Positions 1-63,453 of a stretch of DNA of 63,453 nucleotides are shown here, in pieces. A model generated the notes under the pieces. That model did no database searches and had not been told where the DNA came from. It saw only the letters and a program-made list of their open reading frames with translations. A program made the translations under genes and the position numbers. Position 1 is the stretch's first letter. Every line of letters starts with the position of its first letter. This DNA comes from Firmicutes bacterium M10-2. GTDB lineage: Bacteria; Bacillota_I; Bacilli_A; Erysipelotrichales; Erysipelotrichaceae. The stretch covers positions 53,933 to 117,385 of the forward strand of contig KE159699.1 in assembly GCA_000403415.2 (NCBI GenBank), written 5' to 3'.

Positions 1-1
1 G

Positions 2-70
2 GAACACAAAAGCATACACGAAGAAGCAGTAAGAAATATCCGTGAGGATTTCAATTCTCGATGTGTTTGA
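2..70 (+). CDS. C-terminal end of a truncated upstream gene
   Basis: An open frame enters from the left edge and stops with TGA at 68-70, giving 22 residues rich in charged amino acids (ending NSRCV). It is the only frame here that reads as ordinary protein, and it lies about 40 bp before the next gene. The family cannot be recognised from so short a tail. It could also be chance. Confidence 0.35.
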   Translation, partial: EHKSIHEEAVRNIREDFNSRCV

Positions 71-107
71 GTATGTTTAGACACATTTTGAGTAGCAGGA
101 AGAAGAT

Positions 108-569
108 ATGGATGAGATCTATCAAAAATATGCACGCTTTGTTTATCGCTATCTTCTTTCCCTGGGAGCCGACGAAGAGGTGGCTGAGGAAGTGATGCAG
201 GAAACATTTTTTCAGGCCGTTCGTTCGATCCATACTTATAAAGGCGAATCGAAACTGTCTACTTGGCTTTGTGCGATTGCCCGAAATCAGTATGCAAAAT
301 ACCGGAAAAAGAATTCGGGACATATTTCGTTCGATGAAACGTTTATGGCTTGTGCAATCAACGATCCGCCAGCTCAGGTGGAAGTGTTCAAATCTATGCA
401 GATACTGCCTGGCAACACCCGAGAAATTATGTATCTTCGGATTTACGGCAATCTGAGCTTTCGCCAGATTGGCGAGGTGCTCGGAATAAGCGAAAACACT
501 GCGCGAGTCACGTATTACCGGGCCAGAGAGAAGCTGAGAAAGGAGATAGAGGAGAATGGAAGAGAATAA
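108..569 (+). CDS. ECF-type RNA polymerase sigma factor
   Basis: Sigma-70 factor of the extracytoplasmic-function group, which directs RNA polymerase to stress or envelope promoters. Region 2 spans about residues 6-70 (VAEEVMQETFFQAVR, then a KLSTWLCAIARN core). Region 4 spans about 95-150 (REIMYLRIYGNLSFRQIGE helix-turn-helix). The length of 153 residues is typical. An AGGAAGAAG ribosome site precedes the ATG. The stop overlaps the start of the next gene by 14 bp, and that gene is its probable anti-sigma factor, so the two should be co-translated. I saw no confident ECF-type promoter upstream, so autoregulation is unproven. Confidence 0.9.
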   Translation: MDEIYQKYARFVYRYLLSLGADEEVAEEVMQETFFQAVRSIHTYKGESKLSTWLCAIARNQYAKYRKKNSGHISFDETFMACAINDPPAQVEVFKSMQILPGNTREIMYLRIYGNLSFRQIGEVLGISENTARVTYYRAREKLRKEIEENGRE

Positions 570-1503
570 GTTACACGTATTGGTCAATGATCTGCTTCCC
601 GATTATATCGACGGCCTTACAAGTCCGGAAACGAACAAGATCATTGAAGAACATTTGGCGCAGTGTTCATCGTGCCAAAAAACACTGGAGCGCATGAAAG
701 AAAAGCCGTTTGTTTTGGATCCGGATGAAAAAATCGAAATCGATTATTTGAAAATGGTCAGGAAGAGAAATCGGCATCGCATCTGGATTACCATCTGTCT
801 TGTTTTTTTTGTTTTCACAAGCTGTTTTGGTATGTATGTTTTTTTGTTCGGGACGAAAACTTCGGCCACCTTACTTAACATAGATACTACTGTTGCGCCT
901 GATCAAGTGAAATTGGAAGTGGAGTGTATCGAAAAAGGTCGAAAAGTATCCCGTGTTTTGTGGCACAAGCAAGGAAAAGATGTGGAAGCAGTTGTGTATA
1001 CAGTTCCGGGAAAAGAAGAGAAAAAAACGTTTTCTTATAAGATTGACGGCTTGATTGAAAATGTCGAAGTGGCCGGTCGGATTGTATGGGAAGAAGGAAA
1101 GAAGATTCCGGCCGAACTGGCACTCCTTTATGAAAATAAAGTGGAATATATCGGGGATGTTTCGAAAGTATCCCGTCTTTTGGAAAAAATGAACGTGTCC
1201 GAACTGATCGGAAGCTATACGCTTGAACTGGACAATACCGGACTGATCATCCATTCTGTACGTCCGATCAACGAGGCCTATGTGGATCGGGAATCGCTGC
1301 TGATCCTTTCTATGATCGAGAATGTGTCTTTTGTCACATGGAAATCGCAAGACAAAGTTGAAACCGTATCAGTGGAAATGATGGATGATCGTCTGGGAAC
1401 CGGCATAAAAGAAGGATATCGTTCCTTGGCTGTGTTTGCAGACAACATCGAACAGCTCGAACAATCCGAAGAAATACGAGCGCGTGAATGCGTTTGTGAA
1501 TGA
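556..1503 (+). CDS. Membrane anti-sigma factor with zinc-finger domain
   Basis: Probable cognate anti-sigma factor of the preceding ECF sigma gene. Residues 1-45 form a zf-HC2/ZAS-type domain with the H-x3-C-x2-C signature (EEHLAQCSSCQ). One transmembrane helix lies at about residues 74-96, followed by an extracytoplasmic part of about 215 residues with no recognised domain. The family binds and holds the sigma factor at the membrane until a signal arrives. The extracellular part probably senses that signal, but what it is cannot be read from the sequence. The 14-bp overlap with the sigma gene supports the partnership. Confidence 0.8.
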   Translation: MEENKLHVLVNDLLPDYIDGLTSPETNKIIEEHLAQCSSCQKTLERMKEKPFVLDPDEKIEIDYLKMVRKRNRHRIWITICLVFFVFTSCFGMYVFLFGTKTSATLLNIDTTVAPDQVKLEVECIEKGRKVSRVLWHKQGKDVEAVVYTVPGKEEKKTFSYKIDGLIENVEVAGRIVWEEGKKIPAELALLYENKVEYIGDVSKVSRLLEKMNVSELIGSYTLELDNTGLIIHSVRPINEAYVDRESLLILSMIENVSFVTWKSQDKVETVSVEMMDDRLGTGIKEGYRSLAVFADNIEQLEQSEEIRARECVCE

Positions 1504-1747
1504 TGGAAAGGTAGGCGACACATTTCACAGGAAAAAAGTGGTCTTTTAAGCTGAAAACAACGAACCGGATGATATATAGTTTGATCGTCTTTCCTTCATC
1601 TATGGTGTGAAATATACAATAAAATGGGCAGGAAATGTGAAAAAAACAAAAGCTTGAAAGCGTGGCGAAAACGGTTTGACACGACTAACTTCCTGTGATA
1701 GACTCGTTCCGTAAGTTAAATGAGGCTAACTCGAAGGGAGATGTACT
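1504..1747 (+). promoter_or_regulatory. Promoter and candidate metal-regulator operator before the iron operon
   Basis: Intergenic region of 244 bp. TTGACA at 1676-1681, a 17-bp spacer and TAGACT at 1699-1704 make a good vegetative promoter for the iron transporter. Just downstream is the inverted repeat AGTTA-n8-TAACT (about 1714-1731). Its right half, TGAGGCTAACT, resembles the half-site of DtxR/IdeR operators (TTAGGCTAACC). A metal-dependent repressor at this site would suit an iron uptake operon. The rest of the gap shows nothing recognisable, and no terminator follows the anti-sigma gene. Confidence 0.55.
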
Positions 1748-2686
1748 ATGAAATTAAAACGAGAATTAAAAAAATTGGGAATTGGGTTGTTGATGGTGTG
1801 CTCGCTCGTATTGATAGCCGGTTGTTCCTCTTCTTCAAAGGAACAAGAATCAAAAGATACAAAAATCGTTCAGACCGATAAAGGGGAAGTGGAAATTCCC
1901 GCAAATCCGACAAGAATTGTTTCCGATTATTATTTAGGAGAATTTTTAGCCGTAGATACAAAACCGATTATTGCTTCCCCATACGCATTGGAAAATCCGT
2001 TCCTGGCTGATTATATCGAAGGAATCGAACCACTGAATATCACAAGTGCGGAAACTTCATTGGAAATGATCGCTCAGGCCGAGCCGGACTTGATCGTTAC
2101 GATCACAGAAGCTGATTATGACAAATATTCCAAAATTGCTCCTACTGTATATATCGAAGATGGAAAACGAAGTGACGAAGAATTGTTTGAATATATTGCT
2201 TCTTTAGTAAATAAAGAAGAGGAAGCAAAACAATATATGGATGACTTTTATGCGAAAGCCAACGAAATGAAACCGGCCGTTCAAGATGTCGTCAAAGATC
2301 AGACCGTTTCAATTGTCGAAGTGTGGCCTCAACAAATTTACTCTATGGGATCTCATTTCGCACGCGGAGGAACGATCCTTTATGACCTTTGGGATTTGAA
2401 AGCACCGGAAGTCGTGCAAAAAGAAATGGTCGATGGAGATGAAGCGTATAAAGTGATTTCCCTTGAAGCGTTGCCTGAATATACCGGTGATTATATTTTA
2501 TATGGTGTACTAAGCGATACCGAGCCGGACTTTGTGGAAGATTCAGCAATTTGGAACAATTTACCAGCCGTAAAAGACGGACAAGTGATGCCTTACCAAC
2601 AAGTCGCATTTATGCATCGTGATCCGATTTCATTGAATGGTCAAATGGATGAATTGTACGCTTTCTTTACCAAGAACGGAGAATAA
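1748..2686 (+). CDS. Iron-siderophore ABC transporter, substrate-binding lipoprotein
   Basis: Extracellular receptor of a FecBCDE/FhuD-type importer. The N-terminus is a lipoprotein signal with lipobox LIAGC (Cys about 26), then a Ser-rich linker. A Peripla_BP_2 fold follows, containing NPTRIVS and a conserved EPDLIVT segment. Its length of 312 residues is normal for cluster A-III binding proteins of ferric siderophores. AGGGAG precedes the ATG. It is the first gene of a four-gene operon with two FecCD permeases and an ATPase. The actual ligand (hydroxamate, catecholate or haem) is not decided by the sequence. Confidence 0.9.
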   Translation: MKLKRELKKLGIGLLMVCSLVLIAGCSSSSKEQESKDTKIVQTDKGEVEIPANPTRIVSDYYLGEFLAVDTKPIIASPYALENPFLADYIEGIEPLNITSAETSLEMIAQAEPDLIVTITEADYDKYSKIAPTVYIEDGKRSDEELFEYIASLVNKEEEAKQYMDDFYAKANEMKPAVQDVVKDQTVSIVEVWPQQIYSMGSHFARGGTILYDLWDLKAPEVVQKEMVDGDEAYKVISLEALPEYTGDYILYGVLSDTEPDFVEDSAIWNNLPAVKDGQVMPYQQVAFMHRDPISLNGQMDELYAFFTKNGE

Positions 2687-2688
2687 AG

Positions 2689-3690
2689 ATGAAAAAGACA
2701 ATTTCGCCGATTGTCTTTCTGATTATCACCAGTATCGCAGTTGTTTTCGCTGCGATACTTTCTGTGTTTTTAGGAAGTACGAATATTTCGGCTCATGAAG
2801 TGATGAATGCGCTGTTCGCGTTTGATGCAAATCAACACAATCATTTAGCCATCATGGAATTACGCATTCCGCGAACGATCGGAGATATCCTGGTCGGTGC
2901 AAGCCTCGCATGTGCCGGAGCAATGATGCAAGGCATTACCCGAAATCCATTAGCCGATTGCGGAATCTTGGGAATCAATGCAGGTGCATCCTTTGCTTTG
3001 GCAATTTGCTTGGGAATCTTTTCTTCCGTGAATTTCGGATTCAGTGTCCTCGTTTCGTTTCTCGGAGCAATTCTTGCAGCCTTTTTGGTGTTTGGTGCGA
3101 TGTTTGTCGGACATCGCAAGATGGATACCGGGCGATTGGTTTTGGCCGGACTGGCCATCAGCATGTTCTTTACGTCTTTGGCCCAAGGCATTTCCTTGTT
3201 CACCAATACAGGGCAGGATCTTGCGTTTTGGAGTGCAGGAGGGGTGGCAGGCATCCGCATGCAGCAATTGAAGTTTGCAAGCCCCCTCATCTTGATTGCG
3301 TTGATATGGGCGTTGTTTTTATCAAAAAAGGTCGGACTTCTTTCTTTAGGAGAAGAAGCCGCCCAAGGACTGGGATTGAACGTGAAACGTTCCATGATCG
3401 AATGCCTAATTGCGGTACTGATTATGGCAGCATGTTCAAGTGCACTTGCAGGTCCGATCGCTTTTGTAGGTCTGCTCGTTCCGTATGTCGTTCGTTTCTT
3501 TATCGGAACAAGTTATGAAAAAGTCATTCCGGGATCAATGGTGCTTGGCGCATTCTTCATGCTGATTGCCGACATTTGTTCTCGATTGATCAACGCACCT
3601 TCGGAAACACCGATCGGTTTGATTTTTGCGATTATCGGCGTGCCGTTTTTCATTATCTTAGCACGCAAAGGAGGCCGTGGCTTTGAGTAG
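2689..3690 (+). CDS. Iron-siderophore ABC transporter permease (FecCD family), first subunit
   Basis: Membrane permease of the BtuC/FecCD family with about nine or ten hydrophobic helices over 333 residues. Visible family motifs are ELRIPRTIGDILVGASLA near residue 56 and GLNVKRS in the cytoplasmic coupling loop. It starts two bases after the stop of the binding protein and overlaps the next permease, so it is part of one transcript. With the second permease it should form the heterodimeric channel that moves the ferric siderophore across the membrane. Confidence 0.92.
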   Translation: MKKTISPIVFLIITSIAVVFAAILSVFLGSTNISAHEVMNALFAFDANQHNHLAIMELRIPRTIGDILVGASLACAGAMMQGITRNPLADCGILGINAGASFALAICLGIFSSVNFGFSVLVSFLGAILAAFLVFGAMFVGHRKMDTGRLVLAGLAISMFFTSLAQGISLFTNTGQDLAFWSAGGVAGIRMQQLKFASPLILIALIWALFLSKKVGLLSLGEEAAQGLGLNVKRSMIECLIAVLIMAACSSALAGPIAFVGLLVPYVVRFFIGTSYEKVIPGSMVLGAFFMLIADICSRLINAPSETPIGLIFAIIGVPFFIILARKGGRGFE

Positions 3691-4672
3691 AAAAAAAAGA
3701 CTCATCGTGATCTTGATCCTATTGCTGGCCGGATTGGTAGTTCTCGACCTCCACTCAGGATATACGAGTATTTCTTGGCAGCAAATGGGTGATTTATTAA
3801 CAGGAAAAGCAAGTCGTGCCTTGTCTTATACGTTTTTTGAACTTCGATTGCCACGCATACTCATTTCATTGCTTGTAGGAATCGGATTATCTGTATCCGG
3901 AGTCCTGCTGCAGTCGGTAACTCAAAACGATATGGCAGATCCCGGACTTCTTGGAATCAATGCCGGGTCAGGACTGATGCTTGCCTTATTTTTTGTTTTT
4001 TTTAAACAAAGTACGGATCAGTTTTCGTTCTGGCTCGTTGTCTTGTCGTTTATCGGCGCTTTGCTGGTCTTTGTTATGGAGTACCGTTTGGCAATCGTTT
4101 ATCGGAAAATGCATCCTAAAAGACTGCTGTTGATGGGGGTGGCCATTTCGTTAGGCATTTCCTCTTTAACGACTATGCTCATGTTGAAGATGCCCGATCA
4201 GGACTATGCGTTTGTTCAAAGTTGGCTGACCGGAAATATTTGGGGTGCTTCTTGGGAAAATGTCATTTTATTGACGATTTGTTTCATTTTACTTATCACG
4301 TATGTGTTTTATCGTTCGTTTACGCTGAATGTGTTTGATCTCGGGACATTGACCGCAACCGCACTTGGCGTCGATATGAAAAAGGATTCCAAAAGACTGT
4401 TGCTGATTGCTATTGTTTTATCTTCGTTGTGCTGTGCGGTAGGAGGAGGCCTCAGTTTTGTCGGATTGATCTGCCCACATCTTTCCCGCAAACTTGTTGG
4501 TTCCAATCATCGTGTTTTGGTCCCTGTGTCTGTTTTGATTGGTGGCGTACTGCTTGTTGCAGCTGATATTGTGTCAAGAACATTGCTGCTGCCAAATGAG
4601 ATCCCGATCGGAATTGTGGCAACCGTGATCGGTGCACCGTATTTCTTGTATTTGCTAGTAAAGGAGAAATGA
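3683..4672 (+). CDS. Iron-siderophore ABC transporter permease (FecCD family), second subunit
   Basis: Second FecCD-type permease (ELRLPRILISLLVGIGLSVSG, then GLICPHLSRKLVG near the C-terminus) that pairs with the preceding permease. Start choice: a GTG lies at 3677 but only two bases after AAAGGAGG (3667-3674). The in-frame TTG at 3683 is eight bases away and gives the better-spaced start MSRKKR, so I place the start there (329 residues). The 5' end overlaps the upstream gene by a few bases, typical of translational coupling. About nine transmembrane helices are visible. Confidence 0.9.
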   Translation: MSRKKRLIVILILLLAGLVVLDLHSGYTSISWQQMGDLLTGKASRALSYTFFELRLPRILISLLVGIGLSVSGVLLQSVTQNDMADPGLLGINAGSGLMLALFFVFFKQSTDQFSFWLVVLSFIGALLVFVMEYRLAIVYRKMHPKRLLLMGVAISLGISSLTTMLMLKMPDQDYAFVQSWLTGNIWGASWENVILLTICFILLITYVFYRSFTLNVFDLGTLTATALGVDMKKDSKRLLLIAIVLSSLCCAVGGGLSFVGLICPHLSRKLVGSNHRVLVPVSVLIGGVLLVAADIVSRTLLLPNEIPIGIVATVIGAPYFLYLLVKEK

Positions 4673-5469
4673 TGGAACGAGTAATTTTAGAAGGAAAAGG
4701 ATTGAAGGTCGGTTATGACAAAAAAATTATTATTCCCCATATGGATGTAAAGATCGAAACCGGAAAGATCACAAGCTTGATCGGACCCAATGGCTGCGGA
4801 AAATCGACTTTGCTGAAAGCGCTTGCCCGTATCATTCCCATAGAAGAAGGAGAAGTGCTGCTGGAGGGAAAAAATATTTTTGTTTCCGATACAAAAGAGG
4901 TAGCCAAAAAAATGGCTTTGCTTCCCCAAGCGCCTCAAGCTCCTGCAGGATTGAGCGTGGAAGAACTTGTTTCTTATGGCAGATATCCGCATAAACGAGG
5001 GTTTGGCTCTTTCAATCAAAAAGATCATGAATTGATCGATCAGGCAATGAAACACACAAATGTATATGATTTAAAAGATCGGGATATTGCCACGCTTTCG
5101 GGTGGACAAAGACAGCGAGCGTGGATTGCAATGGCTTTAGCGCAAGATACCCCATTGATTTTATTGGATGAACCGACAACGTATTTGGACATGGCTCATC
5201 AATTGGAAATTCTCGAGTTACTGAAAGAATTAAACGAAAAAGAAAAAAAGACGATTGTGCTGGTGATCCATGATCTGAATTTGGCAGCTCGTTTCAGTGA
5301 TCGCCTGCTTGCTATGAAAGATGGAGCGATACGCTATGAAGGAGATGTCGATTCGGTTATGACCAAAGAGATGCTTGAACAAGTCTTTGGATTGGATGCA
5401 TATATCGTTGAAGATCCTTGGTCGAAAAAGAAAACAATGCTTACCTATCGGACCTTGTCGGATTGTTAG
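4672..5469 (+). CDS. Iron-siderophore ABC transporter ATP-binding protein
   Basis: ATPase of the FecE/FhuC type (265 residues) that powers the two FecCD permeases. Walker A is GPNGCGKST near residue 38, the signature is LSGGQRQR, and Walker B is LILLDEPT, followed by the H-loop VIHDL. Two ATGs are in tandem at 4669 and 4672. GGAG at 4663-4666 is only two bases from the first and five from the second, so 4672 is preferred. The ATG/TGA overlap with the upstream permease indicates coupling. A strong terminator follows. Confidence 0.93.
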   Translation: MERVILEGKGLKVGYDKKIIIPHMDVKIETGKITSLIGPNGCGKSTLLKALARIIPIEEGEVLLEGKNIFVSDTKEVAKKMALLPQAPQAPAGLSVEELVSYGRYPHKRGFGSFNQKDHELIDQAMKHTNVYDLKDRDIATLSGGQRQRAWIAMALAQDTPLILLDEPTTYLDMAHQLEILELLKELNEKEKKTIVLVIHDLNLAARFSDRLLAMKDGAIRYEGDVDSVMTKEMLEQVFGLDAYIVEDPWSKKKTMLTYRTLSDC

Positions 5470-5483
5470 AAAACCTTTTGCTA

Positions 5484-5524
5484 AAAAACTCCCCGCCACT
5501 TCATGTGGGCTAGGGAGTTTTTTT
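5484..5524. terminator. Bidirectional terminator between the iron operon and cysK
   Basis: Stem AAAAAACTCCC / GGGAGTTTTTT with an inner CCAC/GTGG hairpin. The A-run on one side and T-run on the other let it serve both convergent genes. Confidence 0.85.
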
Positions 5525-6456
5525 TATTTAGAAAATAATGGAGTTGACAGATAACGATCGCCGGTATCCGGAAATATGGCCACAATCGTCTTTCCTGCGT
5601 TTTCAGGGCGTTTGCTTAGCTCAATTGCCGCATAGAGCGCTGCTCCGGAGGAAATTCCAACTAAAATACCTTCAGTGTGTCCGATGAGTCGTCCGTAAGC
5701 AAAAGCATCCTCGTTCGACACAGGAATGATTTCGTCATAGATTGCAGTATCCAGTACATCCGGTACAAATCCGGCGCCGATTCCTTGGATTTTATGTGGG
5801 CCGGAACGACCTTCGCTTAGAACAGGAGAGTCTTTTGGCTCCACAGCTACTATTTTCACTTCCGGATTTTTTTCCTTCAAATACTTTCCTACACCGGTAA
5901 TGGTTCCACCGGTACCAACCCCGGAAACAAAAATATCGACTTTGCCATCCGTATCTTTCCAGATTTCCGGACCGGTGGTGGAATAATGAATCATCGGATT
6001 GGCGGGATTGCCAAATTGACCGGGAACAAAGCTGTCAGGAATTTCTTCTGCGAGCTCTTTCGCTTTGTCAATTGCACCCTTTGTTCCTTTGGATCCGTCG
6101 GTAAGAACAATTTCTGCGCCATATGATTTCATCAACTGACGACGTTCCACGCTCATTGTTTCCGGCATGGTAATAATAATGCGATATCCTCGGGCTGCGG
6201 CAATCGAAGCCAGACCGATTCCCGTATTTCCGGATGTCGGTTCGATGATGGTGGAACCGGGCTTCAGTTTTCCACTCGCTTCTGCTTCGTCGATCATTGC
6301 TTTGGCAATCCGATCTTTTACAGATCCGGTAGGGTTAAAATACTCAATTTTCGCTAAGATACGAGCGTTTGCTCCTGTTTCTTTTTCGATGCGGGTCAGT
6401 TCCAGTAAAGGTGTATTGCCAACCAACTGATCAGCAGATGTGTAAATGTTAGACAT
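5524..6456 (-). CDS. cysK: Cysteine synthase A (O-acetylserine sulfhydrylase)
   Basis: PLP enzyme that makes cysteine from O-acetylserine and sulfide in the cytoplasm. The cofactor lysine is K47 in NPTGSVKDR, the substrate loop is [10 protein letters not shown], and the phosphate-binding loop is GTGGTITG. Its 310 residues match CysK. An AAAGGAGG site precedes the ATG. It is transcribed divergently from an Rrf2-family regulator resembling CymR. In Bacillus CymR works in complex with CysK, so this arrangement suggests the same sulfur-sensing pair. The promoter and possible operators are given separately. Confidence 0.95.
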
Positions 6457-6768
6457 GATAAATTCCTCCTTTTATTCTTGCGTTGCGGCTATGAAGCCTT
6501 TTTCCAAATCAGCAATCATTTCCTAATAGAGAGTCGGAACGTATTCGATTGAATGCGTTTTTGCGGGGAAAATGGGGCTGTAATATCTCCATTGGGAAAT
6601 AAGATGTGATTGCGGGCCCAATCTACATTAACTTATGGAAAATCCTCCTCTCTGTAAAATAATTGGCTTTATATTAAACCTATTAACCTACTTTGTCAAT
6701 TGGTATAATGCAGCTTGAATTCCTATTAACCTTGAGGTATGATAGGAAAAAAATGGAGGATATTTTAT
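6457..6768. promoter_or_regulatory. Divergent promoters of cysK and rrf2 with repeated operator-like motif
   Basis: Gap of 312 bp. On the minus strand TTGACA (6699-6694), a 17-bp spacer and TAATAT (6676-6671) form the cysK promoter, giving a leader of about 210 nt with no T-box or S-box motif that I can recognise. On the plus strand TGGTATAAT (6701-6709) is an extended -10 for rrf2. The 11-mer CCTATTAACCT occurs twice, at 6679-6689 (inside the cysK spacer) and 6722-6732, with starts 43 bp (about four helical turns) apart. These are good candidates for binding sites of the adjacent Rrf2 regulator. Confidence 0.6.
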
Positions 6769-7197
6769 ATGATGATTTCCACAAAGGGCAGATATGCACT
6801 ACGTTTTCTGGTGGATGTGGCAGAACATCAAGAGGATGGGTTTGTTCCTTTGAAAGATGTAGCCATGCGACAGGAAATTTCGGAAAAGTATTTGGAAATC
6901 GTAGTGAAAGAGTTGGTGAAAGGCGGATTGCTAAGCGCTCACCGCGGAAAAGGGGGAGGATATCGCCTGAAACATGACCCGGAAGAGTATAATGTAAAGT
7001 CTGTTCTTGAGCTTATGGAGGGACCGTTATGTCCGGTTGCCTGTTTGGAATCAGAGCACAATGTCTGCCCTCGAAAAGAGGCTTGTCGTACCCTTGGACT
7101 ATGGCAGGGACTTGATGAAGTCATCTCTGATTATTTAGGACAGTTCACTTTGGCAGACTTGTCAAAACGGCCTGAGAAAAAGGAGATACAATCATAG
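6769..7197 (+). CDS. Rrf2-family transcriptional regulator, CymR/IscR-like
   Basis: Winged-helix regulator of 142 residues. The Rrf2 signature ISTKGRYALR opens the protein, and the recognition helix region is ISEKYLEIVVKELVKGG followed by the wing HRGKGGGYRL. Four cysteines in C-x3-C-x7-C-x5-C order (PLCPVACLESEHNVCPRKEAC) sit where IscR-type proteins bind an iron-sulfur cluster, so cluster binding is possible. GGAGG at 6755-6759 supports ATG 6769, with a second ATG at 6772. Divergence from cysK argues for a CymR-like role in cysteine metabolism. The exact ligand is not shown. Confidence 0.88.
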   Translation: MMISTKGRYALRFLVDVAEHQEDGFVPLKDVAMRQEISEKYLEIVVKELVKGGLLSAHRGKGGGYRLKHDPEEYNVKSVLELMEGPLCPVACLESEHNVCPRKEACRTLGLWQGLDEVISDYLGQFTLADLSKRPEKKEIQS

Positions 7198-7264
7198 CGG
7201 CATCTCCTAAATAAATGGATTTTTTCTTGTTTAAAACGGCTTTATATTAGCCTTTTTATTGGTC

Positions 7265-7582
7265 TTAATCCAGATCGCTTGTCATATCTTCGAGAAGTTT
7301 CCAATCTTTATAGCTTGATTTTACGTATTTTTTCACTTCTTTGGCAACGCTGCTGGTCAAAGCGTGTCGTTGGCGGGAAATCGAATAATAAATGGTTAAG
7401 ATCATTTCTTTTAATTCTTCTTCATCAAGCCATTGAAGTTTGTCTTCTGGTATATCGTAAAGTTCATGATAGATCTTAGCAAGGACGGATAGGCGATTTG
7501 CCTGGGTGACATCATCCATAACATCATCAAAGGCTTGTTTTAGTTTTGGCTGCATATAAGCAGCAATTTGTTCATGTGTCAT
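7265..7582 (-). CDS. Conserved-looking small protein under probable CcpA control
   Basis: Acidic, helical protein of 105 residues without signal peptide or recognised domain. I do not recognise the family. A good ribosome site (AAAGGAGC) precedes the ATG. The promoter on the minus strand is TTGTAA (7635-7630), a 17-bp spacer and TAAAAT (7612-7607). A near-consensus cre, TGAAAACGCTTACA at 7621-7634, overlaps its -35, so catabolite repression is likely. The gene stands between the rrf2 and ilvC terminator regions and is probably monocistronic. Confidence 0.7.
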   Translation of the reverse strand: MTHEQIAAYMQPKLKQAFDDVMDDVTQANRLSVLAKIYHELYDIPEDKLQWLDEEELKEMILTIYYSISRQRHALTSSVAKEVKKYVKSSYKDWKLLEDMTSDLD

Positions 7583-7606
7583 AATTCAAATGCTCCTTTT
7601 TCTTTT

Positions 7607-7635
7607 ATTTTACCTGTTAGTGAAAACGCTTACAA
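7607..7635 (-). promoter_or_regulatory. Promoter with overlapping cre (CcpA) site
   Basis: TTGTAA-17 bp-TAAAAT on the minus strand. The plus strand of the -35/spacer reads TGAAAACGCTTACA (7621-7634), matching the cre consensus TGWAARCGYTWNCW. Binding here would block polymerase directly. Confidence 0.65.
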
Positions 7636-7642
7636 GATAAAA

Positions 7643-7674
7643 AACAAAAAAGCAATAGCATACCTGCTATTGCT
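7643..7674 (-). terminator. Terminator of ilvC
   Basis: AGCAATAGCA / TGCTATTGCT hairpin at 7651-7674. On the minus strand it is followed by a T-run. Confidence 0.8.
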
Positions 7675-7689
7675 GAAGGAGCTATTTGA

Positions 7690-8742
<1,053 letters not shown>

Positions 8743-8845
8743 TTATAAGGGAATTTGAAAAATTGTTCAAGAAAGTTTGAAAGTTTTTACAATAATGATG
8801 AAAGTTTTGTTACAATAAAAAAAGTCGAATAGAAAGGAAAAAAAG

Positions 8846-9448
8846 ATGAATTGGAACGATATTGATTTTTCGGCCATTCAAAATATGGTCAACTCTCTTT
8901 CGGATGAAGAGAAACAAAATATCCAGCAAATGGCAAAGAATATGATGAAAGAGGCTCCGATCCAAGAAGAGGAGGAAGAGCTTACGACTTCTCAGCGTTT
9001 AGGATGGGATGAAAATATGTTTATCCAACTGCCCGGAAAAATGCAGGATGATCTTGAATCGGCACTTGATCTTGAAGATTATTATGAAGAAGATCAGGAA
9101 GATGATCTTTCGGCACCTGTTTTGTTTTATGCGAAGGCACTTCTTGATGCGTGCCGCGGCCAATTGGCGCCAATCTTTCGCAATGTGTTGAATTTAACAG
9201 TTTTTGAAACGGTAAATTACACGACTTTGGGACAGTATCTAGATGTGCTTAGCGATGAAAATATTCGGATCTTGGCTGATGAGCAGTTCGGAGAAACTTC
9301 CTTGTGGATCACGGTTCGGGAAATTTTGAGTTTTACGAATTTGCTGCTGCAAAGAGCGCAATATGACCGTATCTCGTATTCGGACCTTTTGATCTTGAAA
9401 GAGCGTCTGATTGACAAAAAAGAAATTTTACTTCCTTTTTCGCTTTAA
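8846..9448 (+). CDS. Hypothetical acidic protein
   Basis: Protein of 200 residues with an AAAGGAAA ribosome site before the ATG. It is strongly acidic in the first half (EEEEEL, then EDYYEEDQEDD) and more hydrophobic and helical afterwards. There is no signal peptide, clear membrane helix or known motif. It is transcribed divergently from ilvC, and the 130-bp gap should hold both promoters. I do not recognise the family. Codon use and the ribosome site resemble the neighbours, so it is likely a real cytoplasmic protein. Confidence 0.7.
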   Translation: MNWNDIDFSAIQNMVNSLSDEEKQNIQQMAKNMMKEAPIQEEEEELTTSQRLGWDENMFIQLPGKMQDDLESALDLEDYYEEDQEDDLSAPVLFYAKALLDACRGQLAPIFRNVLNLTVFETVNYTTLGQYLDVLSDENIRILADEQFGETSLWITVREILSFTNLLLQRAQYDRISYSDLLILKERLIDKKEILLPFSL

Positions 9449-9514
9449 CGATGCTATTGTCAATCGTTTCGGGTATAATAGACATAAAGATATAATGTCT
9501 TGAAGGAGCGTAGT

Positions 9515-10207
9515 ATGAACAACAAAATTGAACAAGCAAAAGGCAAGCTGATTGTATCTTGTCAAGCGCTGCCGGAAGAGCCGTTGCATTCCTCGTTTAT
9601 TATGGGACGGATGGCAAAAGCAGCGAAAGAAGGCGGAGCAAGCGGTATTCGGGCAAATACAGTAGCGGATATCGAAGAAATCCAGACTCAAGTTGATTTG
9701 CCGATCATTGGAATTATTAAACGTCAATATGGAGATAATCATGTATATATCACCCCGACAATGGTCGAAGTCGATGAATTGATGGCTATGAAAAACCCTC
9801 CGGAAGTAATCGCAATTGATGCGACATGCCGAAAGCGTCCGGACGGAAAGACGTTGGATGAAATGTTTGCGCAAATGAAAGAAAAATATCCAAATCAACT
9901 ATGGATGGCAGATTGCGCTACCCTCGATGAAATGAAGCATGCAGATGATCTAGGCTTTGATTTCATCGGAACGACTTTGGTTGGATATACTCCTGAAAGC
10001 GAAGGAGATAAGATCGAAACAAACGATTTTGAAATTATTCGGGAACTGCTTAAAGTTGTAAAACATCCTGTAATCGGTGAAGGAAATATCGATACGCCTG
10101 AAAAGGTGAAACGGGTCCTTGAACTTGGCGCGTACAGTGTTGTGGTCGGATCGATCATTACACGACCGCAAGTGATCACGAAACGTTTCGTCGATGCAAT
10201 TCAATAA
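9515..10207 (+). CDS. nanE: N-acetylmannosamine-6-phosphate 2-epimerase
   Basis: Converts ManNAc-6-P to GlcNAc-6-P in sialic acid breakdown. This 230-residue TIM barrel has the family segments [33 protein letters not shown] (catalytic-site Asp) and the phosphate-binding GEGNIDTPE with [14 protein letters not shown] precedes ATG 9515. A longer frame from 9500 lacks a ribosome site. The other nan genes are absent from the window, so it may instead scavenge ManNAc-6-P from wall sugar turnover. A terminator follows. Confidence 0.93.
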
Positions 10208-10212
10208 AGGAG

Positions 10213-10244
10213 AAAAACCATGATCTTTCGGTCATGGTTTTTAT
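10213..10244 (+). terminator. Terminator after nanE
   Basis: Perfect stem AAAAACCATGA / TCATGGTTTTT with an eight-base loop. Confidence 0.85.
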
Positions 10245-10344
10245 CATGGTTTTTTATGACAAAATTGTTCGGATTCTGTTTGTTTGCTGTCACCTATCTT
10301 TCTTGCGATTTGCATAAAATGGACATAGGAAAGGCGGTAACAAA

Positions 10345-10677
10345 ATGAAGAAGATTTTAATGGCACTCCTTGTTTTGAGCTCTTTTGTTTTATCGGGTTG
10401 TTCTTCCACGTATTGGTATTCGCAGATCAATTCAAAACAGGTTGAAAAGATCAAGCCTGATGAAGGAGTGTTTCGCCCAAACGGGGGAATGAGTTATGAG
10501 TATACGTTGACTGCATATGATGGTCAGGGAATGGAAAAGGAAATTTCTTTCGGAACCGATCGTTTGTTAAAAGACGATGCTTTTATTCGTTTGGAAGTTG
10601 TTCCTTTGCGTGGTGTAGTCGGTTGGGAAGAAGTGGATCGGGAAGATCTTCCTAAATCAGTAAAAGAGCGTTATTAA
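10345..10677 (+). CDS. YxeA-family small lipoprotein (DUF1093)
   Basis: Secreted lipoprotein of 110 residues with lipobox LSGC (Cys about 19). The mature part resembles the YxeA/DUF1093 family: a YEYTLTAYDGQGMEKEISF strand pair, a LRLEV-like strand (FIRLEVVPLRGV), then VGWEEV and a closing DLP segment. Family members form small OB-like beta barrels of unclear function at the cell surface. It stands between nanE and a DivIVA-like gene. No binding or catalytic residue is evident. Confidence 0.75.
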   Translation: MKKILMALLVLSSFVLSGCSSTYWYSQINSKQVEKIKPDEGVFRPNGGMSYEYTLTAYDGQGMEKEISFGTDRLLKDDAFIRLEVVPLRGVVGWEEVDREDLPKSVKERY

Positions 10678-10765
10678 ATATGTTGATTCGAACATTTTGG
10701 CTTTTGGTTTTCTTTTTGATCTATACTTTGTTATGATTATTTCAATACAAAAAAGGAGTGGAAAG

Positions 10766-11017
10766 ATGGAAAACATCAAACTGGATCCGAATACGATTTA
10801 CGGCCAGGACTTTTCAATTTGTGAAAATGGGTACGGATGCATAGAGGTGGATGGTTTTTTGGATCAGATCATCGAAGATTACGAGTTGTACGATGAACGA
10901 ATCAAAGAACTCGAACAAGCATTGCAGCGCTTTAAGATTCGATGTGTTCAGCTGCAGGAGCAGGCGCATGCATTGAAGGTGGAAAACGATCAAATGAAAA
11001 GAAGTGAGTTGGCGTGA
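10766..11017 (+). CDS. DivIVA/GpsB-like N-terminal domain protein
   Basis: Short coiled-coil protein of 83 residues. The first half, from LDPNTIYGQDF through GYGCIEVDGFLDQIIEDYE, follows the DivIVA lipid-binding domain pattern (GY-x3-EVD-x-FLD-x-I-x-DYE). The second half is a heptad coiled coil (IKELEQALQRFKIR...). The size resembles GpsB more than full DivIVA, and such proteins link cell division and wall synthesis at the septum. AAAAGGAG precedes ATG 10766. Its stop overlaps the GTG of a 28-codon membrane peptide gene. Confidence 0.75.
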   Translation: MENIKLDPNTIYGQDFSICENGYGCIEVDGFLDQIIEDYELYDERIKELEQALQRFKIRCVQLQEQAHALKVENDQMKRSELA

Positions 11018-11100
11018 AAAATTGGCAAAAATATCTCTTTTGGATTATAATCGGACTTGTTGTGCTCACAATAATCATGGTACTTGGGCAAAAAGGATAA
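11014..11100 (+). CDS. Small single-pass membrane peptide (28 residues)
   Basis: GTG at 11014 overlaps the stop of the DivIVA-like gene and opens a 28-residue frame ending in TAA at 11100. It begins MKNWQKY, has one hydrophobic helix (LFWIIIGLVVLTIIMVL) and ends with a short GQKG tail. The positive-then-hydrophobic layout, the GTGA stop/start overlap and the terminator directly after it all support a translated peptide. It may be a partner of the DivIVA-like protein. There is no homology evidence. Confidence 0.5.
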   Translation: MKNWQKYLFWIIIGLVVLTIIMVLGQKG

Positions 11101-11106
11101 GGAATG

Positions 11107-11141
11107 AAAGAAGTGTCTTTCTCTGAAAGATGCTTCTTTTT
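11107..11141 (+). terminator. Terminator after the DivIVA-like operon
   Basis: AAAGAAG-TG-TCTTT / AAAGA-TG-CTTCTTT hairpin followed by a T-run. Confidence 0.8.
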
Positions 11142-11194
11142 ATGTGATTTTATGGAAAATATACCTTTTTATCACAAATTTATCACAAAAATGT

Positions 11195-11222
11195 TTGACA
11201 TTTGTTCTAAATTTATTATGAT
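11195..11222 (+). promoter_or_regulatory. Promoter of the two-gene hypothetical operon
   Basis: TTGACA at 11195-11200, a 16-bp spacer, TATGAT at 11217-11222. Confidence 0.65.
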
Positions 11223-11251
11223 TTTTATTGAAAGGGATTAGGAAATTTACA

Positions 11252-11749
11252 ATGAAGAAAGAGAAGGCTATACAACGATTTGTTCAAGAATATGAATCAA
11301 CAAAATATCATCATTCTTTGCGTAGCTGGGATCGTTTGATCCATCGTATGATTTGCTTTCAGGAAGAATGCGAAGGGTACGGGATCGAAGAAAACGGCTT
11401 GTATGAGGCTTCAGCCGTGAAATATAAATATGTGATCGAAGAAGGAAAAGAAATCTTTTTTGAATGTCCGAACCAACATCTTTCGATTGTTGATCAAGTG
11501 CAAAATGCAATGAACGAATTTCTTGAAAATAATGTGCTGGATGAATTAAGTGAAGCGGGCGCTGTAATCTGGGATGAACTGAGCATCCTGTTAAGAAAAT
11601 TTTGCGAAGAATTTGAAATGCAGTTTAATGAAAAAAACGATTTCTGGATTAAACAGCTAATGGAACGTTATCAAAAGATCCATGCGTTGAAAAAAGCAGA
11701 AATCAATCGAGTATTAAAAGAAGTGGAATCGGAAAGGTGGCAAGCATGA
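11252..11749 (+). CDS. Hypothetical cytoplasmic protein
   Basis: Protein of 165 residues, rich in Glu, Lys and aromatic residues, predicted helical, without signal peptide or membrane segment. I do not recognise the family. AGGAA seven bases before ATG 11252 decides the start. A TTG at 11228 is in frame but lacks a ribosome site. Its stop overlaps the ATG of the next gene (ATGA), so the two are translationally coupled and probably act together. Confidence 0.65.
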   Translation: MKKEKAIQRFVQEYESTKYHHSLRSWDRLIHRMICFQEECEGYGIEENGLYEASAVKYKYVIEEGKEIFFECPNQHLSIVDQVQNAMNEFLENNVLDELSEAGAVIWDELSILLRKFCEEFEMQFNEKNDFWIKQLMERYQKIHALKKAEINRVLKEVESERWQA

Positions 11750-12255
11750 TAAATCAGCAGGAAAGGGTTATATACGGCATGGAAGGAATAGATCGGTTCG
11801 AGCATCATCTCGGAATCTTGAAGCATCAGTATTATGAAAAAGTGAATGAAGTGGCTATGAAACAATGGCAGGGATTGATTGAAGAAGTGCGGATGTTCAT
11901 GGATGATCAACATCCGAATGTTCTTTATTCGTTTTCAAACTGTGACGGGATCATTGCCGGAAAAGGGAATAGTTTCATAATTGATTTTTATCCGCCGACA
12001 GCAACGTTTGCACAGAGAATCCTGAAATTGAGAAATCAAATTATTTTAGCTATGTCGAATGTAGAGTACGGATCTGCTCTTTATAATTTGCTTGATTCGC
12101 TTTACATTATTGTTTTATATGCATTTTATGACGATATGAGTTCTCGTGAATTGAAAGATTGGCAAAGCGAGCATGAAAAACACATGAATCACGAGGTGAA
12201 TCAAGGAACTATCGATGATATGGTTCAAAGTGTTTTAGAAGAAATTTTAATATAG
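11746..12255 (+). CDS. Hypothetical cytoplasmic protein, coupled to the preceding gene
   Basis: Protein of 169 residues starting at the ATG of an ATGA overlap with the upstream gene. Helical, with a moderately hydrophobic segment near residues 117-130 (LYNLLDSLYIIVLYAF) that looks like a packed helix rather than a membrane anchor. No motif or family is recognised. It resembles its partner in size and composition, but I see no clear sequence similarity. A compact terminator directly follows. Confidence 0.65.
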   Translation: MINQQERVIYGMEGIDRFEHHLGILKHQYYEKVNEVAMKQWQGLIEEVRMFMDDQHPNVLYSFSNCDGIIAGKGNSFIIDFYPPTATFAQRILKLRNQIILAMSNVEYGSALYNLLDSLYIIVLYAFYDDMSSRELKDWQSEHEKHMNHEVNQGTIDDMVQSVLEEILI

Positions 12256-12277
12256 GGATGCGTCTTGCATCCTTTTT
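12256..12277 (+). terminator. Terminator of the hypothetical gene pair
   Basis: GGATGC / GCATCC hairpin and TTTTT. Confidence 0.8.
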
Positions 12278-12329
12278 CGTTGTGATATAATAAGCATTAT
12301 CAATCACGGAATTAGGAAGAAGGAAAAGT

Positions 12330-13718
12330 ATGTTATCAAAACAGCAATTACAGCGATTGCTTACATTGTGTATGCACTCCAACGCAGATTTCGCGGAAAT
12401 CTTTGAAGAAGAAGGATCGAGCGAAGCAATCTCGATGCTCAACAACAATGTCGAAGATGTCAACCGCGTTTTGCGAAGCGGGATTGGCGTGCGCCTTTAT
12501 GAGGGAACACGTTCGGTTTACGGATATACAAATGTAACGGATGAGAAATCGTTAGAAACAATGATCAATGATCTAAGAGCTTCTTTAGGAAAAAAAGAAG
12601 AAGGAAAAGAAGTCGTTTTGACTCGGGAAACGATTGAAAACCGTCATCCGATTCAGATCGATCCAATGGAAGCTCTTTTAAAAGATAAAGTCGATCTCAT
12701 GTTACGTGCCAGTCATACTGCTTTTAATGAAAGCAAGGAAATCGAAAAAGTAACTGTCACCATGAGTGGCGTGAAGCAGCACGTGCAAATTTCGAATTCG
12801 GACGGAAAGCTTGTTCAGGATACGCGTGTACGCACACGTATGACTTGTGCTGCCTATGCAAGCGATGGGACGACCTTGCAGTCGGGTACTGCATCTCCGG
12901 GAGCAAGCATGGGATTGGAATTTTACGAAAGCACAACTCCGGAAGAAATCGGAAAAGAAGCAGTACGTATCGCTCTTGTCATGACACAGGCCAAACCGTG
13001 TCCGTCCGGGAAAATGCCGGTCATTATTGACAATGGATTTGGTGGGGTTATCTTCCATGAGGCGTGCGGTCATTCATTGGAAGCCACTGCAGTGGCGAAA
13101 GATCAATCGATATTCTGCAACAAGATCGGACAGCAGATCGCCTCAACGAAAGTGACCGCAATCGATGATGGAACGATTCCGAACGCTTGGGGATCGCAAA
13201 ATGTGGATGATGAAGGAAATCCTCAGCAGAAACGGGTGTTGATCAAAGACGGTATTTTGCAGACTTACATGATCGATACTTTGAATGGACGAAGGATGAA
13301 TATGAAATCGACAGGATCTTCCCGCCGACAATCTTATAAATTCGAGCCGACTTCCCGTATGAGCAATACGTATATTGCGGCCGGAACCGATACATTCGAA
13401 GATATGCTTTCCGGTATCGAAAAAGGCTTATATGCTAAGAAAATGGGCGGAGGAAGCGTTAATCCGCAAACGGGAGAATTTAACTTTGCGGTGCAGGAAG
13501 GATATTTGATCGAAAACGGAAAAATCACCGATCCGGTCAAGGGAGCTTCATTGATCGGAAACGGACAGGAAATTTTGATGAATATCGATATGGTCGGAGA
13601 AAATTTGGCAAGAGCTCAAGGAATGTGCGGATCCAGCAGCGGATCGATTCCGACCGATGTCGGACAGCCTCGTTTACGGGTATCTAGCATTACAGTAGGA
13701 GGAACGGCAAATGAATAA
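12330..13718 (+). CDS. tldD: TldD-type metalloprotease subunit
   Basis: Peptidase U62 family member of 462 residues. The zinc motif is HEACGH (about residues 242-247) within IFHEACGHSLEATAVAKD. The C-terminal half has the conserved TGSSRRQSY and MCGSSSGSIPTDVGQP segments. TldD and PmbA/TldE form a heterodimeric protease that cleaves unfolded peptides, for example in microcin maturation or toxin/antitoxin turnover. Here the two genes overlap by 8 bp. The promoter has an extended -10, TGATATAAT at 12283-12291. Confidence 0.93.
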   Translation: MLSKQQLQRLLTLCMHSNADFAEIFEEEGSSEAISMLNNNVEDVNRVLRSGIGVRLYEGTRSVYGYTNVTDEKSLETMINDLRASLGKKEEGKEVVLTRETIENRHPIQIDPMEALLKDKVDLMLRASHTAFNESKEIEKVTVTMSGVKQHVQISNSDGKLVQDTRVRTRMTCAAYASDGTTLQSGTASPGASMGLEFYESTTPEEIGKEAVRIALVMTQAKPCPSGKMPVIIDNGFGGVIFHEACGHSLEATAVAKDQSIFCNKIGQQIASTKVTAIDDGTIPNAWGSQNVDDEGNPQQKRVLIKDGILQTYMIDTLNGRRMNMKSTGSSRRQSYKFEPTSRMSNTYIAAGTDTFEDMLSGIEKGLYAKKMGGGSVNPQTGEFNFAVQEGYLIENGKITDPVKGASLIGNGQEILMNIDMVGENLARAQGMCGSSSGSIPTDVGQPRLRVSSITVGGTANE

Positions 13719-15036
13719 GCAAGCGTGGATCGAACGAGCGAAAGAGCTTGGACTCGAACAATTTGAAATATATCAAGCATTAAGTTCGGAAAAAGAATTT
13801 ACATGGTTCCAAGGCGAAATAGACACGTTTGTCACAAGCAAAGTATTAGGAACAAGTTTGCGTGCCATTAAAAACGGGAATGTTGCCACTCTTACTTTGG
13901 AAAATGTAGAAGACGAAACAATGGATGAAGCGCTGAACGCACTCGCACAGCAAACGGAAGTCATTACTTCGACAGAAACGGTATCGTTGACTGAAGCGCA
14001 GGAAGTAGAAATTATCGAAAATCCTCATCATTTCAAAATGCTGACAGTTGAACAAATCGAACAGATGCTTAAAAATATCGAATCGAAAGCTTTGGCGTAT
14101 GATTCGAAGATCGTTCAAGTAGCCTATCTTGGTTATGAGCAAGCATCCGGACGCAGAGAAATCACCAATTCTTTAGGTGTAGAACTTTCCGATGAAGATC
14201 AAGTGCAGTATGTGGCTTGCTCTGTTGTAGCGCAAGATAAAGATTCATTTAAAGATGCAACAAAAATCAAAGTAATTTTCGATCATGATTCATTTGATGA
14301 AGATCAATTTGTTAAAGAAGTGTGTGAGGAAGCACTGGGAAAATGCGGAGCGCATTCTATCCCTTCCAGAATGTGTCCGGTGATTTTTGAAAAAGATGCC
14401 ATGACTTCTTTGCTTGGTGCATTTACCGGTTTGTTTTCAGGCGATATGATTGCGAAAGGAATTTCTCCCCTAGCAAAAGATCTCGGAAAAAAAGTATTTT
14501 CCGAACAAATCACGATCTTTGACGATCCGAAAAATACGGACGCCCTCTCGATCGCATCCTTTGATGATGAAGGGTATCCGACAAGACGAAAAGTTGTTGT
14601 GGATCACGGAGTGTTCGAACAACCGCTTTTCGATGCAAGATCTGCGATCAAGATGAACACGAAAAGTACCGGAAATGGGTTTAAATCCGGATATGCTTCC
14701 AGTGTTCACGTCAGTCCGATGAATATGTGGATCGAGCCGGGAAACAAAGATCTTGATCAACTGATGGAAACGATGCAGGAAGGTGTTGTTATTACGGACA
14801 TTATGGGACTTCATGCAGGACTTCATTTCGCATCTACGCAATTTTCATTGCAGGCAAGCGGATACTTGGTGAAAGAAGGGAAGAAAAGCGATCCGGTGAC
14901 TTTGATCACGGTTGCGGGTCGGTTCCTGGATCTGATGAACGATGTATGGGAAGTCGGAAGCGATTTGGAGTGGACATATAAGCAAATCGTGAGCCCAAGC
15001 ATCTTATTTAAAAATTGTGCAATTAGTGGAGAATAG
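13711..15036 (+). CDS. pmbA: PmbA/TldE-type protease partner
   Basis: Second U62-family subunit, 441 residues, overlapping tldD. It lacks the HExxGH zinc motif, as expected for TldE/PmbA, and keeps family features such as the EKEFTWFQGEIDTF N-terminal strand, the central GAFTGLFSGDMIAKG and the C-terminal ITVAGRFLDLMNDV. It should form a heterodimer with TldD that encloses the active site. The next gene begins one base after its stop, so it lies within a three-gene operon. Confidence 0.92.
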   Translation: MNKQAWIERAKELGLEQFEIYQALSSEKEFTWFQGEIDTFVTSKVLGTSLRAIKNGNVATLTLENVEDETMDEALNALAQQTEVITSTETVSLTEAQEVEIIENPHHFKMLTVEQIEQMLKNIESKALAYDSKIVQVAYLGYEQASGRREITNSLGVELSDEDQVQYVACSVVAQDKDSFKDATKIKVIFDHDSFDEDQFVKEVCEEALGKCGAHSIPSRMCPVIFEKDAMTSLLGAFTGLFSGDMIAKGISPLAKDLGKKVFSEQITIFDDPKNTDALSIASFDDEGYPTRRKVVVDHGVFEQPLFDARSAIKMNTKSTGNGFKSGYASSVHVSPMNMWIEPGNKDLDQLMETMQEGVVITDIMGLHAGLHFASTQFSLQASGYLVKEGKKSDPVTLITVAGRFLDLMNDVWEVGSDLEWTYKQIVSPSILFKNCAISGE

Positions 15037-15037
15037 T

Positions 15038-15805
15038 ATGGCACCTTATGTAAATAAACAACTTAAAGATGCGTTGATCGCACTGAGAAAAGAAGAAAAT
15101 CAGCAAACAATCAACAATATGGCACGAACACTTCGAGATACGAGTGTTTTAGCGCCTGCTGTTTGGGATCAGGAACCTCAAAAAGATGAAAACGGGCAGC
15201 TGGTTTTCGAACCCAATACCCAAATTCAGCTTATGATCTTGCAAGATGCGAACGGAAAATACTTTTTTCCGATGTTTACAAGTTATGAGGAATTGCGCCA
15301 GGCCCAGCAGGAAAACGAAAATGTTCATGCTTTAGTCTTGGCATTCGATCAGTTCATGTCGTTTGTGGAAATGGCAAAAGGGCAAGTAGAAGGAATCGTA
15401 TTGGATCCGTTTACGGAAAATGTACCAATCGATATCGAATTTTTGGAAGGTGTGGCCAAGACCAAAAAGAATGTGATCAAACCGACAAAACTGAAAAAGG
15501 GTGAAAAAATCCAAGTACGGGAACCTATTAAAAAAATCGAGGCTTTGATCAATGCCCTCTATCAGGAAGCAGAAAAAATTCCTTCGATACAGGAAATTTA
15601 TTTGAAAGAAAGAGTCGATCATAACGATGTGCATTGGTTGGCAATCGTAGATATGAATCCCCAAGATCCGAAATTGTTTCAAAGACTTGGAGAAGCGGCA
15701 CGAGGAAAAACGGATGGAAAGGATATCGAATTCATGTTTTCGACGATGCAGGTTGCTCAGAAAATCATAGCCGATTCCACACCAATCTATACAAAAGGAT
15801 TTTAG
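15038..15805 (+). CDS. SseB-family protein
   Basis: Cytoplasmic protein of 255 residues. The N-terminal two thirds match SseB-type domains (MLILQDANGKYFFPMFTSYEEL and a segment with LDPFTENVPIDIEFLEG), and the last 100 residues match the SseB C-terminal domain (DNDVHW-like NDVHWLAIVDM...). The family name comes from serine sensitivity in E. coli, and its biochemical role is unclear. The start one base after pmbA, after TGGAGAA, indicates coupling. Its terminator hairpin was used as target by a 193-bp mobile element. Confidence 0.8.
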   Translation: MAPYVNKQLKDALIALRKEENQQTINNMARTLRDTSVLAPAVWDQEPQKDENGQLVFEPNTQIQLMILQDANGKYFFPMFTSYEELRQAQQENENVHALVLAFDQFMSFVEMAKGQVEGIVLDPFTENVPIDIEFLEGVAKTKKNVIKPTKLKKGEKIQVREPIKKIEALINALYQEAEKIPSIQEIYLKERVDHNDVHWLAIVDMNPQDPKLFQRLGEAARGKTDGKDIEFMFSTMQVAQKIIADSTPIYTKGF

Positions 15806-15813
15806 TTTTGAAA

Positions 15814-15834
15814 AGCGATCTATATTGGATCGCT
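15814..15834 (+). repeat. Target duplication, left copy: the sseB terminator hairpin
   Basis: Stem AGCGATC / GATCGCT around a 7-nt loop. The same 21 bp recur at 16028-16048 on the other side of the 193-bp element, where they keep the original T-run. Confidence 0.9.
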
Positions 15835-16027
15835 TCAGGCTGTTGACAAAGTCGATTTTTCAAATCGGCTTTGTCACAGCTTTTTATTTTTCTCCCACAA
15901 ATGAATAAAAAAAGAGCAATTTGAGGTATTTAAGTACCTAATATTACTCTTTTTTTAGACCTTTTTACCCACTTTTATTTTATTGAAATTTAATTTTTTC
16001 AAAATAGGTAGTTTGTCAACACTCTGA
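15835..16027. mobile_element. 193-bp MITE-like element in a terminator, copy 1
   Basis: Non-coding element with imperfect terminal inverted repeats: TCAGGCTGTTGACAAA at the left, and TCAGAGTGTTGACAAA reading inward from the right (14 of 16 match). By eye it is identical to a second copy at 26965-27157. Inside are a long hairpin formed by the left end (GCTGT-GACAAAG-CGATTT paired with AAATCG-CTTTGTC-ACAGC) and a terminator-like hairpin flanked by A- and T-runs (about 15909-15958). It lies between 21-bp direct repeats. With no transposase inside, it must move with an enzyme encoded elsewhere. The family is not identifiable from this window. Confidence 0.88.
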
Positions 16028-16054
16028 AGCGATCTATATTGGATCGCTTTTTTG
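16028..16054 (+). terminator. Original sseB terminator, now right target duplication
   Basis: AGCGATC / GATCGCT hairpin (16028-16048) with its own TTTTTT. Before the insertion it would have directly followed the sseB stop. Confidence 0.85.
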
Positions 16055-16176
16055 GGCTCTGAATTAAACAAAATGCAAATGCATTCCGTACATGTTAATA
16101 TTGTTATAGAAAGTTAATAAACTTATTCGAGGAAGTAAGAAAAGGAAACCTAGAAAAATAAGGAGGAGATTTACAT

Positions 16177-17617
16177 ATGGCACAATCTCAAACAGCAACG
16201 TTTCGGGGGTTTACCAAGAAGCAGTGTAGTCTCATTACGATTGGGGCTGTCTTGCTTATTTTCTTTGTCGCTGCCTCCGGTATGTCGCTCGGATTTATTC
16301 AAGGACCCATGCTTGCGAATATCGGCGCAGAAGATATGTTCTCTTTGATTACGACGATTTCGACAATTGCACTTTGTATCATGACACCGATCGGTGGTCG
16401 TTTGGTGGATATTTTCGGAGTACGCAAGGTCATCCTTTACGGAGGACTTTTATGCGGGATCTGTAATGTGATCCTGCCGTTTGTCACCAATCCGTTTTTA
16501 TTCTTGATCGTTCGATTTCTGATGTCTTTGGGAATGGGAGCATTTGTTACAGCACCGTATTTAATGGCGCCGATGGTTACCAAACCGCAAAATGTACCGA
16601 AAATCATGAGTTATTTGACGATTTCATTAGCTGTAGGCTCTCTTGCAGGAAGTTTTTTATCAAATTCTCTTGCAGGAAACGGAATGTTGACACTTGGCGT
16701 ATTATGGCCTGTCATCTTCTTGATCGCATCGGCAATTTTTTGTATTCCGAATTTGCCAAAGACACCACGGTCAAAAACAGTTACGTTGGATATCAAAGGA
16801 ATTATCCTGCTTAGCTTGACTTTGATTCTGATTTGCCTGCCTTTAAGTTTCGCACCGCAAATGGGATTTGGCAATCCGCTCATTTTCGGGGGTTTGATCT
16901 TAGGTGTTCTTTGTTTGATCTTATTCATCATGGTCGAAAAGAAAGTGGATTCTCCGTTGATTCCGTTAACGATCTTTAAATCGAAAGAATACACGATGTT
17001 GCTTGTGATCACGTTTTTTTCGGTATTCTTTATGACTGCGATGAATTCGTATTTGCCGCAAGCTTTAAGACAAATTACTCATACTGAAGAAACTGTGATC
17101 GGTATTTTCCAATTGCCACGTACAATTGTTCAGCTGATCCTGCCTGGATTTGTCGGTGTATGGTTAGGAAAGAATTTGGCTAAACGTACCGGTATTTCAT
17201 TAAATATTGCCGGAATTTGTATTTTTATTTGTTTCGCATTGCTCATATTCTTTGGAGCGAAGATGCCGGTATGGTTTATTATCTTATTTATGCATCACGT
17301 TGACCGGAATTGCCGACTCGTTTAGAAGTGTTTGTGTCACTCCGGCCGCTCAGTTGTTCTTGAAACCGCAAGACTTCGGCGTTGGTACATCATTGGTCGG
17401 ATTCTCGATTTCGCTTTCCAATGTTGTTTCGGCATGTGTTGATGGAATCGCATGGGACTCTTTGCGTCTTGGTACACCGGGTATTGCCGGACTGACAAAA
17501 GGAGCAGATACGATTTTCCTGATTGCAGCAGTCACAGGACTACTCACATTTATATTGACTGCTTTTGTCTATCAGATCATGGTCAATAAAAAGATGAAAA
17601 CAAAAGTGAAAGCTTAA
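16177..17617 (+). pseudogene. MFS drug-type exporter, frameshifted
   Basis: Major facilitator protein of the 14-helix DHA2 type that would be about 480 residues. The intact part (16177-17290) holds about eleven helices, including GGRLVDIFGVRKV (motif A). At about 17293, just after the ATG of IILFM, the frame is lost. The continuing frame reads ITLTGIADSFRSVCVTPAAQ and carries the last helices to 17617. One extra base, or two missing, explains it. AAGGAGGAG precedes the start. It could be a sequencing error, but the neighbouring SDR gene is also damaged. Confidence 0.8.
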
Positions 17618-17622
17618 TGAAT

Positions 17623-17655
17623 AAAAGCGCCTGGAAATCTCAGGCGCTTTTTATT
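17623..17655. terminator. Bidirectional terminator between MFS and SDR genes
   Basis: AAAAGCGCCTG / CAGGCGCTTTTT stem with a 7-nt loop. Confidence 0.85.
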
Positions 17656-18361
17656 AAAATGTGGTCCAGCCACCATCAACTGCGATAATATCTCTGTTGA
17701 TATAACGTGAATCGTCGCTGGCAAGGAATAAAGCTGTATTGGCGATATCACTCGCTTCTCCCAGAGAAACATTCATGTTCAGTACAGCACTTACTTTTTT
17801 ATATCCGTCTATATCCAGGCGACCCATCGCAACATTGATCTCCGTATTGATTGCTCCGGGAGCAATCACATTGCAGCGGATTTTTTCTTCTTTGTACATG
17901 AATGCCGTATTTCGGCTCAACGCGTTAAGAGCAGCTTTGGAAGCTCCGTAAATCGGTCCTGCAGCTTGATGCATTGATCCGATTGATGACACGTTAATGA
18001 TATTTCCACCGTTTCCTTGTTGTAAAAAGACTTGACAAGCTTTTCTCATGGCTGCGAAAGGACCGTATACATTGACATCAAATACGCTTCTGAATTTTTC
18101 ATCGCTTGCTTTGGCAATCGGGGCCATGTCATCCATGATGCCTGCATTGTTGACTAGAACGTCAAGCTTTCCGAATTGCTTGATTGCTTCGTCGATCATG
18201 CCTTCGACATCTTCGATTTTCGAAATATCGCCTTGATAAACGACGATCTTTCCGGGTTCTTCTTTCAGGCTTTCTGCCAATGCTTCCAGACGTTCTTTTC
18301 TTCTTGCGACAGCAACAACACTTGCACCGGTAACTACGATTGATTTGTTTTCTAGCTTCAT
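17654..18361 (-). pseudogene. Short-chain dehydrogenase lacking the cofactor glycine motif
   Basis: SDR-family oxidoreductase, 235 residues. NNAGIMD, the catalytic Ser (INVSS), YGASK (Tyr and Lys) and the C-terminal VDGGW are all present. The TGxxxGIG nucleotide-binding loop is not: VVTGAS runs straight into VVAVARRKERL. In intact relatives about 19-20 residues lie between two GAS triplets (TGAS-SGxG...EGAS-VVAVARR). The break at about 18320-18330 looks like an in-frame deletion between two GGTGCAAGT-like repeats. Such a protein should not bind NAD(P). The start is ATG at 18361 after AAAGGAG. Confidence 0.75.
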
Positions 18362-18491
18362 ACTCTGTTCTCCTTTATGATATATATTTATTACATGCAA
18401 AAAAGAAAGCAGTTACAAATAAAAGCCCGAACCGGTCTGCATACTGGACGATATTGTTACAATTGCTGTTTATTGTTTATTTTAGACATAG

Positions 18492-18537
18492 AAAAAGCGA
18501 ATCTCCTTATTTGGTTATCCAAATTTTGGGGTTCGCT
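18492..18537 (-). terminator. Terminator of the DUF1275 gene
   Basis: On the minus strand GCGAACCCC pairs with GGAGATTCGC and is followed by TTTTT. Confidence 0.7.
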
Positions 18538-18552
18538 TCAATGGAAAAGGAA

Positions 18553-19230
18553 CTATTTCTTTTTGGTTGAAAGGATCACAATAAAATCAATCAGCAAAAG
18601 TCCTGCTGCGAGCAATGTCACAAAATGACCCATAAACTTAGAGAAGAATGCGCCAATGATCACAAACAACAAGAACGTGATGACCAGACTTACACTTAAC
18701 AGAAAGCGATACATATCTTCGTTGTCTTTTAAATGGATGTATTTGACAAAACGTTCGACCGCTTCTCTTAAATTGCCGTTTAAATAAACAGTTGCCAAAG
18801 GAATACGGTGAATACGGCGAAACGTAATGGCTTGCAGACCGCAGACTAGACCAAAGATCGGATTGGCTAAGGCATTCCAGGATAAAGGAAGCAGGCTTGC
18901 GAAAATAATGAGGCATACTTCACATAGTGCCGGTCGGCGACGCCAGCCCTTCGATTGGTCGTGTAAATGAAAATGGGTTCCCACAACGATTCCCACCACA
19001 AAAAGAAGGACAGGAAAGGTATATTTCAAAATCTGAGAAAAATCTCCGTTGGAAATATCGATTCCCAAATACAGCAAGTTTCCGGTTTGACTGGAAGCGA
19101 ATACTTTCCCTCTGGTAACGTAGCAGCCGGCATCCATGATTCCTACGCTCGCGCTTGCAAGAAGCCCAACTAACAAGGAATCTTCCCCGTCTTTTTCATC
19201 TTTGATGATTTGTTGGATTGGTTCAATCAT
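18553..19230 (-). CDS. YoaK/DUF1275-family membrane protein
   Basis: Membrane protein of 225 residues with about six helices. The family signatures are visible: GLLASASVGIMDAGCYV at the start, SSQTGNLLYLGI, and GLVCGLQAITFRRIHRIPLATVYLNGNLR in the middle. Family members are widespread in bacteria, and their transport substrate is not established. The gene stands alone with its own terminator and lies downstream, on the same strand, of the pyrophosphatase gene. Confidence 0.82.
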   Translation of the reverse strand: MIEPIQQIIKDEKDGEDSLLVGLLASASVGIMDAGCYVTRGKVFASSQTGNLLYLGIDISNGDFSQILKYTFPVLLFVVGIVVGTHFHLHDQSKGWRRRPALCEVCLIIFASLLPLSWNALANPIFGLVCGLQAITFRRIHRIPLATVYLNGNLREAVERFVKYIHLKDNEDMYRFLLSVSLVITFLLFVIIGAFFSKFMGHFVTLLAAGLLLIDFIVILSTKKK

Positions 19231-19293
19231 ATTTTCACCAGCCTTTCTAGTCGTACTATACGAAAGAAAAAGCGAAGTTGAAAAGAATAATGC

Positions 19294-20904
19294 TTAAAGG
19301 TTTTCTTTTAATTTTTTCGTGATCATCGGAACAATTTGTTTTTTTCTTGATAAGATATTTTCCATCAGTAAAAAACTTTCATGGGAAAAATAAGATTTCA
19401 GCTTTCCTCCGTAGAAAAAATAAGACCCTTTTTGTAAGATGTCGGTAAAGACCATTACATATAGATCAGCATGGGCACGTTTGGCGTGTTCGGTTAAAGA
19501 ATGTTCGATTTCTTCCTGCGAAAAAGAAATTTCATTGATGCTGGGGATGATGGCTTGTGCAATCATGACATTTGCTCCTTCGATTGAAAACAGCTTGACA
19601 TCACCTTCCAAAAAGTCATTCAGTGTTTTATTCGTACAGTTTGAGGACATAAAATATATATCGTAGGCCAGATCTTCAATCGAAATTTGAGCAATTGTTG
19701 AAAGTTTTTCGGCGATATAGAAATCCTTTTCGGTCGTTGTCGGCGATTGAAAATTCATGGTGTCGGAAATGATAGCTCCCAGTAGGAGTCCTGCCATTTC
19801 CTTGCTAGGCTCGATTCCTTTTTCAAAATACATACTTGCCACAATGGTCGAAGTGCTTCCGATGATCTCATTGCGGAAATAAATAGGCTTTTGGGTTGAA
19901 AAATCATTGATTCGATGATGATCGATCACTTCGAGGATGTTCGCTTTTTCTATGTTTGCGACCGATTGAGAAAACTCGTTATGATCGACCAGAATGATCG
20001 ATTTGTTTTGGTAGTCAATTGCGGAAGCTTTCATGACATAACCCACAAGACGGTCATGGTCATTTACGACCGGATAAGCGCGAAAACGGTCTTTTCGCAT
20101 CTTCTTTACTACATCTTCCATATATTCGTTAATATGAAACGAGCGGACAGATGTGGACATCAATTTCTTGATGTTTGGCGCAAAAAATAAGTAACGGGAT
20201 GTGTTCATTGATCCATGACCTGATATAATGATCGGGCAGTGATTTTTTTTCGCACACTCGATCACTTCTTCTTCGATGTGACCGCTCCAGACGATGATTA
20301 ACATACCGGCTCCGCGCTCGATCATTTGTTTCTGGCTTTGTGTATCTTCACCGACGATTACGATCCGATCTTGCACTTGATAACGATCGGCCCCATGTTT
20401 GGAAAGGGTCACGATGCTCACTTTCCCGTTAAGATGAAGTTCATCGTCATCGTATAACAGTGTGCCATCCAAGGTTTTGGCAACATCACTTGCTTTGACA
20501 TCTTGAAGAAGATCGATTCCCAAGGCTGTATCGGCTAAGGCGATCGTTCCCAGATCGTTAGTTGTGATCATGCCGATGACTTTTTGATCATCATCCACAA
20601 CAGCTAAAAAAGGCTGCTTGCAGCGACGCATTTTTTCAAGCGTGTCGAAAATGGTCGTATTTTCATTCACGCAATACGGTCGTTCCAGAGGAATGTCCAC
20701 CAATTGAATGCGTGCATCTTTTAAAAGGAAAGGCTCTTCAAACTGAAATCGATTGAGCAAGTATGCGGTTTCGTCGTTGAGAGGACCAAGTCGACAAGGA
20801 ATTGCCGTACTTTGTTCGTTGTTTTTTAGATTTGCGTAACTAATGGCAGCGACGATCGAATCCGTATCCGGATGACGGTGCCCTGTAATATAAATTGTAT
20901 CCAT
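19294..20904 (-). CDS. Manganese-dependent inorganic pyrophosphatase with CBS-DRTGG insert
   Basis: Family II pyrophosphatase of 536 residues, the regulated CBS-PPase type. The DHH domain begins with GHRHPDTDS (residues 8-16, metal ligands), and the second part has VIDHHRI and GSTSTIVASM. Between them are a CBS domain (residues about 75-125), a DRTGG domain and a second CBS domain (RFRAYPVVNDHDRLVGYV). The C-terminal DHHA2 domain completes the site. In this family adenine nucleotides bound to the CBS pair control activity. It hydrolyses PPi released by biosynthesis. Confidence 0.93.
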   Translation of the reverse strand: MDTIYITGHRHPDTDSIVAAISYANLKNNEQSTAIPCRLGPLNDETAYLLNRFQFEEPFLLKDARIQLVDIPLERPYCVNENTTIFDTLEKMRRCKQPFLAVVDDDQKVIGMITTNDLGTIALADTALGIDLLQDVKASDVAKTLDGTLLYDDDELHLNGKVSIVTLSKHGADRYQVQDRIVIVGEDTQSQKQMIERGAGMLIIVWSGHIEEEVIECAKKNHCPIIISGHGSMNTSRYLFFAPNIKKLMSTSVRSFHINEYMEDVVKKMRKDRFRAYPVVNDHDRLVGYVMKASAIDYQNKSIILVDHNEFSQSVANIEKANILEVIDHHRINDFSTQKPIYFRNEIIGSTSTIVASMYFEKGIEPSKEMAGLLLGAIISDTMNFQSPTTTEKDFYIAEKLSTIAQISIEDLAYDIYFMSSNCTNKTLNDFLEGDVKLFSIEGANVMIAQAIIPSINEISFSQEEIEHSLTEHAKRAHADLYVMVFTDILQKGSYFFYGGKLKSYFSHESFLLMENILSRKKQIVPMITKKLKENL

Positions 20905-20952
20905 AACTGAACCATATCATATTTAATGAAAAGAGAAAACAGAAAGGAACTT

Positions 20953-22284
20953 ATGAAAATTCCAAGTTTGATTTTACAAATCATTCAAAAATTCGAAAAC
21001 AACGGATTTGAATGTTATGTGGTCGGAGGAAGTGTGCGCGACAGCTTGCTGCATCGTGAAATCAGCGACTTCGATCTTTGCACGAATGCCCTTCCTCAAC
21101 AAACGATTGCCTTGTTCGATCACACGATTCCTACCGGAATAAAACACGGAACCGTTACGATTGTGATGGACGAACAGCTTGTCGAGGTGACAACGTTTCG
21201 CAAAGAAAGCCGGTATACCGATCATCGACATCCCGATCACGTTTGTTTTGTCAAAGATCTTCATTCTGATCTTGCAAGGAGAGATTTGACGATCAACGCA
21301 ATTGCGTATTCGCCAAAACTTGGTTATATCGATCCGTTTTGCGGCATGGAAGATCTGAAAAAGAAGATCGTAAAAACGGTTGGCGATCCTGAAAAACGTT
21401 TTGAGGAAGATGCTTTGCGTATGGTCAGAGCGCACCGTTTTGCGGCTGTTTTAGGCTTTTCCATGGATGAAAGCACTCAAAAAGCGATTGAAAAAAAAGC
21501 GGATCTCATTCAATTTGTTGCGATCGAACGCCTCGTTGGTGAATGGATGAAAATCTTAGAAGCAGATCCTTATGAAATCAAAAAGATGCTTTTGCTGTTT
21601 CGTCCTTGGCTTCCGGAATTAATTGCGGCTTCTTATTGCGGACAAAATTCACTTTACCATGATAAAAACGTATTGGATCATACGCTGGAAGCAATCACGT
21701 ATGTCAAACCTTTTGATAAATTGTGTGCTTTGGCATTGTTGCTGCATGATCTTGGAAAGCCGTATGTTCTGACAACCGGAAAAGACGGCCGGGATCATTT
21801 CAAAGGGCATCCGAAAGTCAGCTATGAGATTGCGCTTCGGGTATGTAAAGAATGGAAACTTTCCAACGAATTCAAAAACACTGTGCCTGATCTTGTCCTT
21901 TACCATGACGAGATCGAAACGCCGACTTTATCATGGTTGTACAAGTTTTGTATACAACTTCGATTCGACAAAGAAAAGATGCATCGCTTGTTTATGGTGC
22001 AATACGGTGATATTATGGCTCATTCAAAAAAAGGCAGACAGCGCCTTGAAATCTTAAATGAAATGATAGATTTTTACGAAAAAGAGTCCGTCAATCGCCC
22101 GATGAAATTTTCGGATCTGGCTCTTGACGGAAAAGAGATCGCGAAGATCGCAAATGTTGCGGGCCCTGATATTGGAAGAGTGCTTGAGCATTTGCTCAAA
22201 CACACGTTTTACCATCCGGAAAAAAACACAAAGGAAGAGCTGACAAGTTATTTGAAAAAGGGGATGAAAAAATGGAATTATTAA
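20953..22284 (+). CDS. cca: CCA tRNA nucleotidyltransferase with HD domain
   Basis: Adds or repairs the 3' CCA end of tRNAs. The nucleotidyltransferase core has GGSVRD (about residues 25-30) and DFDLCTNA, followed by RRDLTINAIAY and the RFEEDALRMVRAHRFAAVLGF basic helix region. The C-terminal half has an HD-type motif, LLLHDLGKP. The total is 443 residues. AAAGGAA precedes ATG 20953, and an upstream in-frame ATG (20926) lacks a ribosome site. The stop overlaps rmuC by 13 bp. Confidence 0.92.
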   Translation: MKIPSLILQIIQKFENNGFECYVVGGSVRDSLLHREISDFDLCTNALPQQTIALFDHTIPTGIKHGTVTIVMDEQLVEVTTFRKESRYTDHRHPDHVCFVKDLHSDLARRDLTINAIAYSPKLGYIDPFCGMEDLKKKIVKTVGDPEKRFEEDALRMVRAHRFAAVLGFSMDESTQKAIEKKADLIQFVAIERLVGEWMKILEADPYEIKKMLLLFRPWLPELIAASYCGQNSLYHDKNVLDHTLEAITYVKPFDKLCALALLLHDLGKPYVLTTGKDGRDHFKGHPKVSYEIALRVCKEWKLSNEFKNTVPDLVLYHDEIETPTLSWLYKFCIQLRFDKEKMHRLFMVQYGDIMAHSKKGRQRLEILNEMIDFYEKESVNRPMKFSDLALDGKEIAKIANVAGPDIGRVLEHLLKHTFYHPEKNTKEELTSYLKKGMKKWNY

Positions 22285-23237
22285 TTGTTGTATTGCTGGT
22301 AGTTTTGCTGGTATGCATGTCTGTGTTACTTGTTTATTTATTGAATATGTCAAGGCGCAGCGAACAGATCAATTCGGCGCTGCTGGCAAAAAATCAGGAA
22401 GCCATCACGGTGTCTTCTATGTCGGATCAAAAAATTGTTTCGCGTTTTGATTCGATCCTGACTCAAATGCAGGCACTTCAAAAAAATCAAATTCATTCGG
22501 TTGATTCACTGGAGTGGGTCCAGGAGCAAGTGGAAGGTATGGCTCAAGTCATGACCAATACAAAACGTCGGGGAAATTGGGGAGAATATCAGCTTGATTA
22601 TTTGCTGGGAACTTATCTTGGCGAAAATGATGCGATCTATGAATCCCAATATACACTTCCCAATGGAAAGATTGCGGATGTAGCGCTTCATCTGCCCGGA
22701 ACAAAACAAGTTCTTTGTATTGATTCCAAATTTCCGATGGAAAACTACATGCGAATGGATGACGATCCGGAGAGTCGGGATTATTATTTACGAATGTTCA
22801 TGCAAAATATCAAAAAGCATATTGATGATATTTCAAGTAAATATATTAATGCATATACGGCTCCGCAAGCGCTGATGTTCATTCCAAGTGAAGCGATTTA
22901 TCAGTTCATTTGCGGAAATTGCGATACCTTGTTCAGCTACGCATTGCAAAAACATGTCATGCTCACTTCTCCGACAACGCTTGTAGGTATCTTATTTTCC
23001 TTGCAGGCCAGCACGAACGATTTTTATCGAGCGCATCATTTAGAAGAAATTGAGCGGGAGTTGTTCAAGCTTAAGGAAGATATCGAACGCTTGGAGGAAC
23101 GGACTGAAAAATCGATGAAGTCCCTGGATGCGTTAAGCAAGCAGTTTCAAAATGTATATATTTCGGCGCGTAAAATCAGTACGCGCTTTGATTCAATGAT
23201 CGAAGGAAAGGAAAAAAGAGATGATCTCAGTCATTAA
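22272..23237 (+). CDS. rmuC: DNA recombination protein RmuC family
   Basis: Protein of 321 residues with an N-terminal membrane helix (LLIVVLLVVLLVCMSVLLVYLL), a coiled-coil stretch and the RmuC nuclease-like domain: KRRGNWGEYQLDYLL, IDSKFPMENY (the PD-(D/E)XK-like DSKF) and SPTTLVGIL. RmuC limits recombination at short inverted repeats in E. coli. It overlaps cca at its start and the macrodomain gene at its end, so it is in a four-gene coupled run. Confidence 0.9.
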   Translation: MELLIVVLLVVLLVCMSVLLVYLLNMSRRSEQINSALLAKNQEAITVSSMSDQKIVSRFDSILTQMQALQKNQIHSVDSLEWVQEQVEGMAQVMTNTKRRGNWGEYQLDYLLGTYLGENDAIYESQYTLPNGKIADVALHLPGTKQVLCIDSKFPMENYMRMDDDPESRDYYLRMFMQNIKKHIDDISSKYINAYTAPQALMFIPSEAIYQFICGNCDTLFSYALQKHVMLTSPTTLVGILFSLQASTNDFYRAHHLEEIERELFKLKEDIERLEERTEKSMKSLDALSKQFQNVYISARKISTRFDSMIEGKEKRDDLSH

Positions 23238-23745
23238 AGGAGATATTACAGGATTGGATTTTGATTTGATTGTAAATGCGGCCAATGCGAAATTTATGCG
23301 TGGAGGCGGAGTGTGCGGAGCCATCTTTTCGAAGGCGGGACCTTTGCTGGATGAATATTGTGCGTCATTGCCCGAAGGGAAGGCAGGAGAAGTTCGGATT
23401 TCTCCTGCATTCGATCTGCCTTGTAAGGCAATCATTCATGCGGTAGGCCCGATCTATGAAGGATTGACGAAAAACGCACAAGATCTTGCAAGCTGTTATT
23501 GGAACAGTGTGGCTTTGGCGTATGAGTATATGCGCGAACACGAATTGGATAAAGTTTCGCTGGCATTTCCTTGTATTTCGACGGGAATTTATGGCTATCC
23601 GCATGATTCGGCGTGCGATATTGCTTGGAAAACAATTAAGAAGATCCGTTCGGCATTTCCGGATACGAAAGCAATTGATATCGTGTTCGTTTGCTATGAG
23701 CAGGTCGATTATGAGCTGTATAAGAAAGCGTTGCGCTCCCTATGA
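23221..23745 (+). CDS. Macrodomain protein, probable ADP-ribose hydrolase
   Basis: Single macrodomain of 174 residues. The first conserved stretch (KGDIT, LIVNAANAKFMRGGGVCGAIF) forms the ADP-ribose pocket with the catalytic-loop glycines, and PCISTGIYGYP forms the second phosphate loop. The layout is that of MacroD/YmdB-like enzymes that remove ADP-ribose from proteins or hydrolyse O-acetyl-ADP-ribose. It overlaps rmuC by 17 bp and the next methyltransferase gene by 4 bp. No ADP-ribosyltransferase is visible nearby. Confidence 0.9.
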   Translation: MISVIKGDITGLDFDLIVNAANAKFMRGGGVCGAIFSKAGPLLDEYCASLPEGKAGEVRISPAFDLPCKAIIHAVGPIYEGLTKNAQDLASCYWNSVALAYEYMREHELDKVSLAFPCISTGIYGYPHDSACDIAWKTIKKIRSAFPDTKAIDIVFVCYEQVDYELYKKALRSL

Positions 23746-24284
23746 AATCGATGGTGGAGATCGGACATTCTTTTTTGTCGCCTGTACTGCATCGGCAAGC
23801 GATTTGTATCGATGCGACTTTCGGGCAGGGAAAAGATACCGAGTATTTTGTGCAAAGAAAGATCAAGAAGGTATACGCTTTTGATATCCAAGAACATTTA
23901 ATCGAAAAAAGGAAAGCGGACTTTGAGGAGAATGTGTGTTTGATTGTGGATTCTCATGCGAATATGGCACACTATGTAAATGAGAGCGTAGATGGGATTG
24001 TTTTTAATTTCGGGTATTGTCCTCATGGAGATGTTTCGATTACGACACGACCTCAGGAAAGTGTATGCGCAATTAAGGAAGGACTTCGTCTGCTGCGAAT
24101 CAAAGGACGGATGGCATTGATCGTTTACCCGCATCAATTCGGAAAAGAGGAAAGTTCGGCAATCGAAATGTTTTTGCGTTCGATTGATCCGCATGTCGTT
24201 GCGATACAAAAGGTTTCGGGATTGAATATTCAAACAGGGCCTTACGCTATCTTATTGGAAAAACGTAAAGAATGGAATGAATGA
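23742..24284 (+). CDS. Class I SAM methyltransferase, YtqB/MnmM family
   Basis: Methyltransferase of 180 residues with SAM-binding motif CIDATFGQGKDTE near residue 22 and the family motif FNFGYCPHGDVSI. It belongs to the former rRNA-methylase-like family (PF06962), whose Bacillus member YtqB/MnmM methylates the wobble uridine side chain of tRNA. That fits its position after the CCA-adding enzyme. It starts in an ATGA overlap with the macrodomain gene and is the last gene of the run, ended by a terminator. Confidence 0.85.
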   Translation: MKSMVEIGHSFLSPVLHRQAICIDATFGQGKDTEYFVQRKIKKVYAFDIQEHLIEKRKADFEENVCLIVDSHANMAHYVNESVDGIVFNFGYCPHGDVSITTRPQESVCAIKEGLRLLRIKGRMALIVYPHQFGKEESSAIEMFLRSIDPHVVAIQKVSGLNIQTGPYAILLEKRKEWNE

Positions 24285-24313
24285 GGAATAGGAATAATAT
24301 TCCTCGTTTTTTT
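24283..24313 (+). terminator. Terminator of the cca-mnmM run
   Basis: GAGGAATA / TATTCCTC hairpin and a T-run. Confidence 0.75.
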
Positions 24314-24315
24314 AT

Positions 24316-24344
24316 TTGACGGAGGTTTAATTTCAACATATAAT
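24316..24344 (+). promoter_or_regulatory. Promoter of the phosphosugar isomerase operon
   Basis: TTGACG at 24316-24321, a 17-bp spacer, perfect TATAAT at 24339-24344. Confidence 0.75.
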
Positions 24345-24374
24345 AATGATATACCATTTAAGAAGGAGAGAGTT

Positions 24375-24935
24375 ATGGAAATAAAACAATCCCCGATCTT
24401 TCATGATTTTGAAAAAGGTCTGAAGTCAAAGTGGATGGAAGTTTCTGAAAAACGCTATAAGGATGCAAAATCTTTTTATGAAAGCGTGAATGAAGATTTG
24501 CCAGATGATACGCTAATGTATCGCGTAACTTGTGTCAATGATCCGGAAGCTGTCGAAGGGCACTTGAACTGGGGTATCTCAATGCTGGAACCGGTTTATG
24601 TGAATGGAGAATGCAATATGACACGCGGACATTTTCATTCGGATCTGAACTGTCAGGAATATTATTGGTGTGCAAAAGGACACGGGTTGCTGATGCTTAT
24701 GGATGAAGAGGGCTCTTGCTGGTGTGAAGAAATGGTTCCGGGATCGTTGCATAAGATCGATGGGCATCATGCGCATCGGTTGATCAATACGTCTGACGAG
24801 CGTTTGGAAGTCATTTGTGTTTGGAACAGCAATGCAGGCCATGACTACGGGCGCGTAGAAAAAATGCCGTTTCCTGTTTGTGTGTATAAAGAAAACGGCA
24901 AGATAGTTTTTAAAGAAAGGGGCAAACAGGAATGA
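24375..24935 (+). CDS. Cupin-type glucose-6-phosphate isomerase
   Basis: Interconverts glucose-6-P and fructose-6-P by a metal-dependent cupin fold unrelated to the classic Pgi. The metal site is visible as TRGHFHSDLNCQEYYW (two His and a Glu) and the later HKIDGHHAHRLIN. Residues before this contain the sugar-binding GHLNWGISMLEPVYV. The total is 186 residues, matching bacterial and archaeal cupin PGIs. It overlaps the mannose-6-phosphate isomerase gene by 4 bp, so both enzymes feed the fructose-6-P pool together. Confidence 0.88.
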   Translation: MEIKQSPIFHDFEKGLKSKWMEVSEKRYKDAKSFYESVNEDLPDDTLMYRVTCVNDPEAVEGHLNWGISMLEPVYVNGECNMTRGHFHSDLNCQEYYWCAKGHGLLMLMDEEGSCWCEEMVPGSLHKIDGHHAHRLINTSDERLEVICVWNSNAGHDYGRVEKMPFPVCVYKENGKIVFKERGKQE

Positions 24936-26662
24936 AAAGCTTATATGATCCGTTTCCGAAAACAAAAATCAAAGGATATGAAAATGCGATTGTTCACGGA
25001 TGGAACAAAATTATCAAAACATTGAACGAAAAAAAAGAACAAGCGTTGATTGTAGACACGTATCCGGGAGTTTACGACGAAGAAATTAAGAAGGAATTAA
25101 AGAAGATCGATCACGATGTATGGATTGATGCTCTGGATTTATTCAAAGACAAGGAAACAATTTTCGAACAGTTGAAATATCATATTACGGATGATCGGAT
25201 ATTCGGACGAATGTATTATGGAGAAATCAATAATTTTATCGTTCCGGAAAAATTAGAAGAATTGAGAGAAAAGTTCAATGAAGCACTTCGAAACGGAAAG
25301 CAAGTGCTCGTTTACGGATACGGGGCGCATTTGATCGGACCGGGTCTTTTGGTGTACTTGGATATGGCACGCTGGGAAATCACATTACGCTATCGCAAAG
25401 GAATGCCGAATTTTCAGGATGACAATGTGAATGAGGATGCTTTGAGAAAGATCAAGCGTGGATTCTTTATCGAATGGCGTGTTGCCGATAAATACAAAAG
25501 ATCGCTGTTTGATTCGATCGATTATTTTTTGGATACCAATAATATGGAGGAGATCAAGATGGTATCGGGCGACGGTGTGCGTGCGGGGTTAAAACAAATG
25601 GCACATCGACCGTTCCGTCTTGTTCCTTATTTCGATCCGGGCGTTTGGGGCGGACAATGGATGAAAGAAGTGTGCAATCTAGATCCCGATAAAGAAAACT
25701 ATGCTTGGAGCTTTGACGGAGTTCCGGAAGAAAACTCGATCTATTTGGATTTCGGAAACGGGTATATCGAATTGCCGGCGATGGATCTTGTGTTATATGA
25801 GCCAAAACCTTTGCTGGGGGCAAGTGTATATTCACGTTTTGGAGAGGAATTCCCGATTCGTTTCGATTTTCTGGATACGATGGGCGGACAAAACTTGTCG
25901 TTGCAAGTCCATCCACTGACTGAATATATTCATCGTATGTTCGGTATGGCCTATACTCAGGATGAAAGCTACTATATTTTGGATGCCAAAGAGGGTGCGA
26001 GTGTATATTTGGGATTGAAAGAAAATATCGATAAGGAGCAGATGATCGAAGATTTATACGCAGCCAATCGGGGGGAGATCTTATTTGATGCGGAAAAATA
26101 CATTAATCGTTTTCCGGACAAGAAGCACGATCACTTCCTCATTCCGGCAGGAACTTGTCATTGTTCTGGTGCGGATGCGATGGTACTCGAAATCAGCGCA
26201 ACTCCATATTGCTTTACTTTTAAGCTTTGGGATTGGGCACGTGTTGGACTGGATGGGTTACCTCGTCCGGTACATATCGATCATGGTAAGGAAAATATTC
26301 AATGGGATCGTACGACACCATGGGTCAAGGAAAATCTGGTCAATGCGATTTATACAGTGAACGAAAACGAGCATGTTAAAGAAGAGCACACCGGGCTTCA
26401 TGAGCTGGAATATATCGAAACACGGCGTTTATGGATCAAAGACGAAGTAGTCATTGAAAATGAGGACAATGTGAATATGCTGAATTTGATTGAAGGACAA
26501 AAAGCGGTGATTGAAAGTATAGATGGATCTTTTGAACCGTTTGAGGTCCATTACGCAGAAACATTCATTGTTCCGGCTAGTGTGAACAATTATAAGATCG
26601 TCAATCCGACGGATGAAACGATCGGGGTATTGAGGGCGTATGTGCGCAAGCCTCAAGCTTAG
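24932..26662 (+). CDS. manA: Class I mannose-6-phosphate isomerase with long N-terminal extension
   Basis: Protein of 576 residues. From about residue 225 it is a type I phosphomannose isomerase: PYFDPGVWGGQWM, LSLQVHPLTEYI (the QVHP zinc ligands), FLIPAGTCHCSG and the C-terminal cupin with ETFIVPAS. It converts mannose-6-P to fructose-6-P. The first 215 residues are extra relative to the classic enzyme. They look like a degenerate nucleoside-kinase fold with no P-loop (IFGRMYYGEINNF, YGYGAHLIGPGLL) and have no assigned role. Coupled to the cupin PGI gene. Confidence 0.85.
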   Translation: MKSLYDPFPKTKIKGYENAIVHGWNKIIKTLNEKKEQALIVDTYPGVYDEEIKKELKKIDHDVWIDALDLFKDKETIFEQLKYHITDDRIFGRMYYGEINNFIVPEKLEELREKFNEALRNGKQVLVYGYGAHLIGPGLLVYLDMARWEITLRYRKGMPNFQDDNVNEDALRKIKRGFFIEWRVADKYKRSLFDSIDYFLDTNNMEEIKMVSGDGVRAGLKQMAHRPFRLVPYFDPGVWGGQWMKEVCNLDPDKENYAWSFDGVPEENSIYLDFGNGYIELPAMDLVLYEPKPLLGASVYSRFGEEFPIRFDFLDTMGGQNLSLQVHPLTEYIHRMFGMAYTQDESYYILDAKEGASVYLGLKENIDKEQMIEDLYAANRGEILFDAEKYINRFPDKKHDHFLIPAGTCHCSGADAMVLEISATPYCFTFKLWDWARVGLDGLPRPVHIDHGKENIQWDRTTPWVKENLVNAIYTVNENEHVKEEHTGLHELEYIETRRLWIKDEVVIENEDNVNMLNLIEGQKAVIESIDGSFEPFEVHYAETFIVPASVNNYKIVNPTDETIGVLRAYVRKPQA

Positions 26663-26742
26663 TAAATTAAAAAATTGTCACGACAAATCGTATGAAATGA
26701 AATTTTCGATTTTCTATAATGCGAATATAGGAGGAAAAACAT

Positions 26743-26931
26743 ATGGAAAGAAAAATGTTTCCGAAAGATTCTCTGATTTCGCTGTTGTTCCAATGCGGAC
26801 ATAAACTACATCATTCCGACAAGAGCACGCTTGATCCGGAACAATTGTTCCAAGGATTGAGTGCTCAGGAACAAGAAGAATTGAAAACTCTTCTAACGAA
26901 ACTCACTGCAAGCTGGAAAGAAGAAGAGTAA
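26743..26931 (+). CDS. Small hypothetical protein
   Basis: Protein of 62 residues, mixed charge, with FPKDSLISLLFQCGHKLHH at the front and an acidic C-terminal helix (QEQEELKTLL...). It has a strong TAGGAGG site, and a TATAAT at 26715-26720 supplies a promoter. It has no membrane segment and no known motif. Its CGHKLHH could bind metal, but this is speculative. Its terminator is the second target of the 193-bp element. Confidence 0.65.
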   Translation: MERKMFPKDSLISLLFQCGHKLHHSDKSTLDPEQLFQGLSAQEQEELKTLLTKLTASWKEEE

Positions 26932-26943
26932 ATCATAAAAAAA

Positions 26944-26964
26944 GGATAAGACGCGATCTTATCC
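26944..26964. repeat. Target duplication, left copy: terminator hairpin
   Basis: Stem GGATAAG / CTTATCC with a 7-nt loop, preceded by an A-run. The same 21 bp recur at 27158-27178. Confidence 0.9.
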
Positions 26965-27157
26965 TCAGGCTGTTGACAAAGTCGATTTTTCAAATCGGCT
27001 TTGTCACAGCTTTTTATTTTTCTCCCACAAATGAATAAAAAAAGAGCAATTTGAGGTATTTAAGTACCTAATATTACTCTTTTTTTAGACCTTTTTACCC
27101 ACTTTTATTTTATTGAAATTTAATTTTTTCAAAATAGGTAGTTTGTCAACACTCTGA
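26965..27157. mobile_element. 193-bp MITE-like element in a terminator, copy 2
   Basis: By eye base-for-base identical to 15835-16027, including the inverted repeats (TCAGGCTGTTGACAAA... and ...TTTGTCAACACTCTGA). It is inserted in a different terminator and is again bordered by a 21-bp direct repeat that is a full 7-bp stem, 7-nt loop hairpin. Identity of the copies suggests recent movement. Because the insertion duplicates the hairpin, both convergent neighbours keep a terminator. Confidence 0.9.
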
Positions 27158-27184
27158 GGATAAGACGCGATCTTATCCTTTTTT
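27158..27184. terminator. Right copy of the duplicated terminator
   Basis: GGATAAG / CTTATCC hairpin and T-run. It originally served the plus-strand 62-residue gene, and with the A-run of the left copy also the minus-strand gene. Confidence 0.85.
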
Positions 27185-27570
27185 TAGTTAAATTCTCTGT
27201 TTTGTATAATACTGTTGATCCAGTCGACTAGTTTTTTTGCTTCTTTTTCACGTTCATAAAAAAGAAGTGTGTTGATTTGTACGCAATCAATATAAAGATA
27301 TCCACAATTTTTTATATTATCTTTTGTAGTTATTTGGATTCCAAAGTAAACAAATTTTGTATGGAAATGTATTGGCTGCATATTTGTTGCCAGAACAAGA
27401 TGAACAAATCTTTTTTCTCCTTTTTTTATAAAAGCTGAATCTTCCAAAATAAGAGAAGCTTTTAAAGCCGAAGAGAATGAATATGCTTTTTCACCAATAT
27501 AGTATGTATTTTCCATTACTCCGATTCCAAATAAGTTTTTTAAAATAATTGGATTAATTTTTTCAGACAT
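27184..27570 (-). CDS. Hypothetical protein of the accessory island
   Basis: Protein of 128 residues with alternating hydrophobic beta-type strands (FVHLVLATN, FVYFGIQIT, YLYIDCVQINTLLFY) and a charged C-terminal helix. It has no signal peptide or known motif. Codon use is more AT-rich than in the flanking housekeeping genes, like the rest of the 27.2-29.4 kb block, which suggests acquired DNA. It may be an immunity or small regulatory protein, but nothing in the sequence shows this. Confidence 0.5.
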   Translation of the reverse strand: MSEKINPIILKNLFGIGVMENTYYIGEKAYSFSSALKASLILEDSAFIKKGEKRFVHLVLATNMQPIHFHTKFVYFGIQITTKDNIKNCGYLYIDCVQINTLLFYEREKEAKKLVDWINSIIQNREFN

Positions 27571-27586
27571 TATAATTACCTGATTA

Positions 27587-27981
27587 TCAAAAAGCGGGAA
27601 CTGTTGTTTGAGATCCTACGTACATAGGGATGCCGCTCCCTAACAGACTGCTCACTTCTGTGCTTACTCTATACGTTGCGGAATAGCCATTAGAAGAAAT
27701 TGAGGGAGATGATAGACTGATATTTACACTACATCCATAGCTTCCCACTGCGCTGCTGTTATCACAGTATTTTCCGGAAATTCCTAACCCGCTAGCGCTT
27801 GAAATTTTTCCGGTATTTGGATCATAATTTACAGTCAACTATAGTTATATCCATAGCGATATGTAGTTAGATAGGCGTTGTTAACCACACCTGTTTTCGT
27901 ATAACTCTTAGCATAAATAGGTTGTGAAGCCATAAATAAAGCTAAAATTAAACTAAAAATACGGATTATTCTTTTTTTCAT
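27587..27981 (-). pseudogene. Small secreted protein, frameshifted
   Basis: Starts at ATG 27981 after AAAGGAGAAG with a clear signal peptide (KKRIIRIFSLILALFMASQPIYA). The frame stops at TGA 27835-27837 after 48 residues. An overlapping frame from about 27838 continues with TVNYDPNTGKISSASG and Ser/Gly-rich beta-strand-like sequence with two Cys, to 27587. Joined, they make a secreted protein of about 130 residues, so one missing base near 27838 is the simplest explanation. Alternatively the second part starts at TTG 27838 as its own gene, but it has no ribosome site. Confidence 0.55.
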
Positions 27982-27998
27982 TATCTTCTCCTTTATGT

Positions 27999-28463
27999 TT
28001 AAATTTCTTTTTCTTTCTCCACCCATTCCTTGATATCTGAATCCGTGTAGGATGGAGAAAATGCTTTTCCGTTTTCCCATCCCTTTCTTGCCCTGTCAAA
28101 TGTCAACGACTCTCTTGCGTGATCAAGCTCTTCTTGCGTTCCGATCGTAAACGGAATGAATGTTTTATGCTTGAGGTCGTTCTGGCTCAAAAAGGCAGAT
28201 ACGGGAGCGGGTGGCGTACTGATCGAATTGACCGGAAAACCGATGTAAATCACATCGCATTCTTTCCAATGATCCGGTACGCTTTGTTCTAAAAGAAGGC
28301 TTGTCGATTGCAGATCTTTGATTTCGGAAGCGGTCAGCTGTTCGTCCTTTTCTATTTTTTCGTTCAGGTCCGAATAATAAACGACCATGCTTTGGGAAGA
28401 TTCATTCTTCGAGCAGGCGCTCAGAAAGAATAAACACAATAAAATGATTCCAAGTTTTTTCAT
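27999..28463 (-). CDS. Flavodoxin-like lipoprotein
   Basis: Exported lipoprotein of 154 residues with lipobox LSAC (Cys about 18). The mature part resembles a shortened flavodoxin: MVVYYSDL where the FMN phosphate loop would be, then CDVIYIGFPVNSISTPPAPVSAFL and TFIPFTIGTQEEL, which follow flavodoxin strands 3 and 4. The usual T-x-T-G-x-T phosphate loop is not preserved, so flavin binding is doubtful. It abuts the start of its downstream-strand partner (28463-28675) with a one-base overlap. Confidence 0.65.
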   Translation of the reverse strand: MKKLGIILLCLFFLSACSKNESSQSMVVYYSDLNEKIEKDEQLTASEIKDLQSTSLLLEQSVPDHWKECDVIYIGFPVNSISTPPAPVSAFLSQNDLKHKTFIPFTIGTQEELDHARESLTFDRARKGWENGKAFSPSYTDSDIKEWVEKEKEI

Positions 28464-28675
28464 TAATAGTCCACCGTTCCTTCGATCATATCGGTCGTTA
28501 ATTTCTCATAAACGGAAAAGAGATCCGTATCTTCCATGAGGTCGGAAGCCCGTTTTGTTTGTTCCTGGATCGGTTCGACTTTGACCGGTCTAGGTGCCCC
28601 ACCCACCAGACTGTAAACGAGCAATCCGATCACAACGACTGCGATCGCAATCAAAATCCATTTATAAAATTTCAT
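28463..28675 (-). CDS. Small single-pass membrane protein
   Basis: Protein of 70 residues: one N-terminal membrane helix (WILIAIAVVVIGLLVYSLVGG) and an acidic outer part. AAGGGAGAAC lies before the ATG. It forms an operon with the flavodoxin-like lipoprotein. A degenerate copy of this gene, including its ribosome-site region, lies at about 34308-34530 beyond the ABC exporter, showing that the segment was once duplicated. Function unknown. Confidence 0.65.
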   Translation of the reverse strand: MKFYKWILIAIAVVVIGLLVYSLVGGAPRPVKVEPIQEQTKRASDLMEDTDLFSVYEKLTTDMIEGTVDY

Positions 28676-28702
28676 TGGGGTTCTCCCTTCCGAAAAAATT
28701 GT

Positions 28703-28792
28703 TTATTGGTAGAGAGTAATGCTTCCTAACAAATAAGATTCTACACGATAAGTATGTGGAACGGCACCGTTTAAAGTAAATCGAACTGTGGC
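28703..28792 (-). pseudogene. Remnant of a secreted-protein C-terminus
   Basis: A 29-residue frame after a stop, containing VRFTLNGAVPHTYRVESY and ending LGSITLYQ. It reads like the beta-rich end of a secreted protein but has no start or ribosome site. It lies 80 bp after the 119-residue secreted protein gene and may be the lost end of that gene or of a paralogue. The rest of 28676-28871 shows nothing else. Confidence 0.35.
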
Positions 28793-28871
28793 TCAATTTA
28801 AATACCTTCCAGTAATCTGGATTAAGCATGATTAAGTCTTTTCGATGAGAATAAAGCTTTGACTTATCAAG

Positions 28872-29231
28872 TTATTTTACTTTTACTACAATTAGAATTG
28901 TACGAGGTCCTTTAATAGTTAAAGTAACCTCTTTAGTACTCGGTGTGCAGACAGCATGAGTAATTCTTGCCGAGGCCCATGAGCCCGTTGCTTTTGTAAT
29001 TTCTCCTCTAGCTCCCCAATTTCCATTGGCATAAGTCATAACGGCAAAGACTTCTACTTCACTGCCATCACCATCGGCCCACGAAGCGCTTCCACTCCAA
29101 GTTTCGATATTTTTTGGCACAATTTCTTGTGGTATGTCTGTTTCTTCGGAAGCCAGCACAGGTGCCGAAGGCATACACAAAGAACAAATAAGGGCTGTAG
29201 CAAACAATAATTTGGCTGAATGTTTTTTCAT
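28872..29231 (-). CDS. Small secreted protein
   Basis: Protein of 119 residues with a standard signal peptide cleaved near VLA-SEE. The mature part of about 90 residues is beta-rich (ETWSGSASWADGDGSEVEV, WGARGEITKATGSWASARI) with a single Cys. AAAGGAGC precedes the ATG. It is divergent from the two-component system, the usual position for a target gene of such a system, which makes it a candidate effector or signal. No family is recognised. Confidence 0.6.
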   Translation of the reverse strand: MKKHSAKLLFATALICSLCMPSAPVLASEETDIPQEIVPKNIETWSGSASWADGDGSEVEVFAVMTYANGNWGARGEITKATGSWASARITHAVCTPSTKEVTLTIKGPRTILIVVKVK

Positions 29232-29399
29232 AAGTTTAGCTCCTTTCTTTACTTTTGATTATCGATATTTTCTTTACAATTTTTTTGCAAAATAAATCTA
29301 TGTTCACTAAATGATCTGGTTTTATAAAAGCGAAGATCAAAGTATGGTATGATATGAAAAAGTTATATACTAACGTTAATAAAGAAGAGGGATTGAATT

Positions 29400-30071
29400 A
29401 TGAAAATTTTATTGATTGAAGATAATCAAGGATTGGCTCAGGCCATTAATGAGGTTCTTGCAGGACATGAAATACAAAATTGCTATAGGCTGGAACAAGC
29501 ATGGAACGAAATCAATAAACGGTATGATTTGTATATTGTGGATTTGTGTTTACCAGATGGAAACGGTCTGGATTTCATACAGTATGTAAGGGAATTTTCA
29601 TCCACTCCCGTTATTGTGATCTCGAACATTCACGATGAAGAAACAATTTTGAAAAGCTATTCCTATTTGATTGATGATTATATTGAAAAACCATTTCGTA
29701 TAGCAATCTTCAAAGCAAAGATTGAAAGTCTGGCTACACGAACAAACAAAAAACAGGAAGATCTAGCGATTGGCGATATTCATCTGGATGCTTTGCATTC
29801 AAAAGTTCGTTATCTAAAGGAAGAAGTGGATTTATCCGTTAGTGAATGTGCGATCCTGGAAAAATTATTTTTAGCATGGCCCAATGATTTGCAGGCTTGG
29901 CAGTTAAAACAGTTTGTATTCCAAAAAACAGGAAGAGAAATGTCGGATGCGACATTTAGTGCTCGCATTTCTAATGTAAAAAAGAAGATCTTACCTTTTC
30001 CTTTTACTGTTAAAGGAAAAAGAAATTCCGGATATCATTTAAAATTCAACGAGGAACAGGATTATGAATAA
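29400..30071 (+). CDS. Two-component response regulator with atypical DNA-binding domain
   Basis: Receiver domain with acidic pocket E7-D8, phosphoacceptor D48 (YIVDLCLPDGNG) and K97 (YIEKPF). The C-terminal 100 residues sit where an OmpR-type winged helix would be. They keep its layout (LSVSECAILEKLF, then RISNVKKKI, GYHLKF), but the recognition region is divergent. AGAGGG precedes the ATG. The extended -10 TGGTATGAT at 29345-29353 supplies the promoter. It overlaps the kinase gene by 8 bp and probably controls the ABC exporter downstream. Confidence 0.88.
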   Translation: MKILLIEDNQGLAQAINEVLAGHEIQNCYRLEQAWNEINKRYDLYIVDLCLPDGNGLDFIQYVREFSSTPVIVISNIHDEETILKSYSYLIDDYIEKPFRIAIFKAKIESLATRTNKKQEDLAIGDIHLDALHSKVRYLKEEVDLSVSECAILEKLFLAWPNDLQAWQLKQFVFQKTGREMSDATFSARISNVKKKILPFPFTVKGKRNSGYHLKFNEEQDYE

Positions 30072-31107
30072 TCAAAAGAAAATTTATCGTGTCGCATTTC
30101 TTTTTATAATGGTTGTGACTCTGGCACTGTTAGGCTTGATGTTGAGAAACTTTTTTATAAAAGAAGTAAATATCGCGTTTGCCTCTGATCCAAGATCTGC
30201 CTTATTTCAGGAAGGAACTTTTCAAATGGATCCGTCCTTTGCTTATTCAGGGTATGGACAGAGTGCGATCCTCTATTTATTGAAAAACTTTTTCTCAGAT
30301 CCGATTTTAATAAGCTTTCTCTTTTTTTACGCTTTTATGATCGGATTTTCTCTTTTTTTCTTGCATGATATGGGACAAGAAAATCTGAATCTGCTCAACA
30401 AGCTTAAAATGCAAAAGAAAGATTTGAGTTATGTAAAAAACGAATGTCGATCTTTCCGGATACAAAACCGTCAGGAACGAATCGAATATGAAAATGTTCT
30501 CCATCAAATAAAATCTTCGTTGGCTGCGTTGTTACTAAGAGCAGAACTGATCGAACCCGGAAAAAATAAAGATCAAATGCTCGCTGAAATTGATCGATGC
30601 TCTTTACTGATCGACACGTATTTAACAAAGTCTGTCGCTTACAGTATGAAGTCGTATCGTTTTTCCTTAGGAAATTTCGCTGATCTTTTCCGTTCTGTCA
30701 ATGATCGTTTAAGCGAAAAAGCGGCGAAAAGAAATATTAAACTTCATATGGACCTTGATTCGTCATGGATGTTCATGGATCCCGTCAAAATGGAAGAAGC
30801 ACTTGAAACGATTTTATCGAACTTTATCGAATATTCTGTTTTGAATAGTACCGTTTTTGTTGGGATCGAGCATACAGTTGCACATATTATACTTCGAATT
30901 TCAGGAATGCCTAATAACGAACCTTTTTCCTCAAAACCGGTTCGCTATCATTCGAAACGAGCGAATCATTATGGAATTGGAACTGACTTGGCTTATGAAG
31001 TCATTGAAAGTCATTTTGGAACGATTGATTCGCATATCGAAGATAAGAAATATATCTTGACTATTCGTTTCCCAGTACAAAAAAGCGAACAAAATTTCAG
31101 TTTGTAA
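30064..31107 (+). CDS. Sensor histidine kinase
   Basis: Membrane kinase of 347 residues. Transmembrane helices at about 8-28 and 80-100 enclose a short outer loop of about 50 residues. The phosphoacceptor is H147 in VLHQIKSSLAAL. The ATPase domain has an N box (ETILSNFIEYS) and a G box (HYGIGTDLAYEVIESHFG). The F/D boxes are weak. Small-sensor kinases of this kind are common next to antimicrobial-peptide ABC transporters. The two genes behind it are such a transporter, so peptide detection is the likely job. Confidence 0.85.
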   Translation: MNNQKKIYRVAFLFIMVVTLALLGLMLRNFFIKEVNIAFASDPRSALFQEGTFQMDPSFAYSGYGQSAILYLLKNFFSDPILISFLFFYAFMIGFSLFFLHDMGQENLNLLNKLKMQKKDLSYVKNECRSFRIQNRQERIEYENVLHQIKSSLAALLLRAELIEPGKNKDQMLAEIDRCSLLIDTYLTKSVAYSMKSYRFSLGNFADLFRSVNDRLSEKAAKRNIKLHMDLDSSWMFMDPVKMEEALETILSNFIEYSVLNSTVFVGIEHTVAHIILRISGMPNNEPFSSKPVRYHSKRANHYGIGTDLAYEVIESHFGTIDSHIEDKKYILTIRFPVQKSEQNFSL

Positions 31108-31152
31108 AAAAGCTGTAAAGCAAAAAGATACGATAAAAAGGGGTGAATGAAT

Positions 31153-31827
31153 ATGGCGGCAATTGTAGAAATAAAGGATTTAAAGAAGATATACAGAGGA
31201 AGAATGCAGACTCTTACTGCATTAAATAATGTTTCGTTAAAAATCGAAAAGGGAAGCTTTACGGCTTTGATCGGAAAAAGTGGATCCGGCAAATCAACCT
31301 TGTTAAACTGTATCGCAGGATTGATTCCGTTTGATGATGGAAGCATTATCATATCCAAGACCGAGCTTAATAAAATGAACGAAGAACAACGGGCAGAGTT
31401 TCGGTGTCACAATCTTGGAATCGTGCAGCAGTTTTTTTGCCTGATCGCGGAATTGACAGTTCACGATAATTTGATGATTCCTTTCGATCTCAACGATGAA
31501 AAGAGAGAAGAAAAGTATGTAGAGGAGCTTTTGCGTCAGCTCGAACTATTCGATGTCGAAGAACGTTTTCCGTTCGAACTCTCGGGAGGCCAGCAGCAAA
31601 GGGTAGCAATCGCACGCGCATTATCAAGAAAACCATCTTTGGTCCTAGCAGACGAGCCAACCGGTAATTTGGACCGGCAAAGCGGTCATCAAGTTATTCG
31701 GCTTCTGAAAAAAGCCCAAGCATATTTTGATCAAACCGTAATTTTCGCAACGCATGATCTGGAACTTGCCAAATACGCCGATCAGATTTTTCTCATAGAA
31801 GATGGCCAGGTAACACCTTATGAATAG
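31153..31827 (+). CDS. ABC transporter ATP-binding protein, MacB/LolD type
   Basis: ATPase of 224 residues: Walker [11 protein letters not shown]-loop LGIVQQFF, signature LSGGQQQRV, Walker [11 protein letters not shown]-loop FATHDL. It has the ADEPTGNLD signature of the MacB/LolD/BceA group. ATG 31153 is nine bases after GGGG. The ATG at 31147 is only three bases away, so 31153 is preferred. It overlaps the permease gene by 8 bp, and the pair forms a mechanotransmission-type exporter. Confidence 0.92.
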
Positions 31828-34249
31828 CTTCTCTTATTTTTCCCGATCCGGGAAACTGAAAAAAATTTTCTTTTGCACTTTTTTATGTGTTTTGGGTCTT
31901 TTGCTTTTTTCTTCTTTTATTCAAACAAAGATGTATGATTCTCGAGCGCTTCACGATAAACAAATGTACGGAAACTTTGACGGGATCATTCTGACTGATC
32001 ATTTCAATTTGAAAAAAGATCTGGAAGAAAACCAAATGATATCGAAGATCGGACAAGTTGTACTTTATGAACCCTATGAAGTCAATGAAATCAAGATTCG
32101 TACGGGAAGCTATGATCCGACAGCTGAAGAACTCGCATCTTTTCAAATCATCAAAGGAAGATTTCCCGAAACAGAAGAAGAAGGAATGATCGAAATATCT
32201 ATGCTTGACAAGCTGGGAATGCCCTATGATCTGAATCAGATCATTTCATTTCAGAATGAAGAAAAAGTTCGAGACATTAAAATTGTCGGTATCATTCAAA
32301 ATTATACAAATTCATGGATTGCCGGTGATCGTTTTCCTTCCTTGATCTTAGGACAAAAAGGCGATCCTTATGAAAGGATATGGCTTGTAAAAATGAAAGA
32401 TGGATTTCCGAATGCGATCAATGATTTGACGATTTCTTCATCCGATACTTTGATCCGAAATCGATCGGCCGAACTTTCGTTTGATCTTTTCGGAGAGGAT
32501 AATCGTATTTATACGGTATTGAATGTATTATTCGTTATTGCTGCAGCGGGAATACTGATTTATTTTTGTCAAAGCTGGATCAAAAGTCATATGAACGAAA
32601 TTATTTCTTTAAAAGTGATGGGAGTTACTAATGCACGAATGAATCGGGATATTCGAACTTTGGTGTTTTATACAGCTGGAATCAGTTTTCTTTTGTTTTT
32701 GACCGTATCTTTTTTATGCGGTATTGAATGGATACTTATTGGATGGGATTCGCTTTTCTTTTTGGCGATATGTATATTCTGTACTTTATTTTTGTCTTAT
32801 TCAGTCAGGAAAGTTCCTTGTATTTTTTCGATGTTTGAAAACGAAAATCAGGAGCACAAAACATATCCGTCTTTTAAAAAGAGGATCACACCATTACGAA
32901 TGGTCCTGCGGTATACAAACGTCTATAAAAAAGGTCTGTTTGGGCAAATAATCGTTTTAGGCGTAGTTGGCGCTCTTTTGATTGGAAGTATGACACAATA
33001 TTTGCAAAATGCGCAATATGCATCATGGACTGAGCTTGAACCTGACTTTATGATCCGATCAGATTTGGTCAACGAAGAGGATCAGACAACTTTTGATGAA
33101 GAAGATCTGGAAAAAATCAGGAATTTTCCAAATGTATCAGCTGTGGAATTTTTATGGCAGACGAATCCCGAGTATTCCTTGCGTTGGAAGGATAACAGGA
33201 AAAGTGTATTGCGAAAAATGGAAAAAGATGATGACGGAAAACTTCCGTTTAATTTATATAATTCTGTTAGTGAAGAAACACAAAATATCACAATACATGA
33301 TATTTCTGCGTACAGTGTCGATCATTGGGACCAAAAAGAAGAATTGTTCAGTGATGTCGAAGGAAATGTAAATTGGGAAGAATATAAAAAAGGCAACGAA
33401 ATCATTTTATATTTGCCAGAAATGATCGAAATTCGTGAAGAAGGAAATCTTTTTCCTCAATATGATGTCAAAGGAAGCGATGAACGCGAGCAGCAAGCTG
33501 TTTTAAAAGAAGAATCGATCCATATCGGAGATGTCGTAGAAATAAAAGATCGATCCGGCAATACGAGAAATGTAAAAATCGGTGGGATCCTTCGGAGTTC
33601 AAGCAATTCTGTATCTGCTGCTTACGGATCTTTTCTTTATTTTCCGTATTCGGTTTTGGCATCTGATGCGTTTTTTGGAAAGAAATGTTGCGTCAATGAA
33701 GTGACTGTATGGCTGGATAGTTATCAAAATCTGAATTGGGTCGAATCGCAAATGAACGGATTAACTATATCTCGCCATATGAATATGGAAAATAAAAGTC
33801 ATGAAAACGAGCGGCAATACTCTTTCTTTAAAAAAGAAACAGGTGTGTATTTGATCGTTAGTATATTTTTGCTGTTTGTGTTTATCGGATCGAGCTTATA
33901 TTTTTCGCTGAAGGATCAGGAACAGAAACACAATTTTGCGAGAGAATTGGAGACCGCTCTTATTCGTCCGTGTTCGATCAAAAAAATCTTCACGTTACAA
34001 TCACTGCTTTTTTTGGTATTGTTTGTAGGTTCGGTTTTTATCTTTTCAATCATTCTTTATTTTGTGCTGACCTCTTTTATTGCAAACTTAAATGAATTAA
34101 GTCAGCTTCCTTATAATTTGTTTGATTTGAATACAGGAGCGCCGATCATCGCAGCACGATCGATTCATGAGAAATTTATTTTCTGTTTATTGATCTTTTT
34201 GCCGATTGAAATGATGATATGTTGGATCATACGCAAAATTACAATATAA
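31820..34249 (+). CDS. FtsX/MacB-type ABC transporter permease, large
   Basis: Protein of 809 residues with two FtsX-like units. One helix near residue 12-32 is followed by an outer domain, then three helices at about 235-322. A fourth helix near 378 precedes a second outer domain of about 280 residues, and the last three helices lie at about 685, 735 and 785. This eight-helix layout fits exporters that resist or remove peptides or lipoproteins. It follows the two-component system directly. A terminator is 4 bp beyond its stop. Confidence 0.85.
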   Translation: MNSFSYFSRSGKLKKIFFCTFLCVLGLLLFSSFIQTKMYDSRALHDKQMYGNFDGIILTDHFNLKKDLEENQMISKIGQVVLYEPYEVNEIKIRTGSYDPTAEELASFQIIKGRFPETEEEGMIEISMLDKLGMPYDLNQIISFQNEEKVRDIKIVGIIQNYTNSWIAGDRFPSLILGQKGDPYERIWLVKMKDGFPNAINDLTISSSDTLIRNRSAELSFDLFGEDNRIYTVLNVLFVIAAAGILIYFCQSWIKSHMNEIISLKVMGVTNARMNRDIRTLVFYTAGISFLLFLTVSFLCGIEWILIGWDSLFFLAICIFCTLFLSYSVRKVPCIFSMFENENQEHKTYPSFKKRITPLRMVLRYTNVYKKGLFGQIIVLGVVGALLIGSMTQYLQNAQYASWTELEPDFMIRSDLVNEEDQTTFDEEDLEKIRNFPNVSAVEFLWQTNPEYSLRWKDNRKSVLRKMEKDDDGKLPFNLYNSVSEETQNITIHDISAYSVDHWDQKEELFSDVEGNVNWEEYKKGNEIILYLPEMIEIREEGNLFPQYDVKGSDEREQQAVLKEESIHIGDVVEIKDRSGNTRNVKIGGILRSSSNSVSAAYGSFLYFPYSVLASDAFFGKKCCVNEVTVWLDSYQNLNWVESQMNGLTISRHMNMENKSHENERQYSFFKKETGVYLIVSIFLLFVFIGSSLYFSLKDQEQKHNFARELETALIRPCSIKKIFTLQSLLFLVLFVGSVFIFSIILYFVLTSFIANLNELSQLPYNLFDLNTGAPIIAARSIHEKFIFCLLIFLPIEMMICWIIRKITI

Positions 34250-34252
34250 CGT

Positions 34253-34285
34253 AAAAAGGAATCTGCTTCGTTGCGATTCCTTTTG
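34253..34285 (+). terminator. Terminator of the ABC exporter operon
   Basis: AAAAAGGAATC / GATTCCTTTT hairpin. Confidence 0.8.
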
Positions 34286-34307
34286 TCTTGAAAGAGAGAA
34301 TTTATAT

Positions 34308-34530
34308 AGATCGGTCGTTAATTTCTCATAAACGGAAAAGAGATCTTTGTCATCGAGTCGATCGGAAGTCCGTTTCGTTTGTTTCCTTAACTAGTCCTAT
34401 TTCGATCAGTCAAGAGCCCCACCATCAAACTTAAGCGATAATTCCGATAATCGTCATTGCAATGAGAAGCAAATTTCGTTTGCGTCATTTCATAGAGATC
34501 TTCTTTTCCGGAAGAATTGTTTTATTTGTA
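34308..34530 (-). pseudogene. Degenerate copy of the 70-residue membrane protein gene
   Basis: This stretch aligns end to end with about 28493-28720. It shares CGGTCGTTAATTTCTCATAA and ACGGAAAAGAGATC near the 3' end, the Pro-rich middle (GCCCCACC), the AT-rich helix-coding part and the CTTTTCCGGAAGAATTGTTT region upstream of the start. Substitutions and small indels close the frame. With the intact gene it brackets the island of two-component system and exporter. The rest of the 34286-34655 gap holds the blaI promoter and a GGTTGCTA/TAGCAATCC hairpin at 34559-34579. Confidence 0.7.
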
Positions 34531-34605
34531 ACATTATCTTCAATTCCATAATATAATCGGTTGCTAAAAATAGCAATCCAAAATATAAATAACTTCTTCT
34601 GATTG

Positions 34606-34628
34606 GTATTGTGTGTATGATACAATAC
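34606..34628 (+). promoter_or_regulatory. Candidate BlaI operator over the promoter
   Basis: Perfect inverted repeat GTATTGT-9 bp-ACAATAC, overlapping the -10 candidates TATGAT (34617-34622) and TACAAT (34621-34626). BlaI/MecI repressors bind TACA/TGTA dyads of this kind. Confidence 0.55.
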
Positions 34629-34655
34629 TGTTACAAAGAGGAGTGTTAAAAAGGG

Positions 34656-35027
34656 ATGAACAAGCTAACAAAAAGGGAAAGCGACATCATGGAAGTGTTG
34701 TGGAAAAACGAAAGGGATATGTCGGCAAATGATATTTTGCAGGCATCGGAAGGAATGAGCATTTATACGATCCAGCAAGTTCTTCAAAGATTGCTTGCTT
34801 ACGGATTTATCGAAGTGGCAAGTATTGGGAAAAATAAAAAGTCTTTGATGAGATTGTATCGCCCGGCTGTTTCGGAAATGCTGTATTATTCTTCTTTCAT
34901 GAGCTCGAAAACAACAAGTGAGCTGGCCGTGAATTTTATCGAGGAAAGCGAAGATCTCGAGATTTTGAAACAGCTTGAGGATCTGATTAAAAGAAAGGAA
35001 AAAGAATTGAAAGGGCGCGGCGAATAA
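34656..35027 (+). CDS. BlaI/MecI-family repressor
   Basis: Winged-helix repressor of 123 residues. The N-terminal part (LTKRESDIMEVLWKN) is the hallmark of the BlaI/MecI/CopY family, followed by the recognition region SIYTIQQVLQRLLAYGFIEV. The C-terminal third is a helical dimer domain (EESEDLEILKQLEDLIKRKEKEL). Repression ends when the partner membrane protease is triggered and the repressor is cleaved. The stop shares a base with the start of the M56 protease gene. Confidence 0.92.
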   Translation: MNKLTKRESDIMEVLWKNERDMSANDILQASEGMSIYTIQQVLQRLLAYGFIEVASIGKNKKSLMRLYRPAVSEMLYYSSFMSSKTTSELAVNFIEESEDLEILKQLEDLIKRKEKELKGRGE

Positions 35028-36133
35028 TGACTTTTTCTTTATCGTCGTTGTTCAACACTTTACTGGTTTCCGGTGTATTGATTTTTTTGCTTAATTTAGT
35101 TTTGATTCATAAAAAATTGTATTTGCTGTTTCGTGTTGATTTTTTATGCATGCTGGTTTGCATGGTCGTCTTGCACCTATGCCTACCGTTTGAGTTTTTC
35201 TTTACGAAGTCACTTCGTTCCAGGTATTTGATGACATATATTCAGGATTTTATTCTGCTTGAAATTTACGGATATCCTTTATATCAGATCTTATTCCTTA
35301 TTTGGGGTATCGGAATTGTGATCTATCTTGTTAAATATATACGAAAGATTCTTTGGATCAACCGATTTTATAAAAAGATCATTCAAAACGCGCAGTGCTT
35401 TTCAATCGAAGACTTGCTTGAAAAAACAATCGATTCAAACGCGAATGTATATGTTTCGAAACTGGTCAGTTCACCAATGGTTCTTGGATTTCACAAAAGT
35501 ATTCTTTTGCCTGATATCGAATTTGATCAAAGTGAATTGGAAAACATTTTGTATCATGAATTGCAGCATATAAAAAATCATGATATTTTGATCAAACATA
35601 TGCTCAACCTCCTTTCGATCGTTTATTGGTGGTTTCCTCCAATGAAAAAGTTAGCGAAGAATATCGGACTTATTTTGGAAATTCGGGTCGATTCGAAAGT
35701 AGTAGATTTTTCAGATAAGGAAAAGCTGTTCGGCTATACCCACACCTTAATCGATGTACAGAAAAAGCTGACAATGCTATCGATCCCGAACTGGAAAAAA
35801 AATGCGGCTTGTTTGATCGATGACCAGATCAGCGTATTAGAATATCGGATCAATTACTTGTTAAAAGAAGAGATCAAGAGAAAAACAAAATTCATTATCG
35901 TGATCTTTCTTGTCTGCTTGCCTTTTTTAAGCAACTCGATTATGCTGGAGCCTTATTATTACGACAATATGATGGAAAAAGGATATGGATATACGACCGA
36001 ATATATTATCGAAAACTGTGAATTGATCCATCATAAAGATGGTACATATGGTTTGCTGATGAACGGAAAAGAAGGAAGCTTGATCGATCCCAGTGGATTT
36101 ATCGCGCAAGGAATCAAGGTGAAGGAGGAATGA
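35027..36133 (+). CDS. M56-family membrane metalloprotease (BlaR1-like, no sensor domain)
   Basis: Membrane protease of 368 residues. Helices lie at about 11-27, 37-53, 85-103 and 290-305. The zinc motif is HELQH at 177-181 (YHELQHIKNHD). Unlike BlaR1/MecR1 there is no penicillin-binding sensor domain, only about 60 residues after the last helix. It should cleave the coupled BlaI repressor. Its stop TGA lies in GGAATGA, which was the stop/start overlap with a third gene before a HEARO element inserted there. Confidence 0.88.
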   Translation: MTFSLSSLFNTLLVSGVLIFLLNLVLIHKKLYLLFRVDFLCMLVCMVVLHLCLPFEFFFTKSLRSRYLMTYIQDFILLEIYGYPLYQILFLIWGIGIVIYLVKYIRKILWINRFYKKIIQNAQCFSIEDLLEKTIDSNANVYVSKLVSSPMVLGFHKSILLPDIEFDQSELENILYHELQHIKNHDILIKHMLNLLSIVYWWFPPMKKLAKNIGLILEIRVDSKVVDFSDKEKLFGYTHTLIDVQKKLTMLSIPNWKKNAACLIDDQISVLEYRINYLLKEEIKRKTKFIIVIFLVCLPFLSNSIMLEPYYYDNMMEKGYGYTTEYIIENCELIHHKDGTYGLLMNGKEGSLIDPSGFIAQGIKVKEE

Positions 36134-36446
36134 GAGTGTCAATCACCCATACTCTAAAGAGTAATGGGCTTGCAAAAGTCCATAATTGACTAGCCTAAGC
36201 CTTAACGGGCTACGTTATGTAAGAATAGCGGAATGATACTTATCAACCGTAAATAGTTACCGGTGAGTATACAGCCTAGCTCACTGCTCTAAGGACTGTC
36301 GCTAAACCGATCTGAGGGGTAGGATCCGTGCGTCAGCCAAAGACTTCGTCTTAAAACCTTACATAACATTGGCGAAGGCTACTTACAGTCTATGTTATTC
36401 CATAATGCAGACTGTGTTATAATTTTATTATCAAGAAAGGAGTGCC
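36134..36446 (+). ncRNA. HEARO / omega RNA
   Basis: Structured RNA in the place where IscB guide RNAs lie, directly upstream of iscB. Visible pairings: GTCAAT (36138-36143) with ATTGAC (36185-36190); hairpin CCCATACTCT / AGAGT-ATGGG (36146-36168); a perfect 10-bp long-range stem GTTATGTAAG (36214-36223) / CTTACATAAC (36358-36367) enclosing an AAGAC-TTC-GTCTT hairpin; and ACAGTCT / AGACTGT (36385-36415) near the end. In the family the guide is copied from the left flank, here the 3' end of the M56 gene. Confidence 0.8.
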
Positions 36447-36737
36447 ATTCGAATAGTATATGTATTGGATCAATCAGGACAGCCGCTTATGCCAACCAAA
36501 CATGGTATACGGAAACGTAATCAGGCTGAATACGTTGTACACAGATACCGGCTATTTGATAAAGTACAATATCAAAATAACGAATATTTCATATTTGGAA
36601 GAAGAAAGACAGGATATTTTGACATGCGTACATTAACAGGTGTAAAAGTAAAGAATGGCAGTATAAGCTGCAAAAAACTCAAGTTATTGGAAAAATCCAA
36701 AAAATACCTGACAGAAACAAGATTACAAACAACATAA
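36447..36737 (+). pseudogene. iscB: Internally deleted iscB (PLMP motif fused to C-terminal domain)
   Basis: Frame of 96 residues. It opens with IRIVYVLDQSGQPLMPT, the RRXRR/PLMP start of IscB, then jumps to the IscB C-terminal region (RKRNQA, HRYRLFDKV, FIFGRRKTGYFDMR, KKLKLLE). The RuvC, bridge-helix and HNH parts, roughly 380 residues, are missing, so no cleavage is possible. AAAGGAG (36436-36442) is followed by ATT at the position of the usual ATG. Either ATT is used or the start was lost. The remaining part could still bind the RNA or the target-flanking site. Confidence 0.8.
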
Positions 36738-36812
36738 CAAAAATATTAAAGAAAGGAGAAGACCACTCCTACCATATCCTAAAGCATATGGTTTTCCGTG
36801 GTTAAAATTATT

Positions 36813-37025
36813 ATGAAAAAACTGATGATATCCGTATTGTGTGGCATAATGCTTGTGTTATGTCCGATGAATTGCCAGATCGAAGCGAAGGCACCGGAAG
36901 ATACGTCCGTACAGCCGATGAGCGATCATATCGAGTGGGTTTATCAAAACTTTGACGGCGTCATTTACAAGCGATTATACAATTTCACCACTCAGGAATG
37001 GGTCGGACGCTGGATCCGAGCCTAG
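36813..37025 (+). CDS. Small secreted peptide, cut off from its ribosome site
   Basis: Protein of 70 residues: signal peptide (KKLMISVLCGIMLVLCPMNC, cleavage near EAKA) and a mature peptide of about 43 residues with YQNFDGVIYKRLYNFTTQEW and WVGRWIRA, a tryptophan/aromatic pattern seen in small secreted Bacillota proteins. No Shine-Dalgarno lies before the ATG (GTTAAAATTATT). The AAGGAGG that would have served it stands at 36123-36129, before the HEARO element. It was probably the third gene of the blaI-M56 operon. Confidence 0.65.
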   Translation: MKKLMISVLCGIMLVLCPMNCQIEAKAPEDTSVQPMSDHIEWVYQNFDGVIYKRLYNFTTQEWVGRWIRA

Positions 37026-37027
37026 GA

Positions 37028-37066
37028 AAAAAACGGAAGGAAAATCGATTCTTTCCGTTTTTTTTA
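37028..37066 (+). terminator. Terminator of the blaI-M56-peptide operon
   Basis: AAAAAACGGAA-GGAAA / TCTTTCCGTTTTTT stem. Confidence 0.85.
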
Positions 37067-37074
37067 TTTGGATC

Positions 37075-37104
37075 AAAAAAGAAGATGCGGTTTTTAGCAT
37101 CTTC
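37075..37104 (-). terminator. Terminator of the MsmK-type ATPase gene
   Basis: GAAGATGC / GCATCTTC hairpin, T-run on the minus strand. Confidence 0.85.
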
Positions 37105-37112
37105 TGGTTATC

Positions 37113-38261
37113 TTAATGAACAAGTTCGCCGGTGGTCGGATCGATATCGACAAGGACATTTTCCTGTGTATCCTTATCGAAGATATGGATCTTGTTGTTG
37201 TCGAAAGCAAGCTCGATTGTATCTCCAACGCGAACCGGCGTATCCGGTTCCACAGTTGCTGTAATTTGCTGACCGTTGACATTGACATAAAGGTTGGATG
37301 TCGATCCCAGCATTTCATATACATCAACGTGTCCCTTTACTTTTGAATGAGGGAATTTAGCCAGCATTTCAGGAGAATCTCCCAAATCTTCCGGACGAAT
37401 TCCGACGGTTACTTCCTGTCCGTCTTTATATCCTTTTTTCTTAAGGCGGGCAGCTTTATCGTCTGCAAGTTTTACATCATGATCTGCGATTGTAACAAAT
37501 ATATCATTGCCTTTTTCTTTCAAGGTCGCTTCGATAAAGTTCATTTGCGGAGCTCCGATAAATCCGGCAACAAATTTATTGATAGGAGAATCATAAAGAT
37601 TTTGCGGTGTATCGATTTGTTGTACTTCGCCATCGCTCATAACAACGATTCGATCACCCAAAGTCATGGCTTCGGTTTGGTCATGGGTTACATAAACAAT
37701 TGTCGAGCCAAGCTTTTCGTGAAGTCTTGAGATTTCGACACGCATCTGTCCACGCAGCTTTGCATCAAGGTTCGAGAGAGGTTCATCCATCAGTAATACT
37801 TTCGGATGGCGCACGATTGCCCGACCCATTGCGACACGCTGTCTTTGTCCTCCCGAAAGAGCTTTTGGTTTACGATCCAGCAGGCTTTCAAGACCTAACG
37901 TTTTTGCTGCTTCGTCAACACGTGCATCAATTTCGTTTTTCGGTAATTTCGCGATCTTTAACGGAAATTCCATATTTTCGCGAACGGTCATATGCGGATA
38001 AAGTGCATAACTTTGGAACACCATTGCGATGTCACGATCTTTCGGTTCGGCATCATTCACTCGATTGCCGTCAATCATTAGATCGCCGCCAGTAATGTCC
38101 TCAAGTCCTGCAATCATGCGCAGTGTTGTCGATTTTCCGCATCCGGAAGGTCCGACAAAAATAACAAATTCACCATCTTTGATGTCGAGGTTGAAATCTT
38201 TAACGGCAACAAACCCATTAGGATATGTTTTATTGATATGTTTTAAATTTAAATCAGCCAT
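37113..38261 (-). CDS. msmK: Sugar ABC transporter ATPase, MsmK/UgpC type
   Basis: ATPase of 382 residues of the CUT1 sugar-importer group. Walker A GPSGCGKST, Q-loop FQSYALYPHMTV, signature LSGGQRQRVAMGRAIVR, Walker B LLMDEPLSNLD. The C-terminal third is the TOBE/OB regulatory domain (VTVGIRPEDLGD). MsmK-like ATPases often serve several importers that lack their own ATPase. The binding protein and permease genes at 39.4-42.5 kb have none, so this is their probable motor. Confidence 0.93.
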   Translation of the reverse strand: MADLNLKHINKTYPNGFVAVKDFNLDIKDGEFVIFVGPSGCGKSTTLRMIAGLEDITGGDLMIDGNRVNDAEPKDRDIAMVFQSYALYPHMTVRENMEFPLKIAKLPKNEIDARVDEAAKTLGLESLLDRKPKALSGGQRQRVAMGRAIVRHPKVLLMDEPLSNLDAKLRGQMRVEISRLHEKLGSTIVYVTHDQTEAMTLGDRIVVMSDGEVQQIDTPQNLYDSPINKFVAGFIGAPQMNFIEATLKEKGNDIFVTIADHDVKLADDKAARLKKKGYKDGQEVTVGIRPEDLGDSPEMLAKFPHSKVKGHVDVYEMLGSTSNLYVNVNGQQITATVEPDTPVRVGDTIELAFDNNKIHIFDKDTQENVLVDIDPTTGELVH

Positions 38262-38383
38262 AAATGCTTTTGGTTCTCCTTATCTTGTTATTTCCTTCAC
38301 GCTTTCCCAATCTAAAATAAAAGCGGTTTCATTTCTATCATTATTCCATAGTAAAAAAAAAACTTCAAGCAATTTGTTGAAGC

Positions 38384-39082
38384 TTAAGATTTATTTTCAG
38401 TTTTAAAAATTTGCGCGATATACATGGCCATGATCAGAGCAAAAGAAATCATAAACAATAAAAGAAGCCAAATGTTCCAATGCCAAACGTTTTGACCGAG
38501 CCTTGAAATGCATGTGATCAAGAATTCTAGACCAATACAAATCAAAAGAAACTTTTTCTTCTTGGTCCGAATCGCTTGCATGATCAGTAAGGTCCATCCT
38601 ACTTGCAAAACTAGAAGACAAAGCTGGCCGACACCTTCTGCCATCAGAGCGCTTGTCACTCCAAGTTTAGCGATATAAGACGAAGCCATAATGCTGATGA
38701 TTACATTCATACCGACTGTAAGGGCAGTTTCGAATCCACCGAAACCGATTCCGAATGCGACACCATCCAAATTGGTCGTTTCATGTTTCAAAAAGATATA
38801 AATGATCAAGTAACGGAACAATTCCGCAAATACTGTATTCGTCAAGGAAAAGAATACAAGGTAAAGGGAATAATGAGCGGATATCCATTGACTTACGGTA
38901 TCGTTCGAAAGGATAAGCGACATCAAAGGCATAAACAAGCTCATTTGAAATAATATGTAGGTCAAGGCACCAAAAATAAGCGGTTTCCATTTTCCTTCAT
39001 AATGTAGTCCGAGATAGATCGCAATAAGGATAGGTACCACGATCGAGCAGGCGATCGCGAAACACTGTGAAAACAATAACAT
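38384..39082 (-). CDS. YhfC-family membrane protein
   Basis: Membrane protein of 232 residues with seven or eight helices. It follows the YhfC/putative membrane peptidase family (PF10086): an AELFRYLIIYIFLKHE segment and GVAFGIGFGGFETAL in the middle. The family usually carries GHGGxE at this position. Here the His is Phe (GFGGFE), so a proposed metal-protease function may be lost or the motif differs. It is transcribed upstream of msmK on the same strand with a separate ribosome site. Confidence 0.65.
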   Translation of the reverse strand: MLLFSQCFAIACSIVVPILIAIYLGLHYEGKWKPLIFGALTYILFQMSLFMPLMSLILSNDTVSQWISAHYSLYLVFFSLTNTVFAELFRYLIIYIFLKHETTNLDGVAFGIGFGGFETALTVGMNVIISIMASSYIAKLGVTSALMAEGVGQLCLLVLQVGWTLLIMQAIRTKKKKFLLICIGLEFLITCISRLGQNVWHWNIWLLLLFMISFALIMAMYIAQIFKTENKS

Positions 39083-39384
39083 AAATCGATTACCTCATAA
39101 TATTTCTAATAAATTTTTGCAATTCAATTTTAATGATACACAATTTTTTACTTTTTTTCCATAATTTCCCAAAAAAAGCACTTTAGAATATGTAACTTTT
39201 TCGGATTATCTCAATTCAAACGCTCAAAGTGTCCTGTTTGGTTGTTTATTTGGAAAAGTCGGTTCTGTTGTGCAACCTCGTTTGCAAAATTACACTAGGC
39301 TGATTTAAGCTTGAGCTAGTACAAGCGCTTACAAAGTGCATAAAAGACTGTTTCTCAAGAAACGAAGGAGGAAGTTTTACTATC
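39083..39384 (+). promoter_or_regulatory. Promoter and cre site of the sugar ABC operon
   Basis: Gap of 302 bp. TTGTGC at 39268-39273, a 17-bp spacer and TACACT at 39291-39296 form a promoter for the binding-protein gene. TACAAGCGCTTACA at 39320-39333 matches a CcpA cre (other strand TGTAAGCGCTTGTA) and lies just downstream of the expected start, where CcpA acts as a roadblock. GAAGGAGGAAG precedes the gene. The left part is AT-rich and holds nothing else recognisable. Confidence 0.6.
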
Positions 39385-40689
39385 ATGAAGAAATGGCAAA
39401 CAATGTTGTCAGCAGGTATGGCAGCAACAATGTTACTAGCAGGATGCGGAAGCTCAGGCTCATCAGATTCCGGATCGGACAAAAAAGGATCTGTTTATTA
39501 TTTAAACTTTAAACCAGAACAAGATGAAGCTTGGCAAAACTTAGCTAAGAAATACACAGAAGAAAAAGGTGTGGATGTAAAAGTTGTAACTGCCGCTTCC
39601 GGAAACTATGAAACAACCCTGATGTCTGAAATGGGTAAAAGCGGAGCACCGACATTATTCCAGGTTAACGGACCGATCGGTTTGAAGAACTGGGAAGATT
39701 ATGCGTATAATTTAAAAGGAACACCGATTTACGAACAATTGACAAGCGATTCTTACGCGCTTGACAATGGTGATGATTCAGTGGCGGCAATTGCTTATTG
39801 TATCGAATCATATGGACTGATCGTAAATGAAAAATTATTGAAAGAAGCCGGATATACAGTAGATGACATTAAATCTTTCGATGACTTGAAGAAAGTCGCT
39901 GATGATATCACAAGTCGTAAAGATGAATTAAAATTTTCGGCCTTTACATCAGCAGGTATGAATGGATCAAGTGACTGGCGTTATAAGACTCATTTGGCTA
40001 ATATGCCAATCTACTTCGAATACACAGACAAAGGAATTAACTCTTCCGAAGCAATCGAAGGAAAATACCTTGATGAATATCGTAAAATTTTCGACCTTTA
40101 CATTACCGATTCGACAGTTCCTGGAAAAGATCTTGCGGCAAAGACCGGAGATGACAGTCGAAACGAATTTGAAAAAGGTGAAGCCGTATTCTATCAAAAC
40201 GGTTCTTGGGAATATACAAACCTTGTTGATTCGGGAATGGATCCAAATGAATTGACGATGATTCCAATCTACTTTGGCGTTGGCGAAGAAGAAAATCAGG
40301 GACTTTGCACAGGTACTGAAAACTACTGGGTAGTCAACAATGAAGCGTCTGAAGAAGATATTCAGGCAACTCTTGATTTCATGGAATGGTGTGTAACTTC
40401 CGATGAAGGAACGACTGCAATGGCCGATGATATGGGATTTGTTATTCCGTTTAAAGACGCAAAACCAAGTGATAACGTATTTGTAGCCAAAGATCAAAAG
40501 ATGACCGAAGAAGGCAAGACGCCGATTAGCTGGGCATTCACAACAATTCCTAGCGAAGAATGGAAAAACGGTGTAGGTTCTGCCTTGATCGCATATGCAG
40601 CGGATCCAACCGATGCAAATTGGGATAAAGTCAAAACAGCATTTGTTGATGGATGGAAGACAGAATACGATCTTACAAACGAAAAATAA
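39385..40689 (+). CDS. Sugar ABC transporter, substrate-binding lipoprotein
   Basis: Extracellular receptor of a CUT1 importer, 434 residues. Lipobox LLAGC (Cys about 21) and a Gly/Ser linker precede a SBP_bac_1 fold with GAPTLFQVNGPIGLKNWEDYA, FEKGEAVFYQNGSW and the aromatic-rich C-terminal lobe. The nearby malQ, alpha-amylase and shared MsmK ATPase suggest a maltodextrin or other alpha-glucoside ligand. A hairpin after the gene probably reduces expression of the permeases relative to the receptor. Confidence 0.9.
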   Translation: MKKWQTMLSAGMAATMLLAGCGSSGSSDSGSDKKGSVYYLNFKPEQDEAWQNLAKKYTEEKGVDVKVVTAASGNYETTLMSEMGKSGAPTLFQVNGPIGLKNWEDYAYNLKGTPIYEQLTSDSYALDNGDDSVAAIAYCIESYGLIVNEKLLKEAGYTVDDIKSFDDLKKVADDITSRKDELKFSAFTSAGMNGSSDWRYKTHLANMPIYFEYTDKGINSSEAIEGKYLDEYRKIFDLYITDSTVPGKDLAAKTGDDSRNEFEKGEAVFYQNGSWEYTNLVDSGMDPNELTMIPIYFGVGEEENQGLCTGTENYWVVNNEASEEDIQATLDFMEWCVTSDEGTTAMADDMGFVIPFKDAKPSDNVFVAKDQKMTEEGKTPISWAFTTIPSEEWKNGVGSALIAYAADPTDANWDKVKTAFVDGWKTEYDLTNEK

Positions 40690-40721
40690 AGACACTGTCT
40701 AAAATTTAATGAAAATGAATG

Positions 40722-40747
40722 ACAGGCAGATAGAAATGTCTGCCTGT
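40722..40747 (+). terminator. Intercistronic hairpin (partial terminator or mRNA stabiliser)
   Basis: Perfect stem ACAGGCAGA / TCTGCCTGT with an 8-nt loop, followed by only a few T residues. This is typical between receptor and permease genes, where it sets different expression levels. Confidence 0.65.
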
Positions 40748-40771
40748 TTCATTTGGATAAGGAGGAATTCT

Positions 40772-41623
40772 ATGGAACGAACATTAAAAAAATATGGATG
40801 GCTGTTCGTGCTTCCGACTCTTGTCGCATTCACGATCGGATTCATCGTTCCGTTTGTGGAAGGGTTGTATTTATCGTTTTGTCAGTTCACCACAGTAGGC
40901 AATGCGACATTTATTGGATTTGAAAACTATGTTTCTGCTCTGACAGATGCATCATTCATAAAATCCGCGGGATTTACGGTTCTTGTCGCTATTGTTAATG
41001 TACTGGCAATTAATATTCTCGCATTTGCGCTTGCGATGGCGTTGACGCAAAAATTAAAAGGGACAAACTTGTTCCGTACTGTATTTTTCATGCCAAACTT
41101 AATCGGCGGTATCGTACTTGGTTATATTTGGCAAATCTTGCTTAACTGTGTCCTCTCCATTGTCGGAGAACCGTTGCTTCGCTTGAACGCAACAGCAGGA
41201 TACTGGGGTATTATCATCCTTATGTGTTGGCAGCAAATCGGATATATGATGATCATTTATATTGCCGGTTTGCAAAACGTTCCGGATGATCTGATTGAAG
41301 CTGCAAGGATTGATGGCGCGACTGACTGGCAGATTTTATGGAAAATAAAAGTTCCAATGATGATGCCTTCCATTACGATCTGCGTATTCCTGACCCTTAC
41401 GAACAGTTTCAAGTTATTCGATCAGAACTTGGCATTGACGGCCGGGGATCCAAACCATATGACCGACATGCTTGCGTTGAATATTTATCAAACGTTCTAC
41501 TCTCGGGCCGGAAAATTATGGAAAGGAATCGGTCAGGCAAAAGCCGTTCTCTTCTCGATCGTTGTCGTTCTTGTCAGCTTCTGGCAATTGCGTGCAACCC
41601 GTTCTAAGGAGGTACAACAATAA
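40772..41623 (+). CDS. Sugar ABC transporter permease (MalF type)
   Basis: Inner-membrane permease of 283 residues with six helices. The BPD_transp_1 coupling loop is visible as EAARIDGATDWQILWKIKVPMMMPS (EAA motif). AAGGAGGAA precedes ATG 40772. It shares its final base with the ATG of the second permease, so both are made together. It works with the receptor upstream and, by inference, the MsmK-type ATPase on the other strand. Confidence 0.92.
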   Translation: MERTLKKYGWLFVLPTLVAFTIGFIVPFVEGLYLSFCQFTTVGNATFIGFENYVSALTDASFIKSAGFTVLVAIVNVLAINILAFALAMALTQKLKGTNLFRTVFFMPNLIGGIVLGYIWQILLNCVLSIVGEPLLRLNATAGYWGIIILMCWQQIGYMMIIYIAGLQNVPDDLIEAARIDGATDWQILWKIKVPMMMPSITICVFLTLTNSFKLFDQNLALTAGDPNHMTDMLALNIYQTFYSRAGKLWKGIGQAKAVLFSIVVVLVSFWQLRATRSKEVQQ

Positions 41624-42465
41624 TGACCAAGAAAAAGAAGGTTATCAATATTATCCTGCTTGTGATCATGATCCCGCTCGCCCTTGCGTGGATCTATCCG
41701 ATCTTCATGATCTTGAACAACTCGTTGAAGATCGAATCGGCCATTACGACAAGTTCGGCATTCGATCTTGTCAACTCGGCATCATTTGGCGGACTTGAGA
41801 ATTATGTGAAGGCCATCAATTCATTTGGATTTTTGGCATCATTAGGATATTCTGTGCTAATTACGGTTACATCCGTGGCAGCAATCATCATTTTATGTTC
41901 GATGTGCGCTTGGTACATTACTCGTGTTCAAACAAAAGTAAATAACTTTTTATATTATTTATTTGTGTTTTCGATGGTCGTACCGTTTCAGATGGTTATG
42001 TTTACTCTTTCGCAAACGGCCGATATGTTAAAACTGAACAATCCGTATAATTTGTGGATCATTTATTTAGGGTTTGGTGCCGGTTTGGCTGTATTCATGT
42101 TTGCCGGATTTGTGAAAGCGATTCCGGTTGAAATCGAAGAGGCAGCCATGATTGATGGATGCACACCACTTCAGATTTTTTTCAAGATTGTTGTACCGAT
42201 TTTGAAACCAACCATGGTTTCGGTAGCGATCTTGGAAGCAATGTGGGTCTGGAACGATTATCTCTTGCCGACACTGGTTCTTGATATCACGAAATATAAG
42301 ACGATCCCAATGTTGATTCAATATTTCCGCGGAAGCTATGGACGTGTTGAAATGGGTCCTATGATGGCATCCATTATGCTGACTGTCATTCCGGTCATCA
42401 TTGTATATATTTTCGGGCAAAAATATATTATCAAAGGTGTTGCGGCCGGCGCAGTCAAAGGATAA
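41623..42465 (+). CDS. Sugar ABC transporter permease (MalG type)
   Basis: Second CUT1 permease, 280 residues, six helices. The EAA loop reads EEAAMIDGCTPLQIFFKIVVPILKP. The C-terminus (YIIKGVAAGAVKG) is the typical MalG tail that contacts the ATPase. It starts at the overlapping TAATG of the first permease. A terminator follows and separates it from malQ. Confidence 0.92.
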   Translation: MTKKKKVINIILLVIMIPLALAWIYPIFMILNNSLKIESAITTSSAFDLVNSASFGGLENYVKAINSFGFLASLGYSVLITVTSVAAIIILCSMCAWYITRVQTKVNNFLYYLFVFSMVVPFQMVMFTLSQTADMLKLNNPYNLWIIYLGFGAGLAVFMFAGFVKAIPVEIEEAAMIDGCTPLQIFFKIVVPILKPTMVSVAILEAMWVWNDYLLPTLVLDITKYKTIPMLIQYFRGSYGRVEMGPMMASIMLTVIPVIIVYIFGQKYIIKGVAAGAVKG

Positions 42466-42479
42466 AGAGATACAACCAT

Positions 42480-42510
42480 AAGAAGCTCATACACAAATGG
42501 GCTTCTTTGT
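42480..42510 (+). terminator. Terminator of the sugar transporter operon
   Basis: AAGAAGC / GCTTCTT hairpin and T-rich tail. Confidence 0.75.
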
Positions 42511-42547
42511 TTTATAATGATATAGACTGAAAGTGAGAAATTATAAT

Positions 42548-44077
42548 ATGAGAAAAAACGGAGTACTATTACACATTACAAGTCTTCCGAGTCCCTATGG
42601 TGTTGGAACCATGGGGAAGGAAGCGTACGATTTTATCGACTTTCTGAAAGAGAGCGGACAATCGTATTGGCAGATTTTGCCGATCCATCCGACAAGTTTC
42701 GGAGATTCTCCTTACGCTTCGTATTCTACGTTTGCGGGAAATCCTTACTTTATCGATTTTGACCTGCTTTCAAAAGAAGGCTGGCTTATTCCGGAAGAAT
42801 ACAACTGGATTGATTGGGAAGTAAAACCGGATGAAGTGGATTTCGGGATTCTTTACAATAATCGATTTAATGTGCTTCGCCAAGCAACCAACCGTTTTCT
42901 GGAAAAACCGAATGAACAATACGAAAAATTCTTGGAAGAAAATATCGATTGGATCAACGACTATGCATTATTCATGGCGTTGAAAAAGCATTTCGACGGA
43001 AAGCCTTGGTATGAATGGGATGATGAATTTAAATTCTACGATCCAAAAAAAGCAAAGCAATGGGAAGAACAATTCAAGGAAGATGTTGATTTCTATAAGG
43101 TAATCCAATACTTCTTCCGCAAGCAGTGGGAAGATCTGAAAGAATACGCCAATAAAAACGATATTGAAGTGATTGGCGACTTGCCGATTTATGTGGCTCG
43201 GGATTCTGTTGACGTGTGGTCCCATCCGGAATTGTTTGCTCTTGATGAAGATCTCAATCCGGAACGTGTGGCCGGATGCCCTCCGGATGGATTCTCGGCA
43301 GACGGACAACTTTGGGGAAATCCACTTTACGATTGGAAGTATCATAAAGAAACCGGATATGAGTGGTGGATTCGTCGTATTGCATATTTATTGAATATGT
43401 ATGATATTCTTCGTATCGATCATTTCCGCGGATTTGATTCTTACTACGCCATTCCATATGGCGAACCAACAGCGAAAAACGGAAAATGGCTTGAAGGTCC
43501 GGGAATCGATTTGTTCGAAACGATGGAAAAGAAACTCGGGAAACAGCATATTATTGCGGAAGATCTCGGATTCTTGACTCCATCGGCAAAGAAGCTATTG
43601 GCCGATACGAAATTCCCGGGCATGAAGATTTTGCAGTTTGCGTTTGATTCCAGAGATGCGGCCAGCAACGATTACTATCCGTATAACTATCCGAAAAATT
43701 CGATTGCTTATACGGGAACACACGACAACGATACGATTCAGGGATGGTTTAAAAATGTGAATAAAGAAGATCGTGAACTGGCAATCGATTACTTGCAGGC
43801 GAACGATCCGAAAAACTATCATTGGACGATGATTCGCGAATTGATGAAATCACCATCCGATTATACAATCGTTACGGCTCAGGATCTTTTAGGTCTTGGC
43901 GATGAAGCACGGATGAATGTTCCTAGTAAGCTGGGTGGCAACTGGGCTTGGCGTCTGCTTCCGGGACAGCTTACGGATGAGGTCAAGGAAGAATTGCTTC
44001 ATTTAACAAAATTGACAAAACGTTTTCCTTTAAAACAAAAAGAAACCGAAGAAGTCGAGGAAACGATCGAAGAGTAA
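42548..44077 (+). CDS. malQ: 4-alpha-glucanotransferase (amylomaltase)
   Basis: GH77 enzyme of 509 residues that transfers glucan chains between maltodextrins and releases glucose. Visible family segments: SLPSPYGVGTMG, DLPIYVARDSVDVW, CPPDGFSADGQLWGNPLYDW, the nucleophile region LRIDHFRGFDSYYAIP, the acid IIAEDLGFLTP and TGTHDNDT. ATG 42548 is chosen because an upstream GTG (42533) has no ribosome site. It follows the sugar importer, so imported maltodextrin is the likely substrate. Confidence 0.95.
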   Translation: MRKNGVLLHITSLPSPYGVGTMGKEAYDFIDFLKESGQSYWQILPIHPTSFGDSPYASYSTFAGNPYFIDFDLLSKEGWLIPEEYNWIDWEVKPDEVDFGILYNNRFNVLRQATNRFLEKPNEQYEKFLEENIDWINDYALFMALKKHFDGKPWYEWDDEFKFYDPKKAKQWEEQFKEDVDFYKVIQYFFRKQWEDLKEYANKNDIEVIGDLPIYVARDSVDVWSHPELFALDEDLNPERVAGCPPDGFSADGQLWGNPLYDWKYHKETGYEWWIRRIAYLLNMYDILRIDHFRGFDSYYAIPYGEPTAKNGKWLEGPGIDLFETMEKKLGKQHIIAEDLGFLTPSAKKLLADTKFPGMKILQFAFDSRDAASNDYYPYNYPKNSIAYTGTHDNDTIQGWFKNVNKEDRELAIDYLQANDPKNYHWTMIRELMKSPSDYTIVTAQDLLGLGDEARMNVPSKLGGNWAWRLLPGQLTDEVKEELLHLTKLTKRFPLKQKETEEVEETIEE

Positions 44078-44178
44078 GACACAAAAATACTTTCCGGCGC
44101 TTTTTAATGGCCAATATAATCTTAAAAAGATCTATTTGTTTCCTTTGTTTATTTGAAAGATTTGGAAAATTACGAAGC

Positions 44179-44213
44179 AAAAACCCTAGAGAAAGATTTC
44201 TCTAGGGTTTTCT
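44179..44213 (+). terminator. Terminator after malQ
   Basis: AAAACCCTAGAGAAA / TTTCTCTAGGGTTTT, a perfect 14-15 bp stem, about 100 bp after the stop. Confidence 0.9.
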
Positions 44214-44231
44214 TTTAAAGAGGAAATTGGC

Positions 44232-44333
44232 CTACTTTTTTTCTTTTGGCTCAACTAATATAGATGTCATCTTACGCTTTAGATCGATTGATGCCAAATG
44301 TTTGATGAGATCTTGTATGTGAATCTTTGTCAT
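44232..44333 (-). CDS. Possible 33-residue peptide downstream of the DUF885 gene
   Basis: A minus-strand frame starting four bases after the DUF885 stop: MTKIHIQDLIKHLASIDLK and a charged end ILVEPKEKK. AAAGGAT stands about 12 bases before its ATG, which is far. It could be a real small gene in the same transcript or chance. Composition is protein-like. Confidence 0.3.
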   Translation of the reverse strand: MTKIHIQDLIKHLASIDLKRKMTSILVEPKEKK

Positions 44334-44337
44334 TTAT

Positions 44338-46095
44338 TTATTGGTTATCCTTTATATATTTATCGATGTTCTGCTGGATTAGATCAAAGTTCACGCTTCC
44401 CGATTGCAATAACGCATTGTTGAATTCAACATCATCAAAAGAATCCTTCAGGGCTTCCTTGGCCTCTTCTCTAAGATTACTGATCTTGTTGTAGCCATAA
44501 TAGTACGACATAAAGACACCCGGATTTCCGGCGAGCTGATCATAAATGCTTTCAAGCGCAGTCGGATCGAACATATCAAATGTCGACTGGAACTCTTCGA
44601 GATTCAAGCCTTCATAGTTTACAGCAATATCCATCAATAAGATATAGTTGTTGTTGAGAAGATCCTCATAAACATACATATTAATCAAATCAGGATCGAG
44701 ATCCAGAAACTTCAAGCTTTGGTTTTCGACATAGGTTGCGTATCCTTCGCTAAATCCTGAATTCGATAAAAAGTATTCGATCGTATATTGAAAGTGTTCC
44801 TTGTTGTACTGAGCTTGATACATATGACCCGGAATACCTTCATGGGCTAATGTTTGGTACAACGAAAGGGCACTAGGATCATCTCCGTAATCCCGTCGGT
44901 TATAGCGTATGCGATAATCGGTCGTCGAATCTACGGCAGGGATCATGAAATACGCCACAATTCCTTCTTGGGACTGATCGTCAGCCAAAGGCTGCAAATC
45001 GTACTTCATTGCATCAACTTGAGGAAAATAACGATCGTAGTTTTCATTTAGGAAAACCAGAATATCTTCAACGTTTTCGAAGTCCGTCTTTAAATTCATA
45101 TAGTTGAGAATCATATCGTAATTGTCATCCGTTAATAAGCTAGATACCTGAGTGCTGATCTCATCAATTTCATTTTCTACGTTTTTCTTTATCGTTTCGA
45201 TCGAATCGGTTGTTCCCGTATATTGCTGAACCAGAAGTTCGTAATATTCTTTCCCGTTTTCCAAAGAGGCCATTCCCGCTACCGGTTGAATCGAATCTTT
45301 TAATTTTGTCAATCCGTCAATCATGAGCTGATAAGAAGGAAAAAACGATGTGTCAAGAGCATCTTTGATCTGCTTTTCGTATTGAATGGTTTTTTCAGGA
45401 TCGAGATCAAGCTGTTCGACATCTTTCATCAATTCGGCTGTGACAGCACTGTTCTCTTTCGAATTGAGAATTTCTTGGCACGATTGAATCGTGTCTTCGT
45501 AATCAAGCATCAATGTATCATTTTCCGCTTGCTTTTCGGAATACGTGAGTGCCTCTTTTGTATAGCGCGGAATATCATTGATCAATTGAATGAGAGGAGC
45601 AATATCGGATTCTTGACGCAATTCGTATTCACTGAAATAAGATACGAGTGTTTGCGGAAGACCGTTCATTGAGCTCCACATATTGCCAAGATAGCGGAAT
45701 TTTTCCTCTTCTTCCTGTTGGCTTTGGTCAAATTGATATTGCAGCTGATCGTAAATCGTCTGTTGGCGTTCATCTAAACTGCTTCGATCGAAGGAATCCA
45801 GCTGATCGCTCAATTTTTTCTCAAGCGCTTTGCTTTCTTCGTCCGGCTCGATCGAGCCAAGAGTCACTTCAACTTTTTCCGGATCGATTCCGTAGTTTTC
45901 GGGATGTTCGAAAAACTGATGCATTGTCGTAAAATCGCTTTCTGCCATTTCTACGACATAATCGTTTAAATACTTTGTAAACTGTTCGTTCGCTTGCTGG
46001 CTAATCGGTTGATCGGTTTGATTTTTGGCAGGAGCCGCAGAACATGCACTCAAGCCTAAAGTCAACGCCAAAATAAGCGCAATCTTCGCTTTCAT
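44338..46095 (-). CDS. DUF885-family lipoprotein, putative zinc peptidase
   Basis: Exported lipoprotein of 585 residues, lipobox GLSAC (Cys 18). The DUF885 hallmark HEGIPGH (in LAHEGIPGHMYQ) is a zinc-binding HExxPGH motif near residue 415, with downstream Glu-containing segment FSEGYATYVE as third ligand. Other conserved parts are DYRIRYNRRDYGDD and AGNPGVFMSYYYG. The family is thought to hydrolyse peptides at the cell surface. It is monocistronic or carries one tiny downstream frame. Confidence 0.85.
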   Translation of the reverse strand: MKAKIALILALTLGLSACSAAPAKNQTDQPISQQANEQFTKYLNDYVVEMAESDFTTMHQFFEHPENYGIDPEKVEVTLGSIEPDEESKALEKKLSDQLDSFDRSSLDERQQTIYDQLQYQFDQSQQEEEEKFRYLGNMWSSMNGLPQTLVSYFSEYELRQESDIAPLIQLINDIPRYTKEALTYSEKQAENDTLMLDYEDTIQSCQEILNSKENSAVTAELMKDVEQLDLDPEKTIQYEKQIKDALDTSFFPSYQLMIDGLTKLKDSIQPVAGMASLENGKEYYELLVQQYTGTTDSIETIKKNVENEIDEISTQVSSLLTDDNYDMILNYMNLKTDFENVEDILVFLNENYDRYFPQVDAMKYDLQPLADDQSQEGIVAYFMIPAVDSTTDYRIRYNRRDYGDDPSALSLYQTLAHEGIPGHMYQAQYNKEHFQYTIEYFLSNSGFSEGYATYVENQSLKFLDLDPDLINMYVYEDLLNNNYILLMDIAVNYEGLNLEEFQSTFDMFDPTALESIYDQLAGNPGVFMSYYYGYNKISNLREEAKEALKDSFDDVEFNNALLQSGSVNFDLIQQNIDKYIKDNQ

Positions 46096-46242
46096 AAAAA
46101 ATTGTATCCTTTCATTTGCTTCTTGTGCTCATTATAACGGAATTTTATGTAAAAGTGTATTTTCTTGATGTCACAATTCCAATTAAGAAATGAATTCAGG
46201 TATAATAATAAATAATAAAAAGATTTGGAAAGAGGGAAATGA

Positions 46243-47436
46243 ATGCGAATATTATTTATAGAGTGTGCGATGGGTGCAGCAGGAGATATGCTTACAGCGG
46301 CTTTGCTTCAGCTTGTGCCAAATCAAGAAGAAATGATTCGAAAAATGAATGAGATCGGACTTGACGGAGTCCATATGCATGCTAACCCTTGTGAAAAATG
46401 CGGAATTCATGGACTTCACGTCGATGTGCACGTACATGGACAAATCGAAGATGAACATATGCATAATCATGATCACCATGAGCATTCTCATGCACATCAT
46501 CATGTACACCACACGCTAAGTGATGTGCACCGTATTATTTATCGATTGAATGTATCCGAGCAGGTCAAAGAGAACGCAATCGAAATTTACCGGCTGATTG
46601 CTCAAGCGGAAGCAAAAGCTCACAATATGCCAATTACGAATGTCCATTTCCATGAAGTCGGAACAATGGATGCGATTGCAGATGTAGTCAATGTGTGTAT
46701 GCTGATCGAAGAAATTGCTCCGGAACAAATACTTTGTTCTCCGATATGCACCGGAAGCGGAACGGTGAAATGTGCTCACGGTATTTTGCCTGTGCCGGCA
46801 CCGGCTACCGCCTATTTGCTTGAAGGAATTCCGAATTATTCAGGGGTTTTCCGTGCCGAACTTTGCACGCCAACAGGAGCCGCCATCTTGAAATGGTTTG
46901 CTAACGGATTTTGCGAAAGACCGGTCATGAAAACAAAAAAAATCGGTTATGGAATGGGTACGAAAGATTTCGAACAAGCGAATTGTGTACGAATCTTTTT
47001 AGGAACGACCGAGGAAGATCGTGATGATATTTACGAATTGCAGTGCAATTTGGATGATATGAGCGGGGAAGAGCTTGGCTTTGCGATGGAACGTTTATTG
47101 GAAGAAGGGGCGCGTGATGTGTTCTTTATTCCTGTTACTATGAAAAAATCACGTCCCGGAGTTTTGCTGAGTGCCATTTGCGACGGCACAAAAAAAGAAA
47201 AGATCGCAGATGTCATCATGAAAAATACCACAACTCTTGGTATTCGGGAATATCATTGCGCAAGATATGTCCTTACACGGGCGATTCAAAAAGAAGAAAC
47301 GGAATTTGGGATCATTCGTAAAAAACGAGCCAGCGGATACGGAATTATCAAAGAAAAATACGAGTATGAGGATCTAGCTCGATTCGCAAAAGAAAAGGGA
47401 ATTTCATTGTTTGAATTAAAAAAGAGGTTGAAATAA
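46243..47436 (+). CDS. larC: Nickel insertion protein LarC (single frame)
   Basis: LarC/DUF111 protein of 397 residues that inserts nickel, using CTP, into the pincer cofactor of lactate racemase-type enzymes. The start ECAMGAAGDML is the LarC signature. Residues 56-90 are a His-rich stretch, likely the metal store. TGAAILKWF and LQCNLDDMSGEELGFAMERL follow. In Lactiplantibacillus LarC is made by a frameshift from larC1/larC2, whereas here one frame covers both. larA, larB and larE are not in the window. Confidence 0.9.
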   Translation: MRILFIECAMGAAGDMLTAALLQLVPNQEEMIRKMNEIGLDGVHMHANPCEKCGIHGLHVDVHVHGQIEDEHMHNHDHHEHSHAHHHVHHTLSDVHRIIYRLNVSEQVKENAIEIYRLIAQAEAKAHNMPITNVHFHEVGTMDAIADVVNVCMLIEEIAPEQILCSPICTGSGTVKCAHGILPVPAPATAYLLEGIPNYSGVFRAELCTPTGAAILKWFANGFCERPVMKTKKIGYGMGTKDFEQANCVRIFLGTTEEDRDDIYELQCNLDDMSGEELGFAMERLLEEGARDVFFIPVTMKKSRPGVLLSAICDGTKKEKIADVIMKNTTTLGIREYHCARYVLTRAIQKEETEFGIIRKKRASGYGIIKEKYEYEDLARFAKEKGISLFELKKRLK

Positions 47437-47440
47437 CGAT

Positions 47441-48460
47441 ATGAAAAAGAAATTTTTGGTCCTGATAGGTGTTCTTTCCGGAATTGGAGCTTACTATTGT
47501 GTAAAACGAAAAGAAAAATACGATCTAGCCAAAGGATATGGGATTCTGGGATTATGGACAGCACCAAAATGGATCATGAACGATCACGTGATCGAAATCG
47601 GAAATTCGATGCTGAAAAAAATGAAGTCGTTTCGTGAAGAAAGTGAACAAGATATTCCGGTGAATGACGATGAAATCGACGGAGTACCGGTGACAATTTA
47701 CGGAAATATGCAGGAAAAAGCACCAATTCTTTTATATTTCCATGGAGGAGCGTTCGCATACGGCGCAGCTCCGTATTTTGATCAAATGATGCGCTTATAC
47801 TCGAAAATTTCCGGATGCACAATCGTATTTGTCCATTATCGAACAGAGGCGTATCCGGCCCCGCTTGCTGATGGGATCCGGGTCCTGAAACATATTTACG
47901 AAACCACAACAAAAGACATTCCGATCGGCGTAGCGGGAGATAGTGCTGGCGGATGCATTGCGGCAGCCTTGAGCTTATGGGCCAGAGATAATGGAGCGGA
48001 ACTGCAAGCGCAAATGCTTATTTATCCGGTCCTTGATCTGAATATGGATTCAAACTCTATGAAAGAATTTACAGATTCGCCAATTTGGAATTCGAAAGTC
48101 AATGAGGTCATGTGGCAACGGTATACCGAAGGTTGCGGTTTTGAATTTCCCCAGTACCTTTCTCCGATGCTGGAAACCAATTTCGAAAACTTGCCGCCAA
48201 CAATGATCGAAGCTGAACAATATGATTGCCTTCGCGATGAGGCCATTGCGTACGGACAAAAACTTTTCGATGCCGGTGTTAACGTACATACATATTTAAA
48301 TAAAGGGTTGTTTCATGGTTTTGAATTGTGTTTCAATGATCAAACCAAATCAATCATCGAAAGAAGAGCCTTGCGTTTAAAAGAAATGATGTCGCCGAAA
48401 ATTCAGGAAGAAATGATTGTGATCGAAGAAATCGAGAAAAAAGAAAAAGATGGAGAATAA
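47441..48460 (+). CDS. Alpha/beta hydrolase, hormone-sensitive-lipase type
   Basis: Esterase of 339 residues. The oxyanion motif HGGAFAYG and the nucleophile elbow GDSAGG (Ser) mark family IV carboxylesterases. The acid is in the EAEQYDCLRDE region and the catalytic His in GLFHGFELC. An N-terminal hydrophobic stretch (FLVLIGVLSGIGAYYCV) may anchor it. It lies four bases after larC. AGAGG is somewhat far from the ATG. Substrate unknown. Confidence 0.85.
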   Translation: MKKKFLVLIGVLSGIGAYYCVKRKEKYDLAKGYGILGLWTAPKWIMNDHVIEIGNSMLKKMKSFREESEQDIPVNDDEIDGVPVTIYGNMQEKAPILLYFHGGAFAYGAAPYFDQMMRLYSKISGCTIVFVHYRTEAYPAPLADGIRVLKHIYETTTKDIPIGVAGDSAGGCIAAALSLWARDNGAELQAQMLIYPVLDLNMDSNSMKEFTDSPIWNSKVNEVMWQRYTEGCGFEFPQYLSPMLETNFENLPPTMIEAEQYDCLRDEAIAYGQKLFDAGVNVHTYLNKGLFHGFELCFNDQTKSIIERRALRLKEMMSPKIQEEMIVIEEIEKKEKDGE

Positions 48461-48475
48461 TTTCCATCTTTTTTT
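48446..48475. terminator. Bidirectional terminator between esterase and xpt
   Basis: AAAGATGGA / TCCATCTTT stem with a T-run. Confidence 0.75.
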
Positions 48476-49043
48476 ACGCCCATATAATTTTCTTGTTTTC
48501 TATATGATCGATTGATGCCAAAGCAAGAAGATCATAGCCTTTGCCGCAAATATAGGAATGTCCTTTTTGAAATCTTTTTTCGATGCAGATCCCCACACCG
48601 ACAATTTTGGCATGACTTTGTTCGATCAATTGTTCCACACCTTTGAACGCTTCGCCATTTGCCAGAAAATCATCAATAAATAAAACCCGGTCGTTTTCAG
48701 TCAAGTAATTTTGTTCCATACAGATCGTGTAAGAACGCTGCTTGGTAAAAGAATAAACCGTGGAAGAAAAAGGAGCTTGCATAGTGCTTGGCTCGCTTTT
48801 TTTGATAAAAAGCATAGGCACATGCAGACGTCTTGCGGTCGCATAAGCAGGTGCAATCCCACTTGATTCCAAGGTGACGACCTTTGTGATTGACGCATTT
48901 TTGAAATGGTCATAAAAACATTCGCCCATTTCTTCGACAAGGTCGATATCGACTTGATGATTCAAAAACGAATCAACCTTCAATATATCATGATCTAAAA
49001 ATGTCCCTTTTTTCTCAATGTTCTTTTTTAGGTTGTTCATCAT
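48474..49043 (-). CDS. xpt: Xanthine phosphoribosyltransferase
   Basis: Purine salvage enzyme of 189 residues making XMP from xanthine and PRPP. The PRPP-binding loop is VLFIDDFLANGEA (type I PRTase motif), and the conserved front part is VDSFLNHQVDI with VTLESSGIAPAYATA. The length fits Bacillus Xpt. It overlaps the 3' end of the CBS-protein gene by 29 bp. Two tandem ATGs (49043 and 49040) follow AAGGAAC, and either may start. Confidence 0.88.
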   Translation of the reverse strand: MMNNLKKNIEKKGTFLDHDILKVDSFLNHQVDIDLVEEMGECFYDHFKNASITKVVTLESSGIAPAYATARRLHVPMLFIKKSEPSTMQAPFSSTVYSFTKQRSYTICMEQNYLTENDRVLFIDDFLANGEAFKGVEQLIEQSHAKIVGVGICIEKRFQKGHSYICGKGYDLLALASIDHIENKKIIWA

Positions 49044-50181
49044 TTGTTCCTTCTTTTAGCTTTGTGACAATAGTTTGTCCGATACGATGGTTCTGGATTT
49101 CTTTGACGTGAATATCTAAAGAATCCAGTGTAATATCAAAAGTCGTTCCGTCTTGGGGAATGTGCCCGTAACTTCCGAGAACATATCCGCCAAATGTATC
49201 GTATTCTTCGATTGGAAGCGTGACCTGCAGAGCTTTTTGCACATCTTCAAGATCGGCAAGGCCGTAAATGCGCCATTGATCATTGTTGATTTGGTCGATG
49301 GAGTCAGGCTCGATCACATCATCCATTTCGTGCATTTCCCCAAGCAGCGTTTCCACGATATCGTGTAAGGTGACAATCCCTGTCATTCCTCCGTATTCGT
49401 CTAAAACAATCGCAAAATAAATTCTCTGTTTTTTCATTTCAAAGAAAAGATGATCGACTTTTACGTTTTCCGAAACGAATAAAGGCTGATCTACAGCATA
49501 CTTCATTACATTGGCGCGGTTTGGTTCATCCAGACGGAAATAATCTCTTGTGTCAAGCACTCCGATAATATCGTCATCATCTCTTCCGGTAATCGGATAA
49601 AAGGTATGGCGGTTGTCATGAATGATCTTGTGCCACGTTTCGTCGCTTTCGTCGAGCGATAAAGAAATGACTTGGGATCGATGTGTGCAAATTTCTTCGA
49701 TTGAGGTGTCGTCCAGCTCAAAGACATTTTCAATAATATCTTTTTGAGGTTCATCGATATTTTCGCTTTTCGTTGCAGCATGGATCATTTCGCGAATATC
49801 TTCTTCGGATATTTTTTCGTTGATCGGCAATGGATCAATTGGAATAAAAAATGTAAAAAGACGGAAAATTGTCGTGATCGAAGAAAGAAAAGAAATCGCT
49901 CTTTTGCTTTGTTCTTCATGCTTTGCCAAGTAACGCAAAGGAAGCAATTCTCCGAAAACATAGGTACAATATAAATAAAGGATAAGTACAGCGTATATAT
50001 TGATTCCTTCAAAATGAAGGATACAAAACAAGCCGCTGATCAAGGCGAACAGTTTAAGCCAGATCATAGTTTTATACGCATATTTGGGAACTTGTTCTGT
50101 GTTGTTGGCAATAGTGGTTTGCCCAAACGTAAAAAAACCATAAAGGAGGATGCATAGAACACCAAGACTCAACCATTGCAT
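49015..50181 (-). CDS. CNNM/CorC-type CBS-domain membrane protein
   Basis: Hemolysin-C-like protein of 388 residues. A membrane part (helices at about 4-20, 38-60, 65-85) is followed by a CBS pair (residues about 150-265, with HTFYPITGRDDDDIIGVL and IYFAIVLDEYGGMTGIVTLHDIVE) and a CorC_HlyC domain (DTFGGYVLGSYGHIPQDG). Family members move Mg2+ or Na+/Mg2+. AAAAAGGAG before ATG 50181 decides the start. The membrane domain is shorter than in most relatives. Confidence 0.85.
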   Translation of the reverse strand: MQWLSLGVLCILLYGFFTFGQTTIANNTEQVPKYAYKTMIWLKLFALISGLFCILHFEGINIYAVLILYLYCTYVFGELLPLRYLAKHEEQSKRAISFLSSITTIFRLFTFFIPIDPLPINEKISEEDIREMIHAATKSENIDEPQKDIIENVFELDDTSIEEICTHRSQVISLSLDESDETWHKIIHDNRHTFYPITGRDDDDIIGVLDTRDYFRLDEPNRANVMKYAVDQPLFVSENVKVDHLFFEMKKQRIYFAIVLDEYGGMTGIVTLHDIVETLLGEMHEMDDVIEPDSIDQINNDQWRIYGLADLEDVQKALQVTLPIEEYDTFGGYVLGSYGHIPQDGTTFDITLDSLDIHVKEIQNHRIGQTIVTKLKEGTNDEQPKKEH

Positions 50182-50377
50182 AGCGAATCTCCTTTTTGTT
50201 TCAGATTGAACGGCTTGGGCCAACTATCGTCAGATTTCATATAATTTCTTCTTCCTTTCTTAGTTTGGTTAATATATTTATGATACACAAATCATGGATT
50301 GATTTCAATGTGAGCAAGGGCATCGCTTTCGCATTTCACAGAAAAATCAGTAAACTGATATTTAAAGGTGAGTAAAA

Positions 50378-51862
50378 ATGAAGAAGGATACGATGATTCA
50401 ATATTTCGAGTGGGATCTTCCCGCAGATCGCAGTTTATATAAAAAACTGACAGCGAATGCCAAAGAATTATCCCGGATAGGATTTACGATGGTATGGATG
50501 CCTCCGGCCACAAAAGGAGCAGCCGGTGTAAATGATGTCGGTTATGGAGCATATGATCTTTACGATCTGGGAGAATTTTATCAAAAGGGATCTCAAAGTA
50601 CGAAATACGGAACGAAAAGTCAATATTTGCGGGCTATTTCGGCTTTACATCAAAACCACATCAAAGTTATCGCAGATGTGGTCCTTAATCATAAGATGGG
50701 AGCAGATGCTTTAGAAAATGCGATCGCAAGCACAGTCATTTATCAAGATCGTAATGCTGTGTGTCAGGAGCCGCATGAGGTCTTGACATGGTCGCGTTTT
50801 ACTTTTCCGGGTCGTGCTGCCCAATATTCTTCGTTTCAATGGAACTGGCATCATTTTACCGGAACCGACTACAATGAAGATACAAAACAGAACGATATTT
50901 TATTGTTTGAAGGAAAAAGATGGAATGATCGCGTAAGTCATGAAAACGGCAACTACGATTTTATTATGGGGTGTGATGTTGACTTTACAAATCCCGAAGT
51001 ATTGAAAGAGCTTTATGAGTGGGGAAGATGGTATACAAAGACAAGTCAGATTGATGGGTTTCGGTTGGATGCAATCAAAAATATCGATTCATCCTTTTTC
51101 CCTTGCTGGCTGGAAGAAATGCATCGATTGGGAAATCACCCGAATTTTGCGGTCGGAGAGTTTTGGAGCGGAAACCTCTGGGATTTGAAACGCTATTTGC
51201 ATGATTGCGGCTATTGTATGCGGCTGATGGATGTTCCGCTTCATTATGAACTGCAACGAGCTTCTATGTCTAATGGAACTTATGATATCCGCAACTTATT
51301 CCAAAACACTTTATCGGGTATCGATCCGGATCATGCGTGCGCTTTTGTAGATAATCACGATACGCAGCCGGGGCAGTCGTTGGAAAGCTGGGTTATGGAT
51401 TGGTTCAAGACAGCTGCCTATTGTTCGATCCTTCTGTATCGTTGCCAGTGTCCTTGCATATTTTACGGAGATTATTACGGAATGCCTTCTCTCCATAAGG
51501 AGCCGGTTCATGGCTTAAAAGAAATGGTTTGGATACGACATAATTTATTAAGCGACAATATTATCGATCTTTTTGACGAAGATCGTCAAAAGGCGTGCTG
51601 GATGGCCTACGGAACGCACCCGGTCATTGTGATCTATACGATTGCGGATTGGAAGGAAAAAATCTTTTCGGAACCAAACTATGCCGGAATGACTTTGATC
51701 GATATCATGGATCCGGATCATAAAGAAACGTTTGACCAAAACGGAAGGATTCGGGTTACATGCAATCCGGGATGTGCATCTGTGTATATTCTTGAAAAAG
51801 ATTGGGCCTTGATGAATAAGGATCTCAAAAAGAAAAGAAGATTGCGCCGCAAGAAAATATAA
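50378..51862 (+). CDS. amyA: Cytoplasmic alpha-amylase (GH13)
   Basis: Hydrolyses alpha-1,4-glucans inside the cell, as there is no signal peptide. GH13 regions I-IV are visible: DVVLNHK, GFRLDAIKNI (nucleophile Asp), VGEFWSG (acid Glu) and FVDNHDT. The start TMIQYFEWDLPADRSLYKKL is typical of AmyA-type enzymes of about 490 residues. GGTGAG precedes the ATG. It fits with malQ and the sugar importer for maltodextrin or internal glycogen use, although it is not in their operon. Confidence 0.93.
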   Translation: MKKDTMIQYFEWDLPADRSLYKKLTANAKELSRIGFTMVWMPPATKGAAGVNDVGYGAYDLYDLGEFYQKGSQSTKYGTKSQYLRAISALHQNHIKVIADVVLNHKMGADALENAIASTVIYQDRNAVCQEPHEVLTWSRFTFPGRAAQYSSFQWNWHHFTGTDYNEDTKQNDILLFEGKRWNDRVSHENGNYDFIMGCDVDFTNPEVLKELYEWGRWYTKTSQIDGFRLDAIKNIDSSFFPCWLEEMHRLGNHPNFAVGEFWSGNLWDLKRYLHDCGYCMRLMDVPLHYELQRASMSNGTYDIRNLFQNTLSGIDPDHACAFVDNHDTQPGQSLESWVMDWFKTAAYCSILLYRCQCPCIFYGDYYGMPSLHKEPVHGLKEMVWIRHNLLSDNIIDLFDEDRQKACWMAYGTHPVIVIYTIADWKEKIFSEPNYAGMTLIDIMDPDHKETFDQNGRIRVTCNPGCASVYILEKDWALMNKDLKKKRRLRRKKI

Positions 51863-51882
51863 AAGCCCGCTCACCGGCGGGC
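51861..51882 (-). terminator. Terminator of the CBS-domain gene
   Basis: GCCCGC / GCGGGC hairpin with TTTT on the minus strand. The amylase may use it weakly. Confidence 0.65.
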
Positions 51883-51895
51883 ATGCATCCATTGT

Positions 51896-52384
51896 CTATC
51901 GAAGTGTAAAAATGGGGTTTAGTTTTTGAATGTTTCCTTCTTTTTTTCGCAATACTTTTTCATATGGAGCGATATCTTCTGCACGATGGCTCATCAAGTA
52001 AGAGATGATCGTTTTTCGCGTTACGATTCCGATAAAGATATTGCGATCATCAACGACTGGCACGTAATTTTGTTCAAGCGAACGATTGAACAATTCACTC
52101 ATTGAAACATTAAAAGGTACAGCAGGCATAAATCCATCACGGATCAGACTGCTGATTTCAACAACAGCAATCTCTTCCTGAGTAATATGAGGATGATCTG
52201 CGATATAATACAAAAAATCCCCTTCTGTTACAGTTCCTAAATAATGGCCTTGATAATCAATGACTGGAGTTGCGGTAAATCCGCTTTCTCTAAAAATACG
52301 GAGTCCTTCCGCAAAACTCAAGTTTCCGTAAAGATAATGTGTATTTTTTTTGTTTTTTAAAAAAAAGAAAATGTTTTGTTCCAT
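51896..52384 (-). CDS. CBS-domain pair protein
   Basis: Cytoplasmic protein of 162 residues made of two CBS motifs (GLRIFRESGFTATPVIDYQGHYLGTVTEGDFL and SLEQNYVPVVDDRNIFIGIVTRK), in the manner of YkuL/CbpA-like nucleotide sensors. A basic tail follows. Such free CBS pairs often bind AMP, ATP or c-di-AMP. The ligand and partner are not visible here. A minus-strand TATAAT at 52493-52488 could be its promoter, giving a leader of about 100 nt. Confidence 0.8.
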   Translation of the reverse strand: MEQNIFFFLKNKKNTHYLYGNLSFAEGLRIFRESGFTATPVIDYQGHYLGTVTEGDFLYYIADHPHITQEEIAVVEISSLIRDGFMPAVPFNVSMSELFNRSLEQNYVPVVDDRNIFIGIVTRKTIISYLMSHRAEDIAPYEKVLRKKEGNIQKLNPIFTLR

Positions 52385-52746
52385 TTACTCCTTCACTCTC
52401 TATTTTTCCCTGTATAAACAGTAGAACCAAAAGATATGAGAAATTAAGGTGCCAGACAAAAAGTCCCTTCTTTTGTTTACGGTTTCATTATAGCTTAAAA
52501 AAAACGTAGAAATATGTTTTTCAAAGAAATGATCCGTTTCTGTCGAAAAAATGTCAAAATGGACTTTTTTTCGACATATGTGGCATATTGTATCAAAAAA
52601 AATAATATATTTAAGACTTTTTTTTCAAGAAAGCGGTACCAATCAAGAATGTTTGGTGAAATGAAAAAGAAATGGTATGATAGGCAAGTTCTTTGCGAAC
52701 AATAAAATGTTGATTATAATGAGAATTATTCAAAGGGGTACGAATT
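52385..52746. promoter_or_regulatory. Promoter region between CBS gene and patatin gene
   Basis: Gap of 362 bp. On the plus strand TTGCGA (52693-52698), a 16-bp spacer and TATAAT (52715-52720) make the patatin promoter. ATAAT-GAGA-ATTAT at about 52716-52729 overlaps the -10 and resembles a Fur/PerR-type box. On the minus strand TATAAT (52493-52488) suits the CBS gene. A 63-codon frame at 52514-52705 has no ribosome site and poor composition, so I do not call it. Confidence 0.5.
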
Positions 52747-53667
52747 ATGGCAAATAATGAAAAAGTGTTTTCCGGGCTTGTTTATTTACCGAGAGGGCAA
52801 GCCAATCAAAATATCGTCGAAGGATGCATCGTTCTTGAAGGAGGAGCATTTCGCGGAGTGTATGGGGAAGGTGTGCTGGACGCTTTGATGGAAGCAGGCA
52901 TTAATATGCAAACGACAGTCGGAACATCCGCAGGCGCTTTGAATGGAATGAATTATGTTTCCGGGCAGATTGGCCGCTCAGCACGGATTAATCTTGAATA
53001 TCGACATGATTCCCGTTATGTGGGTCGCCAAGCTCTTTTGAATAACGGAGGAGTGGTCGGTTTTGATTTTGCACTCAATCACGATTTGGAAGGAGATCCA
53101 TTCGATATGGAACGGTTTATGGATCCGAAAAGACGATTTATTGCGGTTGTGACAAATGTCGATACCGGAAAAGCGGAATATATGGAAAAGGGAGAAACAG
53201 AAGATATTCTCAAAGCCATTCAGGCTTCGGCTTCGATGCCCGTTTTTTCCAGAGCCGTAGAAATCAACGGACATCCGTATTTGGATGGAGGTTGTGCCGA
53301 TAAGATTGCTTTTCAATGGGCAATTGACCAAGGATTTGAAAAGATCGTGGTCGTAAAGACGCAGCCGGACGAATATCGAAAGCCGCCGATGGGTGAGAAT
53401 GAGAAAAAAGCTTTTAATGCGGTTTTTAGGAATCATCCTGAATTTTGCGAAGTATTCGATCGATCCAATGACTTATACAATGCCCAATGCGACGAAATTG
53501 CCCGTCAGCATCGTCGTGGCCGTTTGTTTGCGATCGCGCCAAGTGAATACATTCCGGTATCCCGGCTTGAAAAGGATATGGAAAAGTTGGGACGCCTTTA
53601 TTATCTAGGATACCATGATGGAAGAAAAGCGATTCCCGCTTTAAAAGAATACTTAAATATCGAATAA
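52747..53667 (+). CDS. Patatin-like phospholipase
   Basis: Esterase of 306 residues of the RssA/YjjU-like patatin family. The oxyanion loop is EGGAFRGVYGEGVLDAL, the nucleophile Ser is in GTSAG, and the dyad Asp is in YLDGG. The C-terminus (AIAPSEYIPVSRLEKDMEKL) is typical of YjjU. CAAAGGGG precedes the ATG. It has no signal peptide and acts inside the cell on phospholipid or other acyl esters. It is probably monocistronic. Confidence 0.9.
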   Translation: MANNEKVFSGLVYLPRGQANQNIVEGCIVLEGGAFRGVYGEGVLDALMEAGINMQTTVGTSAGALNGMNYVSGQIGRSARINLEYRHDSRYVGRQALLNNGGVVGFDFALNHDLEGDPFDMERFMDPKRRFIAVVTNVDTGKAEYMEKGETEDILKAIQASASMPVFSRAVEINGHPYLDGGCADKIAFQWAIDQGFEKIVVVKTQPDEYRKPPMGENEKKAFNAVFRNHPEFCEVFDRSNDLYNAQCDEIARQHRRGRLFAIAPSEYIPVSRLEKDMEKLGRLYYLGYHDGRKAIPALKEYLNIE

Positions 53668-53793
53668 ACAAAATAAAATTTACTGTTTTATGGAACTTTT
53701 GTTTTTGTTTCTAAAATGAGGTAGATTCTGTGCGATGAGTATGTTAAAATAGGACAGATAAAAAAGGGAAGATCCTTTTTAGAGGAGGGTTTT
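53668..53793 (+). promoter_or_regulatory. Leader of the pyrimidine operon with hairpin before the pyrB ribosome site
   Basis: TTAAAAT (53744-53750) is a likely -10, and the -35 is weak. The hairpin AAAAAGG (53761-53767) / CCTTTTT (53774-53780) stands four bases before AGGAGGG. The leader is too short for a PyrR-type attenuator, and no PyrR binding motif is visible. The hairpin could modulate translation, as in enteric pyrC, or act as a weak terminator. Confidence 0.45.
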
Positions 53794-54702
53794 ATGAATA
53801 AACATTCATTGCTTTCAATAAATGATCTCAGTACCCATGACATCATGGAAATCTTAAATGATGCACGAGTTTTTAATATTTCTCAACAAGATTGGCATTT
53901 ACCAATGCATAATGCATTGGTTGCTAATCTTTTTTTTGAGCCTTCGACAAGAACGCATTACTCTTTCGAGAGTGCCGAATATCAATTGGGATGTTCGGTT
54001 GCCGATTTTAATTCAGCTTCTTCGAGCGTTACCAAAGGAGAAACATTATACGATACGGTAAAAACGTTTGAGGCGATCGGATATAAAGTTCTTGTGATTC
54101 GTCATCCCGAAGATGAATATTTCAAGCAGCTTAAAGACATCAAGATCCCGATTCTAAATGCCGGTGACGGGAAAGGAAACCATCCGACTCAATGTCTGTT
54201 GGACTTATATACGATATATGATGAGTTCAAAAGTTTTGAAGGATTGAATGTCCTTATTTGCGGAGATATCGCCCATTCGCGTGTGGCCGCCTCGAATAAA
54301 GACGCTCTGACTCGATTAGGTGCCAATGTATTGTTTGCAGGACCTAAGGAGTGGAGAAGAGAAGGCTATCCGACCATTGAAATGGATGAAGGGGTTCGCT
54401 GGGCCGATGTCGTCATGATGCTGCGTATTCAGAAAGAGCGCGGTGCAAGCTTGAATCAAATGAGCGATGAAGACTACTTGCATCAGTACGGCCTTGATCA
54501 TCGTCGTTATGCCATGATGAAAGAAAAAGCAATCATTATGCATCCGGCGCCCGTAAACCGCGGCATCGAAATTGCCGATGATCTTGTAGAATGCGAAAAG
54601 AGCCGAATTTTCAAGCAAATGGAAAATGGAGTTCTTGTACGTAAAGCGGTGATTAAGAGGGCGTTTGGTTACAGTGCGTTTAAGGAGGAAGGAATTGGAT
54701 GA
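53794..54702 (+). CDS. pyrB: Aspartate carbamoyltransferase catalytic chain
   Basis: Second step of UMP synthesis: carbamoyl phosphate plus aspartate to carbamoyl aspartate. The protein has 302 residues. The carbamoyl-phosphate motif is FFEPSTRTHYSFESAEYQLG, the conserved GDGKGNHPTQCLLDLYT follows, and the aspartate domain has MMLRIQKER and HPAPVNRG. There is no pyrI regulatory chain, as usual in Bacillota. AGAGGAGGG precedes the ATG. It overlaps pyrC by 4 bp and is the first gene of an eight-gene operon. Confidence 0.97.
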   Translation: MNKHSLLSINDLSTHDIMEILNDARVFNISQQDWHLPMHNALVANLFFEPSTRTHYSFESAEYQLGCSVADFNSASSSVTKGETLYDTVKTFEAIGYKVLVIRHPEDEYFKQLKDIKIPILNAGDGKGNHPTQCLLDLYTIYDEFKSFEGLNVLICGDIAHSRVAASNKDALTRLGANVLFAGPKEWRREGYPTIEMDEGVRWADVVMMLRIQKERGASLNQMSDEDYLHQYGLDHRRYAMMKEKAIIMHPAPVNRGIEIADDLVECEKSRIFKQMENGVLVRKAVIKRAFGYSAFKEEGIG

Positions 54703-55985
54703 AACTCATTAAAAATGCGAAAGTTTTGATCTTGGATCAGTTAAAAGATGTCGATGTGCTTTTTGATGAAAAAATAAGAAAGATCATTCCTCAAGGAAGC
54801 GAGTTGAGGAATGGGATCGATGATGAATTTACGGAAATCATTGACGGAAGCGGAAAAGTGCTGATTCCCGGACTAGTTGATGTGCATGTGCATTTAAGGG
54901 AACCGGGGCATGCGCAAAAAGAAACGATTGCGACCGGAACAAAAGCCGCAGCTGCAGGCGGATTTACGACAATTTTCGCAATGCCGAATGTCTTGCCGTT
55001 TCCAAGTAGCTGCGAAGTGATGGAAACGTATCTAAAACAAATCGAAGAAAATGCGATTGTCCATGTGCATCCGTTTGGAACCATTACGAAAAATGAAGCC
55101 GGAAAAGAAATTGTCGATTATGCGGCTTTGAAAAAGCTGGGAATCGAATGGTTCTCCGATGACGGAGTCGGTGTAGCAAACGATGAGATCATGAAAGAGG
55201 CAATGAACAGTGCCAAAGAAAACGGTGTTCTTTTTTCCTGCCATACCGAAGATATGAAGTATCGTGTTCCGAAAGCAAGCGTTCATGAAAGCGACTACGC
55301 AAAAGAACATGGTTGGATCGGAATTCCTTCTGCTTGCGAATACGAGCAGCTGGATCGAGATCTTCGGCTTGTCAAAGATATCGGAAATCGGTATCACGCG
55401 TGTCATATTAGTGCTAAGGAAAGTGTCGATCTGATCGCCAAAGCGAAAAGAAGCGGATGTGATGTCTCCGGCGAAGTGACCGCACATCATCTTTTGCTGG
55501 AAGATCAAGATGTGAAAGGGCCGAATTGGAAGATGAATCCGCCTTTGCGAAGCCACGCGGACCGCATCGCTTTAATCGAAGGTCTTGAGGAGGGAAAACT
55601 TGATCTGATTGCCAATGATCATGCTCCTCACACAAAAGAAGAAAAGGAAAGATCGATGGAAGAAGCGCCGTTTGGGATCGTGTCATTGGAAACAAGTTTT
55701 GCGCTTCTTTACACAGAATTTGTTTATAAGCAAAAACGATGGACTCTTGCTCAGCTGGTCGACTGGATGTCGGCGACACCGGCCAATCGTTTTGGGCTGG
55801 AAGGAATCGGGCAAATTCGTATCGGGGCTAATGCCGATCTTGTTTTGGTCGACTTAGAGAACGAACATGTGATTTGTGCTGATCAATTCGAATCAATGGG
55901 AAAGAACACACCGTTTGATGGAGCAAAGGTTCATGCGAAAATATGTGAAACATTTGTAGACGGAAAGAGCGTCTGGAAAGGATAA
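54699..55985 (+). CDS. pyrC: Dihydroorotase
   Basis: Third step: cyclises carbamoyl aspartate to dihydroorotate. Amidohydrolase of 428 residues, type I. Metal ligands are in DVHVHLREPG, the second His pair in CHTED and CHISA, and the catalytic Asp in NDHAPHT. It starts in an ATGA overlap with pyrB and ends three bases before carA. Confidence 0.97.
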   Translation: MKLIKNAKVLILDQLKDVDVLFDEKIRKIIPQGSELRNGIDDEFTEIIDGSGKVLIPGLVDVHVHLREPGHAQKETIATGTKAAAAGGFTTIFAMPNVLPFPSSCEVMETYLKQIEENAIVHVHPFGTITKNEAGKEIVDYAALKKLGIEWFSDDGVGVANDEIMKEAMNSAKENGVLFSCHTEDMKYRVPKASVHESDYAKEHGWIGIPSACEYEQLDRDLRLVKDIGNRYHACHISAKESVDLIAKAKRSGCDVSGEVTAHHLLLEDQDVKGPNWKMNPPLRSHADRIALIEGLEEGKLDLIANDHAPHTKEEKERSMEEAPFGIVSLETSFALLYTEFVYKQKRWTLAQLVDWMSATPANRFGLEGIGQIRIGANADLVLVDLENEHVICADQFESMGKNTPFDGAKVHAKICETFVDGKSVWKG

Positions 55986-55988
55986 ATC

Positions 55989-57071
55989 ATGAAAGAAAGA
56001 TTACTTGTACTCGAAGATGGAAGTGTATATCGCGGCAAAGCGTTTGGAAGCGATCAATTTAAGGTAGGAGAACTTGTGTTCAACACCTCAATGACAGGTT
56101 ATCAGGAAATATTGACCGATAATTCTTATTGCGGACAAATCGTAATGATGACTTATCCGCTCATTGGAAACTACGGCATTAATCGAGATGATTACGAAAG
56201 CATCGTTCCGGCTGTATTTGGCTTTGTTGTGAAAGATTATTGTGATGAGCCAAGCAATTGGCGCAGCCAGGAAACGCTTGACGATTTTTTGAAGCGTGAG
56301 GAAATTCCGGGAATTTACGGAGTGGATACGCGGGCAATTACGAGAAAATTACGCGATCACGGAGTTATGAAAGCTACTTTTGCCAATCCGGGCGATGATA
56401 TCGATCAAATTGTCGAAATGTTGAAAACGACTGATTATTTGCATGATCAAGTATCACGCGTAGCTTCCGGAAAGATCTTTCCGATCCCGAATCGCGGCAA
56501 GAAAGTCGTGCTCATCGATTTTGGAGCAAAGCTTGGGATTGTGCGTGAACTTTCTAAGCGTGGCTGCGATCTGATTGTGGTTCCGTACAATACAAGTGCC
56601 GAAAAGATCATGTCTTATCATCCGGATGGAGTCATGCTTACCAACGGTCCGGGGGATCCTCAAGATATTCCCGAAGCGATTGAAACAATCAAGCAGCTGA
56701 TTCCGCAAACGGTCGTGTTCGGTATTTGTTTAGGACATCAACTTATCTCATTGGCTTGCGGAGCCCAAACGTATAAATTAAAATTCGGTCATCGGGGAGG
56801 AAATCATCCGGTTGTCGATTTGTCGACCGGACAAGTAGAAATCACTTCGCAAAATCACGGATATGCCGTTGATATCGATTCTCTTGAAAATACACGTCTT
56901 GAGATGACCTATCAGGCACTTAATGATAAAAGCTGCGAAGGTGTTCGACATAAAGATTATCCTTGTTTTTCGGTTCAGTTCCACCCTGAAGCGAGTGCAG
57001 GACCGGAAGATAGTCGTGATTTGTTTGATGAATTTATCCAGTTGATGGACAAGGAGGGGAAATATGCCTAA
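55989..57071 (+). CDS. carA: Carbamoyl-phosphate synthase small subunit
   Basis: Glutamine amidotransferase subunit of 360 residues. It releases ammonia for carbamoyl phosphate. The N-terminal CPSase_sm domain has [14 protein letters not shown]. The class I amidotransferase domain has the nucleophile in GICLGHQ, and His-Glu in FHPEA. It overlaps carB by 8 bp. Placement within the pyr operon marks it as the pyrimidine-linked enzyme. Confidence 0.97.
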
Positions 57072-60000
57072 AAGAACAGATATTCATAAAATTCTCGTTA
57101 TCGGGTCTGGCCCGATTGTGATCGGGCAAGCTGCCGAATTTGATTATGCGGGAAGTCAAGCGTGCCAGTCTTTACGTGAAGAAGGGTACGAAGTGATCCT
57201 GATCAATTCCAATCCGGCAACCATTATGACAGATACCGCAATTGCGGATCGTGTATATATCGAACCGATTACGCTCGATTTTGCCAAGAGGGTCATTTAT
57301 AAAGAACGTCCTGATGCGATCCTAGGATCTTTGGGAGGACAAACCGGTTTGAATCTGGTTGTCGAACTGCACGAAGACGGGATCTTAGATGAATATGGTG
57401 TCGAAATTTTAGGAACTGATCTTCATGCGATTAATCGAGCGGAAGATCGTGAATTATTCCGTTCGCTTATGCAGGAAATCGAAGAACCAGTACCGGAAAG
57501 TACAATCGTGCATTCGGTGGAAGAGGCAGTCGAGTTTTGCAAGGGCTTAGGATATCCTGTCGTTGTCCGACCTGCTTATACATTAGGAGGAACGGGTGGC
57601 GGATTTGCAGATAACGAAGAAGAATTGCGTGAAATTTGCGAATCCGGATTGAAAATTTCTCCGGTGCATCAATGTTTGATCGAACAAAGCATTGCCGGAT
57701 ACAAAGAAATCGAATATGAAGTAATGCGGGATGCCAACAACAACGCGATTGTCGTCTGCAACATGGAAAATGTCGATCCGGTGGGTATTCATACAGGAGA
57801 TAGTATTGTGGTTGCCCCGGTGCAGACATTGACGGATCACGAAAATCAAATGCTTCGCAGTGCGTCATTGAAAATCATTCGTGCCTTGAAAATTTGCGGC
57901 GGATGCAACGTGCAGCTTGCTCTTGATCCAAAAAGTTTTAAGTATTATGTGATTGAAGTGAATCCACGAGTATCCAGATCTTCGGCTCTTGCTTCGAAAG
58001 CAACAGGGTACCCGATTGCCAAGATTTCTGCCAAGCTTGCGGTCGGGCTGACATTGGATGAAATCCTGAATCCGATCACGAAAACAAGCTATGCATGCTT
58101 TGAACCGGCAATTGATTATGTGGTCACGAAATTTGCCCGGTTCCCGTTTGATAAATTTCCGAATGCCGACCGTCATCTTGGTACGCAAATGAAAGCGACC
58201 GGAGAAGTGATGTCGATTGGGCGCACACTGGAAGAATCTCTTTTGAAAGCGGTTCGTTCTTTGGAAATGAAGGTGGATCACCTTGAAAAAGAAGAGCTGA
58301 AAGCGATAGATCAGGATCAACTTCTTGAAGAAATCAAAAGAAACGATGACCTGCGTATTTTTGCGATAGCACAATGGCTTCGTAACGGTTATGACGCACA
58401 GATCGTTACAAATGTTACGAAGATGGATCCGTTCTTCTTGTCGCATCTTCAAAGAATTGTAAATCTTGAAAAACAACTCGCAGACCATATCGGGGATATC
58501 GATGTGTTGAAACAAGCGAAAGAATACGGTTTTTCCGACAGTTATATTGGCCGTGTATGGAACATGAGCACAAAAGAAATTTATGATCTCAGAAAAGAAA
58601 ATGGGATTATTCCGGTTTACAAAATGGTCGATACGTGTGCCGGAGAATTTACAAGTGCCACTCCGTACTTTTATTCGACATATGAACAAGAAAATGAATC
58701 GATACGATCTGATCGAAAGAAGATTGTTGTTCTCGGATCGGGGCCGATTCGGATTGGACAAGGGGTCGAATTCGACTATGCGACTGTGCATTGTGTACAG
58801 ACCTTGCGAGAAGAAGGCTATGAAGCAATTATTATCAATAATAACCCGGAAACAGTTTCGACGGATTTCTCGATTTCCGACAAACTGTATTTCGAACCTT
58901 TGACGACTGAAGATGTCATGCATGTCATCGAACTCGAAAAGCCGCTAGGAGTCATTGTTCAGTTTGGTGGACAAACCGCGATCAACTTGGCTGATTCCCT
59001 TGTAGAGCATGGAGTGAAAATTTTAGGTACGAGCCTGGAAGATATCGATCGGGCGGAAGATCGTCATGAATTTGAAGCAATGCTTCGTAAACTGGATATT
59101 CCGCAACCGCAAGGAGAAACGGCAACAACTGTGGAAGAAGCATTGGTCATTGCCAATAAGATTGGATATCCGGTACTTGTTCGTCCAAGTTATGTACTTG
59201 GTGGTCGAGCTATGGAAATCGTGCATAATGATGAAGATTTGCGTGTATATATGGCGACAGCCGTAAAGGAAATCAGCCATGACGCACCGATCCTTGTCGA
59301 TAAATACGTTGTCGGAAAAGAATTGGAAATTGATGCGATTGCAGACGGAAAAGATGTATATATTCCGGGAATCATGGAGCATATCGAACGGGCCGGAGTG
59401 CATTCCGGCGATTCGATTTCGGTCTATCCTACGCAGACGATTTCGCAAAAAGTAAAAGATACCATCATTGATTATGGAGTGCGTATCGGGAAAGGATTCC
59501 GTTTTATCGGATTGTATAATATTCAATTCATTGTTGATCGAGATGAAAAAGTGTATGTGCTCGAAGTCAATCCTCGTTCTTCTCGAACAGTTCCATTCTT
59601 GTCGAAAATCACAGGGGTTCCGATGTCTACGATTGCAACGAAGGCGGTTTTAGGGGAATCGTTAATCGATCAAGGCTTGATTCCGGGCTATCATAAAGAA
59701 GATTCGCAACGTGTGTTTGTTAAGGCGCCTGTATTCTCGTTCGCAAAACTACGTGGTGTAGATACGGTTCTTGGACCGGAAATGAAATCGACAGGGGAAG
59801 CATTAGGCAGCGATACATCTTTGGAAAAAGCATTGTATAAAGCTCTTGTCGGAAGTGGAATTCGGGTAGAAACACACGGAAACGTATTGCTTACGATCGC
59901 AGACGAAGACAAAAAAGATGTGCTTTCTTTGGCAAAGCGTTTTGCGAATATCGGGTATGGAATTTACGCAACGGAAGGAACAGCGAAGTTTCTGGAAGAC

Positions 60001-60270
60001 AACGGATTGTTTGTACATCATGCTTCCAAAATTGAAGAAGGAAAAGACGATTGTGTTGTAGACATTATTCGAAATGGAAAGGTAAATTTTGTGATTAATA
60101 CAATGTCACAGAAAAATAAGAACAGCCGTGCGGATGGATTTTTGATTCGCCGAGTATCGGCTGAAAACAGCATTTCCTGTATGACGAGTTTGGATACGGC
60201 GAACACGTTGCTTAATGTGCTTGAATCGTTGAGTTTCTCCATGGTTTCGATGAATGAAATGGGGAAATAA
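57064..60270 (+). CDS. carB: Carbamoyl-phosphate synthase large subunit
   Basis: Synthetase subunit of 1068 residues with two homologous ATP-grasp halves: [21 protein letters not shown] at the start and [21 protein letters not shown] near residue 550. Each half has a biotin-carboxylase-type ATP site ([10 protein letters not shown] and [10 protein letters not shown]). The last 130 residues form the MGS-like allosteric domain, usually the site for UMP and related effectors. It is full length and carries both phosphorylation sites. Coupled to carA upstream. Confidence 0.97.
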
Positions 60271-60271
60271 G

Positions 60272-62602
<2,331 letters not shown>

Positions 62603-62603
62603 A

Positions 62604-63257
62604 ATGGAAGCGTATAAAAAAGAATTTATTGATTTCATGTTAGAGTGTGATGTGTTGAAATTTGGTGATTTTACTTTGAAATCAGGTCGGCAATCTCCGT
62701 TTTTCATGAATGCAGGAGGATATGTGACTGGCTGGCAGCTGAAAAAATTAGGCGAATTTTATGCAAAAGCAATTCATGATCGTTATGGAGAGAATTTTGA
62801 TGTTTTGTTTGGGCCGGCCTATAAAGGAATTCCGCTGGCGGTTACGACTGCAATCGCTTTCAGTGAATTGTATGGAAAAGAAATTCGATATTGCTCGGAT
62901 CGTAAAGAAGAAAAAGATCATGGTGCGGATAAAGGAAGTTTTCTAGGTACAAAGCTTAAAGACGGTGATCGGGTGGTGATGATCGAAGATGTGACTACAT
63001 CGGGAAAATCAATGGAAGAAACGGTTCCGAAAGTAAGAAACGCAGCAAATGTCACAATTGTGGGTCTGATGGTTTCTTTGGATCGTCACGAAAAAGGAAA
63101 AGGAAACAAGACGGCTCTTAAAGAAGTGTCGGAGCAATATGGATTTCCGACAGCAGCCATTGTTTCTATGCCTGAAGTTATTGAATATGTTGATCTTGAC
63201 CCGCAGATTCGAAAAAGAATCAATGCGTATTACGAACAATACGGAGCACAAGAATAA
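62604..63257 (+). CDS. pyrE: Orotate phosphoribosyltransferase
   Basis: Fifth step of the pathway: orotate plus PRPP to OMP. Protein of 217 residues. Front part FGDFTLKSGRQSPFFMNAG, substrate region FGPAYKGIPLAVTTA, and the PRPP loop VVMIEDVTTSGKS. GGAGGG (62593-62598) precedes ATG 62604. It is the last gene of the operon, with a terminator at once behind it. Confidence 0.97.
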   Translation: MEAYKKEFIDFMLECDVLKFGDFTLKSGRQSPFFMNAGGYVTGWQLKKLGEFYAKAIHDRYGENFDVLFGPAYKGIPLAVTTAIAFSELYGKEIRYCSDRKEEKDHGADKGSFLGTKLKDGDRVVMIEDVTTSGKSMEETVPKVRNAANVTIVGLMVSLDRHEKGKGNKTALKEVSEQYGFPTAAIVSMPEVIEYVDLDPQIRKRINAYYEQYGAQE

Positions 63258-63261
63258 AAAC

Positions 63262-63299
63262 AAAAAAGGATATAAGAAATTATCTCATATCCTTTTTTT
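63262..63299 (+). terminator. Terminator of the pyrimidine operon
   Basis: AAAAAAGGATAT / ATATCCTTTTTTT stem. Confidence 0.9.
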
Positions 63300-63345
63300 A
63301 TTTGATCTGTCCTCTAAAAAAAATAAAAAATATCATATAAAACAG

Positions 63346-63453
63346 TTGACAGACGAAGAAGAAAGAGGTAATATAAACGAGCGTTGAGAACAGCGCAACC
63401 TTCCTTTTCGAAAAAAGAAGAAAAAAAGTAAAATTTCTTCTTGACTGAAAAAG
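63346..63453 (+). promoter_or_regulatory. Promoter and leader of the next gene
   Basis: TTGACA (63346-63351), a 17-bp spacer and TAATAT (63369-63374) form a strong promoter pointing off the right edge. The transcript would begin with a small hairpin (GCGTTGAGAACAGCGC) and an AAGAAG..CTTCTT pairing, possibly a leader element. The window ends before any gene. Confidence 0.6.

Follow-up and report, generated by a model that had tools for sequence, protein, structure and literature searches.

A probably decaying, non-autonomous IscB/HEARO element that has lost its nuclease core and retained its RNA and ends in Firmicutes bacterium M10-2

The stretch of DNA analyzed here (63,453 nt, hereafter the window) carries an IscB/HEARO element, designated W, in which a complete RNA is followed by a shortened iscB frame and a right-end hairpin. 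W lies directly before a gene for a small signal-peptide-like protein. This gene follows a pair of penicillinase-repressor-like and BlaR1 M56-like genes (34656-37025 for the whole group). The BlaR1-like and peptide genes also adjoin in another genome of the same genus (G002), and the two are possibly parts of one regulatory unit. The features of the locus, all on the + strand and numbered as in the window, are as follows.

36118..36137, +: host flank 5' of the HEARO, the would-be 20-nt guide of the W omega RNA by its position
36122..36128, +: native Shine-Dalgarno (SD) sequence AAGGAGG of the downstream peptide gene, now parted from its ATG and contiguous with it in the G002 empty site
36138..36812, +: whole IscB/HEARO element W, 675 bp, with ends placed by aligning copies A, B, C, W and E (described below) and by the G002 empty site
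36138..36386, +: complete HEARO (omega) RNA of W (RF02033, 127.1 bits)
36436..36442, +: SD sequence AAAGGAG of iscB, read from the sequence
36453..36737, +: remnant iscB frame without a start codon, 94 codons plus TAA, residues 1-15 fused in frame to 338-416
36453..36455, +: mutated iscB start codon, ATA through G>A at 36455, where copies A, B, C and D have ATG
36460..36636, +: 58-aa frame opened by a newly arisen out-of-frame ATG, an unrelated reading of the same DNA, from copy comparison
36492..36497, +: deletion junction, a 6-bp microhomology CCAACC, with 966 bp (322 codons) lost
36752..36758, +: SD-like AAAGGAG that closely precedes the right-end hairpin, read from the sequence
36761..36803, +: right-end hairpin of W, predicted fold
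36813..37025, +: signal-peptide-like gene (70 aa) with its ATG directly against the element; orthologue in G002

The HEARO RNA and right-end hairpin proposed in the first-pass annotation, which was made from the sequence without database searches, were both recovered. The RNA matches RF02033 well above the gathering score of 83 (E 5.8e-26), and the right end folds at -15.5 kcal/mol (z -2.2) over positions 36740-36830. As in other HEARO/IscB elements, this hairpin adjoins an ATGA that resembles a target-adjacent motif. Copy alignment and the empty site moved the limits of the element from the 36130-36816 given originally to those listed above. W has kept its omega RNA and both ends intact; a substitution at 36337, read by eye off the RF02033 alignment, opens one stem pair. 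A 20-nt guide has been described for IsrB (PMC9581776).

The host genome (2.41 Mb in 22 contigs) contains five HEAROs, namely W and copies A-D. Copies A, B and C have full-length iscB genes, with open frames of 426-440 aa that contain RRXRR. The copy B protein matches an HNH profile besides RRXRR, retains the RuvC and HNH motifs as read by eye, and finds OgeuIscB (7xht, E 5e-45) among solved IscB structures. In copy D, iscB is cut after about 64 residues, and a sixth remnant, E, retains the iscB C-terminus and the right end but no more than some 50 nt of HEARO. Remnant E (L027, G000:C16:145893-146078) is a second, independent deletion derivative, located directly 5' of the ATG of a 417-aa ORF. 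The gene downstream of copy A (L023) codes for a beta-lactamase-like protein (PF13354). An intact Y1 transposase gene, beside a TnpB-like gene identified by eye, is present at G000:C12:572510-572857 (L062), and a broken second Y1 copy lies at C1:292418.

With three full-length iscB copies in the genome, the origin of W can be read directly. W equals copy B minus 966 bp between two CCAACC repeats, a single in-frame deletion; it shares both ends with the full copies and differs from them internally, so the first-pass proposal of a non-autonomous derivative that keeps its RNA and ends, with helper proteins elsewhere, holds up against the sibling copies. The loss of the nuclease core, which had likewise been proposed, is evident from this comparison: residues 16-337 of the 416-aa protein are gone, including most of PLMP, RuvC, the bridge helix and HNH, and the usual arrangement of an iscB with PLMP, RuvC and HNH downstream of the HEARO is not found in W. 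The PLMP domain keeps the first 15 of about 59 residues; in IsrB this domain (residues 1-59) forms a sheet of four strands in contact with RuvC, the TI domain and the RNA (PMC9581776).

The open frame of W reads IVYVLDQSGQPLMPT followed by KHGIRKRNQAEYVVHRYRLFDKV and ends at TAA 36735-36737. Profile searches with this short frame alone (Pfam, NCBIfam and PDB sequences) gave nothing above threshold; Pfam RRXRR aligned with residues 1-21 only, at 15.1 bits against a cut-off of 25. Its assignment to IscB is certain because of the siblings in the same genome, rather than from profiles alone, as two intact 426-aa open frames match it at 94-95% identity in their C-terminus. Matches to I-OnuI (E 0.25 and worse) were attributed to chance. 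The fusion of the N- and C-terminal parts of IscB noted in the first-pass annotation is therefore real, but the frame has no start codon and includes 15 PLMP residues.

Between W and copies A-D there are 10-12 differences in the first 364 positions, against 0-3 among those copies themselves, indicating that W is an older or decaying copy. Two substitutions affect the beginning of the iscB frame. In addition to the change of ATG to ATA, C>T at 36461 creates the out-of-frame ATG at 36460. The next in-frame start is a TTG at 36465, 22 nt beyond the iscB SD, and no usable start codon is present for the fused frame. Because ATG has become ATA, we infer that what is left of the frame is a pseudogene that most likely undergoes no translation. 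AUA can initiate translation at a very low level. Judging from the sequence, the mini-protein is probably not made, and the protein remnant most likely does nothing.

The insertion site could be defined from an empty site in G002. Here, a BlaR1-like gene (58% identity) is followed by ...GGTGAAGGAGGAATGAAGAG and, without interruption, ATGAAAAAA, the start of the 70-aa peptide orthologue. It follows that W sits exactly before the ATG, without target duplication, and that it was inserted between the native SD and the ATG of the peptide gene. ATGAA adjoins all five readable right ends in the host genome, each ATG opening an ORF of 70-417 aa; of the 360 ATGAA occurrences in the window, 23 (6%) fall at a predicted gene start. 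The 2009 HEARO paper reportedly gave ATGA/GTGA as the target. The ATGAA at the right end of W fits an NTGA-type target-adjacent motif, and such a motif was reported for DtIsrB (PMC9581776).

The short form appears to be confined to this locus. The fused frame is present in one copy in the host genome and is absent from all other genomes among the 315 of the order searched. Several identical short copies, which the first-pass annotation would have taken as support for active mobilization, do not exist, nor is the multiplication seen that is typical of MITEs and not required of a deletion derivative. Deletion derivatives E, in the same genome, and L074, L075, L087 and L089, in relatives, have break points different from that of W. 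L089 also joins an N-terminus to a C-terminus, but has stop codons following the N-terminal part, and none of the short iscB C-terminal open frames in the relatives G005, a genome of the same family, and G157 begins with PLMP. The exact W junction sequence has no match in viral contigs and the element has none in phages; against plasmids there were only 65-bp matches, in a Finegoldia iscB and a Cetobacterium hypothetical gene.

We considered what the short frame may represent. The suggestion made originally, that it encodes a functional mini-IscB which binds omega RNA or target-flanking DNA without cutting, would agree with a frame that stays in phase across the deletion to its natural stop and with a kept C-terminal part that corresponds roughly, by position, to the TAM-interacting domain. 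However, the start codon is gone and an out-of-frame ATG has been gained, PLMP ends at residue 15, the parts that hold the RNA-DNA duplex (RuvC and the bridge helix) are missing, and the fused form is unique among the 315 genomes. Such a protein is very improbable. Some evidence does run against a pseudogene: the deletion keeps the frame, which happens one time in three by chance, there is no internal stop, and the polarizable substitutions on the W branch in the kept part (2 synonymous and 1 non-synonymous) are few enough to leave room for selection on the protein. Still less credence is due to the idea that faulty assembly produced the deletion or the ATA codon. The genome is a draft of 22 contigs, and an N run within the iscB C-terminus of copy A in the same assembly means that repeats did trouble the assembler; against this, substitutions private to W flank the junction on both sides, W has flanks of its own within a 117-kb contig, and a plain microhomology marks the junction. 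As the mini-IscB candidate is most likely a pseudogene, laboratory effort on a presumed RNA-guided binder without cutting activity can be saved.

We thus conclude that W is very likely a decaying, non-autonomous IscB/HEARO copy that lost its nuclease core by internal deletion and kept its RNA and ends. In the proposed sequence of events, an ancestral full copy would have inserted between the SD and ATG of the small secreted-peptide gene, at the site defined by the empty site of the sister species. As the copy comparison shows, 966 bp of iscB were lost between the two CCAACC repeats, and the iscB start ATG changed to ATA, before or after the deletion. W may still make an omega RNA with its left flank as guide. 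Since the omega RNA and ends are intact, the intact IscB of A, B or C could use this RNA in trans and might cut alleles free of the element. A Y1 transposase encoded elsewhere, with C12:572510 as a candidate, might move W.

Several known systems resemble W. With HEARO/IscB (OMEGA) elements (RF02033 and PF14239), W has in common the left-end omega RNA, downstream iscB, right-end hairpin and insertion beside ATGAA, but its iscB has neither core nor start codon. MITE-like deletion derivatives of bacterial insertion sequences likewise keep both ends around an internal deletion at a short repeat; W differs in being a single copy with no sign of amplification. Like W, the compact IscB relatives IsrB and IshB fall short of the length of IscB and have PLMP or C-terminal parts in common. 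Yet IsrB keeps RuvC and IshB keeps HNH, whereas W has neither of these, nor a start codon. Standalone omega RNAs able to function with IscB in trans are cited in PMC9581776; W resembles them in being a complete omega RNA without a functional adjoining iscB, with intact IscB encoded elsewhere in the genome. In the case of W, a 94-codon iscB remnant persists, and the function in trans is putative. As a clean omega-RNA-only remnant beside intact IscB copies, W is useful for testing the use of omega RNAs in trans.

A further question concerns the right end, which could act as the ribosome-binding site of the downstream gene, with AAAGGAG as the SD and the hairpin bringing it near the ATG. This possibility is compatible with W being a decayed element, and we regard it as quite plausible, though somewhat short of probable. 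The native SD is now about 685 nt from the ATG of the 70-aa gene, and W carries its own SD-like sequence at -58, followed by the hairpin. An SD-like sequence precedes the hairpin at 32 of 49 junctions. The junction ATG opens an ORF of at least 100 aa at 26 of these 32 and at 5 of the 17 others (Fisher p 6e-4), in a count weakened by its inclusion of related copies and, outside G005, of junction ATGs chosen by eye. In G005, for which a fixed pattern served to locate most right ends, a long ORF begins at 6/6 junctions with GGAGG and at <=2/11 without it (p 0.002). In the control, an ORF of at least 100 aa begins at 27% of the window's ATGRA sites. A regrouping that admits SDs adjoining the ATG and genes of 60 aa, devised after the data had been seen, gave p 1e-5. 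Genes behind SD-bearing right ends include topA, rnpA, rplI (ribosomal protein L9), lgt, murB, rlmN and rapZ, and HEARO copies without a right-end SD tend to lie away from gene starts.

The correlation between an SD before the hairpin and insertion before a start codon suggests a portable ribosome-binding site, and the simplest reading of the junction survey, a sequence comparison, is that the downstream gene would use the SD of the element itself, with the hairpin as the bridge. Against a role of this kind stand the nature of the evidence, which is a correlation, and the distance from SD to ATG, which looping out of the hairpin would leave at about 15-20 nt. In full copies, translational coupling to iscB could take the place of this mechanism; in W, L087 and L089 it hardly could. 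We tentatively propose, at slightly less than an even chance, that many HEARO/IscB elements, W included, carry a portable, hairpin-bridged ribosome-binding site and can insert between SD and start codon without silencing even essential genes. If true, this role would be a reason for the retention of the right end in W. No earlier report of insertion before start codons or of an element-borne SD was found in the literature searched, a set outside which the original HEARO and IscB discovery papers fell. The survey offers a testable idea of how these elements might avoid harming a gene when they insert before it.

HEAROs directly 5' of gene starts, some of them of essential genes, and with an SD before the hairpin were observed at L087, L076, L074, L099, L166, L102 and L103 and in the window (36752-36812). 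One of them, L087 (G157, 461-813), is a complete miniature HEARO with almost no iscB, located directly before the ATG of topA.
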